NCBI RefSeq assembly: GCF_012999535.1
Contig: NZ_JABBWV010000001.1
Span: forward strand, 496,001-560,000
Length of the DNA: 64,000 nucleotides
Direction of reading: 5' to 3'
From: Microbispora sp. H11081
GTDB lineage: Bacteria > Actinomycetota > Actinomycetes > Streptosporangiales > Streptosporangiaceae
The notes below the pieces were generated by a model, which did not search any database, had not been told where the DNA came from, and worked only from the letters and a program-made list of their open reading frames with translations. The first letter of the stretch is position 1; every line of letters begins with the position of its first letter. The translations under genes and the position numbers were made by a program. Positions 1-64,000 of this stretch are shown here, piece after piece.

Positions 1-714
1 CGTCCGGCTGCCCGGGGGGTCGAGGTGCGCGGTGTCGAGCTTGGGCCCCTGCTTCGCGGAGGGCCTGCCGGTCAGCGTCATGACGTCGACCGACTCGACG
101 GCGCCGCCGATCACGGTGCCCAGCGGGACCGTGGGCAGCGTCTGCTTCTCGCCGCCCTTGGTCACCTTCAGGACGGCCGGGGAGGCGGGGGACGCCCCGG
201 TGGTCAGGATCTGCGCGGGCAGCCCCCCGGGCGGCGGCGGGTCGAGGTAGGGGTGCACGGTGACGTTCGTCGTGACGTCCGCGAGGCAGGTCGAGTCCGT
301 CTGCCTCGGGGGATAGCACGCCTTGAGCCGCCGGTCGAGGTCGGGGTCGTCGAGCGAGTGCCGCTTGAAGTCGGCGGGGATCTTCACCTTGAAGTACTCG
401 GCGAAGATCCGGTTGGCGGCGTACACCCTGGGGTCCTCGGCGGCCTGCACGATCTGGGTCGCGGTGACGACCACGCCGTCGGGCGTCACCGTGAAGCCGC
501 TGCCCTTCGCCAGGTCGACGTCGTAGTCCCTGGCCATCTGCTTGATCACGCCGCGGTCGTCCAGCAGCGTGATGCGGACGTGCGAGGACGACTCCACGCG
601 TACGCCGCCGGGAGTGACGCGGTCGGTGGAACCGCTCGGGTGCGGGTGGAGCATGGATGGCGCGAGCGCGGCGAACACGCCGAGCCCCGCGATGAGGGAG
701 TGCAGGCGGGGCAT
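1..714 (-). CDS. Secreted trypsin-like (HtrA-type fold) protein, 3' end outside window
   Basis: The minus-strand frame is open from an ATG at 714 to the window edge (238 codons, no stop), so only the N-terminal part is present. The first ~20 residues form a short signal-like hydrophobic stretch. Residues ~50-70 read GSGFTVTPDGVVVTATQIV, which resembles the HtrA/trypsin start GSGFxxxxDGxxxTNxHxV. The position of the catalytic histidine (TNAHVV in active enzymes) is TATQIV here, so the catalytic His appears to be missing. A region with two cysteines and a Pro-rich link follows. By fold it could be a secreted pseudo-protease. The Asp and Ser regions may lie outside the window, so activity cannot be judged fully. 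It is divergent from the kinase gene at 910. Confidence 0.6.
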   Translation of the reverse strand, partial: MPRLHSLIAGLGVFAALAPSMLHPHPSGSTDRVTPGGVRVESSSHVRITLLDDRGVIKQMARDYDVDLAKGSGFTVTPDGVVVTATQIVQAAEDPRVYAANRIFAEYFKVKIPADFKRHSLDDPDLDRRLKACYPPRQTDSTCLADVTTNVTVHPYLDPPPPGGLPAQILTTGASPASPAVLKVTKGGEKQTLPTVPLGTVIGGAVESVDVMTLTGRPSAKQGPKLDTAHLDPPGSRT

Positions 715-909
715 CTGCGTCTCCTAGGCCTGTTCGGATCGCTTCAAGCGTCTCAGTGCGGTCAGTGCTCGACAAGATGAGTACCGTGACCGACACCCAC
801 TTGATACAGGGTGATGATCGCGTAGCCGCTTGACGCTGACTTGCAGGCCAGTTGCGGGGCGTCTGTTACCTGCTGCGCTCTGTGCCGGATACGGGTTACT
901 CTGCGCGTC

Positions 910-2094
910 ATGCACGTATCCCCCCTCCGCTCGGTGCCCCGCGTCGACCTCCTGATCGGGCTGGCCATCATGGGGCTGGGCGCCCTCGAGGCGTTCACGG
1001 TCGCCACGCGGTACGGCGCGGCCCAGAACCCGCAGCTGTGGTGGGTGGGGCAGGCGCTGGTCACCGGAGTCCTGGTGTGGTACCGCCGCAGGGCGCCGGT
1101 GGTGGTGTTCATCCTGATGATCCTCGCGCAGTACGCCTGGCACCGCCAGGGCCACGAGCAGTGCCCGGTCTGGCAGCTCGCCGCGCTGCTCATCGTCTTC
1201 CACACGATCGGCGCCCACCTGCCCGTGAGAAACGGCGGCACCTGGGCGCTCGCGGGCATCCTCGTCTTCGACTCGGGGGCGGTCGACCACCGGTTCCTGC
1301 CGTTCGAAGAGGTCATCTTCCTCACGGTCATGTTCGGCTCGGCGTACGCCACGGGACTGGCCCTGCGCGGCTACCTGCTGCGCGCGCACCGGATGAGCGA
1401 ACGGGCGGCGCGGCTGGAGATGGAACGGGAACGCCGGGCCGCCGAGGCCGTCGCCGCGGAACGCAACCGCATCGCCAGGGAACTGCACGACGTGGTGGCA
1501 CACAGCGTGAGCATGATGGTCATGCAGGCGGGCGCGCTGCGCCGCCGGATGGGCGCGTCCCAGGACGGCGGGGACTCCCCGGACGCCGCGATTCTGTCCG
1601 GCATCGAGCAGGCGGGCAGGGACGCGGTCGACGAGCTGCGGATCATGCTCGGCGCCCTGCGGATGCCGCAGGACGAGGCGCTGCCCCAGCCGGGGCTCGA
1701 CATGGTGCCCAACCTCATCTCCACGGTCAGGTCCTCGGGGCTGCGCGTCACGCTGGAGACGGAGGGCGAGCCCGTTCACCTCGCGCCCGGCCTCGACCTG
1801 TCGGCCTACCGGATCGTGCAGGAGGCCCTGACCAACGCGGTGAAGTACGCGGGGGAGGCCGACGTGCGGATCCGGCTCGTCTACCGCCCCGACCGTCTGG
1901 AGCTGGAGGTCTCCGACAACGGCGGTGGCGCGGCGTACGCGCTGTCCACCGGCAACGGGCTCATCGGCATGCGCGAGCGGGCCGAGCTGTTCGGCGGCTC
2001 CCTCGACGCGGGACCGCTGCCGGAGGGTGGCTTCCGCGTCCGCGCGACGCTGCCGATCTCCCAGGGAGCGCCGATGAGCGAGGCGACGAGTTGA
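910..2094 (+). CDS. Sensor histidine kinase, NarL/DesK-type (HisKA_3)
   Basis: Membrane sensor kinase of 394 residues, partner of the response regulator that overlaps its stop. Residues ~12-155 hold about five hydrophobic segments without a large extracellular domain. A short coiled linker follows, then the HisKA_3 dimerisation motif with the phospho-accepting His at ~193 (RELHDVVAHS), and a HATPase domain ending in GLIGMRERAELFGG. I chose the ATG at 910 because the sequence before it is non-conserved. No Shine-Dalgarno is visible, so translation may be leaderless. The architecture is that of actinobacterial DesK/LiaS-like kinases. The signal it senses cannot be told from sequence. Confidence 0.9.
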   Translation: MHVSPLRSVPRVDLLIGLAIMGLGALEAFTVATRYGAAQNPQLWWVGQALVTGVLVWYRRRAPVVVFILMILAQYAWHRQGHEQCPVWQLAALLIVFHTIGAHLPVRNGGTWALAGILVFDSGAVDHRFLPFEEVIFLTVMFGSAYATGLALRGYLLRAHRMSERAARLEMERERRAAEAVAAERNRIARELHDVVAHSVSMMVMQAGALRRRMGASQDGGDSPDAAILSGIEQAGRDAVDELRIMLGALRMPQDEALPQPGLDMVPNLISTVRSSGLRVTLETEGEPVHLAPGLDLSAYRIVQEALTNAVKYAGEADVRIRLVYRPDRLELEVSDNGGGAAYALSTGNGLIGMRERAELFGGSLDAGPLPEGGFRVRATLPISQGAPMSEATS

Positions 2095-2753
2095 CGATCC
2101 GCATCGTCCTCGCGGACGACCAGGCGATGATCCGTGCCGGTCTGCGCATGGTGGTCGAGAGCGAGCAGGGCATGGAGATCGTCGGTGAGGCCGCCGACGG
2201 CGTGGAGGCGGTCGCCGTGGCCCGCAGGGTCCGGCCCGACGTCGTGCTGATGGACATCTCGATGCCGCGCATGGACGGCCTCGCCGCGGCCAGGCAGCTG
2301 CTCGACGCGCCGCACCCGCCGAAGATCGTCATGCTGACGACGTTCGACACCGACGAGAACCTGTACGCCGCGCTGCGCGCGGGCACCAGCGGCTTCCTGC
2401 TGAAGGTGTCGCCGCCCGAGCAGCTCGTGGAGGCGATCAGGGTGGTCGCGGCGGGTGACGGCCTGCTCGACCCCGCCGTCACCACGCGGGTGATCGCGTC
2501 CTTCGCGGGCCGGCACGAGCCGGTGCGGCCGCCGCAGCTCGCGGAGCTCACGCCGCGCGAGCTCGAAGTGCTGCGGATGCTCGCCCGTGGCCGCACCAAC
2601 GCCGAGATCGCCAAGGAGCTCTTCGTCGGCGAGGCCACGGTCAAGACCCACGTCGCCCGCGTGCTCATGAAGCTGAACCTGCGCGACCGCGCTCAGGCGG
2701 TCGTGTTCGCGTACGAGTCGGGCGTGGTGACGCCGGGGTCGGCGCCCGGGTAG
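2091..2753 (+). CDS. Response regulator, NarL/FixJ family
   Basis: DNA-binding response regulator of 220 residues. The receiver domain has the acidic pair ADDQ near residue 9, the phospho-Asp at ~55 (VVLMDISMP) and the conserved Lys in LLKVSPPEQ. The C-terminal LuxR-type helix-turn-helix starts at LTPRELEVLRMLARG and includes TNAEIAKELFVGEATVKTH. The likely start is the TTG at 2091, which overlaps the kinase stop (TTGA), so the pair is translationally coupled. The 3' end runs 61 bp into the oppositely oriented membrane-protein gene. Confidence 0.9.
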   Translation: MTIRIVLADDQAMIRAGLRMVVESEQGMEIVGEAADGVEAVAVARRVRPDVVLMDISMPRMDGLAAARQLLDAPHPPKIVMLTTFDTDENLYAALRAGTSGFLLKVSPPEQLVEAIRVVAAGDGLLDPAVTTRVIASFAGRHEPVRPPQLAELTPRELEVLRMLARGRTNAEIAKELFVGEATVKTHVARVLMKLNLRDRAQAVVFAYESGVVTPGSAPG

Positions 2754-3403
2754 TACGACGCCCACTCGGCGTCGCTCATCTTGAGCACCTTGAGGCCGAG
2801 GTAGCCCATGGCGATGACGGGGGCGCCCCAGAAGGGGATCGTCGCCGGGCTGTAGGGCACCGCGGACGCGCCCAGGTAGCCGGCGGCGACGACGGCCGGC
2901 ACCCACCAGTGGACGAAGCCGGCGCGGGAGACGGCCAGCAGGAGCAGCGGCAGGCCGGCCAGACCGAGGTAGATCCACGGCAGCGTGAAGCCCCACAGGA
3001 CGCCGGGGATCTCGAACACCTCCATGGACAGCTTCTGGCCCTGCTCGACCGGATAGTTCTGCCCGAACCACCACTCCACCGGGTCCATCAGGAGCAGCGC
3101 CGACAGGCTGATGTAGCCGACGATCGTCATGCCGCCCGCGATGTGCCCGAGGACGACGGACTTCCGGCGCACCAGGTGGAGCAGGCCGAATGCCGCGATG
3201 GGGAGGAGCAGCCAGCTCCAGTGGTAGAGCGCGGACTGCAACTGGGCCAGGGCAGGGTTGTCGCCGTAGCTGACCATCTCGCGTTCGTCGCCCCAGGTGC
3301 CGGGGTCGACGAGGAGCGCGACGAACTGCAGCAGCGGCGCGAGGAACAGCAGGACTCCGGTGACGCTCCGCCGGAAGGCCACGGAGTCGGACAGTTTGAA
3401 CAT
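2693..3403 (-). CDS. Integral membrane protein, unknown function
   Basis: A 236-residue protein with about six transmembrane segments (e.g. GVLLFLAPLLQFVALLV near residue 17, and ones starting at WSWLLLPIAAF, GGMTIVGYISLSALLL and VWWVPAVVAAGYLG-like stretches). I recognise no catalytic motif. The C-terminal ~20 residues are coded by DNA that on the other strand encodes the end of the response regulator, so one of the two tails may be less constrained. The start at 3403 is followed by basic-then-hydrophobic sequence as expected for a membrane protein. It may be a target of the neighbouring two-component system, but only proximity suggests this. Confidence 0.75.
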   Translation of the reverse strand: MFKLSDSVAFRRSVTGVLLFLAPLLQFVALLVDPGTWGDEREMVSYGDNPALAQLQSALYHWSWLLLPIAAFGLLHLVRRKSVVLGHIAGGMTIVGYISLSALLLMDPVEWWFGQNYPVEQGQKLSMEVFEIPGVLWGFTLPWIYLGLAGLPLLLLAVSRAGFVHWWVPAVVAAGYLGASAVPYSPATIPFWGAPVIAMGYLGLKVLKMSDAEWASYYPGADPGVTTPDSYANTTA

Positions 3404-3428
3404 CGATCTCCCCTTCGGGGTCTGTATC

Positions 3429-3449
3429 CCTACGGCGCGTGACCGTAGG
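3429..3449. promoter_or_regulatory. Inverted repeat in divergent control region
   Basis: CCTACGG and CCGTAGG are perfect 7-bp arms around a 7-nt spacer, 26 bp upstream of the membrane-protein start. The same 173-bp gap holds an AT-rich stretch (about 3508-3545) that probably contains the promoter of the 3577 operon. It could be an operator or a short hairpin. Confidence 0.35.
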
Positions 3450-3576
3450 TGAGCGACTCCGGGGGACTCGTCCGCCGCTCGGGTGATGCCTCCTCATCCG
3501 CTAGAGCTACTTATCGCTTCATCGGGCGTTATGTGTATATTTTTCGGAAGATGGCTCACACTACGGGAGATTTTTC

Positions 3577-5667
3577 ATGAAGGCGTTCCCGGCGGTCCTG
3601 TTCGACGAGGCGCACAGCGAGGCGTGGACGATCCGGCGAGAGGTCGCCGAGGCCATGAATCCCGCCCACCCCGACGACAACAGCTACGCGGAGGCGGCCG
3701 GGGCGCTGCGCCGGCTCGGTCACGTCGTGCGCGCGCACACCGAGGGGCCGGTCACGCCGGACGTGCTGGCCGGGTGTGACGTCTTCGTGGTCGCCCATCC
3801 CTCGGCCGGGCGCTGGGAGCGCACCACCGGGGTCGGCAGCCCCCTCTTCACCGCCGAGGAGATCGACGCCGTCGAGGCGTACGTCGCCGGCGGCGGCGGG
3901 CTCGTCGTGCTGGCCGAGCACGAGCAGGAGAAGTACGGCAGCAACCTGGGCGACCTGCTCGCCAGGTTCGGGGTGAAGGTCGAGCACACGACCGTGCAGG
4001 ACCCCGGGAACAGCCACAACGGCGTCGCCACCTGGATCCTCGGCGCCCCCTCCGCGCAGGCCGTGACCGAGCGGGGCGGCGTGGCCCAGGACCTGCTCGC
4101 CGAGGTCCGGCGGGCCTGCTTCTACCGCGCGGGCACGCTCGGCGTGCCGGCCGGCGCGAGCGTCCTGTTCGAGACCTCCGCGTCCGCCGACCCCGCGTCG
4201 GCCCCGCTCGTCGCCGCCGTGCCGCACGGCCGGGGGCGCGTTGTCGTCCTGGCCGACTCCGACCTGTTCGGCGACGACTCGATCCGCGACTACGACCACG
4301 AGAAGCTGTGGGGCAACCTGGTCACCTGGGCCGCCCGCGTGCCCGACGCGTCCGGCGGCGCCCACGGGGGCCGCCCCGAGGTGGCGGAGGAGTTCGCCCG
4401 GCTGAAGGCCGCCGTGGAGCGGCTGCGCCCGCTCCAGGCCAAGGACGGCTCGGTCACCGGCGACCGCGACGAGGCCGTCGCGTGTATCAGCGAGATCGTC
4501 GACGGTGTCGCCCGGCTCGCGCCGCACTTCCCGCACGACGCCGAGTATCTCGACGCGGTGACGAAGGACTTCCGCGCGTGGGTGGCGGCCGGGCTCGGCA
4601 AGCCCGACTTCCTCGACTCCCTGAACCTCTTCCACCCCGACGCCCAGCGGGTCGACGGCCTTGAGCACCTGGTCGTCTTCCCGATGTACACCCAGAACGG
4701 CAACCTCAACCGCAACGTCGAGGCGGTCTGGATCCGGGTCGTGTGGCCCGAGTGGCTCGCGGAGCTGGAGCGGAACGGCTACGACAACCCGATGTTCGTG
4801 CCGATCACGTTCGTCGACTTCACCTCCGGCTACGACACCAACTCGGCCGTGCTGTTCCCCGAGACGGTGGTCGTGCGCGAGACCCCGCCGCGCTTCACCT
4901 GGGGCGGCATCTTCTGCGACCGCGAGGCGGCCAGGTTCCGCCGGGTCAGCGAGGCCGCCGCGGCCACGCTGAAGCTGGAGCTCCCGCCGGACGCCGCCCG
5001 GCTGCTGGCCTCCCAGGACCTCGCCCAGGACACGTTCGTGCTGTGGGACCTCGTCCACGACCGCACGCACAGCCACGGCGACCTGCCGTTCGACCCGTTC
5101 ATGATCAAGCAGCGCATGCCGTACTGGCTCTACAGCCTGGAGGAGCTCCGCTGCGACCTCACGGCGTACGGCGAGGCCGTGAAGCTGGAGGCGGCGGGCG
5201 TGCCGCACGCGCGGTACGTGCAGTACGCCATCCTGTTCGACCGGCTGTTCCGCTTCCCGATCACCGGTGACCGGGTGCGCAACTACGACGGCCTCGGCGG
5301 CCAGCTGCTGTTCGCCTACCTGCACAGGCAGGGCATCGTGCGGTGGACCGACAACCGGCTCACGATCGACTGGTCGCGGGTCGCCGACGGCGTCGCCGAC
5401 CTGCGCGCCGAGGTGGAGAAGCTCTACCGCGACGGCATCGACCGGTCCAAGCGCGCGCACTGGCTCGCCGCGCACGAGCTGGTCGCGGCGTACGTCGAGC
5501 CCGACCCGGCCTCGGTGTGGAAGCAGGGCGTCCACGCGCTGCCCACCGAGCAGAAGGCCATGGTCGACGCCGTGCTGCCCGACGAGTTCCCCCTGAGCAT
5601 GTTCTACGAGGCGCTGCGCCGTAAGCTCACCGAGGTGGTGGAGTCGACCCGGGGCATCCGGGCGTGA
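3577..5667 (+). CDS. DUF6421-family protein with N-terminal amidotransferase-like domain
   Basis: A 696-residue protein of unknown function. Residues ~1-255 look like a class-I-glutamine-amidotransferase/ThuA-like fold: alternating beta-alpha segments, the glycine-rich stretch VAGGGGLVVLAEHEQ, and GRGRVVVLADSDLFGDDS near residue 225. From ~265 (RLRPLQAKDGSVTG) to the end it matches my memory of the actinobacterial DUF6421 family, whose reaction is not known. Aromatic- and acid-rich conserved-looking segments such as MYTQNGNLNRNVEAVWIRV and DLVHDRTHSHGDLPFDPF may carry a metal or substrate site, but that is a guess. It is followed 34 bp later by an SDR gene and then a threonine-aldolase-like gene, so a shared pathway is likely. 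No signal peptide is seen, so it should be cytoplasmic. Confidence 0.75.
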   Translation: MKAFPAVLFDEAHSEAWTIRREVAEAMNPAHPDDNSYAEAAGALRRLGHVVRAHTEGPVTPDVLAGCDVFVVAHPSAGRWERTTGVGSPLFTAEEIDAVEAYVAGGGGLVVLAEHEQEKYGSNLGDLLARFGVKVEHTTVQDPGNSHNGVATWILGAPSAQAVTERGGVAQDLLAEVRRACFYRAGTLGVPAGASVLFETSASADPASAPLVAAVPHGRGRVVVLADSDLFGDDSIRDYDHEKLWGNLVTWAARVPDASGGAHGGRPEVAEEFARLKAAVERLRPLQAKDGSVTGDRDEAVACISEIVDGVARLAPHFPHDAEYLDAVTKDFRAWVAAGLGKPDFLDSLNLFHPDAQRVDGLEHLVVFPMYTQNGNLNRNVEAVWIRVVWPEWLAELERNGYDNPMFVPITFVDFTSGYDTNSAVLFPETVVVRETPPRFTWGGIFCDREAARFRRVSEAAAATLKLELPPDAARLLASQDLAQDTFVLWDLVHDRTHSHGDLPFDPFMIKQRMPYWLYSLEELRCDLTAYGEAVKLEAAGVPHARYVQYAILFDRLFRFPITGDRVRNYDGLGGQLLFAYLHRQGIVRWTDNRLTIDWSRVADGVADLRAEVEKLYRDGIDRSKRAHWLAAHELVAAYVEPDPASVWKQGVHALPTEQKAMVDAVLPDEFPLSMFYEALRRKLTEVVESTRGIRA

Positions 5668-5701
5668 GCGCGGACCGCGTGGTGATCGGGAGGGGCGTGC
5701 G

Positions 5702-6355
5702 ATGAGCAGGGTGATCGTGGTCACGGGGGCGGGCGGCCCGGCAGGCCGCGCCGTCGTCGGGAGGTTCACCGAGCTGGGGGACACGGTCATCGGCGTGGAC
5801 AAGTCCGGCGCGGCGGGCTGCCTGGCCGTCGACCTGCTCGACAGGGACGCCGTACGCGGCCTCGCCGAGCGGGTGCGGGCCGAGCACGGCCGGGTGGACG
5901 GGGTCGTCCACCTGGTCGGCGGCTGGCGCGGGTCGAAGACCTTCGCCGACACCTCGCTCGACGACTGGGACCTGCTGCACGACCTGCTGATCCGGACCCT
6001 GCAGAACGTGTCGCTGGAGTTCGAGCCGCTGCTGCGGGCGAGCGACGACGGCCGCTTCGTGATCGTCTCGGCCCGGGCGGCGAGCAAGCCCACCCAGGGC
6101 GGCGCCGCGTACGCCGCCGCCAAGGCCGCCGCCGAGGCGTGGACGCTGGCGCTCGCGGACGCGTTGAAGGACACTTCCGCCGCCGCGGTGGTCCTGGTGG
6201 TCAACGCGTTGGTGCACGATGAGATGCGGGCCGCGAACCCGGACAAGCCGTATCGGACCTTCACCGACGTGAAGGACCTGGCGGCGACGGTCGCGGCCCT
6301 GTGGGACGAGGAGGCCGCGGCGGTCAACGGCCGCAGGATCGACCTCACGCCCTGA
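5702..6355 (+). CDS. Short-chain dehydrogenase/reductase (SDR)
   Basis: NAD(P)-dependent oxidoreductase of 217 residues, shorter than the usual ~250. The N-terminal nucleotide-binding motif TGAGGPAG fits TGxxxGxG. The catalytic region has SARAASKPTQGGAAYAAAK, giving Ser and the YxxxK pair. The second acidic residue after beta-2 (VIGVDKSG) is compatible with NAD preference. The ATG at 5702 is preceded by GGGAGGGGCG at a workable distance. It sits between the DUF6421 and aldolase-like genes. The substrate is unknown and may be the product of one of these neighbours. Confidence 0.88.
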   Translation: MSRVIVVTGAGGPAGRAVVGRFTELGDTVIGVDKSGAAGCLAVDLLDRDAVRGLAERVRAEHGRVDGVVHLVGGWRGSKTFADTSLDDWDLLHDLLIRTLQNVSLEFEPLLRASDDGRFVIVSARAASKPTQGGAAYAAAKAAAEAWTLALADALKDTSAAAVVLVVNALVHDEMRAANPDKPYRTFTDVKDLAATVAALWDEEAAAVNGRRIDLTP

Positions 6356-6375
6356 TCTGACGCTGCTGACCCGGA

Positions 6376-6408
6376 CCCGTGGGCCGGCCGGGAGGGCCGG
6401 CCCACGGG
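6376..6408 (+). terminator. Strong GC hairpin between SDR and aldolase genes
   Basis: A perfect 14-bp stem (CCCGTGGGCCGGCC with its complement) around a 5-nt loop, 21 bp after the SDR stop and 27 bp before the next start. There is no U-run, as is common for actinobacterial terminators. It may terminate partly or set the relative expression of the last gene in the cassette. Confidence 0.65.
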
Positions 6409-6434
6409 CCGAACCGCGATGGGGGAGACATCTC

Positions 6435-7508
6435 GTGACAACCGATGCCGTGCGGCGGCATGACCCGGCGATCCGGACGTTCGCCAGCGACAACTACGCG
6501 GGGGCGCACCCCGAGGTCCTCGAGGCGATCGCCCTCGCCAACGGGGGACACCAGGTCTCCTACGGCGACGACGTCTACACCGAGGCGGTCCGCGGCGTCT
6601 TCCGCGGGCACTTCGGCGAGCAGGCCGAGATCTTCCCCGTGTTCAACGGCACCGCGGCCAACGTCCTGTCGCTGCGCTCGATGTGCGCGCACTGGGAGGC
6701 CGTGATCTGCCCGGAGACCGCGCACATCAACACCGACGAGGGCGGCGCCCCCGAGGTCACCGGCGGCCTGAAGCTGCTGCCGGTCGCCACCCCCGACGGC
6801 AAGCTCACGCCGGACCTGATCGACCGGCAGGCCTGGGGGTTCGGCGACGTGCACCGGGCCCAGCCCCGAGTCGTGTCGATCTCCAACGCGACCGAGCTCG
6901 GCACGCTGTACACGCCGGCCGAGATCAAGGCGATCTGCGACCACGCCCACGAGCTGGGGATGTTCGTCCACCTCGACGGCTCGCGGATCACCAACGCCGC
7001 CGCCGCGCTCGACGTGCCGCTGCGCGCGCTGACCACGGACGCCGGGGTCGACGTGCTGTCGTTCGGCGGCACCAAGATCGGTCTGCTGCTGGGCGAGGCC
7101 GTCGTCGTGCTCAACCCCGAGGCGTCGCGCGGCCTGCCGTACCTGCGCAAGACGAGCATGCAGCTCGCCTCCAAGATGCGCTTCGTGTCGGTGCAGTTCG
7201 AGGCCCTGCTCGGGGGCGACCTGTGGCTGCGCAACGCCCGCCAGGCCAACGCCATGGCGCGGCGGCTCGCGGACGCCGTACGGGACCTGCCCGGGGTGAG
7301 CGTGCCGCGCCCGGTCGAGGCCAACGCCGTCTTCGCGGTCCTGCCCGCCGACGTGGCCGACCGGCTGCGCAAGCGCTTCCGGTTCTACAACTGGAACGAG
7401 CAGGTCGGCGGGGGCATGGTCGAGGTGCGGTGGATGTGCGCCTTCGACACCACGGAGGCCGACGTGGACGCGTTCGCCGCGGCGCTGGCCGAGGAACTGC
7501 GTCCCTAG
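6435..7508 (+). CDS. Threonine aldolase / beta-eliminating lyase family, PLP enzyme
   Basis: A 357-residue fold-type I PLP enzyme of the low-specificity threonine aldolase family, which cleaves L-threonine or related beta-hydroxy amino acids to glycine plus an aldehyde. The PLP-binding lysine is ~214 in SFGGTKIG. The preceding HLDGSRITNAA supplies the Asp that contacts the cofactor ring nitrogen, and NGTAANVLSL is the phosphate-binding turn. The GTG at 6435 follows GGGGGAGA at a good distance. Gene order with DUF6421 and SDR suggests one metabolic unit, although a hairpin separates it from the SDR gene. The true substrate is not established. Confidence 0.9.
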   Translation: MTTDAVRRHDPAIRTFASDNYAGAHPEVLEAIALANGGHQVSYGDDVYTEAVRGVFRGHFGEQAEIFPVFNGTAANVLSLRSMCAHWEAVICPETAHINTDEGGAPEVTGGLKLLPVATPDGKLTPDLIDRQAWGFGDVHRAQPRVVSISNATELGTLYTPAEIKAICDHAHELGMFVHLDGSRITNAAAALDVPLRALTTDAGVDVLSFGGTKIGLLLGEAVVVLNPEASRGLPYLRKTSMQLASKMRFVSVQFEALLGGDLWLRNARQANAMARRLADAVRDLPGVSVPRPVEANAVFAVLPADVADRLRKRFRFYNWNEQVGGGMVEVRWMCAFDTTEADVDAFAAALAEELRP

Positions 7509-7589
7509 CCCCCAGCCGTGACCCGCGGCCGACGGGCGACCGGCCGGCGCGGGTCACAGTGCGGGTAACGGTGCGGGTCAGGGCGCGGG

Positions 7590-8258
7590 TCAGGGCGCGG
7601 GGAGCGGCTGGGCTCCCCGCTGGGCCAGCAGGTCCTTCATCATGCGGATCTCGGCGTTCTGGCCGTCCACGATGTGCTGGGCGAGCGCGCGCACCTCGTC
7701 GCGGTCCGACAGCTTGAGCAGGCCCTCGGCCATGTCCACGCCGCCCTCGTGGTGGCGGATCATGAGCTGGAGGAAGAGGACCTCGGCGTCCCTGCCCGTG
7801 GCCTGACGGAGCCGGTTCATCTCCTCCTCCGTCGCCATGCCGGGCATCGTCCCGGGCGGCGCGGCGGCGGAGGAGGCCGCCCCGCCGTGCCCGTGCCCGG
7901 ACATCCAGGCCATCGCGGGACGGTCGGAACTCTGGTCCAGACCCCACTGCTGGAGCCAGCCCATGAAAATTCCACGCTGCGTGCCCTGCGTCGTGATGAT
8001 GTCGTACGCCAGGCTGCGCAACACCTGGTCGGAGGTCTTGTCCCTGATGACGAAGGACATCTCCACCGCCTGGGCGTGATGGACTCCCATGTCCCTGGCG
8101 AAACCGGCCTCGGGGGAGGCGTCGGTCGGGGTCCCGGACCTGGTGAAGAACACCACGAGAGCCGCCGCCGCGAGGAGGACGGCGACCAGACCGAGGACGG
8201 GAAGGGGGCGCCGGGCCGGGACGGTGGTCTCGGCGGGAGCGTCGATCTCAGTGCTCAT
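7590..8258 (-). CDS. DUF305 membrane-anchored protein
   Basis: A 222-residue protein with one N-terminal transmembrane anchor (about residues 18-38, PVLGLVAVLLAAAALVVFF) and an exported DUF305 domain. The two histidine-rich signatures are present: ARDMGVHHAQAVEMS near residue 55 and LQLMIRHHEGGVDMAEGLL near residue 160. The linker between them carries HGHGG and Met-rich sequence, which suggests metal binding, probably copper. DUF305 is a ferritin-like four-helix fold with no agreed function. It is divergent from a DUF3105 gene across a 105-bp shared promoter region, a pairing that argues for a common role. Confidence 0.88.
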   Translation of the reverse strand: MSTEIDAPAETTVPARRPLPVLGLVAVLLAAAALVVFFTRSGTPTDASPEAGFARDMGVHHAQAVEMSFVIRDKTSDQVLRSLAYDIITTQGTQRGIFMGWLQQWGLDQSSDRPAMAWMSGHGHGGAASSAAAPPGTMPGMATEEEMNRLRQATGRDAEVLFLQLMIRHHEGGVDMAEGLLKLSDRDEVRALAQHIVDGQNAEIRMMKDLLAQRGAQPLPAP

Positions 8259-8363
8259 CGCCCACAGGCTACTCGCCGCAGTGTCCGCCCTGCCCGAACC
8301 GATACCTTTAGCCACTATTCTCCATACGCAACGGGGGTGTTGTGATCTGTGGATGGAGGAGCG

Positions 8364-9032
8364 ATGACCAAGGAGAAGACGCAGGCGAGGCGTGAGCACC
8401 TCGCCCGCATGCGCGCCGATCAGAAGCGCAAGGAGCGGCGCGCCGCGCTTCTCATGTGGGGCATAGGCGGCCTCGTGATCGTCGTCATCGTCGCGCTGGT
8501 CGCCGTGTATGTGGTGAAGGACCGCTCGGCCAAGTCGCTCGACGCGGTGAAGTCCTTCACCTACAAGGGCTCTGACCATTCGTGGACGAAGGTGTCGTAC
8601 AAGGAGAGCCCGCCTGTCGGTGGCACGCACAACTACTACTGGCAGAACTGCGGCATCTACGACAAGCCCATCCACAGCGAGCATGCCGTCCACTCCTTGG
8701 AGCACGGCGCGGTGTGGATCACCTACAGCCCCGACCTGCCCCAGGCCGAGGTGGACAAGTTGAAGACCATCGCGTCCGCCGACTACATGCTGCTGAGCCC
8801 GTACCCCGGCCTGCCGTCCAAGATCGCCGCCAGCTCCTGGAACCACCAGGTCCTGCTGAACTCCGCGGACGACCCCCGTCTGACGCAGTTCGTGAAGAAG
8901 TACAAGCAGAACCCGACCACCACCCCCGAGTACGGCGCCTCCTGCACGGGCGGTGTCGGCACGACCTCGGACCAGCCGCTGCCGCCGCCGTCGAACGGGT
9001 CGGAGCAGCCGCACGAGGAGGCGCAGAACTAG
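8364..9032 (+). CDS. DUF3105 membrane-anchored protein
   Basis: A 222-residue protein with a charged N-terminus (about 30 residues), one transmembrane helix ([19 protein letters not shown]) and an exported DUF3105 domain. Typical family residues are visible: [21 protein letters not shown] followed by [16 protein letters not shown], with several His and a Cys that could bind metal. The C-terminus is Ser/Pro/Gln-rich. I chose the ATG at 8364 because GGAGGA lies three bases upstream, although an in-frame ATG exists at 8349. It is divergent from the DUF305 gene. Confidence 0.88.
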
Positions 9033-9071
9033 GCGCCCGCCTCCTGACCGGGGAGGCCGTCCTCCCTGACG

Positions 9072-10190
9072 TCAGGGAACGAGCACGCGGTCCACGGGCA
9101 GGGATTCCAGCCCGTGGGCCTCGGCCACCGGACGGCTCGTGAGGTGCCCCTGGTGGGTGCTCAGCCCGAGGGCGAGCGCGCCGTCGGCGATCAGCGCCTC
9201 GCGCCAGCCCAGGTCCGCGATCGCCAGCGCGTACGGCAGGGTGACGTTGGTGAGCGCGTACGTGGAGGTGTGCGGCACCGCCCCCGGCATGTTGGCCACG
9301 CAGTAGAACACCGACCCGTGCACGCGGTAGACCGGGTCGGCGTGCGTGGTCGGCCGTGTGTCCTGGAAACAGCCGCCCTGGTCGACGGAGATGTCCACGA
9401 GCACCGACCCCGGCTTCATCCGGGAGACGAGTTCGTTGCTCACCAGGGTCGGCGCCTTGGCGCCCGGCACGAGCACCGCGCCGATCACCATGTCCGCGTC
9501 CACCACCGCCCGCTCGATCTCGTACGCGTTGGACGCCACGGTCTGGCAGGCGCCCCCGTAGACGAGGTCGGCGTTGCGCAGCCGGTCGACGTCGCGGTCC
9601 AGCAGCAGCACCTGGGCCCGCATGCCGATGGCGACGGCGGCGGCGTTCATGCCGGACACGCCGGCGCCGATCACGGCCACCTTGGCCGGGTAGGTGCCGG
9701 GGACGCCGCTCATCAGCACCCCGCGACCGCCGCCCTGGCGCATGAGATGGTAGGCCCCCACCTGCGGCGCCAGCCGTCCGGCGACCTCCGACATGGGCGC
9801 GAGCAGCGGCAGCGTGCGGTCGGGTTTCTGCACCGTCTCGTACGCGATGCCGGTCACGCCGGACTCCAGCATGGCCCGGGTGCACGGCTCAGAGGCCGCC
9901 AGGTGGAGATAGGTGAACAGCACCTGGCCCTTGCGCATCCGGTGGTACTCCTCCGCCACCGGTTCCTTGACCTTCATGATCAGGTCGCCCTCGGCCCACA
10001 CCTCGTCCGCCGTGCCGAGGATGACGGCCCCGGCGGCGGCGAAGTCCTCGTCGAAGATCGCCGAGCCCTGTCCCGCGTCCTTCTCGACGAAGACCCGGTG
10101 ACCCTTGCGGACGAACTCGTTGACCCCGGCGGGTGTCAGCGCGACCCGGTATTCGTGTGTCTTGATCTCTCGGGGAACTCCCACCTTCAT
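9072..10190 (-). CDS. ald: Alanine dehydrogenase
   Basis: NAD-dependent L-alanine dehydrogenase (alanine to pyruvate plus ammonium), 372 residues, full length. Recognisable features are the start [10 protein letters not shown], the substrate-site Lys in IMKVKEP and His in [10 protein letters not shown], and the Rossmann motif [19 protein letters not shown] near residue 170. I chose the ATG at 10190 over longer frames because it matches the universal family N-terminus. The palindromic sequence at 9064-9077 overlaps the stop and may serve as part of a terminator shared with the DUF3105 gene. A Lrp/AldR-type dyad lies upstream. Confidence 0.97.
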
Positions 10191-10258
10191 GTCTTCACTG
10201 TCTGCTCTCCGCCTTCCGCATGGCATCCGGCAACGGACAACCATTTGGCAGTTATTCA

Positions 10259-10271
10259 TGACAAATTGTCA
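10259..10271. promoter_or_regulatory. Candidate Lrp/AsnC (AldR-type) operator upstream of ald
   Basis: TGACAAATTGTCA is a dyad with perfect 6-bp arms and a 1-bp centre, 69 bp upstream of the ald start. A looser related half (GGACAACCATTTGGCA) lies at about 10235-10250. Lrp-family regulators control ald in mycobacteria. Assigning this site to such a regulator is inference, and no lrp gene is present in the window. Confidence 0.4.
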
Positions 10272-10361
10272 GCAAGGGGGCGAGTAGACCGTTCCATGGT
10301 CGGCCGGTTACCCGAGCTTGGCAGACCTCGGTAGGCTCTGCGAGCGGTGTAAGGGATCGAG

Positions 10362-11762
10362 GTGGGAATGCGCAACGCGCCCGTGCCGGGGAACGAGGAG
10401 CCCGGCCCGTGGCCCGGCGGCCTGACGTCGGGAGCCGAGACGGCGCCCATACCGAAGGCGGTGGGCCCCGATGACCGCGGCGCCGTGCCCGGCGAGTACG
10501 ACTGGTTCGGCGGCAGCGGCGGCGGCGGCGAAGGCGGGGTCGACGAGGAGACGTCCGTCCTGCCCCGCGCCGGGGACCCTGCGACGGGCGACCCGGCGGC
10601 GGATCCCAGTGCTGTGCCGGGCGAGCAGGGTGCCGTGCCGGGCGAGCGTGGTGGCGTGCCGTACGAGCGTGATGGCGACGGCCGGTTCGACGACCCGCTC
10701 GGCGTGCCGGACGGATCCCGCGTGCCGGGCAGACCAGACGGGCCGGACGGACTGGTCGGGCCGGATGGATTCGGTGCGCCCGGTGGGCTCGGTGGCGTTG
10801 CCGCCGGCCCTGCCGTGCCCGTCCCCGCCGTCGAGCCGGTGGAGCCTGTCCTATCCGACGTACCCGACGTGGTCGTCGTCCCCGACGCCCCGGGAGGGAC
10901 GGAAGGGCCGGGCGATGGTCCGCCGCCCGCCCCCGCGGGACCCACGGAGCCGAGAGCGGCCAGGGGCACCACGATCGCCCTCGTCGTCGCCCTCGTGCTG
11001 GTGGTCGTCATGTCCGGGGTCCTCGGCGCCGTCGCCGTGGTGATGACCCGCAACCCGGACGCGCCGCCGCTCAAGCAGACCGCCGTGCGCACCCTGCTGA
11101 CGTCCGTGCACTTCGCCCCGGTCACCGGGGTGGGGCCGGCGCCGTGCACGGGGACGGACGCGATCCCCGACGACAAGGGCACCTCCTGCTACCAGCTCGA
11201 TCCGGGGGTCACGGTCACGACGGTGCAGAAGATCGAGGAGGTGCCGGAGAGCGACGGCACCTATTCGATCCGGCTCGTGCTGTCCCCCTCAAGCCAGGAG
11301 CAGATCGCCGAGCTCACCCGCGAGACGGTCAAGCAGCAACTCGCCGTCGTGGTGGGGGAGAAGGTGGTGGCCGCCCCGCGGGTCGCCCAGGAGATCACCC
11401 AGGACAGCCTCGGCATCGCGGGCTTCGACAAGGCGCAGGCCGACGCGATCATGGCGCTGCTGACCGGTTCCGCCCCTCCGGGGCAGCCGCAGAATCCTGC
11501 CGCCTCGCCCCCGGCCGACACCGGGCAGCCGGGCGGGACCCAGCCGGGTGGCACTCAGCCCGGTGGGACCCAGCCGGACGGGACGCAGCCCGGCGGCACC
11601 CAGCCCGGTGGCACTCAACCCGGTGGCACTCAGCCGGACGGGACGCAGCCCGGCGGCACCCAGCCCGGTGGCACTCAACCCGGTGGGACCCAGCCGGGCG
11701 GGACGCAGCCCGGCGGGACCCAACCCGGTGGCACCCAGCCCACCATCGAACAGTTCCAGTGA
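10362..11762 (+). CDS. Membrane-anchored protein with SecDF P1-head-like domain and PGGTQ repeat tail
   Basis: A 466-residue protein. Residues ~1-205 are a long Pro/Gly/Asp-rich, probably disordered cytoplasmic region. One transmembrane helix follows (starting TTIALVVALVLVVVMSGVLG). Then comes an exported domain whose segment IRLVLSPSSQEQIAELTRET through DSLGIAGFDKAQADAIMALL resembles the P1-head subdomain of SecD. The last ~80 residues are fourteen PGGTQ/PDGTQ units. SecD itself has six membrane helices, so this is not SecD. GTG 10362 (AAGGG at -7) and ATG 10368 (GAGG at -6) are both possible starts. Similar single-pass SecD-head proteins occur in actinobacteria without known function. Confidence 0.75.
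   Translation: MGMRNAPVPGNEEPGPWPGGLTSGAETAPIPKAVGPDDRGAVPGEYDWFGGSGGGGEGGVDEETSVLPRAGDPATGDPAADPSAVPGEQGAVPGERGGVPYERDGDGRFDDPLGVPDGSRVPGRPDGPDGLVGPDGFGAPGGLGGVAAGPAVPVPAVEPVEPVLSDVPDVVVVPDAPGGTEGPGDGPPPAPAGPTEPRAARGTTIALVVALVLVVVMSGVLGAVAVVMTRNPDAPPLKQTAVRTLLTSVHFAPVTGVGPAPCTGTDAIPDDKGTSCYQLDPGVTVTTVQKIEEVPESDGTYSIRLVLSPSSQEQIAELTRETVKQQLAVVVGEKVVAAPRVAQEITQDSLGIAGFDKAQADAIMALLTGSAPPGQPQNPAASPPADTGQPGGTQPGGTQPGGTQPDGTQPGGTQPGGTQPGGTQPDGTQPGGTQPGGTQPGGTQPGGTQPGGTQPGGTQPTIEQFQ
11529..11738 (+). repeat. 15-bp coding tandem repeat, 14 units (PGGTQ/PDGTQ)
   Basis: Fourteen in-frame 15-bp units encode Pro-(Gly/Asp)-Gly-Thr-Gln. There is a higher-order period of four units (60 bp): three PGGTQ then one PDGTQ, seen twice, followed by six PGGTQ. 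Near-identical DNA copies suggest recent expansion by slippage. Confidence 0.9.
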
Positions 11763-11872
11763 GTTCCCCGGGAAGCGCGGCCGGGCCGGGACGCGAGCGG
11801 CGAGCCGGCGGGGAGAACGCGTGCAAGCCGAGGGCAACCCGGGTGCAAGGGGATTCCCCTAACGTACGGCCT

Positions 11873-12568
11873 GTGTCAGCACGATGGTTGCGAGGCGCGG
11901 CCGCCACGGCCGTGACCGCCGCGTTCCTGCTCCCCGCCGCCCTGCTCTCCGCGGGCCCCGCGCTCGCGCACGCCGCGGAGGCCCCGCAGGCCCCGGCGAA
12001 GGGCCTCACGCAGGCCCCCACCCGGGCCAAGCCCGCGCCGTCGACGGTCGCGAAGCGGCTGCTCCGCGCCTGGCTGCGCGGCGACCGCCACGCGGCCTCC
12101 CGGGTCGCCACCCCCGGCGCGGTCTCCGCGATCTTCTCCTACCCCTATCGGGCCCCGGACGAGTTCGCCGGCTGCTCGGGCAACTCCTGCCGGTTCGTCC
12201 ACACCAGCGTGCGCGTGCCGGGCGGGCTCGACGGCCTCCTGATGGTCGTCTCCGGTGCGAAGGTCACGAAGGTGTACCAGTCGCGCCACCTCGTGAAGCC
12301 GTCCGCCGCCGCCCGGCACCTGTTCGACGCCTGGCGTGCGCACGACCGCAACCGGGGCCTGGAGATCGCCTCGGCCACGGCCGTCAGGACGCTGTTCCGC
12401 ACGAAGTACGACCCGAGGGGCGTGAAGCACTACTTCCAGGGCTGCGAGCCGGAGCCCAAGGGCTACAGCTGCGCCTACTCCTACGAGGGCGGCGCCATGT
12501 TCATGCACGTGCGCGGTTCCAAGAGCCGCGGCTACGAGGTGACCTCCATCGGTTACATCGCCGACTGA
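11873..12568 (+). CDS. Secreted protein with two related ~80-residue repeats
   Basis: A 231-residue protein of unknown function. From the GTG at 11873 it has a twin-Arg-free signal peptide (GAAATAVTAAFLLPAALL, cleavage probably after ALAHAA). The mature part holds two similar units: one begins AKRLLRAWLRGDRHAASRVA (about residue 60) and the other AARHLFDAWRAHDRNRGLEI (about residue 145). Each continues with an A-V-(S/R)-x-(I/L)-F turn and a Cys pair (GCSGNSCRF and GCEPEPKGYSCAY) likely forming a disulfide. A GTG at 11843 is also in frame, but its extension does not look like a signal peptide. The 3' end overlaps the opposite gene by 16 bp. Confidence 0.75.
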   Translation: MSARWLRGAAATAVTAAFLLPAALLSAGPALAHAAEAPQAPAKGLTQAPTRAKPAPSTVAKRLLRAWLRGDRHAASRVATPGAVSAIFSYPYRAPDEFAGCSGNSCRFVHTSVRVPGGLDGLLMVVSGAKVTKVYQSRHLVKPSAAARHLFDAWRAHDRNRGLEIASATAVRTLFRTKYDPRGVKHYFQGCEPEPKGYSCAYSYEGGAMFMHVRGSKSRGYEVTSIGYIAD

Positions 12569-14820
12569 GCGCCTGCCGCGGGCGCGAGCGCGACGTCCTC
12601 GGGCCTGATCGGGACTCGGGGCAGATCCAGCCCGGTCGCGGCCCTGACCGCCGCGGCCACGGCGGGGGTCGACGAGAGCGTGGGCGGCTCGCCCGCGCCC
12701 CGCAGGCCGTACGGCGCGTGGGGGTCGGGGTTCTCCAACACCGACAGCCGCATCGGCGGCATGTCGAGAATGGTGGGGATCAGATAGTCGGTGAAGGAGG
12801 GGTTGAGCACCCGCCCCTCCCTCACCTGGATCTCCTCCATCAGGGCCAGGCCCAGGCCCTGCGCGGAGCCGCCGTGGATCTGCCCCTCCAGGGCCAGGGG
12901 GTTGAGGATCTTCCCGACGTCCTGCACGGCGGCCAGCTCGACGACCTTGACCAGGCCCAGCTCGACGTCGACGTCGACCACCGCCCGGTGCACGCACAAC
13001 GCGAGCTGCGTGTGGGAGTCGCCCTGGCCCGTGACGGGGTCCATCGGGAACGTCGGCCGGTGCCGGAACTCCCGCGTCTCCTCGACAGGACCGAAGCGAT
13101 CGAGCACCTCCTCCAGGGACAGGTCCGGATGGGCCGCCCGCAGCGCGTCGAGACGTGCCCGCACCGCCTCGCACGCCGTCTTGACCGCCCCTCCGGTGAC
13201 GTACGACTGGCGGGACGCCGACGAGGACCCCGCGGAGCCGACGGCGGTGTCGGCAGGGGCGACCGTGACCCTGTCGAACCCGAGCTCCGTACGCGCGATC
13301 TGGGCCTGGACGGTGACGAGCCCCTGGCCCACCTCGGCGGCGGCGGTGTGCACGAGCACGTGCGGCTCGGTCCCGGCGAGCTCGATGCGGACCCGTGCCG
13401 TCGAGTAGTCGTCGAAGCCCTCGGAGAAGCAGATGTTCTTGATGCCGACGCCGTAGCCGACGCCGCGCCGCACCCCCTCGCCGTGCGTCGTCTGCGCGAC
13501 GCCGCCCGGTAGCAGGCGCAGGTCGGGCTCGCCATGCGGATCAGGGGGCAGCGGCATCGCGGCCAGTTCCGCGAGCATGTCCGCCAGCGGCGCCGGGCTG
13601 TCGACGACCTGCCCGGTGGCCAGGCGCGACCCCTGCGACACCGCGTTGCGCACGCGGATCTCGACCGGCGACAGCCCGCAGGCCGCCGCCAGGCGGTCCA
13701 TCTGGGACTCGTAGGCGTAGCAGGCCTGGACCGCCCCGAACCCGCGCATCGCGCCGCAGGGCGGGTTGTTCGTGTAGACGCCGTACGCGTCGATCCACAC
13801 GTTGCCCACCTCGTAAGGACCGACGCCCAGCGAGGCGGCGTTGCCGACCACGGCGGGGGTGGACGAGCAGTACGCGCCGCCGTCGAGCAGGATCTCGGCC
13901 TTCACGTAGACGAGCCGCCCGTCGGCCGTCGCGCCGTGCTCGTAGCGCATGCGGGCCGGATGCCGGTGGACGTGGCCGAAGAACGACTCCTCGCGGCCGT
14001 ACACCATCTTGACCGGGCGGCCCGTCCGCAGCGCCAGCATGGCGGCGTGGATCTGCATCGACAGATCCTCCCTGGCGCCGAAAGCGCCGCCGACGCCGGC
14101 GAGGGTCAGCCGCACCTTGTCCTCGGGCAGGCCCAGGCACGGCGCCATCTGGTCCCGGTCGACGTGCAGCCACTGGGTGGCGACGAACAGGTCCACCCCG
14201 CCGTCCTCCGCCGGCACGGCCAGGCCAGACTCCGGCCCGAGGAACGCCTGGTCCTGCATGCCGACCTCGTACTCGCCGGTGACGACCACCTCGGCCTCGA
14301 AGGTGCCGCCCACCCTGACGGGTTGGTGCCGTACGAGGTTGCCGCCCGGGTGCACGAGGGGGCAGGAGGGGTCGAAGGCGGCGCGGCGGGGGTCGGTCAC
14401 CGCCTCGCGCGCCTCGTAGTCCACGACGATCGCGGCGGCGGCGCGGCGCGCGGTCTCCGGATGGTCGGCGGCCACGATCGCCACGGGCTCGCCCTGGTAG
14501 CGGACCTCGCCGACGGCGAGCACCGGCTGGTCGCGGACGTCCAGCCCGTAGAACTTCTCGCCTGGCACGTCCTCGTGGGTCAGCACGGCGAGGACGCCGG
14601 GCATCGCGAGCGCGGGGCCGATGTCGATCGAGCGGATCCACGCGGACGGGTGCGGGCTGCGCAGCGTGGCGCCCCAGAGCATGCCGTCCAGCCACAGGTC
14701 GGAGGAGTAGGCGAACTCCCCGGTCACCTTCAGCGTGCCGTCGGGCCGGGGCGCGCTCTCGCCGAGGCCCGGAAGCCGCCCGCTCCCCGCCGCCGTCTCA
14801 GTCGTCGTACGCCGCTCCAT
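12553..14820 (-). CDS. Xanthine dehydrogenase-family molybdopterin-binding subunit (orphan)
   Basis: Large molybdenum hydroxylase subunit, 755 residues, of the XdhB/CoxL superfamily. The N-terminal a/b hammerhead domain runs to about residue 125 (SDLWLDGMLWGATLRSPHP). The molybdopterin-binding region includes GVGGAFGAREDLSMQ, PPCGAMRGFGAVQ and AAAEVGQG. The glutamate expected to act as base lies in GAGEPPTLS near the C-terminus. Such subunits normally work with a 2Fe-2S and a FAD subunit, but neither gene is adjacent. It is divergent from a PucR-type activator across 73 bp, which suggests a purine- or N-heterocycle-related substrate. The exact substrate cannot be read from sequence. Confidence 0.88.
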   Translation of the reverse strand: MERRTTTETAAGSGRLPGLGESAPRPDGTLKVTGEFAYSSDLWLDGMLWGATLRSPHPSAWIRSIDIGPALAMPGVLAVLTHEDVPGEKFYGLDVRDQPVLAVGEVRYQGEPVAIVAADHPETARRAAAAIVVDYEAREAVTDPRRAAFDPSCPLVHPGGNLVRHQPVRVGGTFEAEVVVTGEYEVGMQDQAFLGPESGLAVPAEDGGVDLFVATQWLHVDRDQMAPCLGLPEDKVRLTLAGVGGAFGAREDLSMQIHAAMLALRTGRPVKMVYGREESFFGHVHRHPARMRYEHGATADGRLVYVKAEILLDGGAYCSSTPAVVGNAASLGVGPYEVGNVWIDAYGVYTNNPPCGAMRGFGAVQACYAYESQMDRLAAACGLSPVEIRVRNAVSQGSRLATGQVVDSPAPLADMLAELAAMPLPPDPHGEPDLRLLPGGVAQTTHGEGVRRGVGYGVGIKNICFSEGFDDYSTARVRIELAGTEPHVLVHTAAAEVGQGLVTVQAQIARTELGFDRVTVAPADTAVGSAGSSSASRQSYVTGGAVKTACEAVRARLDALRAAHPDLSLEEVLDRFGPVEETREFRHRPTFPMDPVTGQGDSHTQLALCVHRAVVDVDVELGLVKVVELAAVQDVGKILNPLALEGQIHGGSAQGLGLALMEEIQVREGRVLNPSFTDYLIPTILDMPPMRLSVLENPDPHAPYGLRGAGEPPTLSSTPAVAAAVRAATGLDLPRVPIRPEDVALAPAAGAQSAM

Positions 14821-14893
14821 TGCCGTAGTACAGCAACCGGGCACGGGCGGGGCCTATCGGCGCGGCCATGAAACCCGGCGACGGGAGGGGTCG

Positions 14894-16450
14894 ATGCTTG
14901 TACATATCTCCAAATACCCTGCTGTCGTGCTGTTGCGAGATCTGCTCGCCGCCCAGGAACTGCGGCTTGTCCTGCTCACCGGTGACGATCGGCTGGACCG
15001 CGAGGTCACGTGCGCGCTCGTCACCGACCTGCCCGATCCCCGGCGTTACCTGTCGGGCGGCGAGCTGGTGCTGACCGGCCTGATGTGGCGCGGGTCGCCC
15101 GCCGACTCCGCCCGGTTCGTGAAGGCCCTGGCCGAGGCGGGCGTGGCCGCGCTCGGCGCCGGTGACGCGCGGCTCGGCATGGTGCCCGACGACCTCGTGG
15201 ACGCCTGCCGGGCGCACGGGCTGCCGCTGTTCGAAGTGCCGGTCGAGGTGTCGTTCGGGGCGGTCACCGAGCTCGTCGGCAGGCGCGTCGCGGCCGCGCA
15301 GGCCGGCGACCTGCGCGGCGCGCTCGGCCGGCACCGCAGGATCGTGGCGGCCGTGGCCGAGGGTGTCGGGCTCCGCGAGCTGTTCGCCCTGGTCGAGGCC
15401 GAGCTCGGCGTCACCGCCGCCGTCGTGTCCGCCTGCGGCACGGTCGTCGCGGGCGCGCTGCCCGAGGACCGGGCCGTACGGCTGGCGCGCGACTACCTGG
15501 CCGCCGTCCGCCTGCCCGTCGTCGTGGACCGCGGCGGGCCGTACACGGTGTTCGCCGTGGACCGCTCGCACCGGGCCGCGGGCTGGGCCCTGGTCTGCCG
15601 GGGCGAGGTGGACGCGGAGATCGGCTACGAGCTCGCGGCGTGCGTCGCGATGGCGCGGACGCGGGCCGAGGAGGGCCGCCGGGTAGAGCGCAGGCTGGCC
15701 GAGCAGCTCATCGCGCTGGCGTGCGCGGGCGGCGACATCGCCGAGCTGTCGGCCCGGCTGCGGACCTGCGGCATCGACCCGGCCGAGCCGTACGCCGTGG
15801 TGACGGTCACGGCGAGCAGGCGCGGGGCGACGGACGGCCCCGACCCCGCCCTGCTGGGCGGGCAGGTGACGGAGGAACTGCTGGACCGCCGCGTGGTGGC
15901 CGCCGCGGGCGCCGACGCGTCGGTGGCGCTGGTCCCGCTGCGCGCCGGCACCCCCTGGAGCGACCGTGACACGCTCGCGGCGCTGCTGCGCGCCCGTACG
16001 GCGGTGCTCGCGCGCGGGCTGGCCGGGATCCGGGTGTCGGCCGGGCTGAGCGGCGCGCTGACCGGGCCGCAGGCCATCCGGGGCGGGGTGGAGGAGGCGG
16101 GCCACGCCCGGCGGATGGCCGAGGCGCGCGGCGGGGGAGTGGTCACCGGCGACGAGATCTACACGCACGCGCTGCTGCTGGCGACCGTGCCCGGCGACGT
16201 CCGCTCGTCGTTCGCCGGGCGGCTGCTCGGGCCGCTGTTCGACTACGACCGGCGGCACGGCGCGGAACTGGTGCGCACGCTCGGCGAGTTCCTCGACTGC
16301 ACCGGGTCGTGGAACGTCTGCGCGGAACGGCTGCACGTCCACGTCAACACCGTGCGCTACCGGATCAGGCGGGTCGAGGAGCTGACCGGCAGGGACCTGT
16401 CGTCCATGGCCGACCGGGTCGACCTGTTCCTCGCCCTGCGCGCCGGCTAG
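14894..16450 (+). CDS. PucR family transcriptional regulator
   Basis: A 518-residue cytoplasmic regulator. The N-terminal PucR domain (about residues 10-130) includes TDLPDPRRYLSGGELVLTG. A central GGDEF-like/GAF-like region follows, and the C-terminal HTH_30 domain begins TLGEFLDCTGSWNVCAERLH and ends NTVRYRIRRVEELTGRDL. PucR of Bacillus controls purine degradation. Its position divergent to a molybdenum hydroxylase gene fits local control of that gene. The ATG at 14894 follows GGGAGGGG. The stop shares a CTAG tetranucleotide with the stop of the SARP gene on the other strand. Confidence 0.93.
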   Translation: MLVHISKYPAVVLLRDLLAAQELRLVLLTGDDRLDREVTCALVTDLPDPRRYLSGGELVLTGLMWRGSPADSARFVKALAEAGVAALGAGDARLGMVPDDLVDACRAHGLPLFEVPVEVSFGAVTELVGRRVAAAQAGDLRGALGRHRRIVAAVAEGVGLRELFALVEAELGVTAAVVSACGTVVAGALPEDRAVRLARDYLAAVRLPVVVDRGGPYTVFAVDRSHRAAGWALVCRGEVDAEIGYELAACVAMARTRAEEGRRVERRLAEQLIALACAGGDIAELSARLRTCGIDPAEPYAVVTVTASRRGATDGPDPALLGGQVTEELLDRRVVAAAGADASVALVPLRAGTPWSDRDTLAALLRARTAVLARGLAGIRVSAGLSGALTGPQAIRGGVEEAGHARRMAEARGGGVVTGDEIYTHALLLATVPGDVRSSFAGRLLGPLFDYDRRHGAELVRTLGEFLDCTGSWNVCAERLHVHVNTVRYRIRRVEELTGRDLSSMADRVDLFLALRAG

Positions 16451-19371
16451 CCGCCCCGGGCGATGCGGTCGCCCGCGGCCGGCCGGCCGTCTCCGGCGGC
16501 GTGCCCGCCGTCGAGCAGGGCCAGCTCCTCGCGTGCGAAGCCCGCCCAGTGCGCCGCGCCGTGTCTCTCCGCGGCGGCCAGGGTCTCGCCGAGGTAGGCG
16601 CGTGCCCTGTCGAAGGAGCCGATGAGCCGTTCCGCGCGCCCCAGCCGGCCCAGGCACTCCACGTCCATGCCGCGGTTGTGCCCTTCCCGGCTCAGGGCGA
16701 GTGCCTTCCGGTAGACGACCGCCGCGGACCAGGGGTCGTCCTGCTTCTCGTGCACCTGGGCCAGGCCGAGCAGCGCGTCCACCATGTGCGTATGGTCTCC
16801 AGCCTGCTTGGCGAGCCTGCCGACTTCGCGCCACGCCGCCCTGGCCTCCGCGACGCGGCCGAGCCCGAGCCGGGCCTCGCCGATGCCGAGGAGGGCGTGC
16901 CGTTCGCCCACCGCCGACGCGATGTTCCTGGCGATGTGGAGTTGCTCGTAGCCGGATGCCAGGGCTTCCTCGTGCCGGTGCAGCGCGTTGAGCGTCACGG
17001 TGAGGTTGCCCAGCGCCCGCATGCGCGCGAAGGACTCCCCCGCGGTGCGGCGGAGGTGCACCTCGGCGCGCTGGTGCCCGAGCGCCTCCTCGTAGCGCCC
17101 CGCGTTGCCGAGGCCCAGGGCGAGGTATCCGCTCGCGAGGGCGGAGATCTCGCGGTCGCCGAGCCGGGCGCCCACCTCCAGCGCCTGACGGCCGAGGGTC
17201 ACGACGTCCTCGTGGTGTCCGATGAACGTGAAGGGCCATTGGCAGGAGAAGCCGAGGTGCGCGCCCGAGCGTGCGAGGGAGTGGTTGTGCGACGCCATCG
17301 CCTGGGCCGCCACGGCGAGGATGTTGCGGTGTTCGCGCTCCAGCCACGCGGACGCGCTCTCGGCGTCCGCCAGGGCGAACGGTTCGCGGTCCGCGAACTC
17401 GTGGGGTGGATGCACCCGATGCGGGTCGAGCAGCCGCATGGCCAGGCGGACGCTCGACCCGTACAGGCCGAGCACGCGGTCGAGCGCGTCGTCGCGGTCG
17501 CGCTCGTCCAGGTGCCGCCCGGCCAGCTCCACGGCGAAGAGCCTGACCAGGTCGTGGAGGCGGAACCGGTCCTGCTCGCCCGGTTCGGCCAGATTCGCCC
17601 GGATCAGGCGGGCCACGGCTCGCTCGGCCACGTCCAGGGGCAGGTCGACGAGCGCCGCCACGACAACGGGGGTCGCGTCCGGCACCCGCAGGACGCCCAG
17701 ATGACACAGGGCCGCGGCCGCCTGCCGGTCGAGCTCGTGCCCGCCTTCCGCCAGCGAGTCGTGGCTGAGCTGGAGGCTGGCCCGCACCGCGAGGTCACCC
17801 GACTCGAGCTCGTGCAGCGCCCGCCGTTCGTCGCGCAGCCGGGAGTTGAGATCGGACACAGGTGTGCGGCGGTTCTCCGACAGCCGCGCCGCCGCGAGGC
17901 GGAGGGCGAGGGGCAGCCCTCCGCAGAGGTCCACGAGCTCGGCGGCGGCGGCCGGATCGGCGGCGACCCGCTCGGCGCCGACGAGTTTCGCCAGCATGGT
18001 CGTCGCCTCCGACCGTTGCATCCTGGGCAGGACGAGCTGGACGCAGTCGTCGGCCGCCGCGAACGACTCCCGGCTCGTGACGAGCAGGGCGTTGCCCGCC
18101 GGCAGGCCCAGCAGAGGGCGGACCTGTTCCGGGCCGGCCGCGTCGTCCAGCACGATCAGCGTCTGCCGGCCCGCCAGGCGGTCCCTGAGCATCGCCGCGG
18201 CCTCGTCCGGGTCGGACGGGACCGCCTCCGGGCGCGTGCCGAGGCCGCGAAGCAGCCTCCCGAGCAGGTCGAGCGGGTTCAGCCGCCGCACTCCTGGCGT
18301 CGCCCCGAGCAGGTTCAGGAACAGCTGGCCGTCGGGGTAGTGATCGCTCACCATGTGGGCGGCGCGTACGGCGAGGGTCGACTTCCCCGCTCCCGGCGTG
18401 CCGGTGACGGCCACCATCGCCGGCGGGTCGCCTCCGTCCCAGGGCGCGAGCAGCGCGCGCAGGCGCACCAGCGGGTCCGTACGCCCCACGAAGACCCGCG
18501 GATCGCGCGGGAGCTGACGCGGCCGGTGGACCTCGTCGGGCGCGGAGACCGTCGCGGGGGACGGCGACGCGTCGAGAGAGGGGTCCGCGCACAGGATGAG
18601 CTCGTACGCCTTCCGCAGGGGCTCGCCGGGATCGACGCCGAGCTGTTCCGCGAGCCGGCGCCTGGCGTCGTGGAAGACCTCCAGCGCCTCCGCCTGCCGT
18701 CCGCGGCGGTAGAGCGCGAGCATCAGCAACTCCCGGGCCCGCTCCCGCAGCGGGGCCTCCGCGGTCAGCCCGACGAGCACGTCGAGCGGCTCCTGGCTCC
18801 GGCCCAGCCGCAGCAGCGCGTCGGCCTGGTCCTCCCGCGCCGTCAGCCGCATGCCCTCCAGCCGGGCCCGTTCCGCTTCGCAGAAGGGGCCGGGAACGCC
18901 GCCGAGGGCGGTGCCCGCCCACAGTCCCAGCGCGGCCTCCAGTTCGCGCAGCCAGCCGCCGAGATCCTCCTTGGCCTGGTAGCGGCGAGCCTCCGCGAGG
19001 CGCCGCTCGAACTCCTCCGCGTCGGTCAGGCACGCGTCCCGTGCCAGGCTGTAGCCGCTCGCGGAGTGGGTGAGCAGCCTGAACGGCCCCCGCCTGCCCT
19101 GATCCGGTTCGAGCAGCCGTCGCAGCCCGGCCACATAGGTGTAGACACTCTGCTCGGCCGTCCTCGGGGCGGCGCCGCCCCACAGATCGCCGATCAGCCG
19201 TTCCTTGGGGACGATCCTGCCGACTTTGGCGGCGAGCACGCACAGGGTCGCGCGCTGGAGCGGAGGTCCGAGGTCGACGCTCCGCCCGTCGCGCCACGCC
19301 GCCAGAGGCCCGAGCATCCGCAGACGGCAGGGCGAGTACGCGGACGTTTCAGGCTCATTCGCGCTATCCAT
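16447..19371 (-). CDS. SARP/AfsR-type regulator: wHTH-BTAD-NB-ARC-TPR
   Basis: A 974-residue regulator with the AfsR domain order. The winged-helix DNA-binding domain is at residues ~15-105, the BTAD domain at ~112-260, and an NB-ARC ATPase follows with Walker A GTPGAGKS at ~324-331 and a Walker B-like LIVLDDAAG. A TPR-rich C-terminus runs from about residue 600. AfsR-type proteins act as pleiotropic activators of secondary metabolism, integrating kinase or nucleotide signals. The ATG at 19371 starts the conserved wHTH. No biosynthetic cluster lies next to it in this window, so its targets are probably elsewhere. Its long upstream region carries a dyad at 19601-19617. Confidence 0.92.
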   Translation of the reverse strand: MDSANEPETSAYSPCRLRMLGPLAAWRDGRSVDLGPPLQRATLCVLAAKVGRIVPKERLIGDLWGGAAPRTAEQSVYTYVAGLRRLLEPDQGRRGPFRLLTHSASGYSLARDACLTDAEEFERRLAEARRYQAKEDLGGWLRELEAALGLWAGTALGGVPGPFCEAERARLEGMRLTAREDQADALLRLGRSQEPLDVLVGLTAEAPLRERARELLMLALYRRGRQAEALEVFHDARRRLAEQLGVDPGEPLRKAYELILCADPSLDASPSPATVSAPDEVHRPRQLPRDPRVFVGRTDPLVRLRALLAPWDGGDPPAMVAVTGTPGAGKSTLAVRAAHMVSDHYPDGQLFLNLLGATPGVRRLNPLDLLGRLLRGLGTRPEAVPSDPDEAAAMLRDRLAGRQTLIVLDDAAGPEQVRPLLGLPAGNALLVTSRESFAAADDCVQLVLPRMQRSEATTMLAKLVGAERVAADPAAAAELVDLCGGLPLALRLAAARLSENRRTPVSDLNSRLRDERRALHELESGDLAVRASLQLSHDSLAEGGHELDRQAAAALCHLGVLRVPDATPVVVAALVDLPLDVAERAVARLIRANLAEPGEQDRFRLHDLVRLFAVELAGRHLDERDRDDALDRVLGLYGSSVRLAMRLLDPHRVHPPHEFADREPFALADAESASAWLEREHRNILAVAAQAMASHNHSLARSGAHLGFSCQWPFTFIGHHEDVVTLGRQALEVGARLGDREISALASGYLALGLGNAGRYEEALGHQRAEVHLRRTAGESFARMRALGNLTVTLNALHRHEEALASGYEQLHIARNIASAVGERHALLGIGEARLGLGRVAEARAAWREVGRLAKQAGDHTHMVDALLGLAQVHEKQDDPWSAAVVYRKALALSREGHNRGMDVECLGRLGRAERLIGSFDRARAYLGETLAAAERHGAAHWAGFAREELALLDGGHAAGDGRPAAGDRIARGG

Positions 19372-19600
19372 GCCTCTGAACTCCACGTGGTAACGGCGTA
19401 GACGCAATCCGTGGGTCATCGCGTTCGAGGAGAATTCCACTCCCGTGCCCGATGCGTGCCGTGAGCTGCCGCGCTCGTCGCAACTGCACCCCGGCGGTTC
19501 CCCCCATAAACTGCGGCTTCGCGATGGCGTCCCGTGTTCGTCCGGCATCGGGCATGCCGTCGGGCGTGTTCCGGCAGAGCATGAAATATGCCATGTCCCA

Positions 19601-19617
19601 TCTAGATATTGTCTAGA
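19601..19617. promoter_or_regulatory. TCTAGA-N5-TCTAGA dyad upstream of SARP gene
   Basis: Two TCTAGA hexamers separated by 5 bp (TATTG) form a dyad in an AT-rich patch about 230 bp upstream of the SARP start. TCTAGA is rare in DNA of this G+C content, so the pair stands out as a candidate operator or promoter element. Which protein binds is unknown. Confidence 0.35.
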
Positions 19618-20511
19618 CGCATCGGGTAACGGCCCGTTCCTGTCGGGCCGGAATTTCCTACTTGTCGGTAAGCCTTCCTGACGCATCGTTTGACCTGCCC
19701 GAACACCCCTGGTGTCCGGAGGGTCGCGGGTCGCGCCGCGGGAGACCGGGCGCCGGGGCGCGCGGTGGCATCGGCCGGCGCGTCCCAGCCGGAGAGCGCT
19801 CCCACCGCGCCGCTCGCCTCGGTAAGGCGTTGATGACCTGCACGGTTGCCGGCCGGCCTGTCGTTTGCCGAGGTAGCGGCCTCGGGGATGGGCGTCGCCG
19901 GCCCGAGGGGTGTGGGCGGTCGGGCGGCCAACGCGGTCCATGACCGATCCGCCGGACGGTCCCGTCCGCCCGATGCCCGCGCGCGAGGGCGGATCCGCGC
20001 CGGCCGCGTCGAAGCCGTGCCCGCGGCCGTCTCCGGATAGTTCGCCGGAGGCGGCGTCCCGGGGAGGCGGTCTTCTGAGGACGGTGTTCTCGTGGGACGC
20101 GGTTCTTGTGGGGCGCGGTTCTTGTGGGCGCGGTTCTCCTGAGCCCGCGGCGGCGAATCGGGACACGGCGGGGCGGCTCGCTCTCTGTGCGACCGGGCGT
20201 GTCTTCGGGGCCGCTTTTCTCGCTCGCGCGATTTCCATGCGGCCTTTCGTGCTATCCGGCCGGGCGGCTCGCGGACGGGTTGTTCGAATTTCCGCTCGGC
20301 TCGCCATATTCGCCTTTTTCGATTATTCGAGAATGCGGCCGGCCGGTCCGCCTTTCGCGGCGGAAAGATGCGATGTCGTTTTTGGGGGTGTTCCCGCGCC
20401 GCCTCCTGCCGGAGATCACGGCCCGGGACGGCAGCCCGGACGCGAGCGGAGCCCGGCGAGGACCCCCGCCGATCCTGGTCCGTCGCCGTCCCAGGCCGGC
20501 TGAGTGGACAC

Positions 20512-20547
20512 TCCGTCCCCGGTGGCGTCGTGACCTCCGGGGACGGA
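20512..20547 (-). terminator. Terminator-like hairpin after the micro-peptide gene
   Basis: An 11-bp perfect stem (TCCGTCCCCGG and its complement) with a 14-nt loop, beginning 29 bp beyond the peptide stop codon on the minus strand. No U-tract, as usual in high-G+C genomes. It would give the peptide gene its own transcript of roughly 200-250 nt. Confidence 0.6.
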
Positions 20548-20576
20548 CTGTCCCGCTCTCACCAGCGCGTACTCGT

Positions 20577-20726
20577 TCAGCAGCAGCCGTTGTCGAACGA
20601 GAAGAGCTGCACTGAAGACGACGGGGCGGCACTGTTGGACGTGGCACTGTTGGCCGTAGCATTGCCACCAACGGTCACAAGGGCCAAAATCAGGGCGGTA
20701 AGAAGATACGAGGCTGGGCGGCGCAC
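20577..20726 (-). CDS. Secreted 49-residue peptide ending NGCC; candidate pheromone precursor
   Basis: A small gene too short for routine gene calling. It starts at a GTG at 20724-20726 with GGGAG seven bases upstream and stops at TGA 20577-20579. The N-terminus has two Arg and then a hydrophobic core (YLLTALILALVTVG, residues 7-20). A Sec-type cleavage site (NATA or ATAN region, about residue 25) follows, then a Ser/Asn/Ala/Thr-rich linker, and the last residues are SVQLFSFDNGCC. This is the layout of exported pheromone precursors such as PapR or Phr: signal, linker, short C-terminal message. It is divergent from an HTH-TPR regulator only 55 bp away and has its own hairpin. The Cys-Cys end could alternatively point to a disulfide, lipidated or otherwise modified peptide. 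Function is inferred only from layout. Confidence 0.6.
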   Translation of the reverse strand: MRRPASYLLTALILALVTVGGNATANSATSNSAAPSSSVQLFSFDNGCC

Positions 20727-20740
20727 GGTGGATCTCCCAT

Positions 20741-20778
20741 CAACTCGGACTGCCAGGCCTCCAATATTTCAGGAGTTG
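20741..20778. promoter_or_regulatory. Inverted repeat in the shared peptide/regulator control region
   Basis: CAACTC (20741-20746) and GAGTTG (20773-20778) are perfect 6-bp arms 26 bp apart, filling most of the 55-bp gap between the two divergent starts. The right arm overlaps the ribosome-binding site AGGAG of the regulator gene. Between the arms lie AGGCCT and AATATT palindromes. It is a candidate autoregulatory operator. With such short arms, chance cannot be ruled out. Confidence 0.3.
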
Positions 20779-20781
20779 CCA

Positions 20782-22074
20782 ATGACTGCGCAAGATCTGG
20801 TGGGACAGCGCATCAAGTCGATACGGCGGCAGCGCGGGCTCTCACAGGCGCAGTTGGCGCATCCTGAACTTTCCGACAGTTACGTATCACTGATCGAGAG
20901 CGGCAAGAGGACACCGACACCGGCAGTTCTCGAACTCCTCGCCCAGAAGCTCGACTGCTCGCTCACCTACCTCGTCAACGGCGTGACGGCCGAGCAGATG
21001 GAGGACCTGGAGGTCGGCCTCAGCTTCGCGTGGATGGCCATCGAGAACGGCGAGGTCGCCGAGGCCCGCCGCAGGTACGCCGAACTCCTCGCGGACAGCA
21101 ACCTGCAGGGCCTCGCCACGCTGCGGGTGGAGGCCCGTTACGGGTACGCCCTGGCTCTGGAGGCCTGCGGCGAGCTCGACGAGGCGATCTCGGTGCTCGA
21201 CGAGCTCAACGGCTCCGAGGCCGAGGCGATGCCGCAGGAGCGCAAGATCGCCGTGGCGCTGGCGCTGTGCCGGTGCCACCGTGAGCGGGGCGACTTCTCC
21301 GCCGCCGTGCGCGTGGGCGAGCGGGCGCTCGCCACCTACGCGCGCAACGGCTGGACCGACGAGCTGGTCGAGCTCGGCGCCACCCTGCTCACCGCGTACA
21401 TGGTGCGCGGCGACCTGCTGCGCGCGGGCCACTTCGCGAACGAACTGCTGGCGGCCGCCGAGACCCTCGCCACGTCCCGGGCGACGGTGGCGTCGTCCTG
21501 GAACGCGGCACAGGTGCTGGAGAAGAGCGGCAGGGGCGAGGAGGGCATGGCGCTCCTCGAACGAGCGCTCGCCTTCCAGTCCGAGAACGGCGAACCGCGC
21601 AACCTCGCGCGGCTGCGCCAGGCCTACGCCTCGATGCTGCTGCGGGTGCGCCCCGAGGAGGCCGAGCGGGCACGCGACCTGCTCCTGCGGGCGCAGCGGG
21701 AGCACGAGGCCTCCGCCACCAGCGCCTTCGACCGGGCGCGGACCGCCTGCGTCCTCGCCTGGGCCGAGCTCGTCCTCGACCGCCCGGACAAGGCCGTCGA
21801 CTATCTCAGGGACGCGCTGGCGCAGGTCGAGCACACCGGGAGCGGGCTCCTCGCCGGCGCCAACCTCCTGATCGGCCAGGCGTACTTCCTGCTCCACCAG
21901 GACGGGGACGCGGCTGCGGCGCTCGACCTGGTCACCGGCTGGCTGGAGGACGCGCCGCGGACCCTGAAGGCCGCCGAGGACTGGATGAACGTGGCGGAGA
22001 TGCGGCGGCGCCTCGGCGACGACGAGCAGAGCGTCACGGCCTACCAGCGCGCGCTCGCCTGCGCCGGGCTGTAG
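20782..22074 (+). CDS. XRE-family HTH regulator with TPR domain (RRNPP-like)
   Basis: A 430-residue cytoplasmic regulator. Residues ~8-62 form an XRE/Cro helix-turn-helix (IKSIRRQRGLSQAQLA, then SYVSLIESGKRTPTPAVLEL). From ~70 to the end the chain is all-helical with about eight or nine TPR-like pairs, for example EAICYLRDA-type helices seen as KAVDYLRDALAQVEHTGSG and EDWMNVAEMRRRLGDDEQSV. Length and order match NprR (HTH plus nine TPRs) and are longer than PlcR. In that family the TPR groove binds a re-imported peptide. The start follows AGGAG at good spacing. The gene ends in a strong hairpin at 22082-22115, so it is a single-gene transcript. I know HTH-TPR proteins of this kind are common in actinobacteria, mostly uncharacterised. 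The linked peptide gene is what makes this one notable. Confidence 0.85.
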   Translation: MTAQDLVGQRIKSIRRQRGLSQAQLAHPELSDSYVSLIESGKRTPTPAVLELLAQKLDCSLTYLVNGVTAEQMEDLEVGLSFAWMAIENGEVAEARRRYAELLADSNLQGLATLRVEARYGYALALEACGELDEAISVLDELNGSEAEAMPQERKIAVALALCRCHRERGDFSAAVRVGERALATYARNGWTDELVELGATLLTAYMVRGDLLRAGHFANELLAAAETLATSRATVASSWNAAQVLEKSGRGEEGMALLERALAFQSENGEPRNLARLRQAYASMLLRVRPEEAERARDLLLRAQREHEASATSAFDRARTACVLAWAELVLDRPDKAVDYLRDALAQVEHTGSGLLAGANLLIGQAYFLLHQDGDAAAALDLVTGWLEDAPRTLKAAEDWMNVAEMRRRLGDDEQSVTAYQRALACAGL

Positions 22075-22081
22075 TCGCGAG

Positions 22082-22115
22082 GGCGCCCGCCCCGCGACCG
22101 GAGCGGGCGGGCGCC
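22082..22115 (+). terminator. Terminator hairpin after HTH-TPR gene
   Basis: GGCGCCCGCCC pairs perfectly over 11 bp with GGGCGGGCGCC across a 12-nt loop, 8 bp after the stop codon. It isolates the regulator from the copper genes downstream. Confidence 0.7.
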
Positions 22116-22219
22116 ACCGGCACCCGCCCGCGGCCCCGGGCTTCCCTTGATCCGTGATCGTGCGGTACCCGTGGTCTGGGGTACGGACCGGAGCCCGGCG
22201 TCGGTAGCCTGGGAGTGCC

Positions 22220-22840
22220 ATGAAGAGACCCTTCCTCGCCGCCTTCGCCGCGCTCGTGGCGGCTCTCCTGCTGTGTGCCGCGCCGGTTCTGCCCGCCCAG
22301 GCGCACACCTCGCTCAAGAGCAGCGATCCGCAGAAGAACGCCCAGCTGGAGACCTTGCGCAAGGTCACGCTCGAATTCGCGGAGTCCGTTAAGTTCCCGG
22401 TCGTGGTCGTCCGCGGTGAGGACGGCACGCGCTACGAGAACGGCGCGCCGGCCGTGGACGGGCCCAAGGTCAGCCAGGCGGTGACCGAGCCGGTGCCGCC
22501 GGGCCGCTACACGGTCGCCTGGCGGGTGGTCTCGCCCGACGGGCACCCGCTGGAGGGGGAGATCCCGTTCACGGTGACCGGCGGCCAGTCCCTGGGCACG
22601 GCGACGTCGGCCGCCGCCGCAGGGGAGTCCACCTCAGAGGAGCCGGCCGCGGGGGAGTCGGCATCGGCTGAGTCCGCGGCGGCCTCGCCGGTCGCGACGG
22701 AGCAGGCCGCGCAGGCGGCGCAGGCCGAGGAGGCCGACAGCGCCGGACGGCGGGGCGTGCCCGGCTGGATGTGGGCCGTGATCTTCGGGATCGCCGGCGT
22801 CGGCATCGGGATGTTCCTGAGCCTGCGGAAGAAGCCGTGA
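22220..22840 (+). CDS. CopC-domain copper-binding protein
   Basis: A 206-residue exported protein. A signal peptide of 28 residues ends AQA, leaving His29 as the mature N-terminus (HTSLKSSDP), the first Cu ligand of CopC. The second histidine ligand lies in SPDGHPLEGEI near residue 120. An Ala/Glu/Ser-rich linker follows and a C-terminal transmembrane helix (MWAVIFGIAGVGIGMFL), so the domain is tethered outside the membrane. It would hand copper to the CopD-like protein encoded next, with which it overlaps by GTGA. Confidence 0.92.
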   Translation: MKRPFLAAFAALVAALLLCAAPVLPAQAHTSLKSSDPQKNAQLETLRKVTLEFAESVKFPVVVVRGEDGTRYENGAPAVDGPKVSQAVTEPVPPGRYTVAWRVVSPDGHPLEGEIPFTVTGGQSLGTATSAAAAGESTSEEPAAGESASAESAAASPVATEQAAQAAQAEEADSAGRRGVPGWMWAVIFGIAGVGIGMFLSLRKKP

Positions 22841-24831
22841 ACAGGGCGGTGCGCCTGACCGCCGCGGCGCTCTGCGCGGCCGTCGGCGCACTCGTCGTCG
22901 CCATGGTGCTCGGTGGCGCCGCGACGCCGCGGATCATCCCCGGCCTGCCCGACGAGGGCACCCTCACCCGCTGGATGCTCCCGCTGTCGAAGCTCGCGAT
23001 GGACGTCTCCGGCGTCCTGACCGTCGGGCTGCTCGCCGCGGCCTCGGCGTTCCTGCCCAGCGACAAGGGCCTGCTCGGCAAACCCGCGCAGGGTTACGTG
23101 AAGGCCGCCTCGTGGTCCGCGCTGGTCTGGGCGGTGGCCGCGGCGGTCGCGCTGGTCTTCAGCCTGTCGGAGACGCTCGGCATGCCGGTGGGGCAGGTAC
23201 TCGCGGGCAACGAGCTCACCAGCTACGCCAGTCAGGTGCCGCAGGGCATCGCGCTGACCCTGGTCGTGCTGTTCGCCGTCGCCATCGCGTTGTTCGCCCG
23301 CGGCGCGATCACCGTGGGCGCCGCGGCCGGCCTGCTGGTCTTCGCGCTCGTGACGCTGCTGCCGCCCGCGCTCACCGGGCACTCCTCCTCCTCGCCCAAC
23401 CACGGGCTGGCCACCACCTCGGTCGCCATGCACCTGCTCTTCCTGGCGCTGTGGGTGGGCGGACTCGGGATGATCTGCTTCCACGCGCTGCGCGGGCAGC
23501 CGCTCCTGGACGTCGCCGCCGCGCGCTTCTCCCGGATGGCGCTGTGGTGCTTCGTGGGGGTCGGCGTCTCCGGGCTCGCCGCCACCGCCTCGCGTCTCAC
23601 CTCGGTCGGCGAGCTGTTCACCTCGAACTACGGCCTGCTCCTGCTGGCCAAGATCATCGCTTTCGTGGTGCTCGGGTTCTTCGGCTGGCGCCACCGCGGC
23701 CGTACGCTGCCTCGGCTGTCGGCGGGGGAGCCGCACGCCTTCCTCCGCCTCGCCCTCGGCGAGGTCGTGCTGATGGGGGCGACGATCGGCCTCGCCGTGG
23801 CGCTGTCCCGGACCGCCCCGCCGCCCGTCGACACCCCGGTGGACCGTGCGTTCGAGCTGCTCGGCTATCTCCTGCCGCCGCCGATCTCGCTCGTCAACCT
23901 GGTGACGTTGTGGTGGTTCGACCTGTTCTTCGCCGTGCTCGCCGCCGCCCTGGCCGGTCTGTACGGCGCGGGGGTCGTCCGGATGGCCCGCAGGGGAGAC
24001 CGGTGGCCCGCCGGCCGCACGGTGAGCTGGTTCCTCGGCGTGGTCATCCTCGTGCTCAGCACGCAGACCGGTGTGGCGCGCTACGCGCCGGTGCTGTTCA
24101 GCGTGCACATGACCGAGCACATGGTCCTGTCGATGCTGGTCCCGATCTTCCTGGTGCTCGGCGCGCCGGTGACGCTGGCGCTGCGCGCGCTCAAGCCCGC
24201 CGTCCGCAGGGGCGACCGGGGGCCACGCGAGTGGATCATGGTGATTCTGCACAGCAGGGTCGTGAGGTTCGTCAGCCACCCCGCGATCGCGACGGCGATC
24301 TTCGTGGTGTCGACGTTCGCCCTGTACTTCACCCCGCTGTTCGCCGCCGCGATGGAGGAGCACCTCGGTCACATCGCGATGACCGTGCACTTCCTGCTCA
24401 GCGGCTCCCTGTTCTTCTGGGTGATCATCGGGGTGGACCCCGCGCCGTACAAGCTGCCCTACTACGGGCGGTTGCTGCTGCTGATGGTGACCATGCCGTT
24501 CCACGCGTTCTTCGGGCTCGCCCTGATGAGCATGGGCACCGTGCTGGCGTCGTCCTACTACGACCAGCTCGGGCGCACCTGGGGCGCGTCCTCCCTGGCC
24601 GACCAGCAGTCCGGCGGCGCGATCGCCTGGGCGTTCGGTGAGATCCCCACGCTGATCGTGCTGCTCGCTCTGGGGTTCCAGTGGTGGCGGGACGACGAGC
24701 GGGTCGCGCGCCGGGCGGACCGCCGCGCCGACGCCGCCGCGGCCAGGTCCGGCGGCACCGGGGACGCGGAGCTCGACGCCTACAACGACTATCTGGCGAA
24801 GCTCAACAAGCGGGACACGGCCGCCGAGTAG
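22837..24831 (+). CDS. CopD-CtaG fusion: copper import / cytochrome oxidase assembly membrane protein
   Basis: A 664-residue polytopic membrane protein starting at a GTG overlapping the copC stop. The N-terminal half (to about residue 330) is CopD-like, with helices containing HSSSSPNHGLATTSVAMHL and several conserved His. The C-terminal half is a CtaG (caa3 oxidase assembly) domain with SVHMTEHMVLSMLVPIFLVL, EEHLGHIAMTVHFLLSGS and MPFHAFFGLALMSM. The fusion places copper uptake and copper delivery to cytochrome oxidase in one chain, which is frequent in actinobacteria. The last ~50 residues are a charged cytoplasmic tail. Confidence 0.92.
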   Translation: MNRAVRLTAAALCAAVGALVVAMVLGGAATPRIIPGLPDEGTLTRWMLPLSKLAMDVSGVLTVGLLAAASAFLPSDKGLLGKPAQGYVKAASWSALVWAVAAAVALVFSLSETLGMPVGQVLAGNELTSYASQVPQGIALTLVVLFAVAIALFARGAITVGAAAGLLVFALVTLLPPALTGHSSSSPNHGLATTSVAMHLLFLALWVGGLGMICFHALRGQPLLDVAAARFSRMALWCFVGVGVSGLAATASRLTSVGELFTSNYGLLLLAKIIAFVVLGFFGWRHRGRTLPRLSAGEPHAFLRLALGEVVLMGATIGLAVALSRTAPPPVDTPVDRAFELLGYLLPPPISLVNLVTLWWFDLFFAVLAAALAGLYGAGVVRMARRGDRWPAGRTVSWFLGVVILVLSTQTGVARYAPVLFSVHMTEHMVLSMLVPIFLVLGAPVTLALRALKPAVRRGDRGPREWIMVILHSRVVRFVSHPAIATAIFVVSTFALYFTPLFAAAMEEHLGHIAMTVHFLLSGSLFFWVIIGVDPAPYKLPYYGRLLLLMVTMPFHAFFGLALMSMGTVLASSYYDQLGRTWGASSLADQQSGGAIAWAFGEIPTLIVLLALGFQWWRDDERVARRADRRADAAAARSGGTGDAELDAYNDYLAKLNKRDTAAE

Positions 24832-24881
24832 CCCGCGGGAGCAATCCCGGGTCGCGGCATCCGGGTCGCGGCGCCCGCCCG

Positions 24882-25730
24882 CTACGGCAGGGTCAGGATC
24901 TCGCGCCCCGTCTCGGTCACCACGATTGTGTGCTCGAACTGCGCGGTCCGCTTGCGGTCCCTGGTCACCGCGGTCCACCTGTCCGGCCAGATCTCGTAGT
25001 CGATCGTGCCGAGCGTGAGCATGGGCTCGATCGTGAACGTCATCCCGGGCACGAGGGTCACCGACAGCGAGGGATCGTCGTAGTGGGGCACGATGAGCCC
25101 GGAGTGGAACGATGCCCCGATGCCGTGGCCGGTGAAGTCGCGGACGACGCCGTAGCCGAAGCGCTTGGCGTACGCCTCGATGACCCGGCCCACGATGTTG
25201 AGCTGGCGGCCGGGCGCGACCGCCTTGATCGCCCGCATCATCGCCTCGTGGGTCCGCTCGACCAGCAGCCGCGACTCCTCGTCGACCTCCCCGACCAGGA
25301 AGGTGGCGTCGGTGTCGCCGTGCACGCCGCCGATGTAGGCGGTGATGTCCACGTTGACGATGTCACCGTCGCGCAGCACGGTGTCGTCCGGGATGCCGTG
25401 GCAGATCACCTCGTTGATCGAGGTGCACAGCGACTTCGGGTAGCCCCGGTAGCCGAGCGTCGAGGGGTAGGCGCCGTGGTCGCAGAGGAACTCGTGGCCG
25501 ATCCGGTCGAGTTCGTCGGTCGTCACGCCGGGGGCGACGTGCCTGCCGACCTCCTCCAGCGCCTGGGCGGCGATCCGGCCCGCGATCCGCATCCTCTCGA
25601 TGGTCTCGGGGGTCTGGACGTCGCTGTCGCCCTTCTTGGGCTCGGCCTTCCCCACGTATTCGGGACGCGGGATGCCGGCGGGGACCTTACGGGTGGGCGA
25701 GATCCGCCCGGGGCGGAGCAGCGTGGTCAT
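24882..25730 (-). CDS. map: Methionine aminopeptidase, type I
   Basis: Removes the initiator methionine from nascent proteins; 282 residues. The metal ligands are visible: the Asp pair in [20 protein letters not shown], His in [11 protein letters not shown], Glu in FTIEPML and Glu in QFEHT. The N-terminal ~35 residues before [10 protein letters not shown] are a Pro-rich extension ([14 protein letters not shown]) like that of mycobacterial MapB-type enzymes, thought to contact the ribosome. The ATG at 25730 gives this extended form. Confidence 0.95.
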
Positions 25731-25772
25731 GTCGCCAAGTCTAGTTGCGCGCCGAGGGGGCACGATTATGGC

Positions 25773-25949
25773 GTGAGCGATCAATGGTGGTTCTGCCTGA
25801 AGCACATGACCGTCGAGCCCGAGAAGGGCTGCCCCAACAAGGACCGGCTAGGCCCCTACGACTCCCGCGAGACCGCCGCCCAGGCCCTGCAGACGGCGGC
25901 GGAGCGCAACAAGCGCTGGAGCGAGCAGGACAAGGAATGGGACGACTGA
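25773..25949 (+). CDS. Conserved small actinobacterial protein, 58 residues
   Basis: Starts at GTG 25773, divergent from map. It begins [20 protein letters not shown] and carries Cys and His near the N-terminus (WFCLKH and GCPNKDR), a possible metal or structural site. The C-terminal half is an amphipathic helix ([19 protein letters not shown]). I recognise this as a small protein conserved across actinobacteria, without known function. The extremely high Trp content for its size and the conservation support a real gene. Confidence 0.75.
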
Positions 25950-26034
25950 TTCCCTGACCTCCGTGGACCGCCCGGGGGTCGCCGGCCGCGCCCTCGGGCC
26001 GCTGCGGGCTGCCGCCGGTGCCGTCGGGGGGTCT

Positions 26035-26319
26035 TCACCGCCCGGGGGCCGGCTCGGCCGTGTGACGGCGCGCCGCCGCGCGGCGGGCGACGAACCGGCC
26101 GAGGGTCCACACGCCGATGCCGCTCCACACGAGGTTGAGGATCGCGGAGGGCCAGGCCGAGTGGTACGCGCTGTTGATCATCAGGGTGACCGCGCCGCCG
26201 AAGTTGAGCAGCTGGTAGGGCAGGCCGTTCCCGGACATCCTGCCGGACGACACCATGGCGTACGCGAGCAGGAGGATGACGGCGCCGGCGGTGCCGATGA
26301 TCGTGATGAACGTGGACAT
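26035..26319 (-). CDS. CBU_0592-like small membrane protein
   Basis: A 94-residue protein with three predicted transmembrane helices (ITIIGTAGAVILLLAYAMVS, YQLLNFGGAVTLMINSAY, AILNLVWSGIGVWTLGRFV). The pattern matches the CBU_0592 family of small membrane proteins. The C-terminus is basic and cytoplasmic. It is divergent from a LysR gene across about 100 bp. Function is unknown. Confidence 0.75.
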   Translation of the reverse strand: MSTFITIIGTAGAVILLLAYAMVSSGRMSGNGLPYQLLNFGGAVTLMINSAYHSAWPSAILNLVWSGIGVWTLGRFVARRAAARRHTAEPAPGR

Positions 26320-26423
26320 CAGGACGGCTCGCCGTCCCGGGAAATGGTCATGGTGCGATGATCCTGCCCCGGCAGTGTGAAGAGCAAGTGAAGGTTTCTT
26401 AATCCACCCATAAGATCCGCTGT

Positions 26424-27383
26424 ATGGATATCGACCCGCGACGGCTGCGGATCCTGCATGAGGTGTCCCGCAGGGGCGGCGTCATGAAGGCCGCCCAGGC
26501 GCTGCACCTCACGCCCTCGGCCGTCTCCCAGCAGCTCGCCCAGCTCGAACGGGAGGTCGGCCTCGCGCTGTTCGACCGGTCGCAGCGCAGGGTCTCGCTG
26601 ACCCCCGCGGGCCGCGTGCTGGCGGCGTACGCCGAGCGGATCGAGGAGCAGCTCGCCGAGGCCAGGCACGAGCTCAACCGCTTCGCCGAGCGGCTGTCGG
26701 GGCCGGTCACGATCGCGGCGTTCCCGACCGTGATCCGGCATCTGCTCGTGCCCGCCCTGCGCGAGCTGGCCGTACGGCACCCGCGGATCACTCCCGTCAT
26801 CCACGAGCTGTTCGGGCCCGGCGCGGTGCAGGAACTGCGCCTCGGCGGCGTGGACCTGGTGGTGACGGAACGGGACATGAGCCAGCCCGCCGCCTCCCTG
26901 CAGTCGATGTCCAGGCACCGCCTGCACGACGACGAGTACCGCATCGTCGCCCCGCCGTCGTGGGACACGGTGCCCGCCACCGTCGCCGACCTCGTCGACC
27001 TGCCGTGGGTCGCGGGCGTGCCCGACCAGGCGTGCGGGCAGGCGCTCGAACGGCTCGCCCAGCTTCACGGGTTCGCGCCGCGCCGGGTGCACCTGATCGC
27101 GGAGTTCCCGCCCGTGCTCGGGCTGGTGTCGGCGGGGCACGGCGTGGCGATCGTGCCGTCGCTTGCGCTGCTCGACGTGCCGCCGGGCGAGGTGGTCGTC
27201 ACCGGCATCCGCGGCGTCGGCAGCCGCAGGCTCGAGGCGCTGACCAGGGTGAGCCGTACGACGTCGGGGGAGCCCGACCCCATGCAGGCCGTGGTGATCG
27301 AGGTGCTGAGTGAGGCGGTCGAGGCGGTGGAACGCCGGGTGGGCGAGCTCAGCCGCGCCTCTTCAGGCTCGTCCGTGTCCTGA
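26424..27383 (+). CDS. LysR-family transcriptional regulator
   Basis: A 319-residue regulator. The N-terminal winged helix (RLRILHEVSRRGGVMKAAQA, then SAVSQQLAQLEREVGLALF) is followed from about residue 90 by a periplasmic-binding-protein-like effector domain (GPVTIAAFPTVIRHLLVPAL). It is divergent to the small membrane-protein gene, which is the simplest candidate target. The effector is unknown. Confidence 0.92.
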   Translation: MDIDPRRLRILHEVSRRGGVMKAAQALHLTPSAVSQQLAQLEREVGLALFDRSQRRVSLTPAGRVLAAYAERIEEQLAEARHELNRFAERLSGPVTIAAFPTVIRHLLVPALRELAVRHPRITPVIHELFGPGAVQELRLGGVDLVVTERDMSQPAASLQSMSRHRLHDDEYRIVAPPSWDTVPATVADLVDLPWVAGVPDQACGQALERLAQLHGFAPRRVHLIAEFPPVLGLVSAGHGVAIVPSLALLDVPPGEVVVTGIRGVGSRRLEALTRVSRTTSGEPDPMQAVVIEVLSEAVEAVERRVGELSRASSGSSVS

Positions 27384-27394
27384 CCCGTCGCGCC

Positions 27395-27982
27395 TCAGTC
27401 GGTGATCCGGGGGCCGGTGATCCGGTCGGCCAGGCGGGCGAGGCGCTCGCGCAGGCCGAGCCGCCGCACCTCCCCGGCCGCGCTGCTCACCAGGTGCTGC
27501 GCGGCGTCGAAGCTCAGGACTGCCCCCTCGCTCGGCACGGCGATCGCGTCGTGGGCGAGGGACTCCAGCTCGGGGTCGCCGCCGTCGACGGCGAGGATGG
27601 TGGCGCCGCTGCGGCGGGCGTCGTCCACACGCTCCAGCAGGGGCACGGGCGCCCGTCGCTCGGCGACCACGAAGAGCGTCTCGCCCCTGCCGGTGTCGCG
27701 CAGGCGCTCCATCCCGACCCGCAGGTGGGCGGGCGCGCCGGGCGGCGGCGCCCAGCGGACGAGCGTGGGGGACAGCTGGGCGAGTCCCGACAGCCGGGCC
27801 TCGTCGGCCAGATGGGCGGTGACGTGCCACGGCTCGTCCTCGGGTGCGCCGACGACGAGGAGCCCCCCGGCCGACCTGGTCGCCCGCAGGGCAAGGCCGA
27901 GCTCCCGGGTGCGTTCGACCCATCCGGTGGAGGCGAGCACCTCGCGCAACAGGTTCACCGACGCGGCGTCCATGAACGTCAT
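27395..27982 (-). CDS. Hypothetical protein, SIS-like fold possible
   Basis: A 195-residue soluble protein. The segment ETLFVVAERRAPVPLLERVD then SGATILAVDGGDPELESLAH then AIAVPSEGAVLSFDAAQHLV has the beta-alpha alternation and spacing of sugar-isomerase (SIS) domains. Sequence signatures of characterised isomerases are not evident, so this is a fold guess. Two starts are close (ATG 27982 and 27973), neither with a strong ribosome-binding site. It is divergent to the F420 reductase gene. Confidence 0.55.
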   Translation of the reverse strand: MTFMDAASVNLLREVLASTGWVERTRELGLALRATRSAGGLLVVGAPEDEPWHVTAHLADEARLSGLAQLSPTLVRWAPPPGAPAHLRVGMERLRDTGRGETLFVVAERRAPVPLLERVDDARRSGATILAVDGGDPELESLAHDAIAVPSEGAVLSFDAAQHLVSSAAGEVRRLGLRERLARLADRITGPRITD

Positions 27983-28172
27983 GGTGCCTGACACGAGCCC
28001 CCGAAGTCCCGCCAATCGGCCGCTTGACGCGAAGCGTCGGCACGTCCGGCGTCCACGCGTACGTGGCGGTCCGGTCGCGGGGACACGTCGTGGGCCCCTT
28101 GACCAGGGCGGCGCACCCGGCGGGGACGACCCGGCGAGTGCCCGTCGAAGGCCTGCTGGCATCATCTGTGCC

Positions 28173-28844
28173 ATGGCTGAGCACAACACCGTAGATCTCC
28201 CCGACGTCTCCGCACTTACCATCGGCATCCTTGGCGGCACCGGCGACCAGGGCAAAGGACTGGCACGCCGGTTCTCCCTGGCCGGTCACACCGTGCTGAT
28301 CGGCTCGCGCAGCGCCGAACGCGCCCAGGAGGCGGCGAGTGAGATCGGTGTGCGCGGTGCCGCGAACGCCGAGGTGGCGGCCGAGGCGGACATCGTGATC
28401 GTCGCGGTGCCCTGGGACGGGCACAAGGCCCTGCTGGAGTCCCTGCGCGAGCCGCTCACCGGCAAGATCGTGATCGACTGCGTCAACCCGCTCGGCTTCG
28501 ACAAGCAGGGCGCGTACGCGCTGCCCGTGGAGGAGGGGAGCGCGGCGCAGCAGGCGGCGGCGGTGCTGACCGGCAGCCGGGTGGTCGGAGCGTTCCACCA
28601 CGTGTCGGCGGTGCTGCTGCTCGACCCCTCGGTGGCGGAGATCGATCTCGACGTGCTCGTGCTCGGCGACGACCGCGAGGCCACGGACGTCGTGCGCGCG
28701 CTCGCCGGGCGCATCCCCGGAGTGCGCGGCATCTACGCGGGCCGGCTGCGCAACGCCCACCAGGTCGAGGCGTTCACGGCGAACCTGATCTCGGTCAACC
28801 GCCGCTACAAGGCCCACGCCGGCATCCGGGTCACCGACGTCTGA
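28173..28844 (+). CDS. npdG: NADPH-dependent F420 reductase
   Basis: A 223-residue Rossmann protein that exchanges hydride between NADP(H) and coenzyme F420, supplying reduced F420 to other oxidoreductases. The N-terminal motif GILGGTGDQGKGLARR and GSRSAERAQEAA (Ser-Arg for the NADP 2'-phosphate) are diagnostic. IVIVAVPWDGH and CVNPLGFDKQGAYAL also fit the family. The ATG at 28173 is used. The gene ends within the first unit of a tandem repeat. Confidence 0.92.
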   Translation: MAEHNTVDLPDVSALTIGILGGTGDQGKGLARRFSLAGHTVLIGSRSAERAQEAASEIGVRGAANAEVAAEADIVIVAVPWDGHKALLESLREPLTGKIVIDCVNPLGFDKQGAYALPVEEGSAAQQAAAVLTGSRVVGAFHHVSAVLLLDPSVAEIDLDVLVLGDDREATDVVRALAGRIPGVRGIYAGRLRNAHQVEAFTANLISVNRRYKAHAGIRVTDV

Positions 28845-28896
28845 GCCCCACACGTCTGAGCCCCACACGTCTGCGCCTCACATGTCTGAACCTCAC
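28837..28896. repeat. 15-bp tandem repeat, four units, spanning a gene end
   Basis: Units ACGTCTGAGCCCCAC, an identical second copy, then ACGTCTGCGCCTCAC and ATGTCTGAACCTCAC run from the last codons of npdG into the stop region of the opposite hydrolase gene. Each unit carries the TGA frame of the npdG stop, so the duplication extends the intergenic tail only. Confidence 0.8.
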
Positions 28897-29573
28897 ACGG
28901 CGGTGGCGACGAGCCAGTCGGCCACCGCCTCGGGGGCGACGAGTTGGTGCAGATGCTCTCCGGGGATGCGGGCGACCGGCCAGCCGCGCTCCCCGGCCTC
29001 CGCGGCGAGGGCGGCGTACGTGTCGGCGAACCACAGGTAGCCGCTCCTGAGGTGGTCCCAGCGGGCCGGCACCGGGATCTCCTCCTCGTAGTACGCGAGG
29101 GGCAGCCGCGCCTGCTCGGCCACGACCACCTGGCGGACCTGTGGGTCGGGGAGCAGGGCGGCGACGACGTCCTGCGGCCACCAGTCGGTCCAGCGGGGCA
29201 GGACGCCCGCGTCGTCGGCGAGGGAGCGCAGGAAGGCGAGGTGCTCCGGCTCCGCCGCCCGGCACCCGCCCCTGCGCGGGGGCAGGGCGGCGTCGACGAA
29301 CAGGCACGCGGCGACCTGCCCGGCGAGGGCCTGCGCGATCAGCGGCACGAACAGCCCGGCGTTGCTGTGCGCCACGACGGCCAGCGGTCCGCGCGGCGCG
29401 CTCGCCGCCACCTCGCTCACCACCCTCGGCCAGTACGGCGGCGGGCCCGTCGTCACGTCGGTCAGCGGGGGCACCACGGCGGTGTGCCCGCGCGCCCGCA
29501 GGGTCTCGGCGACGGGGGCCCAGGTCGAGGGGCCGACGGAGGGACTGTGCACGAGGAGGAAGCTGACATCCAC
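28893..29573 (-). CDS. Alpha/beta-hydrolase family protein
   Basis: A 226-residue predicted hydrolase. The nucleophile elbow reads VVAHSNAG (Ser in GxSxG-like H-S-N-A-G, so the first Gly is replaced by Ala). SFLLVHSPSVGPSTWAPVAE carries the oxyanion-hole loop, and the C-terminal GEHLHQLVAPEAVADWL supplies the catalytic His. I chose the GTG at 29573 because the family N-terminus begins there and GAGGG precedes it. The longer frame has no conserved sequence. Substrate unknown. Confidence 0.75.
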   Translation of the reverse strand: MDVSFLLVHSPSVGPSTWAPVAETLRARGHTAVVPPLTDVTTGPPPYWPRVVSEVAASAPRGPLAVVAHSNAGLFVPLIAQALAGQVAACLFVDAALPPRRGGCRAAEPEHLAFLRSLADDAGVLPRWTDWWPQDVVAALLPDPQVRQVVVAEQARLPLAYYEEEIPVPARWDHLRSGYLWFADTYAALAAEAGERGWPVARIPGEHLHQLVAPEAVADWLVATAV

Positions 29574-29687
29574 CCCCTCATCCTCACCGGGCGCGGCGGT
29601 GATGGAACCCTCCTCCGCTCGCCGCGTAACCGGTCGTCGAGGGGGCCAATCTGACAAGAGCTACTTCTCTGGGTAATTCTGGACGGC

Positions 29688-30866
29688 ATGAGCTCCCTGC
29701 ATCCCGAAACGCGCGTCGTCCACCTGCCCCGGCCCATGCCGGAGGACAGCAGGCCGATCGCCATGCCGATCTACCAGACCTCGGGGTTCGTCTTCGACGA
29801 CCCGGCCGTGTTCGCCGACGGCATGGGGCGGCCCGACGGGGCGTACGTGTACGGCCGGCTCTCCAATCCCACCGTCCGCGCCCTGGAGGAGGCGGTCGCC
29901 GGGCTGGAGGGCGGCGTGGCCGCCGTGGCGACAGGCTCGGGCATGGGTGCGATCAACGCCGTGCTGCTCGGCCTGCTGGGGTCGGGCGACCACGTCATCG
30001 CCCAGTCGGCGCTGTACGGCGCCACCGCGCAGGCCCTGAACGGTCTCGCTGAGCGCTTCGGCGTCGAGATCACCCATGTGCCGCACGACGACCCCGCCGC
30101 CGTACGGGCCGCCGTGCGGCCCACGACGAAGCTGCTGTATCTGGAGACCATCGCCAACCCGATGACGCAGGTGGCCGACCTGCCGGGGATGTGCGCGGCG
30201 GCGCGCGAGGCCGGGATCCTCACTGTGGTCGACAACACCTTCGCCTCGCCCGTCCTGTGCCGCCCGATCGAGCACGGCGCGGACATCGTGGTGCACTCGG
30301 TGACCAAGTATCTGTCCGGGCACACCGACGTCGTCGGCGGCATCGCCGTGTTCGCCTCGGACGACCTGTACCGCAAGGTGTGGTCGTACGCGGTGGAGCT
30401 CGGCGCGACGGCCGACCCGTTCGCCGCGTGGCTGACCCTGCGGGGGATGCAGACGCTGCCGCTGCGGATGGAGCGTCACTGCGCCAACGCCCGGGTGCTC
30501 GCGACGCGGCTCGCCGGGCACCCCGCCGTGGCCGCGGTCCACTGGCCGGGCCTGCCGTCGCACCCGTCGCACGAGCTGGCCGCCAAGCTCCTGCCCGACT
30601 TCGGCGGCGTGTTCTCCTTCGACCTGGCGGGAGGACGTACGGCGGGCGAGGCGTTCATGCGCAACGTCAGGCTCGCGCTGCTCGCGCCCTCGCTCGGCGG
30701 CGTGGAGACGCTGATCCTGCACCCGGCCACGACGTCGCACCGCTCGGTGAGCGCGGCGGGCCTGGCCGCCGCGGGCATCGGCGAGGGGACGGTCCGGGTG
30801 GCCGTGGGCATCGAGCACGCCGAGGACCTGTGGGCCGACTTCGCCCAGGCGCTCGACGCGATCTGA
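29688..30866 (+). CDS. Cys/Met-metabolism PLP enzyme (trans-sulfuration family)
   Basis: A 392-residue PLP enzyme of the cystathionine gamma-synthase / methionine gamma-lyase family. The cofactor lysine is in SVTKYLSGHTDVVGG near residue 207. YVYGRLSNPTVRALEEAVA, GSGMGAINAVLLGLLGSGDH, and VVDNTFASP (Asp to ring nitrogen) are family landmarks. The pathway step (synthase, beta-lyase or gamma-lyase) cannot be settled from these motifs. It is followed by a bidirectional terminator. Confidence 0.92.
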   Translation: MSSLHPETRVVHLPRPMPEDSRPIAMPIYQTSGFVFDDPAVFADGMGRPDGAYVYGRLSNPTVRALEEAVAGLEGGVAAVATGSGMGAINAVLLGLLGSGDHVIAQSALYGATAQALNGLAERFGVEITHVPHDDPAAVRAAVRPTTKLLYLETIANPMTQVADLPGMCAAAREAGILTVVDNTFASPVLCRPIEHGADIVVHSVTKYLSGHTDVVGGIAVFASDDLYRKVWSYAVELGATADPFAAWLTLRGMQTLPLRMERHCANARVLATRLAGHPAVAAVHWPGLPSHPSHELAAKLLPDFGGVFSFDLAGGRTAGEAFMRNVRLALLAPSLGGVETLILHPATTSHRSVSAAGLAAAGIGEGTVRVAVGIEHAEDLWADFAQALDAI

Positions 30867-30882
30867 GGCGCCCGCATGGGAA

Positions 30883-30912
30883 GGGCGGCCGCGGCGTGTG
30901 CCGCGGCCGCCC
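30883..30912. terminator. Bidirectional terminator hairpin
   Basis: A 13-bp perfect stem (GGGCGGCCGCGGC with its complement) and a GTGT loop lie between two converging genes, 16 bp after one stop and 9 bp from the other. Confidence 0.85.
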
Positions 30913-30921
30913 CGCGGGGCG

Positions 30922-31767
30922 TCAGCGGTAGCTGTGCTCGGGCCTGGGGAAGACGCCGGAGACGACCTCGTCGGCGTACGCCCGGATCGCCCGGTCCATC
31001 TCCCCGGCCAGGTCGAAGTACTTCTTCACGAACTTGGCGGGCTGCGGGGTCAGGCCCATCAGGTCCTGCCAGACGAGGACCTGCGCGTCGGTGTGAGGGC
31101 CCGCGCCGATGCCGATCGTGGGGATGCTCAGCGACGTGGTGACCCGCTGGGCGAGGTCGGCGGGGACGCATTCGAGCACGACGGCGAAGGCGCCCGCGTG
31201 CTCGAGCGCCTTGGCGTCGGCCATGAGCTCGTCGCCCGCCTGGCCGCGGCCCTGCACCCTGTAGCCGCCGAAGGCGTTGACCGACTGGGGGGTCAGGCCG
31301 AGGTGGGCCATGACCGGGATCCCGGCCGACACGAGCATCTCCACCTGCGGGAGGACCCGGTGGCCGCCCTCCAGCTTGACGGCGTGCGCGCCGGCCTCCT
31401 TCATGAAGCGGGCCGCGGTCTCCAGGGCCTGCTGGGGTGAGGCCTGGTAGGAGCCGAACGGCAGGTCGGCCACGACCATCGCCCGCGACGAGCCGCGTAC
31501 GACCGCGGCGGTGAGCGGGAGGAGGTCGTCGACCGTGACGGGCAGCGTCGAGTCGTAGCCGTAGACGACCATGGCGGCCGAGTCGCCCACGAGCATCACC
31601 GGAATGCCCGCCTCGTCGAACACCCTCGCGGTCATCGCGTCGTACGCCGTCACCATCGGCCACTTCTCGTGGCGCTCCTTGGCCGCCGCGATGTCGCGGA
31701 CGGTGACCCTGCGACCCGCGGCTCCGCCGTAGAGGGCGGATGTGGACATGGCGGAAACAGAGGACAT
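30922..31767 (-). CDS. panB: 3-methyl-2-oxobutanoate hydroxymethyltransferase
   Basis: First step of pantothenate (vitamin B5) synthesis: adds a hydroxymethyl group from methylene-tetrahydrofolate to 2-oxoisovalerate. 281 residues. Family segments include [38 protein letters not shown] (metal-binding Asp), [18 protein letters not shown] (catalytic region) and [20 protein letters not shown]. The N-terminal Ser/Ala tail before VTVRDI is variable. It is divergent to an MFS gene. Confidence 0.97.
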
Positions 31768-31968
31768 GGCTACCTCCAGGCCTCGTGGCGCCCCTGTGGC
31801 GTCCCCGGACAGTCAGATCATTGCATGTCGCCATGGCTTGGAACACCCCGGGCCGACGGCGTAATCCGGGGCGATGAACCCCTGTGATTAATGGGGCAAA
31901 AGGGGCAACCCGGCGGCGAAGACGCCGACGCCGCCCGGCACAATGCCGTGCGGAGGTAAGGATCCATA

Positions 31969-33294
31969 ATGGCTTTTGATCGTTACCGGCGGGTGCTCGC
32001 CCTGCCGGGCGTGCGGGCGTTGCTCGTTGTCGGCATGATCGCGCGAATCCCCCTGACCGGCACCGGGATGACCCTGACCCTGCACGTGGTGAACACCCAG
32101 CATTTGGGTTTCCTCCAGGCGGGCCTGGTCGGCGCCGCGTCCATGGTGGGCGCCGCGGTCGGGTCGCCGCTCGTCGGCCGCTTCGTCGACCGCCGCGGGC
32201 TGCGCCCGGTGATGGCCGTGACGACCCTCGTGCAACTGTGCCTGTGGTGCACCGCGCCGTCGCTGCCGTACGCCGTGCTGCTGCCGGGGGCGCTGATCGG
32301 AGGGCTGTTCAGCCAGCCCGTGTTCGGGGCCATCCGGCAGTGCGTGGCCGCGATGGTGCCGGTGGAGAACCACCAGACGGGCTTCGCCCTCGACTCGATG
32401 GGCGTGGAGCTGTCGTACATGGTGGGGCCCGCCCTCGCGGTCGCGAGCGTGACGGCGTTCGGCAGCACCGCGACGATGTACGGCGTGGCCGCCGGTCTGG
32501 TCGGCTCGGGGGTGGCGCTGTATCTGCTCGACCCGCCCACCCGCTCGGCCGAGGAGAAGGCGCAGAACCAGGGCGCCGTCCCCCGGCGGCAGTGGCTGCG
32601 GCCCCGCCTGCTCGCCCTGTTCCTCCTGGTGTCCGGGCTGACCTTCGTGCTCACCACGACCGAGCTGGGCATCGTGGCGATGCTCAAGGCCGACGGCGCG
32701 ACCGCCTGGACGGGGCTGGTCCTCGCCCTGTGGTGTGGATTCTCGCTCGTGGGCGGGTTCGTGTACGGCGCGCTGCCCCGGGGGCTGTCGCCCGCGCTGC
32801 TCGCGGGAGGCCTGTGCCTGCTGACCGCGCCGGTGGGCCTGATCGGCGGGGGCCTGGGCTGGCTGTGCCTGGCGCTGGTGCCGGGGGGCCTGCTGTGCGC
32901 GCCGGCGCTGTCGTCCACCGTGGACGCCGTCAACCGGAGTGTCCCCGCGGCGGCGCGGGGGGAGGCGATGGGCCTGCACGGCACCTCGCTGACGATAGGA
33001 GGCGCACTGGCGGGGCCGCTCGCCGGCTGGCTGCTGGACTCGCACGACCCCGCGTGGGCCTTCGCCGCGGCCGGAGCGGTCGGCGTCGCGCTGGCCCTGC
33101 TCGCCGGGTACGTATGGCGGCAGGCTCCGGCGGGTGCCGGCGCAAAGGTCGGTGCCGGTGCCGGTACGGGTGCGGGTGCGGGTGCGGGTGCGGGTGTGAA
33201 GGTCGCGGCCGGTGGCGGAGCCGGGGTGGGTGCCGGGGTGGGCGCCGCTGCCTCTGTCCCGCAGGCCCCCGGGCCCGCCCGCGTCGGGGAGTAG
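31969..33294 (+). CDS. MFS transporter with low-complexity Gly/Ala tail
   Basis: A 441-residue transporter with about twelve transmembrane helices. The loop between helices 2 and 3 has GRFVDRRGLRPVMAV, the MFS motif. The central cytoplasmic loop (RSAEEKAQNQGAVPRRQW) divides the two halves. From about residue 385 the chain becomes a Gly/Ala/Val run encoded by GGTGCG-like hexamer repeats (33130-33250), probably a disordered cytoplasmic tail. GGAGG lies 12 bp before the ATG. Substrate unknown. Confidence 0.88.
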   Translation: MAFDRYRRVLALPGVRALLVVGMIARIPLTGTGMTLTLHVVNTQHLGFLQAGLVGAASMVGAAVGSPLVGRFVDRRGLRPVMAVTTLVQLCLWCTAPSLPYAVLLPGALIGGLFSQPVFGAIRQCVAAMVPVENHQTGFALDSMGVELSYMVGPALAVASVTAFGSTATMYGVAAGLVGSGVALYLLDPPTRSAEEKAQNQGAVPRRQWLRPRLLALFLLVSGLTFVLTTTELGIVAMLKADGATAWTGLVLALWCGFSLVGGFVYGALPRGLSPALLAGGLCLLTAPVGLIGGGLGWLCLALVPGGLLCAPALSSTVDAVNRSVPAAARGEAMGLHGTSLTIGGALAGPLAGWLLDSHDPAWAFAAAGAVGVALALLAGYVWRQAPAGAGAKVGAGAGTGAGAGAGAGVKVAAGGGAGVGAGVGAAASVPQAPGPARVGE

Positions 33295-33467
33295 AACCTC
33301 CCTCGCGCAGGCATCGCCCGAGGTCGGCGGCGGCCCGGGAATGGAACGGGCCGCCGCGTGGATATACAGGGTGCGGCGCCGCGGCCCGCGCCACCCCGTG
33401 AGGTCAGGGACCCGGGTGAGGGCGAGTGCGGAGGACAGGCGGCGGCCGTGATTATGAAACGGTCCTG

Positions 33468-33527
33468 TTGCGTATCGGAATCGGTTAGCGCTACGCTCTC
33501 GTTGCGAAACACGGTCGTATCGAAATC
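33468..33527 (+). promoter_or_regulatory. Promoter and direct repeats before DHA2 efflux gene
   Basis: TTGCGT (33468-33473) and TACGCT (33492-33497) are 18 bp apart and resemble -35 and -10 elements. GTATCGGAATC (33472-33482) and GTATCGAAATC (33517-33527) are direct repeats flanking the -10. This is a plausible site for the TetR protein encoded downstream. Confidence 0.4.
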
Positions 33528-33538
33528 ATGGGGGATTC

Positions 33539-35101
33539 GTGGAAGCGCATACCGGTCATCCACGCCGCTGGCAGGTCCTCGGCGTGATGGTGTTCAGCCT
33601 GCTGGCGGTCGTCCTGGACAACACCATCCTCAACGTGGCGATCAAGACGATCGCCGATCCCGTCCACGGCCTGGGCACGACGCAGAGCCAGCTCGAATGG
33701 GCGATGAACTCCTACACGCTGGTGTTCGCCGGCCTGCTGTTCACCTTCGGGGTGCTGGGGGACCGCTACGGCCGTAAGCGGATGCTCATGACCGGCATGG
33801 TCCTGTTCGGGCTGGCCTCGCTCGCCAGCGCCTACGCCCAGGACCCGGCGCAGCTCATCGCGGCGAGGGCCCTGATGGGCCTTGGGGGCGCCGCCATCAT
33901 GCCGGCGACACTGGCGATCATCTCGAACGTCTTCCCGATCCACGAGCGGGGCAAGGCGATCGGCATCTGGGCCGGTGGTGTCGGCATCGCCGTGGCGATC
34001 GGCCCGATCACGGGGGGCGTGCTGCTGGAGCACTTCTGGTGGGGCTCGGTCTTCCTCGTCAACGTGCCCATCGTGCTGATCGGCCTCGCGCTGATCGCGA
34101 CGCTCGTGCCCGACTCGAAGGACCCCAACAAGGCCGGTCTCGACCCGATCGGCGTGCTGCTGTCCATCATCGGCCTGGTCAGCCTCGTCTACGGCATCGT
34201 CAGGATCAGCGACCTCGGCACCCTCGCCGACGTCTCGGTCATCGTGCCCACGCTGCTGGGTCTCGCGATCCTCGCCGCGTTCGTCTGGTACGAGAGCCGG
34301 ATCGACCACCCCGCCTTCGACGTGCGCCACTTCCGCAACGCGGGTTTCTCCACCGCGATCGCCGCCGTCGGCCTCGTGTTCTTCGCGGCCATGGGCGTGA
34401 TGTTCTTCCTGGCCTTCTACTGGCAGATCGTCCGGGGCTACTCGCCGCTGCAGTCGGGTGCGCTCGTGCTGCCGTTCGCGGCCGCTCAGCTGATCTTCGC
34501 GCCGCAGAGCGCGCGCATGGTCCAGAAGTACGGAGCGCGGGCCGTCGGCACGGTCGCGATGCTCGTCATCACGCTGGCCCTCGCGGCGTACGCCCTGGTG
34601 GACGTGGACACGCCGATCTGGATCCTGCTGGCCCTCGGCTTCGTCCAGGGCGCGGCGATGGCCAACATCATGCCCCCGGCGACCACGGCCATCATGAACG
34701 CGCTGCCGCGTGAGAAGGCCGGTGTCGGCTCCTCGATGAGCAACGTCGTCCGGCAGGTCGGCGGCACGCTGGGCATCGCCATCCTGGGCGCGATCCTGTC
34801 CGCCAGCTACCGCAACGACATGGAGGGCAAGGTCGCCGCTCTGCCGGAACAGCTCCACCACGTCGTGACCGAGTCCATCTCCGGCGCGGCCGGCGTCGCC
34901 GCCGGGCTGGGCGAACGGGGCGCGAGCCTGCTCGACGCCGCGAACGCCGCGTTCGTCACCGGTGTCCACTGGGCCGCCCTCGGATCGGCCTTCGTCGCAC
35001 TCATCGGCACGCTCGTGGTGGCACGCTGGATGCCGGGCAAGGCGTCGGTCGAGACCGTGATCACCCCGGCTGAGACCGAGAAGGCGGCGGAGGTAGTGTG
35101 A
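33539..35101 (+). CDS. DHA2-family (EmrB/QacA-type) MFS drug exporter
   Basis: A 520-residue 14-helix proton-driven exporter. Family motifs include LDNTILNVAI in helix 1, GVLGDRYGRKRMLMTG in the 2-3 loop, and GGAAIMPATLAIISNVFP near helix 5. The start is a GTG at 33539 after GGGGGA. It forms an operon with the TetR-like gene 7 bp downstream, the usual layout of an efflux pump with its own repressor. Confidence 0.93.
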   Translation: MEAHTGHPRRWQVLGVMVFSLLAVVLDNTILNVAIKTIADPVHGLGTTQSQLEWAMNSYTLVFAGLLFTFGVLGDRYGRKRMLMTGMVLFGLASLASAYAQDPAQLIAARALMGLGGAAIMPATLAIISNVFPIHERGKAIGIWAGGVGIAVAIGPITGGVLLEHFWWGSVFLVNVPIVLIGLALIATLVPDSKDPNKAGLDPIGVLLSIIGLVSLVYGIVRISDLGTLADVSVIVPTLLGLAILAAFVWYESRIDHPAFDVRHFRNAGFSTAIAAVGLVFFAAMGVMFFLAFYWQIVRGYSPLQSGALVLPFAAAQLIFAPQSARMVQKYGARAVGTVAMLVITLALAAYALVDVDTPIWILLALGFVQGAAMANIMPPATTAIMNALPREKAGVGSSMSNVVRQVGGTLGIAILGAILSASYRNDMEGKVAALPEQLHHVVTESISGAAGVAAGLGERGASLLDAANAAFVTGVHWAALGSAFVALIGTLVVARWMPGKASVETVITPAETEKAAEVV

Positions 35102-35108
35102 GCTCGAC

Positions 35109-35738
35109 ATGAAGACGCAGCAGACGGCTGAAGGGGGGGCCCGCCCGGCGGGCCGCCCGCGCAGCGAGAAGGCGGAACGGTCGATCATCGAGGCCACTCT
35201 CGAACTGCTCGGTGAGGGCATCGGGGTCTCGGAGCTGTCCATCGAGTCGATCGCCGGCCGCGCCGGTGTCGGGAAGACGACGATCTACCGCAGATGGTCC
35301 AACAAAGAGGACCTGGTGGTGGACGCTCTGGCGACGCTCAAGCCGCCGATCCCGCTGCCGCAGGGCGGAACGGTGCGAGACGACCTGGTGACCTACCTCC
35401 GGGTGATCCAGGAGGAGTCCCGCCACCACCGCACCCGCTGCATCATGAACATCGCCATGAGCGACTCCGAGCGGCATCCCCGGCTGACGGAACGGTTCCG
35501 TGAGCTGGCCGTGGAGCCGCGCAGGGCGGTGGTGGCAGCCGTGCTGCACCGTGGCATGAAGACCGGCGAACTGCGCGCGGACCTCGACGTCGACATGGCG
35601 CTGGCGCTGCTCAGCGGGGCCATGATCTGGCTCACCAAGTGGTCCCACTCCGGCGACTACCAGCCCGACCTTCCCGAGCGGATCGTCGACGAGGCGCTCA
35701 AGGGCTTCCGCCCCCGCCCAGTCACGGCCGAGGCGTGA
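35109..35738 (+). CDS. TetR-family transcriptional regulator
   Basis: A 209-residue regulator: N-terminal HTH (IEATLELLGEGIGVSELSIE, then GRAGVGKTTIYRRWSNKEDL) and a helical ligand-binding C-terminal domain (TetR_C-like, LVTYLRVIQEESRHHRTRC). It follows the DHA2 pump closely and probably represses this operon, with the pump substrate as inducer (inference from layout). Confidence 0.92.
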   Translation: MKTQQTAEGGARPAGRPRSEKAERSIIEATLELLGEGIGVSELSIESIAGRAGVGKTTIYRRWSNKEDLVVDALATLKPPIPLPQGGTVRDDLVTYLRVIQEESRHHRTRCIMNIAMSDSERHPRLTERFRELAVEPRRAVVAAVLHRGMKTGELRADLDVDMALALLSGAMIWLTKWSHSGDYQPDLPERIVDEALKGFRPRPVTAEA

Positions 35739-36007
35739 GCCGCGCCCGCACCTTCCGGCGGGCGCCCCTCGCTGACGCCGGCGCCCGCCGCTGGAGTTCT
35801 CGCCGCTGACGCCGCGACCGGGAGCCGGCGCCGCCCCGGTCGCTGACAGCGCGATCGGGGCTGAGGCCGCCGAGACTGACGCCGCTACCTGCTGACGTCG
35901 CTACCGGGCTGACGCCGCGCCGATCGGGGCCGGCTTCCGCGGACCGGAGGCTTTACCCGGTCCGGTCCCCGGTCCCCGGTCCCCGGCAGCGGTGTCGCGG
36001 AGACCCG

Positions 36008-37756
36008 CTACAGGCGCTCGCGCCACCGGGTCGTGATGGGAAGGCGGCGATCACGGCCGAAGTTCTTCGGCGTGATCTTCGGGCCCGGCGGATACTGGCG
36101 GCGCTTGTACTCGGCGAGGTCCACCAGGCGGATGATCTTCGTGACCAGCTCGGGGTCGTGGCCCTCGGCGACCAGCTCGTCCCGGCCCATGTCCCGCTCC
36201 ACGTAGTCGCGCAGCAGCCGGTCGAGCACGTCGTACGGCGGGAGGGAGTCGGTGTCGCGCTGGTCGGGCCGCAGCTCAGCGCTCGGCTCCTTGGTGATGG
36301 AGTTCTCCGGGATCGGGGGCTGCCCCGGTTGGGTGTTGCGCCACTCCGCGAGCTTCCAGACCACGCTCTTGAGTACGTCCTTGATGGGGGCGAAGCCGCC
36401 CGCCGAGTCGCCGTACAGCGTGGAGTAGCCGGTGGCGAGCTCGCTCTTGTTGCCGGTGGTCAGCACCAGGTGGCCGTGCTCGTTCGACAGGCTCATCAGC
36501 AGCATGCCGCGCACGCGGGCCTGGAGGTTCTCGGCCGCCAGGCCGTGCAGCTCGATCTCCTTCTCGAAGGCCGAGACGATGTCGGCGATCGGGACGATCC
36601 GCGAGTGCACCCCCTGGCGGCGCACCAGCTCCTCCGCGTCGGTGATGGAGTGGTCCGAGGAGTAGCGCGACGGCATCAGCACCACATGGACCCGCTCGGG
36701 CCCGACGGCGTCGGCGGCGATCGTGGCGACGAGGGCGGAGTCGATGCCGCCGGACAGGCCGAGGATGACCGACTGGAAGCCGTTCTTGCGCACGTAGTCG
36801 CGCACGCCGGTCACGAGCGCCTGGTAGATCTCGGCCAGGTCGTCCAGCCGCTCGGCGACGACCGGCGCCTCCGGCTCGTACGGCTCGACCGGCGCGGACG
36901 ACAGCAGCACCCGCTCGACCGTGATGACCGTGCCGTCGTGCGCGTCGTGGGCCGACTCCCCGAGCGCGCCCGTGCCCTCCGGGAGCTCCAGATCGGTGAC
37001 GAGCAGGTCCTCCTCGAACTGCGGCGCGCGGGCCACCAGGTTCCCCGCGGCGTCCACGACGAGCGAGTCGCCGTCGAAGACCAGTTCGTCCTGGCCGCCG
37101 ACCATGTTCACGTACGCGAGCGCGCAGCCCGCCTCGCGGGCCCGCCGCGCGCACAGCTCCAGCCGCACGTCGTCCTTGTTCGTCTCGTACGGCGAGCCGT
37201 TGGGCACGACGAGCAGGCCTGCGCCGGCCTCGGCGACCACGGAGACCGGGCCGCCGTCCTGCCACAGGTCCTCGCACACGGCGACGGCGACGTCCACGCC
37301 GTGCAGACGGAAGATCGGCAGGCGGTCGCCGCGCACGAAGTAGCGGTATTCGTCGAACACCCCGTAGTTCGGCAGGTGGTGCTTGGCCGACTTCGTCACC
37401 ACCCGGCCGCCGTGGAGCAGGGCGACCGCGTCGAGCGGCGCGCCCTTGGGCTGGCCGACGCGGGGGGCGAGGTCGGCGCGGTCGAGGTAGCCCACCACGA
37501 CGAGGATGTCCCCGAGTCCCTCGTCGGCGAGCCGCATGGCCGTCTTCGACAGCGCGGTGATCGACGCCTCCGCGAACGAGGACCGGAGCACCAGGTCCTC
37601 GGCCGGGTAGCCGGTCAGGAACATCTCGGGGAAGACCACGAGGTGCGCGCCGCGGCCGGCGGCCCTGCGGGTCCACTCGACGAGCATGCCGGCGTTGCCG
37701 GCGATGTCCCCGACGACCGGATTGGTCTGGGCGAGAGCGATACGCAGTTGAGCCAC
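36008..37756 (-). CDS. nadE: NAD+ synthase, glutamine-dependent
   Basis: Amidates nicotinic acid adenine dinucleotide to NAD+ using glutamine and ATP; 582 residues. The N-terminal carbon-nitrogen hydrolase (glutaminase) domain has its E-K-C triad in VVFPEMFLTGYP, SAKHHLPNYGVF and VAVCEDLWQ. The synthetase domain begins near residue 300, with the ATP pyrophosphatase loop GLSGGIDSALVA and GNKSELATGYSTLYGD. The two-domain form releases the need for a separate ammonia source. The 269 bp before it on the plus strand (35739-36007) hold only degenerate GCTGACGCCG-like repeats and no gene. Confidence 0.96.
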   Translation of the reverse strand: MAQLRIALAQTNPVVGDIAGNAGMLVEWTRRAAGRGAHLVVFPEMFLTGYPAEDLVLRSSFAEASITALSKTAMRLADEGLGDILVVVGYLDRADLAPRVGQPKGAPLDAVALLHGGRVVTKSAKHHLPNYGVFDEYRYFVRGDRLPIFRLHGVDVAVAVCEDLWQDGGPVSVVAEAGAGLLVVPNGSPYETNKDDVRLELCARRAREAGCALAYVNMVGGQDELVFDGDSLVVDAAGNLVARAPQFEEDLLVTDLELPEGTGALGESAHDAHDGTVITVERVLLSSAPVEPYEPEAPVVAERLDDLAEIYQALVTGVRDYVRKNGFQSVILGLSGGIDSALVATIAADAVGPERVHVVLMPSRYSSDHSITDAEELVRRQGVHSRIVPIADIVSAFEKEIELHGLAAENLQARVRGMLLMSLSNEHGHLVLTTGNKSELATGYSTLYGDSAGGFAPIKDVLKSVVWKLAEWRNTQPGQPPIPENSITKEPSAELRPDQRDTDSLPPYDVLDRLLRDYVERDMGRDELVAEGHDPELVTKIIRLVDLAEYKRRQYPPGPKITPKNFGRDRRLPITTRWRERL

Positions 37757-37806
37757 GTGCCCACCCTAAGCCGTCCGATTGCTTGTCGTCAAAGCGACGA
37801 TAAGGG

Positions 37807-39273
37807 TCAGGCGCCCGGGGACCCGGGGCTGACCAGCCCTCTTTCGTACGCCAGGACCACGAGCTGGGCGCGGTCGACCAGGCCGAGACCGCGCAGCAGG
37901 GCCGCGACCTCGTCGGCGACCTCCCGTTCCGGCACGGCCAGCGTCATCGCGATCTGCCGGTTGGTGAAGCCCCGGGCGACGAGCTTGATCAGGTCGATGT
38001 CGGAGTCGGAGAGGCCCTCGGGCGCGGCCGGATCGTGCCGGCCGGCGAAGGCCGCGATGAGGTGCGTCGTGACCGCCGGGTCGAGCAGGGCGTCGCCTCC
38101 GACGGCGGCCCGGATCGCCGCGATGAGCTGCTCGGGAGCAGAGGTCTTCAGCACGAAGCCGCTCACGCCCGCCCGCAGCGCCGCGTACAAATTCTCGTCG
38201 GTGCCGAACGTGGTCATCATGATCACCTTCGGCGGCGCCTCGGTCGCGAGGATGCGCCGGGCCGCCGCCAGCCCGTCCAGGCGTGGCATCTGGATGTCCA
38301 TCAGCACCACGTCGGGCCGCGCCGACTGGGCGAGCGAGATCGCCTGCTCGCCGTTCTCCGCCTCCCCGACGAGGTCGAGGCCGGGCTCGCTGTCGAGGAT
38401 GACCTTGAGACCGGTGCGCACCAGCGCCTGGTCGTCGGCGATCAGCACACGCAGGGCCGGCGCGCCCGCCGGCGGGGCGGGTGGGGGGACCTCCGCGGCA
38501 TGTCCGCCCGCGTCCGAGGGGGCGTCCAGGTGCTCCGCCTGGAGGAGGATGTCCTGCTCCAGGCGCTGCAGGGTTGGGCCTAGGTCGAGCCCGAGTTCGT
38601 CGCGCAGCGCCTCCCTGGCCCGCCGCAGCGCGCCGAGCGCGTCACCCTGCCGTCCGGCGCGGTAGAGCGCGAGGGCCAGAAGCCGCCAGGCCTCCTCGCG
38701 CAACGGGTACGCCGAGGCGTGCGCCTCCAGGTCGGGGATCATCGGGCCCGTACGGCCCAGCCGCAGCGCGGCGTCCGCCCGGCGCTCCACGGCGAGCAGG
38801 CGGAGCTCCTCCAGCCGCGTGGCCTCGGCCTGCGCCCAGGTGAGCTCCTGGAACCCGGCGAGAGCGGGCCCGCGCCACAGGGCGAGGGCGGTCTGCATCC
38901 GTTCCAGCGTCGCGGCCGGGCCGTCGTCGTCGCACTTGACCAGGTGCTCGAAGTGCCAGGCGTCCACGTCCTCGATCTTCGCCCGCAGCGCGTAGCCGGG
39001 CGGGGCCGACACCAGCACGCCGGCCTCCTCGCGCGGCGCGCGGCCGGGTTCGAGCGCCCGCCGCAAGCGGGAGACGTACCCCTGGATCGTGGACAGCGCC
39101 TGGGCGGGGGGCGCGCCCGGCCACAGCTCGTCGATCAGCACGGTCACCGGTACGGCGCGCCCTCCGGCCACGAGCAACCGGGCGAGCACGGCCTGTTGAC
39201 GCTGTCCGCCCAGGTCGAGCGGCTCGCCGTCGGCAATCGCCTCGAACGGCCCAAGAGCACGAAAAGTCACCAT
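37807..39273 (-). CDS. SARP-receiver-LuxR fusion regulator
   Basis: A 488-residue protein of unusual architecture. Residues 1-95 are an OmpR-type winged helix and ~100-245 a BTAD domain (both SARP-like: MVTFRALGPFEAIADG, then ALALWRGPALAGFQ). After a Pro/Ala linker comes a complete receiver domain (~274-390) with LIADDQALVRTGL and phospho-Asp ~326 in VVLMDIQMP, Lys in VLKTSAPEQ. A C-terminal LuxR-type HTH (~410-475) has LSDSDIDLIKLVARGFTNRQ but a divergent second half. It thus carries two DNA-binding domains around a phosphorylatable switch. Two sensor kinases follow upstream on the same strand (39480-43994), likely partners. The start chosen is the ATG at 39273; longer frames look non-coding. 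Confidence 0.88.
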   Translation of the reverse strand: MVTFRALGPFEAIADGEPLDLGGQRQQAVLARLLVAGGRAVPVTVLIDELWPGAPPAQALSTIQGYVSRLRRALEPGRAPREEAGVLVSAPPGYALRAKIEDVDAWHFEHLVKCDDDGPAATLERMQTALALWRGPALAGFQELTWAQAEATRLEELRLLAVERRADAALRLGRTGPMIPDLEAHASAYPLREEAWRLLALALYRAGRQGDALGALRRAREALRDELGLDLGPTLQRLEQDILLQAEHLDAPSDAGGHAAEVPPPAPPAGAPALRVLIADDQALVRTGLKVILDSEPGLDLVGEAENGEQAISLAQSARPDVVLMDIQMPRLDGLAAARRILATEAPPKVIMMTTFGTDENLYAALRAGVSGFVLKTSAPEQLIAAIRAAVGGDALLDPAVTTHLIAAFAGRHDPAAPEGLSDSDIDLIKLVARGFTNRQIAMTLAVPEREVADEVAALLRGLGLVDRAQLVVLAYERGLVSPGSPGA

Positions 39274-39479
39274 CGCACGGTAAGCGTAAGGGCACGGACC
39301 ACCCCGGATGCGCCTGCCGTCTCTCGGTTGGGTCACGAGGTGCGGCGGCCGGTCCACGACCACCCGCTACCGGGCTGTCATCGGGCCGTCGGGGGGTCGC
39401 TGCAGGGCTGCCGTGCGGCCTGTTGTCGCCCGGCCCCGGGCGTCACGCGCCCGCCCGCGAGCCGGGACGGCCCGCCGAG

Positions 39480-41504
39480 TCAGGCGACGAGGGGGAACCT
39501 GGCCTCGACCACGGTGCCACCGGTCTCCGGCGAGGTGATCACGCAGCTTCCGCCCAGCTCGGCCGCGCGCTCACGCATGGACGACACGCCCACGCCCGCG
39601 CGCGGGCGGGCGGGAGCGCCGATGCCGTCGTCCACGATCCGCACCCGCAGTTCGCCGCCGCCGTCCCTGGCCGGGGTCCGTGTGACGACCACCCTGATCC
39701 GGGCGGCGCGGGCGTGGCGGCGCACGTTGTTCAGCGCCTCCTGCACGATGCGGTACACCGCGACCTCCACGGCGGCCGGCAGCCCGGTGAGATCGCCCTC
39801 CACCCGCACGGAGACGTCCTCGACGCCGTCCGTCCCCCTGGGCAGGGTCTCCTCCGCCAGCGCGCGTACGGCTCCCGCCAGCCCCAGGTCGTCGAGGGCC
39901 GGGGGCCGCAGGCCGTACACGAGCTCGCGGATGTCGCCGGCCACCGCGTCCATGCCGGTCCGCAGCTCCCGCAGCAGGTCGTCGGCCGTGGCAGGGGACT
40001 TGGCCAGGCTGACCCTGGCCATGTTGATCGTCATCGCCATCGCGCCGAGCGTCTGGCCGAGCCCGTCGTGCAGGTCGCGGCGCAGCCGCCGGCGCTCCTC
40101 CTCGCGGGCGGCGAGAATGCGCTCGCGTGAGCGCTGGAGGTCGGCGGCCATCCGTACGGCGTGGGCGACGTCGGCCACGTAGGGCAGCAGCGCGCCGAGC
40201 ACCCGATCGTCGTGGGCGGCGGCGAACCGGCGGACCCCCGGCGGCCCCAGGAGCAGCTGGCCCACCGGCTCGCCGTGCCAGACCAGCGGCACCTCGCGCG
40301 GCGACGGCCCCACATGGCCGCTCTCCACGTAGCGGGGCCTGCCTTCGGCGATCTCCACGGCGACGCCCTCGACCGCGAGGCCCTCGCGCACGACCGTCAC
40401 CACCGACGCCAGCGCGTCGGCGGGGTCGGCCCGCCGCACCTCCTGCGTCAGCCGCTCGGCGAGCAGGGCGGGATCGCCCACCGGGCCGTACAACGCGCGG
40501 TCGGCCACGCGCAGCAGGGCGCGGCGCAGGGGCTGGAAGAACGCGCCCGCGAACAGCGCCGCCGCGAGGCCGGCCACCTGGTGGTATCCGGAGACGACCA
40601 GGCTGGAGACCGCCCCCGCGCCGAAGTAGACGGCGCCGATCACGATCAGGAGCCCGGCGGTGACGAATGTCCGGCTGATCACCGTGTCGATGCCGTACAG
40701 CCGGTAGCGCAGCGCCGCGAAGAGGATCGCGAACGGGATGAACGCCGCCCAGAGCGTCGCGGGCAGCCACATCACCGGGCCGATCAGGTACAGCACCACG
40801 TACACGGCGAAGACGGACAGCGGCCAGGCGATCTGGCGTCGCGTCACCGGGTCGGCGCCGCGCAATCGGAGTACGAGCGAGGCCAGCGCCGCCACCACGC
40901 AGGCCTGGATCGCGTACTGCAGTACGTCCCACAAGGTGCTGTAGTAGGGGAGGAGCGCTCTGACCTGCAGCGGGTTGTGGATCACCGTCGGCCAGCGGTA
41001 GCCGGCGGGGTCGGGGTCGGGGCGCAGCAGGCCGAGGACGACCTCCGCGAGAGTGGCGACGGCGCCGATGACGACGACCATGCGCCAGCCGCGGGAGGGC
41101 AGCCTGCCGGTGGGCGAGTAGAGCGGAACCAGGACCGCCAGCAGCAGGCCCGACACCGCCCAGCAGATCAGCTCGACGGCCCGGGCCACGCCCGCCGCCC
41201 CCATGTCGCCCTGCGAGGCCCAATGGAACATCAGCGCCGTGAAGGCGACGTTGCCCGAGCCCAGGAGGCCGCCCACGCAGATGAACCAGGCGATGACGAG
41301 CCGGGGCCGCTGGGACACCAGGAACGCTCCCGTGAACGGGAACGTGAGCGCGACGCCGACATCCGGGGTCAGGATGGGGTGCGGCTGCCACCGCGCGGGG
41401 AGCCGGATCTGGACCAGCACCCCCACGAGGGTCAGGACCAGTGCCACGGCCGCCATCGCCCAGGCCACCGCCCGCGCGGGAGAGGCAGGGGGGTTATCGT
41501 CCAT
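39480..41504 (-). CDS. Membrane sensor histidine kinase (HisKA_3), paralogue A
   Basis: A 674-residue kinase. About nine transmembrane segments occupy residues ~10-330. A GAF-like region (GRPRYVESGHVGPSPREVPL) follows, then the HisKA_3 His in RRLRRDLHDGLGQTLG and the HATPase domain (YRIVQEALNNVRRHARAA, VDDGIGAPARP, VGVSSMRERAAELGGSC). It lies 206 bp upstream of the SARP-receiver fusion and is probably its kinase. It is a close paralogue of the gene at 41799-43994. ATG 41504 is preferred, with an in-frame upstream ATG near 41534 possible. Confidence 0.9.
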   Translation of the reverse strand: MDDNPPASPARAVAWAMAAVALVLTLVGVLVQIRLPARWQPHPILTPDVGVALTFPFTGAFLVSQRPRLVIAWFICVGGLLGSGNVAFTALMFHWASQGDMGAAGVARAVELICWAVSGLLLAVLVPLYSPTGRLPSRGWRMVVVIGAVATLAEVVLGLLRPDPDPAGYRWPTVIHNPLQVRALLPYYSTLWDVLQYAIQACVVAALASLVLRLRGADPVTRRQIAWPLSVFAVYVVLYLIGPVMWLPATLWAAFIPFAILFAALRYRLYGIDTVISRTFVTAGLLIVIGAVYFGAGAVSSLVVSGYHQVAGLAAALFAGAFFQPLRRALLRVADRALYGPVGDPALLAERLTQEVRRADPADALASVVTVVREGLAVEGVAVEIAEGRPRYVESGHVGPSPREVPLVWHGEPVGQLLLGPPGVRRFAAAHDDRVLGALLPYVADVAHAVRMAADLQRSRERILAAREEERRRLRRDLHDGLGQTLGAMAMTINMARVSLAKSPATADDLLRELRTGMDAVAGDIRELVYGLRPPALDDLGLAGAVRALAEETLPRGTDGVEDVSVRVEGDLTGLPAAVEVAVYRIVQEALNNVRRHARAARIRVVVTRTPARDGGGELRVRIVDDGIGAPARPRAGVGVSSMRERAAELGGSCVITSPETGGTVVEARFPLVA

Positions 41505-41573
41505 TCTGCGATGGATTATGGCCCGTCGCATTCTCCCCCCGCCAGCATTCCCCACCCCTCCCCCACCCTTTCC

Positions 41574-41812
41574 CCGTGATCTTGTAGTTTGTCGCAGACG
41601 GGGCGTCCCACCTGCGACTTCTCCTTTCGTGATCTTGCAAATTTTCTCGCGCGGCGGCCCTGGCCTCGGCGAACTCGATTCGTGATCTTGCAAATGCAAG
41701 ATCACGAATGGCAGGCTCGCAGGTCGGCCACGCTCTGTGCGAAAAACTGCATGATCACCGACGATGTACGTGCACGTCAGCGGGATCCGTGCGACAAACT
41801 ACAAGATCACGG
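41574..41812. repeat. Cluster of GTGATCTTG-type palindromic repeats
   Basis: A ~22-bp unit (core GTGATCTTGTAGTTTGTCGC) occurs about five times in both orientations in 239 bp: perfect inverted copies at 41574-41596 and 41790-41812, a shorter copy at 41627-41643, a 32-bp near-perfect palindrome at 41678-41709 and a degenerate copy at ~41737-41758. It separates the two kinase genes. The last copy encodes the end (VIL-stop) of the downstream kinase. It resembles repetitive intergenic palindromes that I recall as frequent in Streptosporangiaceae and Micromonosporaceae. Confidence 0.85.
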
Positions 41813-43994
41813 TGGTGGGGGTGGTGGGGGTGGTGGGGAGGCGGGCTGTGACGGTGGTGCCTCGGCCGGGTTCCGAGGTGACGGCGCAGGTGCCGCCCAG
41901 CTCGGCCGCCCGCTCGGACATCGAGCTCATCCCCACGCCCGACCTGCGGTCCGGCGGCAGCCCCACGCCGTCGTCGGCCACGGTCACCCGAAGCTCGCCG
42001 TTCCTGTGCAGGACGACCCGCACGCGCCGGGCCCGCGCGTGCTTGCGCACGTTGTTCAGCGCCTCCTGCACGATCCGGTAGGCCGCCACCTCCACGGCGG
42101 CGGGCAGCCCGGCCATGTCCCCGGTCACCTCGACCTCGGCCACCGACTCCTCGCCGGCCGCGAGGCCCGGACGCGCGTCCTCCGCCAGGTCCCGTACGGC
42201 TCCCGCCAGCCCGAGATCGTCGAGGGCGGGGGGACGCAGGCCGTACACGAGCTGGCGGACGTCGGCGGTGACGCCGTTCATGCCCTCGCGCAGGTCCCGC
42301 AGCAGGGCGTCGGCCGTGTCGGGGGACCGTTCCAGGGTGCGACGGGCCATGTTGATCGTCATCGCCATCGAGGCCAGCGTCTGCCCGAGCCCGTCGTGCA
42401 GGTCGCGGCGCAGCCGCCGCCGCTCCTCCTCCCGCGCGGTCAAGATGCGTTCGCGGGAGCGCTGCAGCGCGGTGGTGAGCGACACGGTGTGCGCGGCGTC
42501 GGCGACGTACGGCGCGAGCACCGCGATCACGCGTTCGTCGTGGGCGGCGGGGAAGCGGCGCCCGCCCGGCGGGCCGATCAGCAGCCGGCCGACCGGCTCG
42601 CCGTGCCAGACCAGCGGCATCTCCCGCGCCACCGGCTCCGGCCGGCCGCACGTCGTGACCGTCCCGTCGATCTCCACCGCGATGCCCGTGACGGAAAGGC
42701 CCTCGCGGAGCACTTCCAGGGCGGCCAGCAGGGCGTGGGCGGGGTCGGCGTGCTGCAGCCGGCGCCGCAGCCCGGCGGCGAGCGCGAGCGGGTCGCCGCC
42801 CGCGCCGTACAGCGCCCGGTCGACGAGGCGCTGCAGCCCGTTGCGGATGGGATGGAAGAACGCCCCGGCGAACAGGGCCGCGGCCAGGCCGGCGAACCGG
42901 TCGACGCCGGAGATGATCAGGCTGGAGCCCGCCCCGACGAGCACGTAGACGGCGGCGACGACACCGGCCAGGCCGGCGCCGACCAGGGTCCTGCTGATCA
43001 GCGTGTCGATGCCGTACAGCCGGTAGCGCAGCACGGCGACCGCGATCGCGGCCGGCACCAGGGGGAGGGTGAGCGAGGCCGTCCACCAGACCGGGACGCC
43101 GATCACCCAGGGGACCACCACCCCGGCCATGGCCACGAGCGGCCACAGGATCTGGCGGCGCTCGATCCCGTCCGCCCGGTTGAACCGGACGACGAGCGAG
43201 GAGAACGCCAGCGCCATGCCCACCGCGACGACCGTGTGCAGCACCTGCCGCGTGCCCTGGTAGTACGGCGCGAAGGCGGCCACCTCCAGCGCGTTGTATC
43301 CGGTGCGCACGCTCGACGGGGCGATCAGCGAGCACAGCCAGTCGAGCGCGAGGGCCGCCGCGGTGACGCCGCCCGGCACGCACCACCGCTTGGACAGGAT
43401 CCGCCCCGTGGGATACAGCAGCGGCAGCAGCACCCCGAGCGCGTACGTCGTGAGGTTCCACACGCCGTCGGCGAAGACCCACAGCGGGTGGACCAGCGGA
43501 TGACCGCCATTGTGGACGAGCAGGGTCGCCAGGTTGGCGGCGAGGATGTTGGCGGCCGACCCCAGGCCGCCCAGGCACAGCAGCCAGCCGAGCAGCAGCC
43601 GGGGCCGCGAGATCACCAGCAGCGCGCCGAAGATGGGGAACGTGCTGCCCGCCACGTCCTCGGGCGCGAACGGCAGCGGGGAATGGGGGTTGTCGGGCAG
43701 TTGGGCCGTCACCCAGATGCAGGCCAGTTCCAGGCAGATCGCCACGCCGGCGATGGACACCGCGACGGCGGGGCCGAGCGCCCGCACCCGGCCGGGCCAG
43801 TCGAGAGCGCGCAGCCGCCGCAGCCGCTCGAACGGCGCCGCGTCCGCCTCGGTCTCCGGCACCGCCTCGATCTCCACCACCGGCTCGCCGACGGGGGACC
43901 AGGGAGCCTCGGCCGAGGAGCCGGGCCGGGACTCCACGGTGTCGAGCGGAGGTGGTGCCACGGACGGGGGCTCCTTCGGGTTCTGCACCGGCAT
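41799..43994 (-). CDS. Membrane sensor histidine kinase (HisKA_3), paralogue B
   Basis: A 731-residue kinase with the same plan as the gene at 39480-41504, plus a longer N-terminal cytoplasmic Pro/Glu-rich stretch (about 90 residues). The membrane region (about residues 75-390) contains PRLLLGWLLCLGGLGSAANI; a GAF-like segment follows, then RRLRRDLHDGLGQTLASM (phospho-His) and HATPase motifs (YRIVQEALNNVRKHARA). The stop codon and last residues lie in a repeat element. The start is uncertain: ATG 43994 is used, with a GTG at 44093 also open. Duplication of the kinase next to one unusual regulator suggests two inputs to one output. Confidence 0.88.
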   Translation of the reverse strand: MPVQNPKEPPSVAPPPLDTVESRPGSSAEAPWSPVGEPVVEIEAVPETEADAAPFERLRRLRALDWPGRVRALGPAVAVSIAGVAICLELACIWVTAQLPDNPHSPLPFAPEDVAGSTFPIFGALLVISRPRLLLGWLLCLGGLGSAANILAANLATLLVHNGGHPLVHPLWVFADGVWNLTTYALGVLLPLLYPTGRILSKRWCVPGGVTAAALALDWLCSLIAPSSVRTGYNALEVAAFAPYYQGTRQVLHTVVAVGMALAFSSLVVRFNRADGIERRQILWPLVAMAGVVVPWVIGVPVWWTASLTLPLVPAAIAVAVLRYRLYGIDTLISRTLVGAGLAGVVAAVYVLVGAGSSLIISGVDRFAGLAAALFAGAFFHPIRNGLQRLVDRALYGAGGDPLALAAGLRRRLQHADPAHALLAALEVLREGLSVTGIAVEIDGTVTTCGRPEPVAREMPLVWHGEPVGRLLIGPPGGRRFPAAHDERVIAVLAPYVADAAHTVSLTTALQRSRERILTAREEERRRLRRDLHDGLGQTLASMAMTINMARRTLERSPDTADALLRDLREGMNGVTADVRQLVYGLRPPALDDLGLAGAVRDLAEDARPGLAAGEESVAEVEVTGDMAGLPAAVEVAAYRIVQEALNNVRKHARARRVRVVLHRNGELRVTVADDGVGLPPDRRSGVGMSSMSERAAELGGTCAVTSEPGRGTTVTARLPTTPTTPTTVIL

Positions 43995-44171
43995 ACCCGG
44001 GAGGGTAGGGCGCGGAGGTCGACACTCGATCAACGCCTGATCAACAGAAACGACGAGCGTGCCGCGGGTTTGGTTCGGTGTGATCCGAGTCACGTCGCGC
44101 CCGTGCCGTCCCCCGTACGGGCGGCCGCCACCGCCGTGGTGATCGGCAGGACGGTCGGCTCACACCTCCTC

Positions 44172-44187
44172 GTAACCCCTGTGAAAC
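44172..44187 (+). promoter_or_regulatory. GlnR-type half box upstream of glnA2
   Basis: GTAAC-n6-GAAAC fits exactly one a-b half of the actinobacterial GlnR consensus (gTnAc-n6-GaAAc), 54 bp upstream of the glnA2 start. The second half does not match. It is a weaker candidate than the box at glnA1. Confidence 0.4.
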
Positions 44188-44240
44188 ACTGACGGGGCAG
44201 ACTGGTAGGCGACCAGACCTGTCACTCCGTGAGGTACGCC

Positions 44241-45602
44241 TTGGACCGCCAGCAGGAATTCGTCCTCCGCACGCTCGAAGAGCGAGACATCCGGTTCATC
44301 CGGTTGTGGTTCACCGACGTGCTCGGCTTCCTGAAGTCGGTGGCCATAGCGCCCGCCGAGTTGGAGGGCGCCTTCGCCGAGGGGATCGGCTTCGACGGCT
44401 CGGCGATCGAGGGCTTCTCCCGGGTCTACGAGTCGGACATGCTGGCCAAGCCCGACCCGTCGACGTTCCAGATACTGCCGTGGCGCAGTGAGACGCCCGG
44501 CGCCGCCCGCATGTTCTGCGACATCCTGATGCCGGACGGCTCGCCGTCGCACGCCGACCCGCGCTTCGTGCTCAAGCGGACGCTCGCCAAGGCGGCCGAC
44601 ATGGGCTTCACGTTCTACACCCACCCCGAGGTGGAGTTCTTCCTGCTGCGCAACCGGCCGGAGAAGGGCCAGCGGCCCGAGCCGATAGACGAGGGCGGCT
44701 ACTTCGACCACACGCCGCACAGCGCGGGCCACGACTTCCGCCGCAACGCGATCATGATGCTGGAGTCGATGGGCATCTCGGTGGAGTTCAGCCACCACGA
44801 GGGCGCGCCGGGTCAGCAGGAGATCGACCTGCGCTACGCGGACGCGCTGACCACGGCCGACAACATCATGACGTTCCGCCTGGTGATGAAGGAGGTGGCG
44901 CTGGAGCAGGGCGTGTGGGCCTCGTTCATGCCCAAGCCGTTCACCGACTTCCCCGGGTCGGGCATGCACACCCACATGTCGCTGTTCGAGGGCGACCGCA
45001 ACGCCTTCTACGAGCCCGGCGCCGACTACCAGCTCTCCAAGATCGGCCGGTCGTTCATCGGCGGCCTGCTCAAGCACGCCGCGGAGATCACCGCGGTCTG
45101 CAACCAGTGGGTCAACTCCTACAAGCGGCTGTGGGGCGGCGCGGAGGCCATCGCCGGCGCCGGCGGCGAAGCCCCGTCGTACGTCTGCTGGGGGCACAAC
45201 AACCGCTCCGCGCTCGTGCGCGTGCCGATGTACAAGCCGCACAAGAGCGGCTCGACCCGCATCGAGTTCCGGTCGCTCGACTCCTCCTGCAACCCTTATC
45301 TCGCCTTCGCCGTCATCCTGGCCGCGGGGCTGAAGGGCATCGAGGAAGGGTACGAGATGCCGCCCGGCGCCGAGGACGACGTGTGGGCGCTGACCAGCGC
45401 GGAGCGGCGGGCGCTCGGCATACAGCCGCTGCCGCAGTCGCTGGACGACGCGATCACGGCCATGGAGCGCAGCGAACTGGTCGCCGAGACGCTTGGCGAG
45501 CACGTCTTCGACTACTTCCTGCGCAACAAGCGCTCGGAGTGGCAGGAGTACCGCCGCCAGGTGACCGAGTACGAGCTCGGCCGCTACCTGCCCGTGCTCT
45601 GA
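44241..45602 (+). CDS. glnA2: Glutamine synthetase-like, GlnA2 (non-adenylylated type)
   Basis: A glutamine-synthetase family enzyme of 453 residues. From TTG 44241 the sequence begins DRQQEFVLRTLEERDIRFIR, matching GlnA2 proteins in length and start, and GAGG is six bases upstream. Active-site segments: FDGSAIEGF, PEVEFFLL, HHEGAPGQQEID, GSGMHTHMS, NNRSALVRVP and RIEFRSLDSS. The residue at the adenylylation site is Trp (EDDVWALTSAER) instead of Tyr, so GlnE should not regulate it. Whether it makes glutamine or acts on another amine cannot be told from sequence alone, since several GlnA2-like proteins act on polyamines or other substrates. Confidence 0.92.
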   Translation: MDRQQEFVLRTLEERDIRFIRLWFTDVLGFLKSVAIAPAELEGAFAEGIGFDGSAIEGFSRVYESDMLAKPDPSTFQILPWRSETPGAARMFCDILMPDGSPSHADPRFVLKRTLAKAADMGFTFYTHPEVEFFLLRNRPEKGQRPEPIDEGGYFDHTPHSAGHDFRRNAIMMLESMGISVEFSHHEGAPGQQEIDLRYADALTTADNIMTFRLVMKEVALEQGVWASFMPKPFTDFPGSGMHTHMSLFEGDRNAFYEPGADYQLSKIGRSFIGGLLKHAAEITAVCNQWVNSYKRLWGGAEAIAGAGGEAPSYVCWGHNNRSALVRVPMYKPHKSGSTRIEFRSLDSSCNPYLAFAVILAAGLKGIEEGYEMPPGAEDDVWALTSAERRALGIQPLPQSLDDAITAMERSELVAETLGEHVFDYFLRNKRSEWQEYRRQVTEYELGRYLPVL

Positions 45603-45760
45603 ACCCGGAGATTGGTCACGGCGTCGTTACAGACTGCAAATCTTCCTGACACTCGCCCCTGTTTAGCTGGCCTCTGTACCGGAACAGTAAAATCGGCTCA
45701 CTTGTTACGACCCATACGGGTGAGCCGTATCTGGCGTGACTCAGGGAGGGCGTGGGCCAT

Positions 45761-46513
45761 ATGACGGCGGCTGCGGGGCTGCAGACCGTTCTGACCGTAC
45801 CGAAGCGTTTCCGGGGACCCGAGGGCACCGCCAACGGCGGATGGATCGCGGGCACTCTGGCGGGCACGCTGACAGGTGGCGGTCACGACTCTCCGGTGGA
45901 GGTCACCCTTCGCCGGCCGGTTCCGCTGGAGGCCGCTCTGCCGGTCGAACACGTCGGCAACGCCGTCGTCCTCAGCGAGAGCGAGGACGGCAGGCATCTC
46001 GTCGACGCGATCCCCGTCGCCGAGACGCTGACGCCGCCGCCGTTCGTGCGGTTCACCGACGCGGCCCGCGCCGAGGCGGGCTTCCCCGGCAGGAACGGCC
46101 ACGCCATCGCCGGCTGCTTCGCCTGCGGGCTGCGCGAACCGGGCGACGGGCTGCGAATCTTCCCCGGCCCCGTGGAGGATGCGGCGGACGGCGAGCTCGT
46201 GGCCGCCGGCTGGCGGGTGCCGTTCAACGTGACCGACGAGCAGGGCGTGGTGCCCGACTCGATCGTCTGGGCGGCGCTGGACTGCGCCACCGCGTGGGCC
46301 AACTACCGCAGTTTCCCGGACCGGGAGCCCCCGCTGCTCGGGCGGCTGACCGGGCAGGTCTTCCGCCGGGTCTACCCCATGGGGTCCTACTCGGTCGTGG
46401 CCCGCGCCGAGGGCCGCGACGGCCGCAAGCTGTTCGGCACCAGCGCGGTCTACGAGGTGGACGGCACGCTCGTCGCCGCCGCCAGGGCCACCTGGATCCT
46501 GCCCCGCCAGTGA
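45761..46513 (+). CDS. Hypothetical protein, hotdog/thioesterase-like
   Basis: A 250-residue soluble protein. The first half has FRGPEGTANGGWIAGTLAG and PVEVTLRRPVPLEAALPVE, which look like one hotdog (thioesterase) unit. The second half, with VWAALDCATAWANYRSFPD and GSYSVVARAEGRDGRKLFGT, looks like another. A GCFACGLREPGDGLRIFPG segment carries a Cys pair. ATG 45761 is used; GGGAGGG lies 10 bp upstream. The 158-bp gap before it has an inverted repeat (ATACGG-n5-CCGTAT). Function unknown. Confidence 0.6.
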   Translation: MTAAAGLQTVLTVPKRFRGPEGTANGGWIAGTLAGTLTGGGHDSPVEVTLRRPVPLEAALPVEHVGNAVVLSESEDGRHLVDAIPVAETLTPPPFVRFTDAARAEAGFPGRNGHAIAGCFACGLREPGDGLRIFPGPVEDAADGELVAAGWRVPFNVTDEQGVVPDSIVWAALDCATAWANYRSFPDREPPLLGRLTGQVFRRVYPMGSYSVVARAEGRDGRKLFGTSAVYEVDGTLVAAARATWILPRQ

Positions 46514-46582
46514 CCCCGGGCGCCGAGACTTTCCGTACCCTCCGTCCCTTCTGTCCCGACAGATGTCTCTAAGCTCTGCCTC

Positions 46583-47347
46583 ATGGGTGAACGTCTGATC
46601 GTCGTCGAGCACGAGGCAGAGGCCGGCCTGGGGTCCTTCTCGGGCTGGCTGGAGGCCGCGGGCGTCGAGATCGAGGTCGTCCGGCCGTACAAGGGAGAGC
46701 CGGTGCCCGGGCGCGCGCCCGGCGGGCTGCTGGTCCTCGGCGGCGCCGCGGCGGCCTGGGACGACGAGGGGTACGGCTGGCTGCCCGCCACCAGGGACCT
46801 GCTCGCGCGCGCGGTGGACGAGGGCGTGCCGACGCTGGGCGTCTGCCTCGGCGCCCAGCTCATGACGTTGGCCTGCGGCGGCACGGTCGAGCACGGCGCC
46901 GCGGGCCTGGAGATCGGGCTCGGGGAGATCGAGCCGCTGCCCGAGGCCGCCGCCGACCCGCTGCTGTCCGCGCTGCCCACGCTCTCCGCATCAGACGCGC
47001 TGCCCTCGCCGGACGCGCTGCCCGTACCGGGCTTGCCGTCCGGCGGCCGGGTCAGGGCGGTCCAGTACCACCAGGACGCCATGACCACCCTGCCCGAGGG
47101 CGCCGTACGGCTGGCCACCGGCGCGATGTACCCCAACCAGGCGTACCGGATCGGCGACCGCGCCTGGGCCGTGCAGTTCCATCCCGAGGCCACGCCCGCG
47201 ATCTTCGCCTCCTGGACGGCCGGAGGAGAGCTGCCCCCGGAGCGGGCCGCGGAGCTGAACGCGCAGGTCGCAGCGGCCGAGGACGAGCTGGCGCGCACCT
47301 GGAGGCCGTTCGCGGAGGCGTTCGCGGCCCAGCTCACCCGGTCCTGA
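46583..47347 (+). CDS. Class I glutamine amidotransferase-like protein
   Basis: A 254-residue GATase1 domain protein. The catalytic Cys is at ~88 in GVCLGAQLMT and the His-Glu pair in VQFHPEATPA. The glycine-rich motif LVLGGAAAAWDDEGYGWLP precedes it. A lineage-specific Ser/Pro-rich insert (ASDALPSPDALPVPGLP) containing a repeated ALPxPD motif lies between the strands. It probably hydrolyses glutamine or a related amide, but without an associated synthetase gene the reaction is undefined. It lies directly upstream of glnE, which suggests a link with nitrogen metabolism. Confidence 0.85.
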   Translation: MGERLIVVEHEAEAGLGSFSGWLEAAGVEIEVVRPYKGEPVPGRAPGGLLVLGGAAAAWDDEGYGWLPATRDLLARAVDEGVPTLGVCLGAQLMTLACGGTVEHGAAGLEIGLGEIEPLPEAAADPLLSALPTLSASDALPSPDALPVPGLPSGGRVRAVQYHQDAMTTLPEGAVRLATGAMYPNQAYRIGDRAWAVQFHPEATPAIFASWTAGGELPPERAAELNAQVAAAEDELARTWRPFAEAFAAQLTRS

Positions 47348-47604
47348 CCTTCTCTTCCCCGAGTCGCGGGTGCGCGGCCAAAACGCGTGATGAGACGATT
47401 ACGCAGAGAAACCGCTAAGGACGCGCACAAGGCGGAGGGTTAGCGTGTGCGCTGAGCCCGGCACGCGCCGGGCCGCGACAAGCCAAGGTCGGATCCCCGG
47501 AGGGGCCGATCTCTGCGAGGAGGCTTCCATCCCATGTGTACCGTTACTGGGAAGGTTTGTCTCGGGGGGCCGACGTGATCGACGTCGGGGTGGAGGAAGG
47601 AACG

Positions 47605-50600
47605 GTGAACGCCGCGCCTCGGATACAGACGACGGCAGGGCGCCTGGCGGCGCTCGGATTCGCCGACGGCGCGCGTGCCGAGAGACTGCTCGACGAACTC
47701 GGCCCCGAGGCGGTCGGCGACTTCGCGCTGCTCGACGACCTCGTCAGGGCCGCCGACCCCGATCTGGCGCTCACCACGCTGAGCCGCCTGGTCGAACGGG
47801 ACCCGAGCGTGCTCGGGGCGTTTCGCGCGGACCCCGACCTGCGGGGCAGGCTGCTCGGCGTGTTCGGGCTCAGCGCGGCGCTCGGCGAGCACGTCGTGCG
47901 GCACCCGGAGTGCCTGCCCTGGACGCGGTGGACGCGGTGGCCCGCGATCGGCGAACTGCGCGAGGAGATGCTGCTCGCGGTCGGAGCCGACCCGGACGAC
48001 GCCGAGCCGGTGGCCGCGGGCGTGACCGGGGGATCCACGGTCACCGAGCCGGCCCCCGTGCTGGCGGCGCTGCGTGTCGCCTACCGCACCCGCCTGCTGC
48101 ACCTGGCCACCCGTGACGTGACCGGCGAGTGCACGCTCGCCGAGGCCGCCGCCGCGCTGGCCGACCTGGCCTCGGCCGCGCTCGAGGCCGCCCTCGCCGT
48201 CGCGAGGGCGGAGGTGGCCGACGCGGGCGACGTACGGCTGGCCGTGATCGGCATGGGCAAGTGCGGCGCCCGCGAGCTGAACTACATCTCCGACGTCGAC
48301 GTCGTCTTCGTGGCCGAGCCCAAGGAGGGCGTCGACGAGACCAAGGCGCTGCAGACCGCCACGCGCCTGGCGCAGGGCATGATGCGGGCCTGCTCGGCGA
48401 GCACCCCCGAGGGCGCGCTGTGGGAGGTGGACGCCAACCTGCGCCCCGAGGGCAAGATGGGCCCGCTCGTGCGCAGCATGGAGAGCCACCTGACCTACTA
48501 CCGGCGGTGGGCCAAGACCTGGGAGTTCCAGGCGCTGCTCAAGGCGCGCCCGGTCGCCGGCGACCTGGAGCTCGGCCAGCAGTACGTCGCGGCGGTCAAC
48601 GAGCTGGTGTGGCAGGCGGCGGCCCGGCCCAACTTCGTTGAGGACGTGCAGTCCATGCGCCGCCGCGTCGAGGCGCACGTGCCCGCGGGCGAGGCGGACC
48701 GGCAGATCAAGCTCGGGCCCGGCGGGCTGCGGGACATCGAATTCGCCGTACAGCTCCTGCAGCTCGTGCACGGCAGGTCGGACCCGCTGCTGCGCCGCAG
48801 GGCCACGCTGTCGGCGCTCGCCGCGCTGTCCAGAGGCGGCTACGTCGGCCGCGACGACGCCAAGTCGCTCGCCGAGGCATACACGTTCCTGCGCCAGGTC
48901 GAGCACATGCTCCAGCTCCACCGGCTGCGCCGCACCCACGTGGTGCCGGCGGACACCGCCGACCTGCGGCGGCTCGGCCGAGGGCTGGGGATGACGACCG
49001 ACCCGGTGGGGGAGTTCACCACCACATGGAGGCGGCACGCGCTGGAGGTGCGGAGGCTGCACGAGAAGCTCTTCTACCGGCCGCTGCTGCAGGCCGTCGC
49101 CCGGCTGCCGGAGACTGAGGCCCGCCTGTCCCCGGCCGCCGCCACCGCGCGGCTGCAGGCGCTCGGCTACGCCGACCCAGAAGGCGCGCTGCGCCACATC
49201 GCCGTGCTCACCAGCGGCGTCTCCCGCCGGGCGGCCATCCAGCGGACGCTGCTGCCGGTCATGCTCGCGTGGTTCGCCGACGCCCCTGACCCCGACGCCG
49301 GCCTGCTCGGCTTCCGCCAGGTGAGCGAGAAGCTAGGCACCACGCCCTGGTATCTGCGCCTGCTGCGCGACGAGACCGCCGTGGCGGAGCGGCTCGCCCA
49401 CCTGCTCGGCACCAGCCGCTACGTCACCGGGCTGCTGCTGCACGCCCCCGAGGCCGTGGCGATGCTCGGCTCGCCCGCCGAACTGGCCGTACGGCCCGCC
49501 GGGACGCTCGCCGGGGAGGCCGCCGCGGCGGTGGCCCGCCACGCGGAGAGCGCGGAGAACGCCGTCGCCGCCGTCCGGGCGCTGCGCCGTAGGGAACTGC
49601 TCCGTACGGCCTGCGCCGACCTGTCCGGGCTGATCGACATCGAGGAGGTCGGCCAGGCGCTCTCGTCGCTCAACGACGTCACGATCCAGGCGGCGCTGGA
49701 CACGGCGATCAACAAGGTCACGCTGGAGCGGCGGACCACGTTCCCGACCAGGATCGCCGTGATCGCGATGGGCCGCCTGGGCGGTCTGGAGAGCTCCTAC
49801 GCCAGCGACGCCGACGTCATGTTCGTGCACGCGCCGCTGCCGGGGATGGCCGAGCGCGACGCGACCGCCGCCGCGCACGCGGTCGCCGAGGAGACGCGCA
49901 GGCTGCTCGCCCTGCCCGCGCCCGACCCGCCGCTGCAGATCGACACGAGCCTGCGGCCGGAGGGGCGGCAGGGACCGCTCGTGCGCACGATCGCCTCCTA
50001 CCGGGCCTACTACGACCGCTGGGCCTCGCACTGGGAGGCCCAGGCGCTGCTGCGGGCCCGGTTCTGCGCGGGCGACGCCGAGCTCGGCCGCGAGTTCGTC
50101 ACGCTGGTCGACCCGCTGCGCTACCCGGCCGGGGGCATCTCCGCCGACGCCGTACGCGAGATCCGCAAGCTCAAGGCGCGGATGGAGGCCGAGCGGCTGC
50201 CGCGCGGCGCCGACCCGGCCCTGCACACCAAGCTCGGCAGGGGCGGGCTGAGCGACGTGGAGTGGGTGGCCCAGCTGATCCAGCTGCGGCACGCGGGAGC
50301 CGTACCGGCGCTGCGCACCACGCGCACGCTGGACACGCTGCGCGCGGCGGCGGGGGAGGGCCTGCTCGACCCGGCCGACGAGAGGGTGCTGGCGGAGGCG
50401 TGGCTGTTCGCCTCGCGCATCCGCGACGCCCTCATGCTGGTGCGTGGACGGGCGGCCGACAGCATTCCCACCCCGGTCAAGGAGCGCATGCTGCTCGCGC
50501 GGGCCCTCGGCTACCCGCCGGAGGGCACCGAGGACTTCATCGAGGACTACCGGCGTGCCACCCGGCGGGCCAGGACCGTCGTCGAGCGCGTCTTCTACGA

Positions 50601-50607
50601 GGGCTGA
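47605..50607 (+). CDS. glnE: Bifunctional glutamine synthetase adenylyltransferase/deadenylase
   Basis: Adds and removes AMP on the glutamine synthetase (GlnA1) tyrosine; 1000 residues, full length. Two nucleotidyltransferase domains are visible: N-terminal GCGARELNYISDVDVVFV (residues ~215-235) and C-terminal GRLGGLESSYASDADVMFV (~725-745), each with a DxD metal pair. Helical regulatory regions lie between them and at both ends. The GTG at 47605 follows GGAGGAAGG closely; the longer frame before it is not conserved. It fits the panB-nadE-glnA2-glnE-glnA1 neighbourhood. Confidence 0.95.
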   Translation: MNAAPRIQTTAGRLAALGFADGARAERLLDELGPEAVGDFALLDDLVRAADPDLALTTLSRLVERDPSVLGAFRADPDLRGRLLGVFGLSAALGEHVVRHPECLPWTRWTRWPAIGELREEMLLAVGADPDDAEPVAAGVTGGSTVTEPAPVLAALRVAYRTRLLHLATRDVTGECTLAEAAAALADLASAALEAALAVARAEVADAGDVRLAVIGMGKCGARELNYISDVDVVFVAEPKEGVDETKALQTATRLAQGMMRACSASTPEGALWEVDANLRPEGKMGPLVRSMESHLTYYRRWAKTWEFQALLKARPVAGDLELGQQYVAAVNELVWQAAARPNFVEDVQSMRRRVEAHVPAGEADRQIKLGPGGLRDIEFAVQLLQLVHGRSDPLLRRRATLSALAALSRGGYVGRDDAKSLAEAYTFLRQVEHMLQLHRLRRTHVVPADTADLRRLGRGLGMTTDPVGEFTTTWRRHALEVRRLHEKLFYRPLLQAVARLPETEARLSPAAATARLQALGYADPEGALRHIAVLTSGVSRRAAIQRTLLPVMLAWFADAPDPDAGLLGFRQVSEKLGTTPWYLRLLRDETAVAERLAHLLGTSRYVTGLLLHAPEAVAMLGSPAELAVRPAGTLAGEAAAAVARHAESAENAVAAVRALRRRELLRTACADLSGLIDIEEVGQALSSLNDVTIQAALDTAINKVTLERRTTFPTRIAVIAMGRLGGLESSYASDADVMFVHAPLPGMAERDATAAAHAVAEETRRLLALPAPDPPLQIDTSLRPEGRQGPLVRTIASYRAYYDRWASHWEAQALLRARFCAGDAELGREFVTLVDPLRYPAGGISADAVREIRKLKARMEAERLPRGADPALHTKLGRGGLSDVEWVAQLIQLRHAGAVPALRTTRTLDTLRAAAGEGLLDPADERVLAEAWLFASRIRDALMLVRGRAADSIPTPVKERMLLARALGYPPEGTEDFIEDYRRATRRARTVVERVFYEG

Positions 50608-50646
50608 GCCCTCCGGCCTGGCGGGCACGCCGGCCGGGGGGAGCGG

Positions 50647-51458
50647 TCAGAGCTTCCTGCCCACGGCTCCGTACCCGCCGTGCACGCGCTCGGTCGGGAA
50701 GGGGGCATCGTCCGGGTCCGGGCGCCACTCGCTGAGGGCCACCATGCCGGGCTCGACGAGTTCGAAGCCGTCGAAGAACCGGCTGATCTCGGCGCCGGTG
50801 CGCAGGGTGAGCGGCACCGGCCCGGTGTTGTACGCCTCGGCGAAGGCCTCCAGGCTGTCGCGGGCGAAGTCGCCGGTGACGTGGGTGACGGCGAGGTAAC
50901 TGCCGGGCACGACCGCGTCGGTGTAGCGCTTGACGACGCCGAACGGGTCGTCCTCGTCCTTGATGAACATCAACGTGCCCACGATCACCACGGCGATCGG
51001 CCGGGCGAAGTCGAGCGTGGCGAGCGTGTCCGGATGCCGGAGTATGGCGTCCGGGTCGCGCAGATCGGCCTCGACGTAGGCGGTGGCGCCCTCCGGGGCG
51101 CCGCGCAGCAGCGCACGGGCGTGGGCCATCACGATGGGGTCGTTGTCGACGTAGACGACCCTGGCGGACGGATTCACGGCCTGGGCGACCTCGTGGGTGT
51201 TGCCCTGGGTCGGAATGCCGGTGCCGATGTCCAGAAACTGGTCGATCCCCTGTTCGGCGAGGAATCGCACGGCTCTGCCCAGGAACGCGCGGTTGTCCCT
51301 GACACCCTGCACAACACCGGGGAGGCGGCGATGACCGCTTCCGCGACCTGCCGGTCGGCCTCGAAGTTGTCCTTGCCGCCCAGCCAGTAGTCGTACACCC
51401 GGGCGGGATGCGGCACGAGGGTGTTGAGCTTCGGGGGAGCGGAATTCTCGTCAGTCAT
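50647..51458 (-). pseudogene. SAM-dependent methyltransferase (DUF574-like), frameshifted
   Basis: A ~270-residue S-adenosyl-methionine methyltransferase. The N-terminal part (51458 down to about 51318) reads PHPARVYDYWLGGKDNFEA, the typical start. Translation then shifts frame near 51317-51319, at a C/G run, and continues as GVRDNRAFLGRAVRFLAE, FLDIGTGIPTQGNTHEVAQ and the rest of a complete methyltransferase. Loss of one base would explain this. It is either a real pseudogene or a sequencing/assembly error. The downstream half from ~51300 is intact. Confidence 0.8.
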
Positions 51459-51583
51459 CGCCGTACTCCAAAGGGGGTTAGTTTTCCTGATCGTAGCGAT
51501 TTGTCCCCTCGGGCCGGGGGCGTTTGATCAATACTGAGGATCGCGAAAACGTTGCCCTCGTCGAGGGCAAGGCTGTATCAACA

Positions 51584-52876
51584 GTGCGGGTGATCTCTTT
51601 GATCTCGTATTACGCCGATCTGGCTATCGGGCTGGTCCTCGCTTTCCTGTTGCTGTCGCTTCTCGTCAGCGGCATCAACGAGGGCATCGTCAGGCTGCTC
51701 GGAATCCGCAGCAAATTCCTCTGGGCGTACCTCCGCGACACTCTCGACGGCGCGGAGACGGCGGACGGAACCACCAAGGTGGACCGCGCGCTCGACGCGC
51801 TGCAGCGGGTGGGCCGCGAGCCGACGCGGGAGGGCCCCCTGGAGGAGGGCCGCTCGCGCCTGCCGGCCGGCCTGATGGGGGTGTTCGCGCGGCTGCCGTT
51901 CGGCCGGGACCCGAGGCCCGCCTTCAGCCGCCAGCCGCCGCCCGTGGAGAGCCCGCCGCTCGCCGCGGCCGCCGACTCCGTCGCCGCCGAGCGGATGACG
52001 GCGGACTCGACGGCGAACCCGTCGAGCTCCCCGGTGGACCCCGCGCACGGGGCGGAGCAGGCGGATCCCGGCGAGGCGGTCGTCCTCACCTCGGACACCT
52101 CGGCCGTGCTGCCGCCCGACCAGGGCAAGTCGATGGCCGAACTGCTCCACGAGCGCCTCCAGGAGATCGACCACGCCAAGCGCGGGCGGACGAGCATCGC
52201 CGACATCCCGCCCGCGCGCTTCGCCGTCGCCGTCCTGGAGATCGCCACCCAGCACGGCGGCGTGGAGCGGCTCATGCGGGACCTCGACGCGCTCAAGAGC
52301 CCCTTCTACCGGCCGCTGCAGGCCGTGTGGGACAGGGCGAGCCACGACCTCGAGGCGTTCCGGCGTGGGGTGGAGGACTGGTTCGACGGTGAGATGGAGC
52401 GGCTCAGCCTGCTCTACCGGCGCTACGTCCGCTGGGTCCTCGTCGCGCTCGGGCTCGTCGTGACGATGGTCTTCAGCATGGACTCCCTGGAGTACGGCAA
52501 GAGCCTGCTGCGCGACAACGCCTACCGCAGCGCGGTGACCGCCTTCGGCCAGTCGGGCCCCCAGGCGCTGGAACCCCTGCGCGAGCAGTGCGAGCCGGGC
52601 CAGGACCCCTACGCGTGCGTCACCGACGTGCTGAGCACGCCGGCGTTCGTGAAGATCTTCTCGCACGCCCCGGTGAACGTCACCATGGACGCCTCCGGAG
52701 GTCCTGACTGGGCCTGGCGCGGCGGGGACTGGTGGGAGCGCCTCATATCGCCGGGCCACTGGCCGGGCTACCTCGTCACCGTGCTGGCGCTGCTGTTCGG
52801 CGCGCCGTTCTGGTGGGACATCCTGCGCCGGGTGAGCGGCCTGCGTACCCGGACCTTCGGCTCGACCCCCTCCTGA
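51584..52876 (+). CDS. Three-pass membrane protein, unknown function
   Basis: A ~430-residue protein. The N-terminal helix (YYADLAIGLVLAFLLLSLLV) is followed by a Pro/Ser/Ala-rich, probably cytoplasmic linker of about 120 residues. A helical region (about 200-290, IADIPPARFAVAVLEIATQ) leads to two C-terminal helices (VRWVLVALGLVVTMVFSM and YLVTVLALLFGAPFWWDILR). A Cys pair lies in the exported loop (REQCEPGQDPYACVTD). It resembles a bacterial membrane-protein family without assigned function. GTG 51584 and GTG 51590 are both possible; a TTG 60 bp upstream is less likely. Confidence 0.65.
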   Translation: MRVISLISYYADLAIGLVLAFLLLSLLVSGINEGIVRLLGIRSKFLWAYLRDTLDGAETADGTTKVDRALDALQRVGREPTREGPLEEGRSRLPAGLMGVFARLPFGRDPRPAFSRQPPPVESPPLAAAADSVAAERMTADSTANPSSSPVDPAHGAEQADPGEAVVLTSDTSAVLPPDQGKSMAELLHERLQEIDHAKRGRTSIADIPPARFAVAVLEIATQHGGVERLMRDLDALKSPFYRPLQAVWDRASHDLEAFRRGVEDWFDGEMERLSLLYRRYVRWVLVALGLVVTMVFSMDSLEYGKSLLRDNAYRSAVTAFGQSGPQALEPLREQCEPGQDPYACVTDVLSTPAFVKIFSHAPVNVTMDASGGPDWAWRGGDWWERLISPGHWPGYLVTVLALLFGAPFWWDILRRVSGLRTRTFGSTPS

Positions 52877-52949
52877 CCGGCGGGCGGCGCGGCGCCCATC
52901 CGCCGGGTCGTACGCCGTGGACTGGTGGAGGTCTCCGGTGCCGCCGGCG

Positions 52950-53390
52950 TCAGGGCTCGAGGTCGGTCACTCCCCGGCCGCTCGCCATGTCGAGCGGCAC
53001 GGAGGCCTGGTCGTGCGCGATCAGCCAGTCGCCGCCGGTCTTCCGGAAGCAGAAAGTGCCCCGCACCCACATGCCGCTCGTCGCCGTCCCGTTCCTCAGC
53101 GTGCCGCTGAGCCGGCCGAAGCAGTGACCGAACGCCACGTCATCGCCCACGGTGAGGGTCAGGTCGCGAACCTCGTAATCCACCTGCTGGAAGAGCGCGA
53201 ACACGTTCGCCCAGTTCTTCAACTTCGCGTCGATCCCCACGTGCTGCAGCGGCGGCTCGACGTCGAAGGACACGACGTCCGCCGCGTAGAGCCGCCTCAG
53301 GCCTTCGAGATCCCCGGCCCGGATTCCGTCGGCGATCCTGCCGATCTGCCGCCTGATCGCGGCTTCGTCTTCCTCGCGTCGCGTGGGCAT
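52950..53390 (-). CDS. SnoaL/NTF2-like domain protein
   Basis: A 146-residue single-domain protein of the NTF2/SnoaL fold. The hallmark helix IRRQIGRIADGIRAGDLEGL is followed by LRRLYAADVVSFDVEPPLQH and strands LTLTVGDDVAFGHCFGRLSG and GTFCFRKTGGDWLIAHDQAS. Many such proteins bind small ligands or act on polyketide-like substrates, so function is open. Confidence 0.8.
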   Translation of the reverse strand: MPTRREEDEAAIRRQIGRIADGIRAGDLEGLRRLYAADVVSFDVEPPLQHVGIDAKLKNWANVFALFQQVDYEVRDLTLTVGDDVAFGHCFGRLSGTLRNGTATSGMWVRGTFCFRKTGGDWLIAHDQASVPLDMASGRGVTDLEP

Positions 53391-53536
53391 CGCCACCCGT
53401 CCCTTCGACTCGATGTGCACTCCGGCTTCTCACCGGTATGACGGGACAGCGCCGCGAGATGTCAGGTCACGCGACGGGCCGGCGATCGAGCCGCGCCGGC
53501 TGACCGGGGCCGGTCAGCCGGCGCCGCCACGTCACG

Positions 53537-54307
53537 TCACGTCACCTTCGAGGACGGGGCGGTCCAGGTGTTGCAGGAGCCGGGGTCGCCGGACCGGAAC
53601 CCGGCGTCGGCCCAGTAGGTGATCGACTTCCTGCTGCCGCCGGCCTTGCTCGCCCAGCCGCGCAGGTAGTAGAGCAGGTCGTCCCAGTCCTCAGAGCTGC
53701 GGTGGAGGGACTTCCAGACGCTGCGGATGAAGGCTCCGCCGAAGCAGTAGGCCTGCAGGTTGTAGCGCCGGTTCTGCTCGGAGAACTCGGCCTTGTTCCG
53801 GGAGTCGAGGTTCATCCAGGCCCGGTAGATGCCGGCGCCGTTCTGCACGTGCTCTCCGTAGTACGTCGCCACCAGGTTGAACAGGAAGAGGTCCCCCGGA
53901 GCCTCCAGGAGATCCTTCGTGAGCACGATCAGGAGCGTATGGGTTTCGTCACAGTAGTAGGCGTTGAAATCGTCCTTGCGCCACTTCAGGCCGCAGAACT
54001 TCGCCGGCACTTTGTCGGCGTAGACGAGTTTCATCCCGGACCGCTTCAGGCCCGCCTTACGTAATTGGGCGGTCCAGGAGCGGTCGGCACATCTGAGCAC
54101 ACCGGCCAGATAGCTCTTGGCCGACGCCGCGTTGTTCTTCTTCACCGGTCTCTCCGGGCAGGAGGTGGTCGGCAGAGGCCCCACGTCGTACAGGCGGTTG
54201 CCGGTGAGGGTCGTGTTCTTGATGGGGTGGGCGGCGGCCGGGGAGGAGACGGCAGGGACCAGCCCCAGCGTCACAGAACCGGCGAGCGCGATCATGGCGA
54301 TTTTCAC
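53537..54307 (-). CDS. Secreted neutral zinc metallopeptidase-like protein lacking the zinc motif
   Basis: A 256-residue exported protein related to the putative neutral zinc metallopeptidase family. The GTG at 54307 gives a clean signal peptide (KIAMIALAGSVTLGLVPAV, cleavage near AAAHP). The C-terminal stretch WADAGFRSGDPGSCNTW matches the conserved end. The expected zinc motif HExGHHVQ reads TYYGEHVQNGAG here, so all three zinc/catalytic residues are replaced. It may therefore be a non-catalytic scaffold or inhibitor-like relative. A longer TTG start exists at 54343. Confidence 0.75.
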   Translation of the reverse strand: MKIAMIALAGSVTLGLVPAVSSPAAAHPIKNTTLTGNRLYDVGPLPTTSCPERPVKKNNAASAKSYLAGVLRCADRSWTAQLRKAGLKRSGMKLVYADKVPAKFCGLKWRKDDFNAYYCDETHTLLIVLTKDLLEAPGDLFLFNLVATYYGEHVQNGAGIYRAWMNLDSRNKAEFSEQNRRYNLQAYCFGGAFIRSVWKSLHRSSEDWDDLLYYLRGWASKAGGSRKSITYWADAGFRSGDPGSCNTWTAPSSKVT

Positions 54308-54469
54308 GAACGACGAGATTAAACCAGAGGAAAGTGGGCGCAAAGGCGTTTAGCGATAACCGTTAGACCTTCGCGTACGATGCGGCGCATTATGGAGCCT
54401 CGTCCGGCCGTGCCGCGAGGCGTATCACCCGATCCCGGGACCGGTGCCGGAACCGGATAAGGAGCGTGC

Positions 54470-54988
54470 ATGGTCGTCAGACGTGCCGAAACGGGGGACG
54501 CCGGGGCGATCGCCGCCGTCCACGTCCGGTCGTGGCAGGCCGCCTATCCGGGGCTGATGCCACAGGCCCATCTCGACGGCCTCACTCCGGCCATGCGCCT
54601 GCCCGTGTGGGAGCGGCTGCTCGGGGAGTCCCCGCGGCGTACGGAGGTGCTGGTGGCGGAGGCGGACGGCTCGGTCGCCGGATTCGCCGCGTTCGGCCCC
54701 GGCCGGGACGAGGACGTCGATCCCGCCTCGGTGGGGGAGGTCTCGGCGATCTACCTGAGGCCCGAGGTGTGGGGCGCCGGGGTCGGCGCGCGGCTCATGT
54801 CGGCCGCGCTGGACGGCCTCGCCGCCGCCGGGTTCGAGCAGGCCGTCCTCTGGGTGGTCGACGGGAACACCCGGGCCCGGCGGTTCTACGAGCGCGGCGG
54901 CTGGCGCCCCGACGGGGCCGTGCAGCGGGACGAGTCGGACGGCTTCCCGCTGACCGAGGTCCGCTACCGGCGGCCCGTGCGTCGTTGA
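54470..54988 (+). CDS. GNAT-family N-acetyltransferase
   Basis: A 172-residue acetyl-CoA-dependent acetyltransferase. The acetyl-CoA-binding loop is RPEVWGAGVGARLMSAAL (the V-W-G-x-G-V-G version of R/Q-x-x-G-x-G/A). WVVDGNTRARRFYERGGWRP supplies the C-terminal Tyr/aromatic element. The acceptor is unknown. Confidence 0.9.
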   Translation: MVVRRAETGDAGAIAAVHVRSWQAAYPGLMPQAHLDGLTPAMRLPVWERLLGESPRRTEVLVAEADGSVAGFAAFGPGRDEDVDPASVGEVSAIYLRPEVWGAGVGARLMSAALDGLAAAGFEQAVLWVVDGNTRARRFYERGGWRPDGAVQRDESDGFPLTEVRYRRPVRR

Positions 54989-55059
54989 CGCGCCGGGCGG
55001 CTCGGTGATAGATCCTTCACCAGCGTCGCGGTGCACCCGGCAAGGAGACCGCCGAGGGC

Positions 55060-55584
55060 ATGGAGGCGCCGGTACAAGGGACGACCTTGACGACATCGCA
55101 TGGACGCCTGAGGGCGTTCGGCAACCAGTTGATCGACGTGCACATCCGGCTCCGTGAGGAGCTCGCGGCGCTGCGGGATGACTTCGACGCCCACCTCGCC
55201 GGAGGCGACCGCCCCCGGGATCTGCGGGCCCACTGCCTCGCCTTCTGCTCCGCGCTGAACCGCCACCACACCGGTGAGGACGACGGGGCGTTTCCCGAGC
55301 TCGCCCGGCGGTTCCCCGAGCTGCGGCCGGTGCTGGAGGAACTGCGCCGCGACCACCGCCTGGTGGAGGACTGCCTGCGCCGGCTTCAGGACCTCGCCGG
55401 CGGGCTGGACCGGGGCGCCGACCCCGTGGCGGCACGCCGCGAGCTGGACACCCTGGCCGCGCTCATCGAGACGCACTTCGTCTACGAGGAGAAACGGATC
55501 GTCTCCGCGCTCAACGCGCTGGACGTGCCGGGCTGGGACCGCTCCCGGCCCGAGTTCCTGCGCGCCGGCGAGGAGCGTTCCTAG
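55060..55584 (+). CDS. Hemerythrin-domain protein
   Basis: A 174-residue four-helix bundle with the His/Glu/Asp iron-ligand pattern: IDVHIRLREEL, LNRHHTGEDDGAF, LRRDHRLVEDCL and THFVYEEKRIVSAL. Hemerythrins bind a diiron centre and sense or store O2, or respond to NO or redox stress. Its single-domain form gives no hint of partner. A TTG start at 55086 is also possible. Confidence 0.88.
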   Translation: MEAPVQGTTLTTSHGRLRAFGNQLIDVHIRLREELAALRDDFDAHLAGGDRPRDLRAHCLAFCSALNRHHTGEDDGAFPELARRFPELRPVLEELRRDHRLVEDCLRRLQDLAGGLDRGADPVAARRELDTLAALIETHFVYEEKRIVSALNALDVPGWDRSRPEFLRAGEERS

Positions 55585-55644
55585 GGCTTCGTCCACATCG
55601 GGAGTGCCCAGCCGGAGCGCGGCACGGAGTCTCGCGCGGAGCGG

Positions 55645-56514
55645 TCAGCGCCGGGCGGCCGTGACGAAGTCGCGGAAGCGTACGGCGGGGGCGGCCAGGG
55701 CTTGGTCGGTGCGCCACGTGAGGCCGATGGTGCGCTTGGCGGCCTCCGCCGCGATGCGGACGCCGACGGTGCCTGACTGGCCCGCGAAGGGCTCGGGGAC
55801 GACGGCCACGCCGAGCCCGGCCGCGACCAGGCCCTCGATGGTCGCGAGGTCCTGGCTCTCGAAGGAGACCGCGGGGGACACCCCGGCGTCGCGCAGCAGC
55901 GCGTCCACCAGGGCCCGGTAGCCGAAGCCGACCGGCGTGGTGACGAGCTCCTCGTCCGCCAGCTCCCGCAACTCCACCTCCCTCCGGCCGCGGAGCCGGT
56001 GGCTCGGCGGCACGACGAGCACCAGCCGCTCCTCCTGCAGGGGGTGCCAGCCGAAGTCGCCGGGCGGGCGCGGGGACACGATCGCGAGATCGGCGGCGCC
56101 CGTGCGCAGGTCCCGCACGATCTCGTGCGCCGGCTCCTGACGCAGCAGGATCCGCATCCGGGGCGCGTGCTCGTGGAAGGAGCGCAGCAGCCGGGGGACC
56201 AGAGAGGTGGCGATGGAGTCGAGGAAGGCCAGGCGCACCACACCGGTGTCCGGGTCGAGCAGGCTGCGGAGCTCGGCGAGGAGCTGCTCGTAGCGTGCGC
56301 TGAGGTCGCGCGCCGCCGCCACCACTACCGCCCCGTTGGGCGTCAGGTGCACGCCGTCCGGCGCGCGTTCGAACAGGCGGGCGCCGAGCTCGGCCTCGAC
56401 CCGGGCGAGGGCGCGCGAGAGCGTGGGTTGGCTGGTGCGCAGAACGGCGGCGGTGTCGGTCACATGCTGGTGGTCGGCGAGGGCGACCAGCCAGGACAGG
56501 TCCCGGAGCAGCAT
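55645..56514 (-). CDS. LysR-family transcriptional regulator
   Basis: A 289-residue regulator. HTH: LRDLSWLVALADHQHVTDTA and TSQPTLSRALARVEAELGAR. The effector-binding domain begins TGVVRLAFLDSIATSLVPR. It is divergent to an MFS exporter across about 85 bp, the common layout of a LysR controlling a drug or amino-acid exporter. Several in-frame ATGs (56523, 56535) precede the chosen start. Confidence 0.92.
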   Translation of the reverse strand: MLLRDLSWLVALADHQHVTDTAAVLRTSQPTLSRALARVEAELGARLFERAPDGVHLTPNGAVVVAAARDLSARYEQLLAELRSLLDPDTGVVRLAFLDSIATSLVPRLLRSFHEHAPRMRILLRQEPAHEIVRDLRTGAADLAIVSPRPPGDFGWHPLQEERLVLVVPPSHRLRGRREVELRELADEELVTTPVGFGYRALVDALLRDAGVSPAVSFESQDLATIEGLVAAGLGVAVVPEPFAGQSGTVGVRIAAEAAKRTIGLTWRTDQALAAPAVRFRDFVTAARR

Positions 56515-56597
56515 GCCCGCCATCATACGCATCACGCATCACAACTGGCCTTTCTCCGCATTAGACGCATAGTGCCAGAAAGTGCACAGTCGTCGGA

Positions 56598-57851
56598 GTG
56601 ACCGCTGTTCTCGATGCCAATGCCGTGGAAGGCCACCTGCCGGGGACCGCCGGATACCGGCGCGTCGTCGTGGCGCTGTTCGCCGCCGGGGTGGCGACCT
56701 TCGCGCTGGTCTACAGCACGCAGGCGATCCTGCCCGAACTCGCCGCGCAGTTCGGGGTGTCCACCGCGGAGAGCACGCTGAGCGTGTCGCTCACCACGCT
56801 CGGGCTCGGCGTCGCGCTGCTGGTGGCCGGTCCGCTGTCCGACGTCGCCGGACGCACCCGGCTGATCCACCTGTCCCTGACGGCGTCCGCCGTCGTCGCC
56901 GTGGCGTGCGCCCTGGCGCCCGGCTGGCCGGCGCTCATGGTCCTGCGGCTGCTCCAGGGCGTCACGCTGGCCGGGCTCCCCGCCGTCGCCACCGCATACC
57001 TGCGCGAGGAACTGCATCCGTCCACGCACGCCCGCGCCGCCGGTCTGTACGTCGGAGGCACGGCGCTGGGCGGGATGGCGGGCCGCCTCCTGACCGGCGG
57101 GGTCGCCCAGGCCGCCGGCTGGCGCTGGGCCCTGGCCGCGGCCGCCGTGCTCGGCCTCCTGTGCGCCCTGACCGTACGCCTGCTGCTTCCGGACTCCCGG
57201 CGCTTCGTCGCGGCCCCGCCGGGCGTCCGAGCGCTCCTGCGGGGGAGCCTGCGGGCGCTTTCCGACCGCGGGCTGCTGGCGTTGTACGGCATCGGCGGGT
57301 GCTCGATGGGCGCCCTGGTCGCGGTCTTCAACGCCCTGGGCTTCCGGCTCGCGGGCGCGCCGTTCGACCTGGGTGTCGGCGCCGCGGGCCTGGTGTTCCT
57401 CGTCTATCCCGTCGGCTCCGTCAGCTCCGTGGTCTTCGGCAGGCTGGCCGACGCGCGCGGACGCCGGTCCGTGACGCCGCTGGCGTGCCTGCTGGCCGTG
57501 GCCGGCGCACTGGTCACGCTGTCGTCCTCGCTGCCGGTCGTGGTCGCCGGGCTCGCGCTGTTCACCGCCGGGTTCTTCGCGGTCCACGGGGTGGCGAGCG
57601 GATGGGTCCCGGCCCGGGCGTACGCGGGCGGCGTGTCCACGGGTCAGGCCGCGTCGCTCTACCTGTTCACCTACTACCTCGGGTCGTCCGTCTTCGGCAG
57701 CCTCGCGGGCCGCGCCTGGACGGACGCCGGGTGGCCGGGCGTGGTCGCGCTCGCCGTGCTCCTGCTCGCCGCGACCGGCGCACTCACGCTCCTGCTGCGC
57801 AGGACCCCCGCCCTGGGAGAGGGGCACTCCCGACGTCGCGGGGAGCGGTGA
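56598..57851 (+). CDS. MFS transporter (YnfM/AraJ-like)
   Basis: A 417-residue, 12-helix MFS transporter. FALVYSTQAILPELAAQFGV in helix 1 and VAGPLSDVAGRTRLIHLSL in the 2-3 loop are characteristic. It is probably the target of the divergent LysR gene. The substrate is unknown; small-molecule efflux is the best guess. GTG start at 56598. Confidence 0.9.
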   Translation: MTAVLDANAVEGHLPGTAGYRRVVVALFAAGVATFALVYSTQAILPELAAQFGVSTAESTLSVSLTTLGLGVALLVAGPLSDVAGRTRLIHLSLTASAVVAVACALAPGWPALMVLRLLQGVTLAGLPAVATAYLREELHPSTHARAAGLYVGGTALGGMAGRLLTGGVAQAAGWRWALAAAAVLGLLCALTVRLLLPDSRRFVAAPPGVRALLRGSLRALSDRGLLALYGIGGCSMGALVAVFNALGFRLAGAPFDLGVGAAGLVFLVYPVGSVSSVVFGRLADARGRRSVTPLACLLAVAGALVTLSSSLPVVVAGLALFTAGFFAVHGVASGWVPARAYAGGVSTGQAASLYLFTYYLGSSVFGSLAGRAWTDAGWPGVVALAVLLLAATGALTLLLRRTPALGEGHSRRRGER

Positions 57852-58038
57852 CCCAGGCCAAGGTCCGGGGTCTGTCGGTGGCGCTGGCTACGCTCCGCTC
57901 AACAGGAACGGCTGTCATCGCGACCCTGCCGCCGAAGACGATCTGCCGGATCCTGCGCGTGTCGAGCAGGAACAGCACGTCGCCGTCGTGCTCGACGATC
58001 AGCCGGTCTCCTCGCGCAGGCGCGTCTCCGCAGGTCAA
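57784..58038 (-). pseudogene. Possible remnant of an AbrB/MazE-like antitoxin gene
   Basis: The minus-strand frame contains ARGDRLIVEHDGDVLFLLDT, which resembles the swapped-hairpin segment (GDRLxVExxDGxxxL) of AbrB-like antitoxins. No clean start precedes it, upstream codons are closed by stops, and it reads on into the 3' end of the MFS gene. It sits beside a small toxin-antitoxin-like pair. Evidence is thin. Confidence 0.3.
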
Positions 58039-58076
58039 GACCGCAGGTCAGGGGCCAGCGGGCAGTGACGCGCGAT

Positions 58077-58319
58077 TCAGACAGGGAAACGGTCCACGCG
58101 CAGCACAGCGACCTCACCCTGCCGATCGAGCAGGACATAGGTCACGGAGATGTCTTTGTAGTCCCAGACATACATGTTGCCGGTCGGGCTGAGCTTGCGG
58201 CCATGACAGGGAGTCAGCTGGAGGACTTCGTAGATCTCCAGTAGGACATTGATCTCGGAGCCAGACAGGTCGTCGATCTGGGCTTCGGCAACGTCGCTGC
58301 CCATCCGGATGGTGTACAC
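58077..58319 (-). CDS. Small RelE/ParE-like protein, putative toxin
   Basis: An 80-residue protein. The order of short helices and then strands (HGRKLSPTGNMYVWDYKDIS, VTYVLLDRQGEVAVLRVDRF) matches the RelE/ParE toxin fold, where the last strands end in a basic/hydrophobic motif. The GTG start follows immediately on the TAG of the upstream gene (TAGGTG), so they are translationally coupled. Catalytic residues cannot be assigned with confidence. Confidence 0.55.
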   Translation of the reverse strand: MYTIRMGSDVAEAQIDDLSGSEINVLLEIYEVLQLTPCHGRKLSPTGNMYVWDYKDISVTYVLLDRQGEVAVLRVDRFPV

Positions 58320-58631
58320 CTACCGCTGGACTCCGCGGCGGGCGAGTACCTCGGCCAGTGTCGGGCCTGCCGTACGCGCACCAGACCGCAGTTGCTCGGC
58401 CTCTCGGTGCATCCGGTGCCAGTCGGACGGATCAGCGGTGGCACGGGTGGCGATGCGCCACCACGAGGACAGGAAGTCATCCAGCGCCGCCAGGTTGACG
58501 ACGGGCGCGTGGGTGATCTCTTCGAGCTCGGCGTCGAACGCGGCGACGTTGGCCGAGGGCAGGGCCGCGCGCACGGCGGTGAAGGTTCGCTCGATCGGCG
58601 GATGGGGACTGTCGTGCCGCTGGACGGTCAT
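58320..58631 (-). CDS. DUF6247-like protein, putative antitoxin
   Basis: A 103-residue helical protein with an N-terminal Pro/His tail. The core (AVRAALPSANVAAFDAELEE, then NLAALDDFLSSWWRIATRAT) matches what I recall of the actinobacterial DUF6247 family, often encoded before a small toxin-like protein. AGGAGGTAAGG precedes the ATG strongly. A perfect palindrome at 58719-58742 lies upstream and may be the operator of this two-gene unit. Confidence 0.6.
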   Translation of the reverse strand: MTVQRHDSPHPPIERTFTAVRAALPSANVAAFDAELEEITHAPVVNLAALDDFLSSWWRIATRATADPSDWHRMHREAEQLRSGARTAGPTLAEVLARRGVQR

Positions 58632-58718
58632 GACGACGCCTTACCTCCTGCCCGGCCACCTTGTGCCATCTCAGCTTATCGAGCGGGCCGGGCAGAACGC
58701 GGCACTCCCAGGATGCCT

Positions 58719-58742
58719 GTTCCACTTCCTTGGAAGTGGAAC
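58719..58742. promoter_or_regulatory. 24-bp perfect palindrome upstream of DUF6247/toxin pair
   Basis: GTTCCACTTCC and its complement flank a central TT, with 11-bp perfect arms. It lies 88 bp before the DUF6247 start in a 316-bp gap that otherwise holds nothing recognisable. It could be an autoregulatory operator of the pair or the terminator of the DHFR-like gene upstream. Confidence 0.45.
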
Positions 58743-58947
58743 GTCTCCCGGAGTCGGCGGCCCCAGCCCGCACAGGGTCCGTGGACAAGGGCCCCGGCGG
58801 ATATGCCGAAACTCCGGCCCAGTCCGCCGGCCTCATCCAGGTATGACCCCTACCTGCGGATCTGGCCGGGGCGACGACCGATCCACCCGAGCGCTTTCTC
58901 GACCCGGAGGAGTCCTAGCGGAGCGACACCCGCCGGGGGCGCGATGC

Positions 58948-59589
58948 TCAGCCGGAACCGACGCCGCGGTCCTCACGCCGCATGTCCCCGGCGCCGGGGA
59001 CACCCGCGCCGAGGCCGTAACGAAGGAGCACGGCGCCTTTGGGCGAGGTGACGGGTGGTTCGAGGAGCACCAGGTTGGCGGGCACCGTGCCGCCGTCGAA
59101 CACCTTCTTGCCGACACCGAGCACGAGAGGGAAGATCCACAGATCGAGCCGGTCGAAGAGGCGCTCGCGCAGGAGGGTCTGCACCAGGTTCAGGCTGCCG
59201 ATCACGTGGATGTGCTCGTGCCTGTCACGCAGTTCGCGCACCGCGCTCACCAGGTCGGGTCCCAGGTGCGTCGAGCCTGCCCAGGTGAGGTTCGGGGTGC
59301 CTCGCGAGGCGACGTACTTCGGGACGCCGTTGAGCAGTGCGGCGATCTCGCCGTCGGCGCCGTCGGCCTGGTCCGGCCAGAACGCGGCGAAGATGTCGTA
59401 CGTCTTGCGGCCCAGGAGGAGGGCGTCCATGTTCTGCATCCCGGCGCCGACGTGCCGGTCGACCGTCTCGTCCCACACGGGCGCCTGCCATCCCCCGAAC
59501 GGAAAGCCGTCAGGGTCCTCCTCGGGATCACCCGGCGCCTGGCCGACGAGGTCGAGCGTCGCGAACAGGTCGATGTGGATGGTGCCCAT
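58948..59589 (-). CDS. Dihydrofolate reductase-family (RibD C-terminal-like) protein
   Basis: A 213-residue protein of the DHFR/RibD-C fold, probably NADPH-dependent. Landmarks: HIDLFATLDL at the N-terminus, DALLLGRKTYDIFAAFWPDQ, KYVASRGTPNLTWAGSTHL, HVIGSLNLVQTLLRERLFDR. Such proteins are common in actinobacteria and often have no assigned role. GAGGAGG lies 3 bp before the ATG. Confidence 0.88.
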   Translation of the reverse strand: MGTIHIDLFATLDLVGQAPGDPEEDPDGFPFGGWQAPVWDETVDRHVGAGMQNMDALLLGRKTYDIFAAFWPDQADGADGEIAALLNGVPKYVASRGTPNLTWAGSTHLGPDLVSAVRELRDRHEHIHVIGSLNLVQTLLRERLFDRLDLWIFPLVLGVGKKVFDGGTVPANLVLLEPPVTSPKGAVLLRYGLGAGVPGAGDMRREDRGVGSG

Positions 59590-59739
59590 GATCCTCCTCA
59601 TGGTCTTCCGGAGCGCCGGCGACGAGCACGGACCACCGTCCGGGCGCGAACCCTCCGAATGATCGTCGAGGACCGCGGCCCCTGTCCACCCACTCCAGCA
59701 GCCTGTGAGCCCGTGTTCGGACGACCGGCGGGCGCATGC

Positions 59740-59787
59740 GAAAGGCCATCGACCGGCCTTGGGTGTGGTGCCGGTCGATGGCCTTTC
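59740..59787 (-). terminator. Terminator of glnA1
   Basis: An 18-bp perfect stem (GAAAGGCCATCGACCGGC with its complement) and a 12-nt loop, starting 66 bp beyond the glnA1 stop. It is one of the longest hairpins in the window. Confidence 0.8.
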
Positions 59788-59852
59788 TGTGGACGCGCGT
59801 CCCTGGACGTGCCCTGGACGGAGGCTCCCGTCCAGGGCGACCGCTCAGCGGA

Positions 59853-61277
59853 TCACACGTCGTAGTAGAGCTCGAACTCGTGCGGGTGCGGGCGGAGACG
59901 GATCGGGTCGACCTCGTTCTCGCGCTTGTAGGAGATCCACGTCTCGATGAGGTCCGGCGTGAAGACGCCGCCCTCAAGCAGGTAGTCGTGGTCGGCCTCG
60001 AGAGCGTCGAGCACCTTCTCCAGCGAGCCCGGCACCTGCGGGATGTTGCGGGCCTCCTCCGGCGGGAGCTCGTACAGGTCCTTGTCGACCGGCTCCGGCG
60101 GCTCGATCTTGTTGCGGATGCCGTCGATGCCGGCCATGAGCATGGCGGCGAAGGCGAAGTACGGGTTGCAGGACGGGTCCGGCACGCGGAACTCGATGCG
60201 CTTGGCCTTCGGGTTCGAGCCCGTGATCGGGATGCGTACGCAGGCCGAGCGGTTGCGCTGGGAGTAGACCAGGTTGACCGGAGCCTCGTAGCCGGGCACC
60301 AGGCGGTGGTAGGAGTTCACCGTCGGGTTGGTGAAGGCCAGCAGCGACGGGGCGTGCTTGAGCAGGCCGCCGATGTAGTAGCGCGCGGTGTCCGACAGAC
60401 CGGCGTAGCCGACCTCGTCGTAGAACAGCGGCTCGCCGTCCTTCCAGAGGGACTGGTGGCAGTGCATGCCGGAGCCGTTGTCACCGAAGATCGGCTTGGG
60501 CATGAACGTGACCGTACGGCCCGCCTGGATGGCCGTGCTCTTGATGATGTACTTGTACAGCATCAGCTTGTCGGCCGTCTGGAGCAGCGTGCCGAACCGG
60601 AAGTCGATCTCGGCCTGGCCGGCGGTGCCCACCTCGTGGTGCTGCATCTCGGTCTCGATGCCGGCCTCGATGAGGTTGCGGACCATCTCGGAGCGCAGGT
60701 CGGTGAAGTGGTCCATCGGCGGGACCGGGAAGTAGCCGCCCTTGTAGCGGGGCTTGTAACCCAGGTTGCCGCCCTCGGAGGCCTTGCCGGTGTTCCAGGC
60801 GCCCTCGATGGAGTCGATGTAGTAGTAGCCGGCGTTCTGCCGCGTCTCGAAGCGGACGTCGTCGAAGATGTAGAACTCGGCCTCGGGACCGAAGTAGACG
60901 GTGTCCGCGATGCCGGTGCCCTTCAGGTACTCCTCGGCCTTGCGGGCGACGTTGCGCGGGTCACGGCTGTAGGCCTCGCCGGTCAGCGGGTCGTGCACGA
61001 AGAAGTTGATGTTCAGCGTCTTGTGCTGACGGAACGGGTCGAGCACGGCCGTCGTGGGGTCGGGCAGCAGCAGCATGTCCGACTCGTGGATGGCCTGGAA
61101 ACCACGGATCGACGATCCGTCGAACATCAGGCCGTCGGTGAAGACATTCGAACCGAAGTTCTCAGACGGGAAGGTGAAGTGGTGCGTCGTCCCAGGCAGG
61201 TCCGTGAACCTGACGTCAACGAACTGCACACCCTCGTCCCGGATGAAATTAAGGACGTCATCGGCGGAGTTGAACAC
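59853..61277 (-). CDS. glnA: Glutamine synthetase type I (GlnA1)
   Basis: The main ammonium-assimilating enzyme: glutamate + NH4+ + ATP to glutamine. 474 residues from GTG 61277 (GGGAGG upstream), which matches the usual length. Active-site segments: [52 protein letters not shown] and [10 protein letters not shown]. The adenylylation tyrosine is ~402 in [10 protein letters not shown]. Upstream lies a GlnR-type box, and the gene ends at an 18-bp hairpin. A longer frame from 61298 exists but adds non-conserved sequence. Confidence 0.97.
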
Positions 61278-61330
61278 TCTCGAACCTCCCAGGGGCATGG
61301 GCTAGCGCAACCCGAAAATAGGCCGATGCC

Positions 61331-61368
61331 GTTTCCGCCCCATGTCTCGATTGTTTCGCGCGTGTTAA
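61331..61368 (-). promoter_or_regulatory. GlnR box upstream of glnA1
   Basis: On the minus strand TTAAC-n6-GAAAC-n6-GACAT-n6-GAAAC keeps the exact a-n6-b-n6-a-n6-b spacing of the GlnR consensus (gTnAc-n6-GaAAc repeated). Both b sites are perfect; the a sites are partial. It lies 54-91 bp upstream of the GTG, as expected for a GlnR-activated glnA. Confidence 0.7.
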
Positions 61369-61447
61369 GGGAAAGCGCTGCCCAGGCGGTCGCGCTGACA
61401 ACCCCGGTTGACCGTTCCCCACCCCCATGGTACGGCTTTGTCGCAGG

Positions 61448-62506
61448 TCAGGTGCCTAACGCGGCCGGACAGCGCAGCCTGCCGGAAACTCTGGAGAACG
61501 CCGAGACCGGTGAGGCGGCGGAGACGCGGTCGTACGGATCGACGGGCTCGCCGGACGGACGCGCTCCCTGCGGATCGCCGGGAAATCGCGGATGAACAAA
61601 ACCGTCGTCCATCTCACAATTAGCACCAAATAGGGTCGAATCGACCGCACTCAGCCAGACGACGATCTCGCCGTCCTCCCGGTAGGCGGAGAATTCGCGC
61701 CTGTCGTGCTCGACGACCCTCGTCATGTCGGAGGGCGCGCCGGGGCGGCTCACCGGGTGGACGAACAGATAGTCCGTCGTGATCGTGACGCCTCCGCCGG
61801 TCCTCTTGGCGAGCGCCGTCTCGCCGGAGACCTTCACGACGTCCCCGACCGGCTCGGCCGCGTCGGGTGCGAGGCTGAACAGCCAGGACCTGGTGCCGGC
61901 GGGACCGCCGTCGTCCAGGTGCCGCAGGAACGCCTCGCGCTGCCGCGGGTGCAGCAGACGCGCGAACGCCTCGGGTCGCTCGCCCCGCACTGTGGCCGGG
62001 TCGAGGTGCGCGGCCGACAGCAGGCGCCGTACGCGCCGCAGGGCCTGGCCGACCTCGTCCTCGGTGAGCCCGCCCAGCGTGCGCGCCGCGGGCATGACCA
62101 GTCCCTGCTCGCCGTCCGCGTACGCGGCGGCGGGGGTGCCGGCGAAGGGGGACAGCGCGGGGACGGGCGCGTGGTCGAACAGGCCCTCCTCGCCGTCCGG
62201 AATCGGGGTGAGCACTGGCCCGGGCCGGGCGACCACCGGGCCGGAGACGACCACGTCCTCGCCTCCCGAGGCGGACGGACGGACGACGCCGAGCCTCTCC
62301 AGGACGTCGGGCCGCAGGACCACGACGAGTCCCAGGAACACGACCAGGCCCGCGACCGCCGCCGCCACGACCGGGCGGCGCCGCCGTGCCGGGGGGAGAG
62401 GGGACGTCCGGGCCGCGGCGGTCATCCGCCGGATCTCGTCCTCGTCGAACTGCGCGACCAGCGCCTCGAAGCGCGCGTCGATGTCATCGGGGTCCGCGGG
62501 CCGCAC
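61448..62506 (-). CDS. Membrane-anchored protein, unknown function
   Basis: A 352-residue protein from GTG 62506 (GGAGGG precedes). Residues ~1-45 are cytoplasmic and charged, then one transmembrane helix (RPVVAAAVAGLVVFLGLVVVL), and the rest is predicted outside. It has no cysteine pair or catalytic motif that I recognise; a helical segment (GLTEDEVGQALRRVRRLLSA) and a beta-rich domain follow. It lies upstream of glnA1 on the same strand and is conserved-looking but unassigned. Confidence 0.65.
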   Translation of the reverse strand: MRPADPDDIDARFEALVAQFDEDEIRRMTAAARTSPLPPARRRRPVVAAAVAGLVVFLGLVVVLRPDVLERLGVVRPSASGGEDVVVSGPVVARPGPVLTPIPDGEEGLFDHAPVPALSPFAGTPAAAYADGEQGLVMPAARTLGGLTEDEVGQALRRVRRLLSAAHLDPATVRGERPEAFARLLHPRQREAFLRHLDDGGPAGTRSWLFSLAPDAAEPVGDVVKVSGETALAKRTGGGVTITTDYLFVHPVSRPGAPSDMTRVVEHDRREFSAYREDGEIVVWLSAVDSTLFGANCEMDDGFVHPRFPGDPQGARPSGEPVDPYDRVSAASPVSAFSRVSGRLRCPAALGT

Positions 62507-62636
62507 GGTTCCCTCCAAGGCGCTCAGGTCGGTAACGATTTACCATACAGGGCATTTCTGCCACGGGCCTGCTCATGATGTCCGGCTTCGCGGCCGGGCG
62601 CCAGACCGGTGACCCTCCCCGATACGCTGGGAAACC

Positions 62637-63098
62637 ATGAGTGACCGGCAGCCGCGTTGGACGCAGACCTGGATCGGGGGCCAGCGGGCCGCCGGGGTGG
62701 ACCTGGGCTACCCCGGGGAGCGCCTCGGCCTGCCGGAGCAGGGGCGAGGGGCCGTCGCCGGGTGGGGCCGCAGGATCGGCGCCGTCCTCGTCGACTGGCT
62801 GCTGTGCACCTGGGCCGTCGCGGGCGGCCTGCTGCGCGTCCAGGGCAACGATCTCGGCACGGTCGGCCTCGCGGTCTTCGCCGCCGAGTACGTCCTCCTC
62901 GTCGGCACGATCGGCATGACGCTGGGCATGCGCCTGTTCGGCATCCGCGTGGCCGCGCTCGACGGCGGGCGGCCACGCTTCCTCGGCGTGCTGGTCCGCA
63001 CGCTGCTGCTCTGCCTCGCCGTGCCCGCGCTCATCTGGGACCGCGACCGGCGCGGCCTGCACGACCGCGCGGCCGGCACGGTCGTGGTCAACCTCTGA
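62637..63098 (+). CDS. RDD-domain membrane protein
   Basis: A 153-residue protein with three predicted transmembrane helices and the RDD-family pattern: GWGRRIGAVLVDWLLCTWAV (R and D after the first helix start), GMTLGMRLFGIRVAALDGGR and the C-terminal DRDRRGLHDRAAGTVVV. RDD proteins are usually of unknown function, sometimes involved in ion exchange. It is divergent from the gene ending at 61448. Confidence 0.85.
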   Translation: MSDRQPRWTQTWIGGQRAAGVDLGYPGERLGLPEQGRGAVAGWGRRIGAVLVDWLLCTWAVAGGLLRVQGNDLGTVGLAVFAAEYVLLVGTIGMTLGMRLFGIRVAALDGGRPRFLGVLVRTLLLCLAVPALIWDRDRRGLHDRAAGTVVVNL

Positions 63099-63139
63099 CG
63101 ACACCTCTGGCCGGCCTCTGACACGGCGGGAGGCCGCGG

Positions 63140-63796
63140 TCAGGGTTCGACGAGGCCGGCGCGGATGGCGTAACGGGTCAGCTCCAGCCGGTCGCGCATC
63201 CCCAGCTTCTGCAGGATGTTCGCGCGGTGCCTGTCCACGGTCTTCACGCTGATGAAGAGCGTCTCCGCGATCTCTTTGGCCGAGTTCCCCTCGGCGATGA
63301 GCTTGACGATCTCCTCCTCCCGGGGCGTGAGGATGCTTTCCGGCATGCGCTCGCCCTGCCGGGCGCGCTGGAGGTAGTCGCGGATGAGGGCGGTCACCGC
63401 GCCCGGGTAGAGGAAGGGCTCCCCGCGCATCGCCGCGCGGCAGGCCTCGAGGAGGTCCTGGTCGGCGACCGACTTGAGCACGTAGCCGGATGCGCCGGCC
63501 TTCAGCGCCTCGAAGAAGTACTGCTCGTTGTCGTACATCGACAGGATCAGGATCCGGACGTGGGGCGCGCTCCGTGAGATCTCGCGGGCCGCCTGGATCC
63601 CGGTCATGCGGGGCATGGCGATGTCGAGGATGGCGAGGTCGACCTCTTCGGACCGGGCGGCCTCGACCGCCTCGGCGCCGTCGGCGGCCTCGGCGACCAC
63701 CATGAGATCGGGCTCCGCGTCGAGGATCAGCCGCAGCCCGCGCCGGACCAGGGCGTGGTCGTCCGCGAGCAGGATGCGGGTTCTTCGGCTCTCCAC
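63140..63796 (-). CDS. Response regulator, NarL/FixJ family
   Basis: A 218-residue regulator. Receiver: LLADDHALVRRG with phospho-Asp ~58 (AILDIAMPRM) and Lys in VLKSVADQD. Output: LuxR-type HTH (LTPREEEIVKLIAEGNSAKE, then TLFISVKTVDRHRANILQKL). The gene starts at a GTG 3 bp after the stop of a kinase gene. Confidence 0.92.
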   Translation of the reverse strand: MESRRTRILLADDHALVRRGLRLILDAEPDLMVVAEAADGAEAVEAARSEEVDLAILDIAMPRMTGIQAAREISRSAPHVRILILSMYDNEQYFFEALKAGASGYVLKSVADQDLLEACRAAMRGEPFLYPGAVTALIRDYLQRARQGERMPESILTPREEEIVKLIAEGNSAKEIAETLFISVKTVDRHRANILQKLGMRDRLELTRYAIRAGLVEP

Positions 63797-63799
63797 GGA

Positions 63800-64000
63800 T
63801 CAGTTCTCCTTCACCGCGTGTGGGGGTACGACCAGACGCACGTCCGTGCCGCCGCCTGGTGGGGACTCGATCGTCAGCCGGGCGCCGATGAGCAGGGCTC
63901 GCTCGCGCATGCCGCGGATCCCCGCGCCCTCCTTCTGCACGCCCCCGCACCCGTCGTCGGCGATGCGGAGCGTGAGCTGTCCCCTCTTGTGGGTGAGCGA
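63800..64000 (-). CDS. Sensor histidine kinase, C-terminal fragment
   Basis: Only 66 codons remain before the window edge. They hold the end of a HATPase domain: RIADDGCGG (the N-box/G1-type Asp-Gly) and GAGIRGMRERALLIGARLTI, then TDVRLVV. It is the partner of the regulator gene directly following. Confidence 0.85.
   Translation of the reverse strand, partial: SLTHKRGQLTLRIADDGCGGVQKEGAGIRGMRERALLIGARLTIESPPGGGTDVRLVVPPHAVKEN

Follow-up and report, generated by a model that had tools for sequence, protein, structure and literature searches.

Signalling of the RRNPP type has been regarded as belonging to Bacillota and to the plasmids and phages of these bacteria: in their accessible portions, one source places the surveyed systems in Firmicutes and viruses (PMC10075063), a second confines its survey to Firmicutes (PMC9765709) and a third surveys Bacillota (PMC12700828). 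For actinobacteria, the available sections of PMC10075063 and PMC4748050 describe gamma-butyrolactone or small-molecule signalling as usual. The latter, which reviewed quorum sensing in actinobacteria in 2016, also notes peptides that are cyclic or modified, and its available sections name no pair of an HTH-TPR regulator and a propeptide. No actinobacterial pair of this kind was found among the matches listed in the open literature, preprints and subscription papers lying outside the scope of that search.

Here we describe a gene pair of Microbispora sp. H11081 that resembles the RRNPP systems. The window, by which we mean the whole stretch of 64,000 nucleotides that was analysed, had been predicted to hold an RRNPP-like quorum-sensing module: a 49-codon ORF that has a ribosome-binding site, begins like a signal peptide and ends in Cys-Cys, lying 55 bp from the gene of a 430-residue HTH-TPR regulator. 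This arrangement was confirmed, and its features are as follows.

20512 to 20547, no strand assigned: hairpin 3' of the peptide gene (fold of 20505-20555, -40 kcal/mol, z -5.6)
20577 to 20726, minus strand: peptide gene (propeptide of 49 aa, GTG start, Cys-Cys-stop end), from the ORF listing and the recurrence of Cys-Cys ORFs at homologous loci
20580 to 20585, minus strand: terminal Cys-Cys
20586 to 20612, minus strand: hypervariable core ahead of Cys-Cys, residues 39-47, from pN/pS and 10-mer diversity
20643 to 20726, minus strand: leader, residues 1-28, with an RR start, a hydrophobic stretch and a region holding NATA and A-x-A, from hydropathy and motif
20727 to 20781, no strand assigned: divergent intergenic region, 55 bp between the start codons, holding both ribosome-binding sites
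20782 to 22074, plus strand: regulator gene, 430 aa, with an XRE-type HTH and nine TPRs
20782 to 20979, plus strand: HTH domain, residues 1-66, almost invariant (Pfam HTH_3 1.8e-11; mean entropy 0.30)
20989 to 22062, plus strand: nine TPR pairs, residues 70-427, from the AlphaFold2 model
21370 to 21504, plus strand: TPR4A-TPR5A, residues 197-241, putative peptide-end pocket (E197, T201, R233, V236, A237, N241), from a comparison of CC-type, W-type and genus g38 regulators
22082 to 22115, no strand assigned: hairpin 3' of the regulator gene (fold of 22076-22122, -34.6 kcal/mol, z -3.4)

The GTG start of the peptide ORF is preceded by GGGAG, and its C-terminal end is SVQLFSFDNGCC; the regulator starts with ATG behind AGGAG. 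Between close relatives, the intergenic DNA shows strong conservation. In the nearest named relative, Microbispora sp. H13382 (locus L003), whose regulator is 92% identical, the frame is kept and the peptide is six residues shorter. A promoter scan returned a single weak match, on the plus strand at 20662-20690 within the peptide gene. The original prediction had also given each gene a hairpin of its own. Both folds are stable, but a scan for T-tailed terminators called neither hairpin (20505-20555, 22076-22122); 'terminator-like' is a fair description of these putative terminators. Beyond the peptide gene lies a large minus-strand ORF (about 16447-19400) that by eye reads like a SARP/AfsR-type regulator, and loci L003-L014 have a tblastn match to it on the same side.

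Pfam HTH_3 and TPR families match the regulator, and an AlphaFold2 model (114 rows; pLDDT 91.4, pTM 0.80) places nine TPR pairs after an HTH. Across Pfam, NCBIfam, PADLOC and PHROGs, the regulator gave only HTH- or TPR-type or weak partial matches, and the peptide gave no family match. When the model was compared with known structures by VIA-align, apo NprR (5dbk) reached Z 26.3 with 6.0 Å over 349 aligned residues at 15% identity, Rap with its peptide (4gyo) Z 25.7 and NprR-NprX (4gpk) Z 23.1; APPBP2 scored above NprR, and LGN was level with it. In a profile search of the PDB, PlcR matched at 2.4e-13 over residues 4-190, covering HTH and TPR together, and NprR at 3.9e-10, while designed TPR proteins outranked PlcR. 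TPR folds are generic, and TPR proteins outside RRNPP score equally or higher; the modelled fold is thus compatible with kinship to NprR and Rap and supports it, which falls short of proof.

Regulator homologues were searched at the level of the family (297 genomes, 197 with a match at 1e-30), the order (345 genomes, 238 with a match at 1e-40, largely the same genomes as in the family set) and the class (394 genomes, 48 with a match at 1e-45). We examined 156 loci, namely the best matches and a hand-picked diverse set among the matches listed; the window itself (L001) and L004, which shares a contig with L003, are excluded from this number. At 119 of the 156 loci we found a divergent signal-peptide-like ORF ending in Cys-Cys (CC type). 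A further 18 loci, all of one clade, carry an ORF with the same leader and mostly a W-x-x-P end (W type; 17 found by script and L131 by reading), and 6 have a convergent downstream ORF containing CC (L049, L053, L054, L071, L138, L140). The remaining 13 have no peptide (L002, L043, L044, L045, L058, L074, L076, L100b, L139, L142, L146, L149, L151), L058 and L074 having less than 300 bp of upstream DNA. The pairing of peptide and regulator is far above chance: CC-type ORFs were present at 119 of 154 loci, whereas 3080 dinucleotide shuffles of the DNA upstream of these loci produced 0, and any signal-peptide-like divergent ORF was present at 135 of 154 loci versus 96 of 3080 shuffles (L001, L004 and, with under 350 bp upstream, L058 and L074 were omitted from this control).

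Divergent CC peptides occur in our strain's own family, Streptosporangiaceae, and in families f11, f21, f22 and f29, and convergent ones in f16 and f28, so that the pair is found in seven families of one class, Actinomycetes. The divergent CC peptide of Nonomuraea gerenzanensis, for example, ends in TGDAGCC. L049, L053 and L071 (f28) and L054 (f16) have no upstream peptide and carry a CC-ending ORF downstream in convergent orientation, which indicates that the gene pair survives rearrangement; the ORF of L071 runs off the end of the available DNA, its leader lying outside the sequence seen. A strict downstream scan, covering up to 450 nt (median 300 available), recovered 3 of 155 loci (L049, L053, L054) versus 0 of 1550 shuffles. 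Gene neighbours outside the own family differ from those within it and from each other, which marks the pair itself as the conserved unit. At L138 and L140, which carry paralogous regulators of genus g6, the convergent signal-peptide-like ORF ends in GGGLCCYE and lies on the minus strand about 1560 nt after the regulator start; regulator residues 240-241 there differ from those of the CC clade.

A midpoint-rooted tree of 133 regulators, built by a quick method, accommodates the four labels with 13 changes, where shuffles take 37.2. The W type is nested inside the CC type in this tree, so Cys-Cys is probably the older state and the W type derived. The W clade is essentially a single evolutionary event. 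The Cys-Cys end is thus not universal, one clade having replaced it with the W type.

Regulators with no visible peptide partner are common. At regulator identities of at least 49%, a line drawn after the data had been seen, 108 loci comprise 87 with divergent CC peptides, 18 with divergent W-type peptides, 2 with convergent ones and 1 with none. The large genus g38, whose regulators are 43-46% identical, is represented among the 156 loci by L045 only. When the locus DNA of 24 g38 genomes was scanned (24 best and 6 secondary loci, L045 included), 0 of 30 loci had a CC or divergent signal-peptide-like ORF. A plasmid search matched 16 records, and six homologues besides Nonomuraea were examined, one from Streptosporangium and five from Streptomyces; a CC peptide was detected near 0 of the 6. 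The expectation that homologous regulators are accompanied by a small divergent ORF therefore stood for close homologues at the above identity and gave a mixed result for more distant ones: CC peptides recur in other families, but g38 and the five Streptomyces plasmids yielded none. These five regulators, encoded on linear plasmids (L189-L193), are HTH-TPR proteins about 31-36% identical to ours, with no CC peptide detected nearby. A search of viral contigs returned no relative. The sole phage-labelled homologue found, L194 (MT836207.1), is an HTH-TPR regulator with 34.5% identity; its contig is of human faecal origin, carries no annotation and is labelled bacteriophage.

Own-family peptides, again at identities of at least 49%, follow a common plan of an Arg/Lys start, a hydrophobic stretch, a variable region and the end. 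The leader holds an N-x-T/M motif in 91 of these 104 peptides, and 102 of the 104 have a loose A-x-A pattern. Judged by hydropathy and motif, the leader is signal peptide-like and the peptide is probably secreted. The residues before CC vary nearly species by species, with 81 distinct C-terminal 10-mers among 87 CC peptides. In 43 close pairs that are not independent of one another, pN/pS reaches 0.74 for the peptide core and 0.54 for the leader, compared with 0.22 for the TPRs and 0.01 for the HTH (residues 1-75). The closest regulator pairs (L120/L122, L028/L077, L030/L031, L087/L089) have identical peptide ends, which together with the pN/pS of the leader bears out the predicted conservation of the peptide frame among relatives. 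In the W clade, 16 of the 17 script-found peptides have W-x-x-P/A within their last nine residues, the exception being L040. The propeptide of L131, encoded upstream of the regulator, contains four spaced copies of GWNGPD, and that of L112 two related copies.

These data also bear on whether the small ORF is the by-product of a conserved regulatory leader or RNA element, with no functional peptide. Such an element would fit the high conservation of the intergenic DNA and a synonymous divergence that is lower in the leader (0.131) than in the core (0.293), HTH (0.215) and TPR (0.204) codons. However, the frame, the hydrophobic start and the Cys-Cys-stop recur across families with different gaps and in convergent orientation, and the frame is preserved in the W clade, where GWNGPD units are repeated. 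We consider this explanation very improbable.

We then asked whether receptor and peptide change together. An all-pairs distance test on 81 receptors gave no covariation signal (groove versus other positions, p 0.55). The distance matrices were replaced by disjoint close pairs (27, then 29). Among the 29 pairs, concave groove positions of TPR4-6, numbered by the TPR canon, change more where the peptide core differs (coefficient 0.159 versus an entropy-matched mean of 0.054, p 0.03; permutation p 0.0005), this set having been picked after its entropy was known as one of seven sets tried. The same test on these pairs showed no effect in the TPR1-3 groove, the TPR7-9 groove or the outer helix-B positions, and gave p 0.68 for the groove set over all nine TPRs and p 0.16 for TPR3-7.

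The peptide end was compared with the receptor in a similar way. Seven of the 150 positions with a fixation of 90% or more in the CC clade drop to at most 35% in the W clade: G179, E197, T201, R233, V236, A237 and N241. Six of the seven are on helices 4A/5A (hypergeometric 5.7e-6, for a region named after the list had been seen). Across 120 CC regulators from all families, the window included, A237 and W240 are each found in 120, T201 in 117 and N241 in 112. In the W clade, Leu replaces A237 in 16 of 18 regulators and W240 is kept. For the 24 best g38 regulators, with the positions fixed beforehand, T201 has become Ala and N241 Glu in 23 each, and A237 is kept in 8. Glu at 241 is also found in 6 of 119 CC regulators, the GPRVHCC group included; seven peptide-less loci (L043, L044, L076, L142, L146, L149, L151) keep T201 or Ser; and among four aligned Streptomyces homologues T201 is present in three, N241 in four and A237 in one, three of them keeping both T201 and N241. 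Receptor changes follow peptide changes and are clustered on helices 4A/5A, the contrast between CC and W clades representing essentially one evolutionary event. In g38, the missing peptide and the lost pocket residues pull in opposite directions on the pheromone reading. The g38 regulators (L205-L227, L045), which have no visible peptide and have lost T201 and N241, may be orphan receptors, or their peptide may be encoded elsewhere.

The genes that follow the regulator, at 22220 to 24831 on the plus strand, we take by eye to be copC and a YcnJ-like copD. This order is kept immediately after the regulator in 40 distinct loci of the own family (L001, L003, L005-L042), and by synteny copC/copD may be a further target of the regulator. 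Small secreted peptides containing Cys are often effectors, and Cys-Cys could bind copper. The peptide might then be a secreted effector (antimicrobial, toxin or metal-binding) whose expression the regulator controls without binding it. However, counting loci with enough downstream DNA, copC/copD are absent from the own-family loci L043, L044, L099 and L100 and from 11 non-family loci (L046-L056), and L045 has copD alone; the 11 non-family loci together with L099 and L100, which are extra or tandem copies, mostly have CC peptides. A copper-linked function was rejected on the ground of this missing synteny and is kept as a rival. If the regulator did not bind the peptide, two patterns would also be left unexplained: the helix 4A/5A changes that accompany an altered or absent peptide end, and the groove changes that track the peptide core. 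A fixed end behind a hypervariable core is unlike a metal chelator, and visual inspection of the ORFs flanking seven loci turned up no enzyme that would modify a peptide. In comparison with toxin-antitoxin and RiPP systems, we note that the peptide has no known family match and that the layout is divergent, the neighbour check by eye covering seven loci. An effector that the regulator does not sense appears unlikely.

Together, the recurrent pairing, the conserved frame, the hypervariable core and the clustered receptor changes support the RRNPP-like quorum-sensing reading, and we regard it as likely that the pair is a peptide-pheromone/receptor module of a separate actinobacterial lineage, operating in the manner of Bacillota RRNPP systems. 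We propose the following model. The propeptide would be exported via its signal peptide, trimmed to a short C-terminal peptide ending in Cys-Cys and taken up again, probably by an oligopeptide ABC importer. The host genome encodes 18 SBP_bac_5 oligopeptide-binding proteins, none of them linked to this locus, which makes uptake possible. Inside the cell, the peptide would bind the concave groove of TPR4-6, where T201, A237, W240, N241 and N274 may recognise the backbone and constant end of the peptide, and the hypervariable groove residues 204, 207, 208, 244, 248, 280 and 284 may read the core, resulting in a species-specific dialect. Binding would alter the action of the HTH on the shared 55-bp divergent promoter region and thus allow self-control.

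In the whole genome, the intergenic 19-mer has no second good site (the other 10 of 11 matches have 3 mismatches; the reversed control gave 22), which leaves the pair as its own clearest predicted target. A family-wide operator was rejected, as the scan of own-family loci found no 6-bp inverted repeat common to over 9 of them. Loci of family f21 (e.g. L051) carry GGACT-N20-AGTCC between the genes, exact in 10 of 20 and with at most one mismatch per arm in 8 more, and this inverted repeat is a candidate operator.

A variant of the pheromone reading is that the same cell exports and senses the peptide as a timing or export checkpoint. It draws on the same sequence evidence, its probability overlaps with that of the pheromone reading, and a leader-anchored small protein is also possible. 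However, near-identical regulators share a peptide and distant ones diverge fast in core and groove, as if the signals of neighbours were being told apart, and we rate cell-autonomous use as possible but on balance unlikely. As a more speculative extension, which we think rather unlikely, Cys-Cys could be redox-gated: oxidised outside, as a vicinal disulfide or dimer, and reduced once back inside the cell, the T201/A237/N241 pocket accepting only peptide that has been re-imported. The pair would then be an ancient class-wide language of Actinomycetes, in which one clade swapped the end to W-x-x-P together with a matching pocket and another lost both.

On the pheromone reading, the pairs form a widespread, though not universal, putative peptide-signalling family of Actinomycetes that is apparently undescribed. 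Given its recurrence in many actinobacteria, the pairing probably represents bacterial cell-to-cell signalling of a kind not described so far. Actinobacteria are known for antibiotics. The family spans Microbispora, Nonomuraea and relatives as well as other families and, if the reading is true, would offer a gene-encoded, synthesisable signal with which one might try to switch development or the production of metabolites. Some 80 natural signal variants with their receptors would also lend themselves to the study of how specificity evolves.

The closest likeness is to NprR/NprX and PlcR/PapR. As in those systems, a receptor of NprR size with HTH and TPRs is encoded next to a small propeptide gene, and the propeptide combines a secretion leader, here recognised by hydropathy and motif, with a variable C-terminal signal. 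NprR is close in structure (Z 26.3), and PlcR is the best RRNPP match in sequence. NprR/NprX and PlcR/PapR belong to Bacillota, whereas the present pair belongs to Actinomycetes and is divergent (convergent in f16 and f28); unlike in those systems, most signals end in Cys-Cys, and identity to NprR 5dbk is 15%. With Rap/Phr and AimR/AimP the pair shares a multi-TPR receptor, here putatively peptide-binding, beside a gene for a secreted propeptide. Rap lacks an HTH DNA-binding domain, unlike the present regulator, and AimR belongs to phages. The four GWNGPD copies of L131 and the two units of L112 resemble the duplicated pheromones of RRNPPA propeptides, tandem duplications being described in the accessible part of PMC11343458 for the propeptides of two phage Rap systems.

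Among the hallmarks of RRNPP or RRNPPA systems, Pfam and the AlphaFold2 model show C-terminal TPRs behind an N-terminal HTH. An adjacent propeptide gene is present in the window and is divergent at 137 of the 156 loci and convergent at 6 more. Hydropathy, the K/R start, A-x-A and the hypervariable core point to a secretion signal followed by a variable C-terminal signal. On these sequence and model data, the pair appears to work like an RRNPP(A) system, and we stop short of calling it a proven one. Compared with gamma-butyrolactone systems, in which the signal is a small molecule, it would rely on a gene-encoded peptide and the proposed HTH-TPR receptor.
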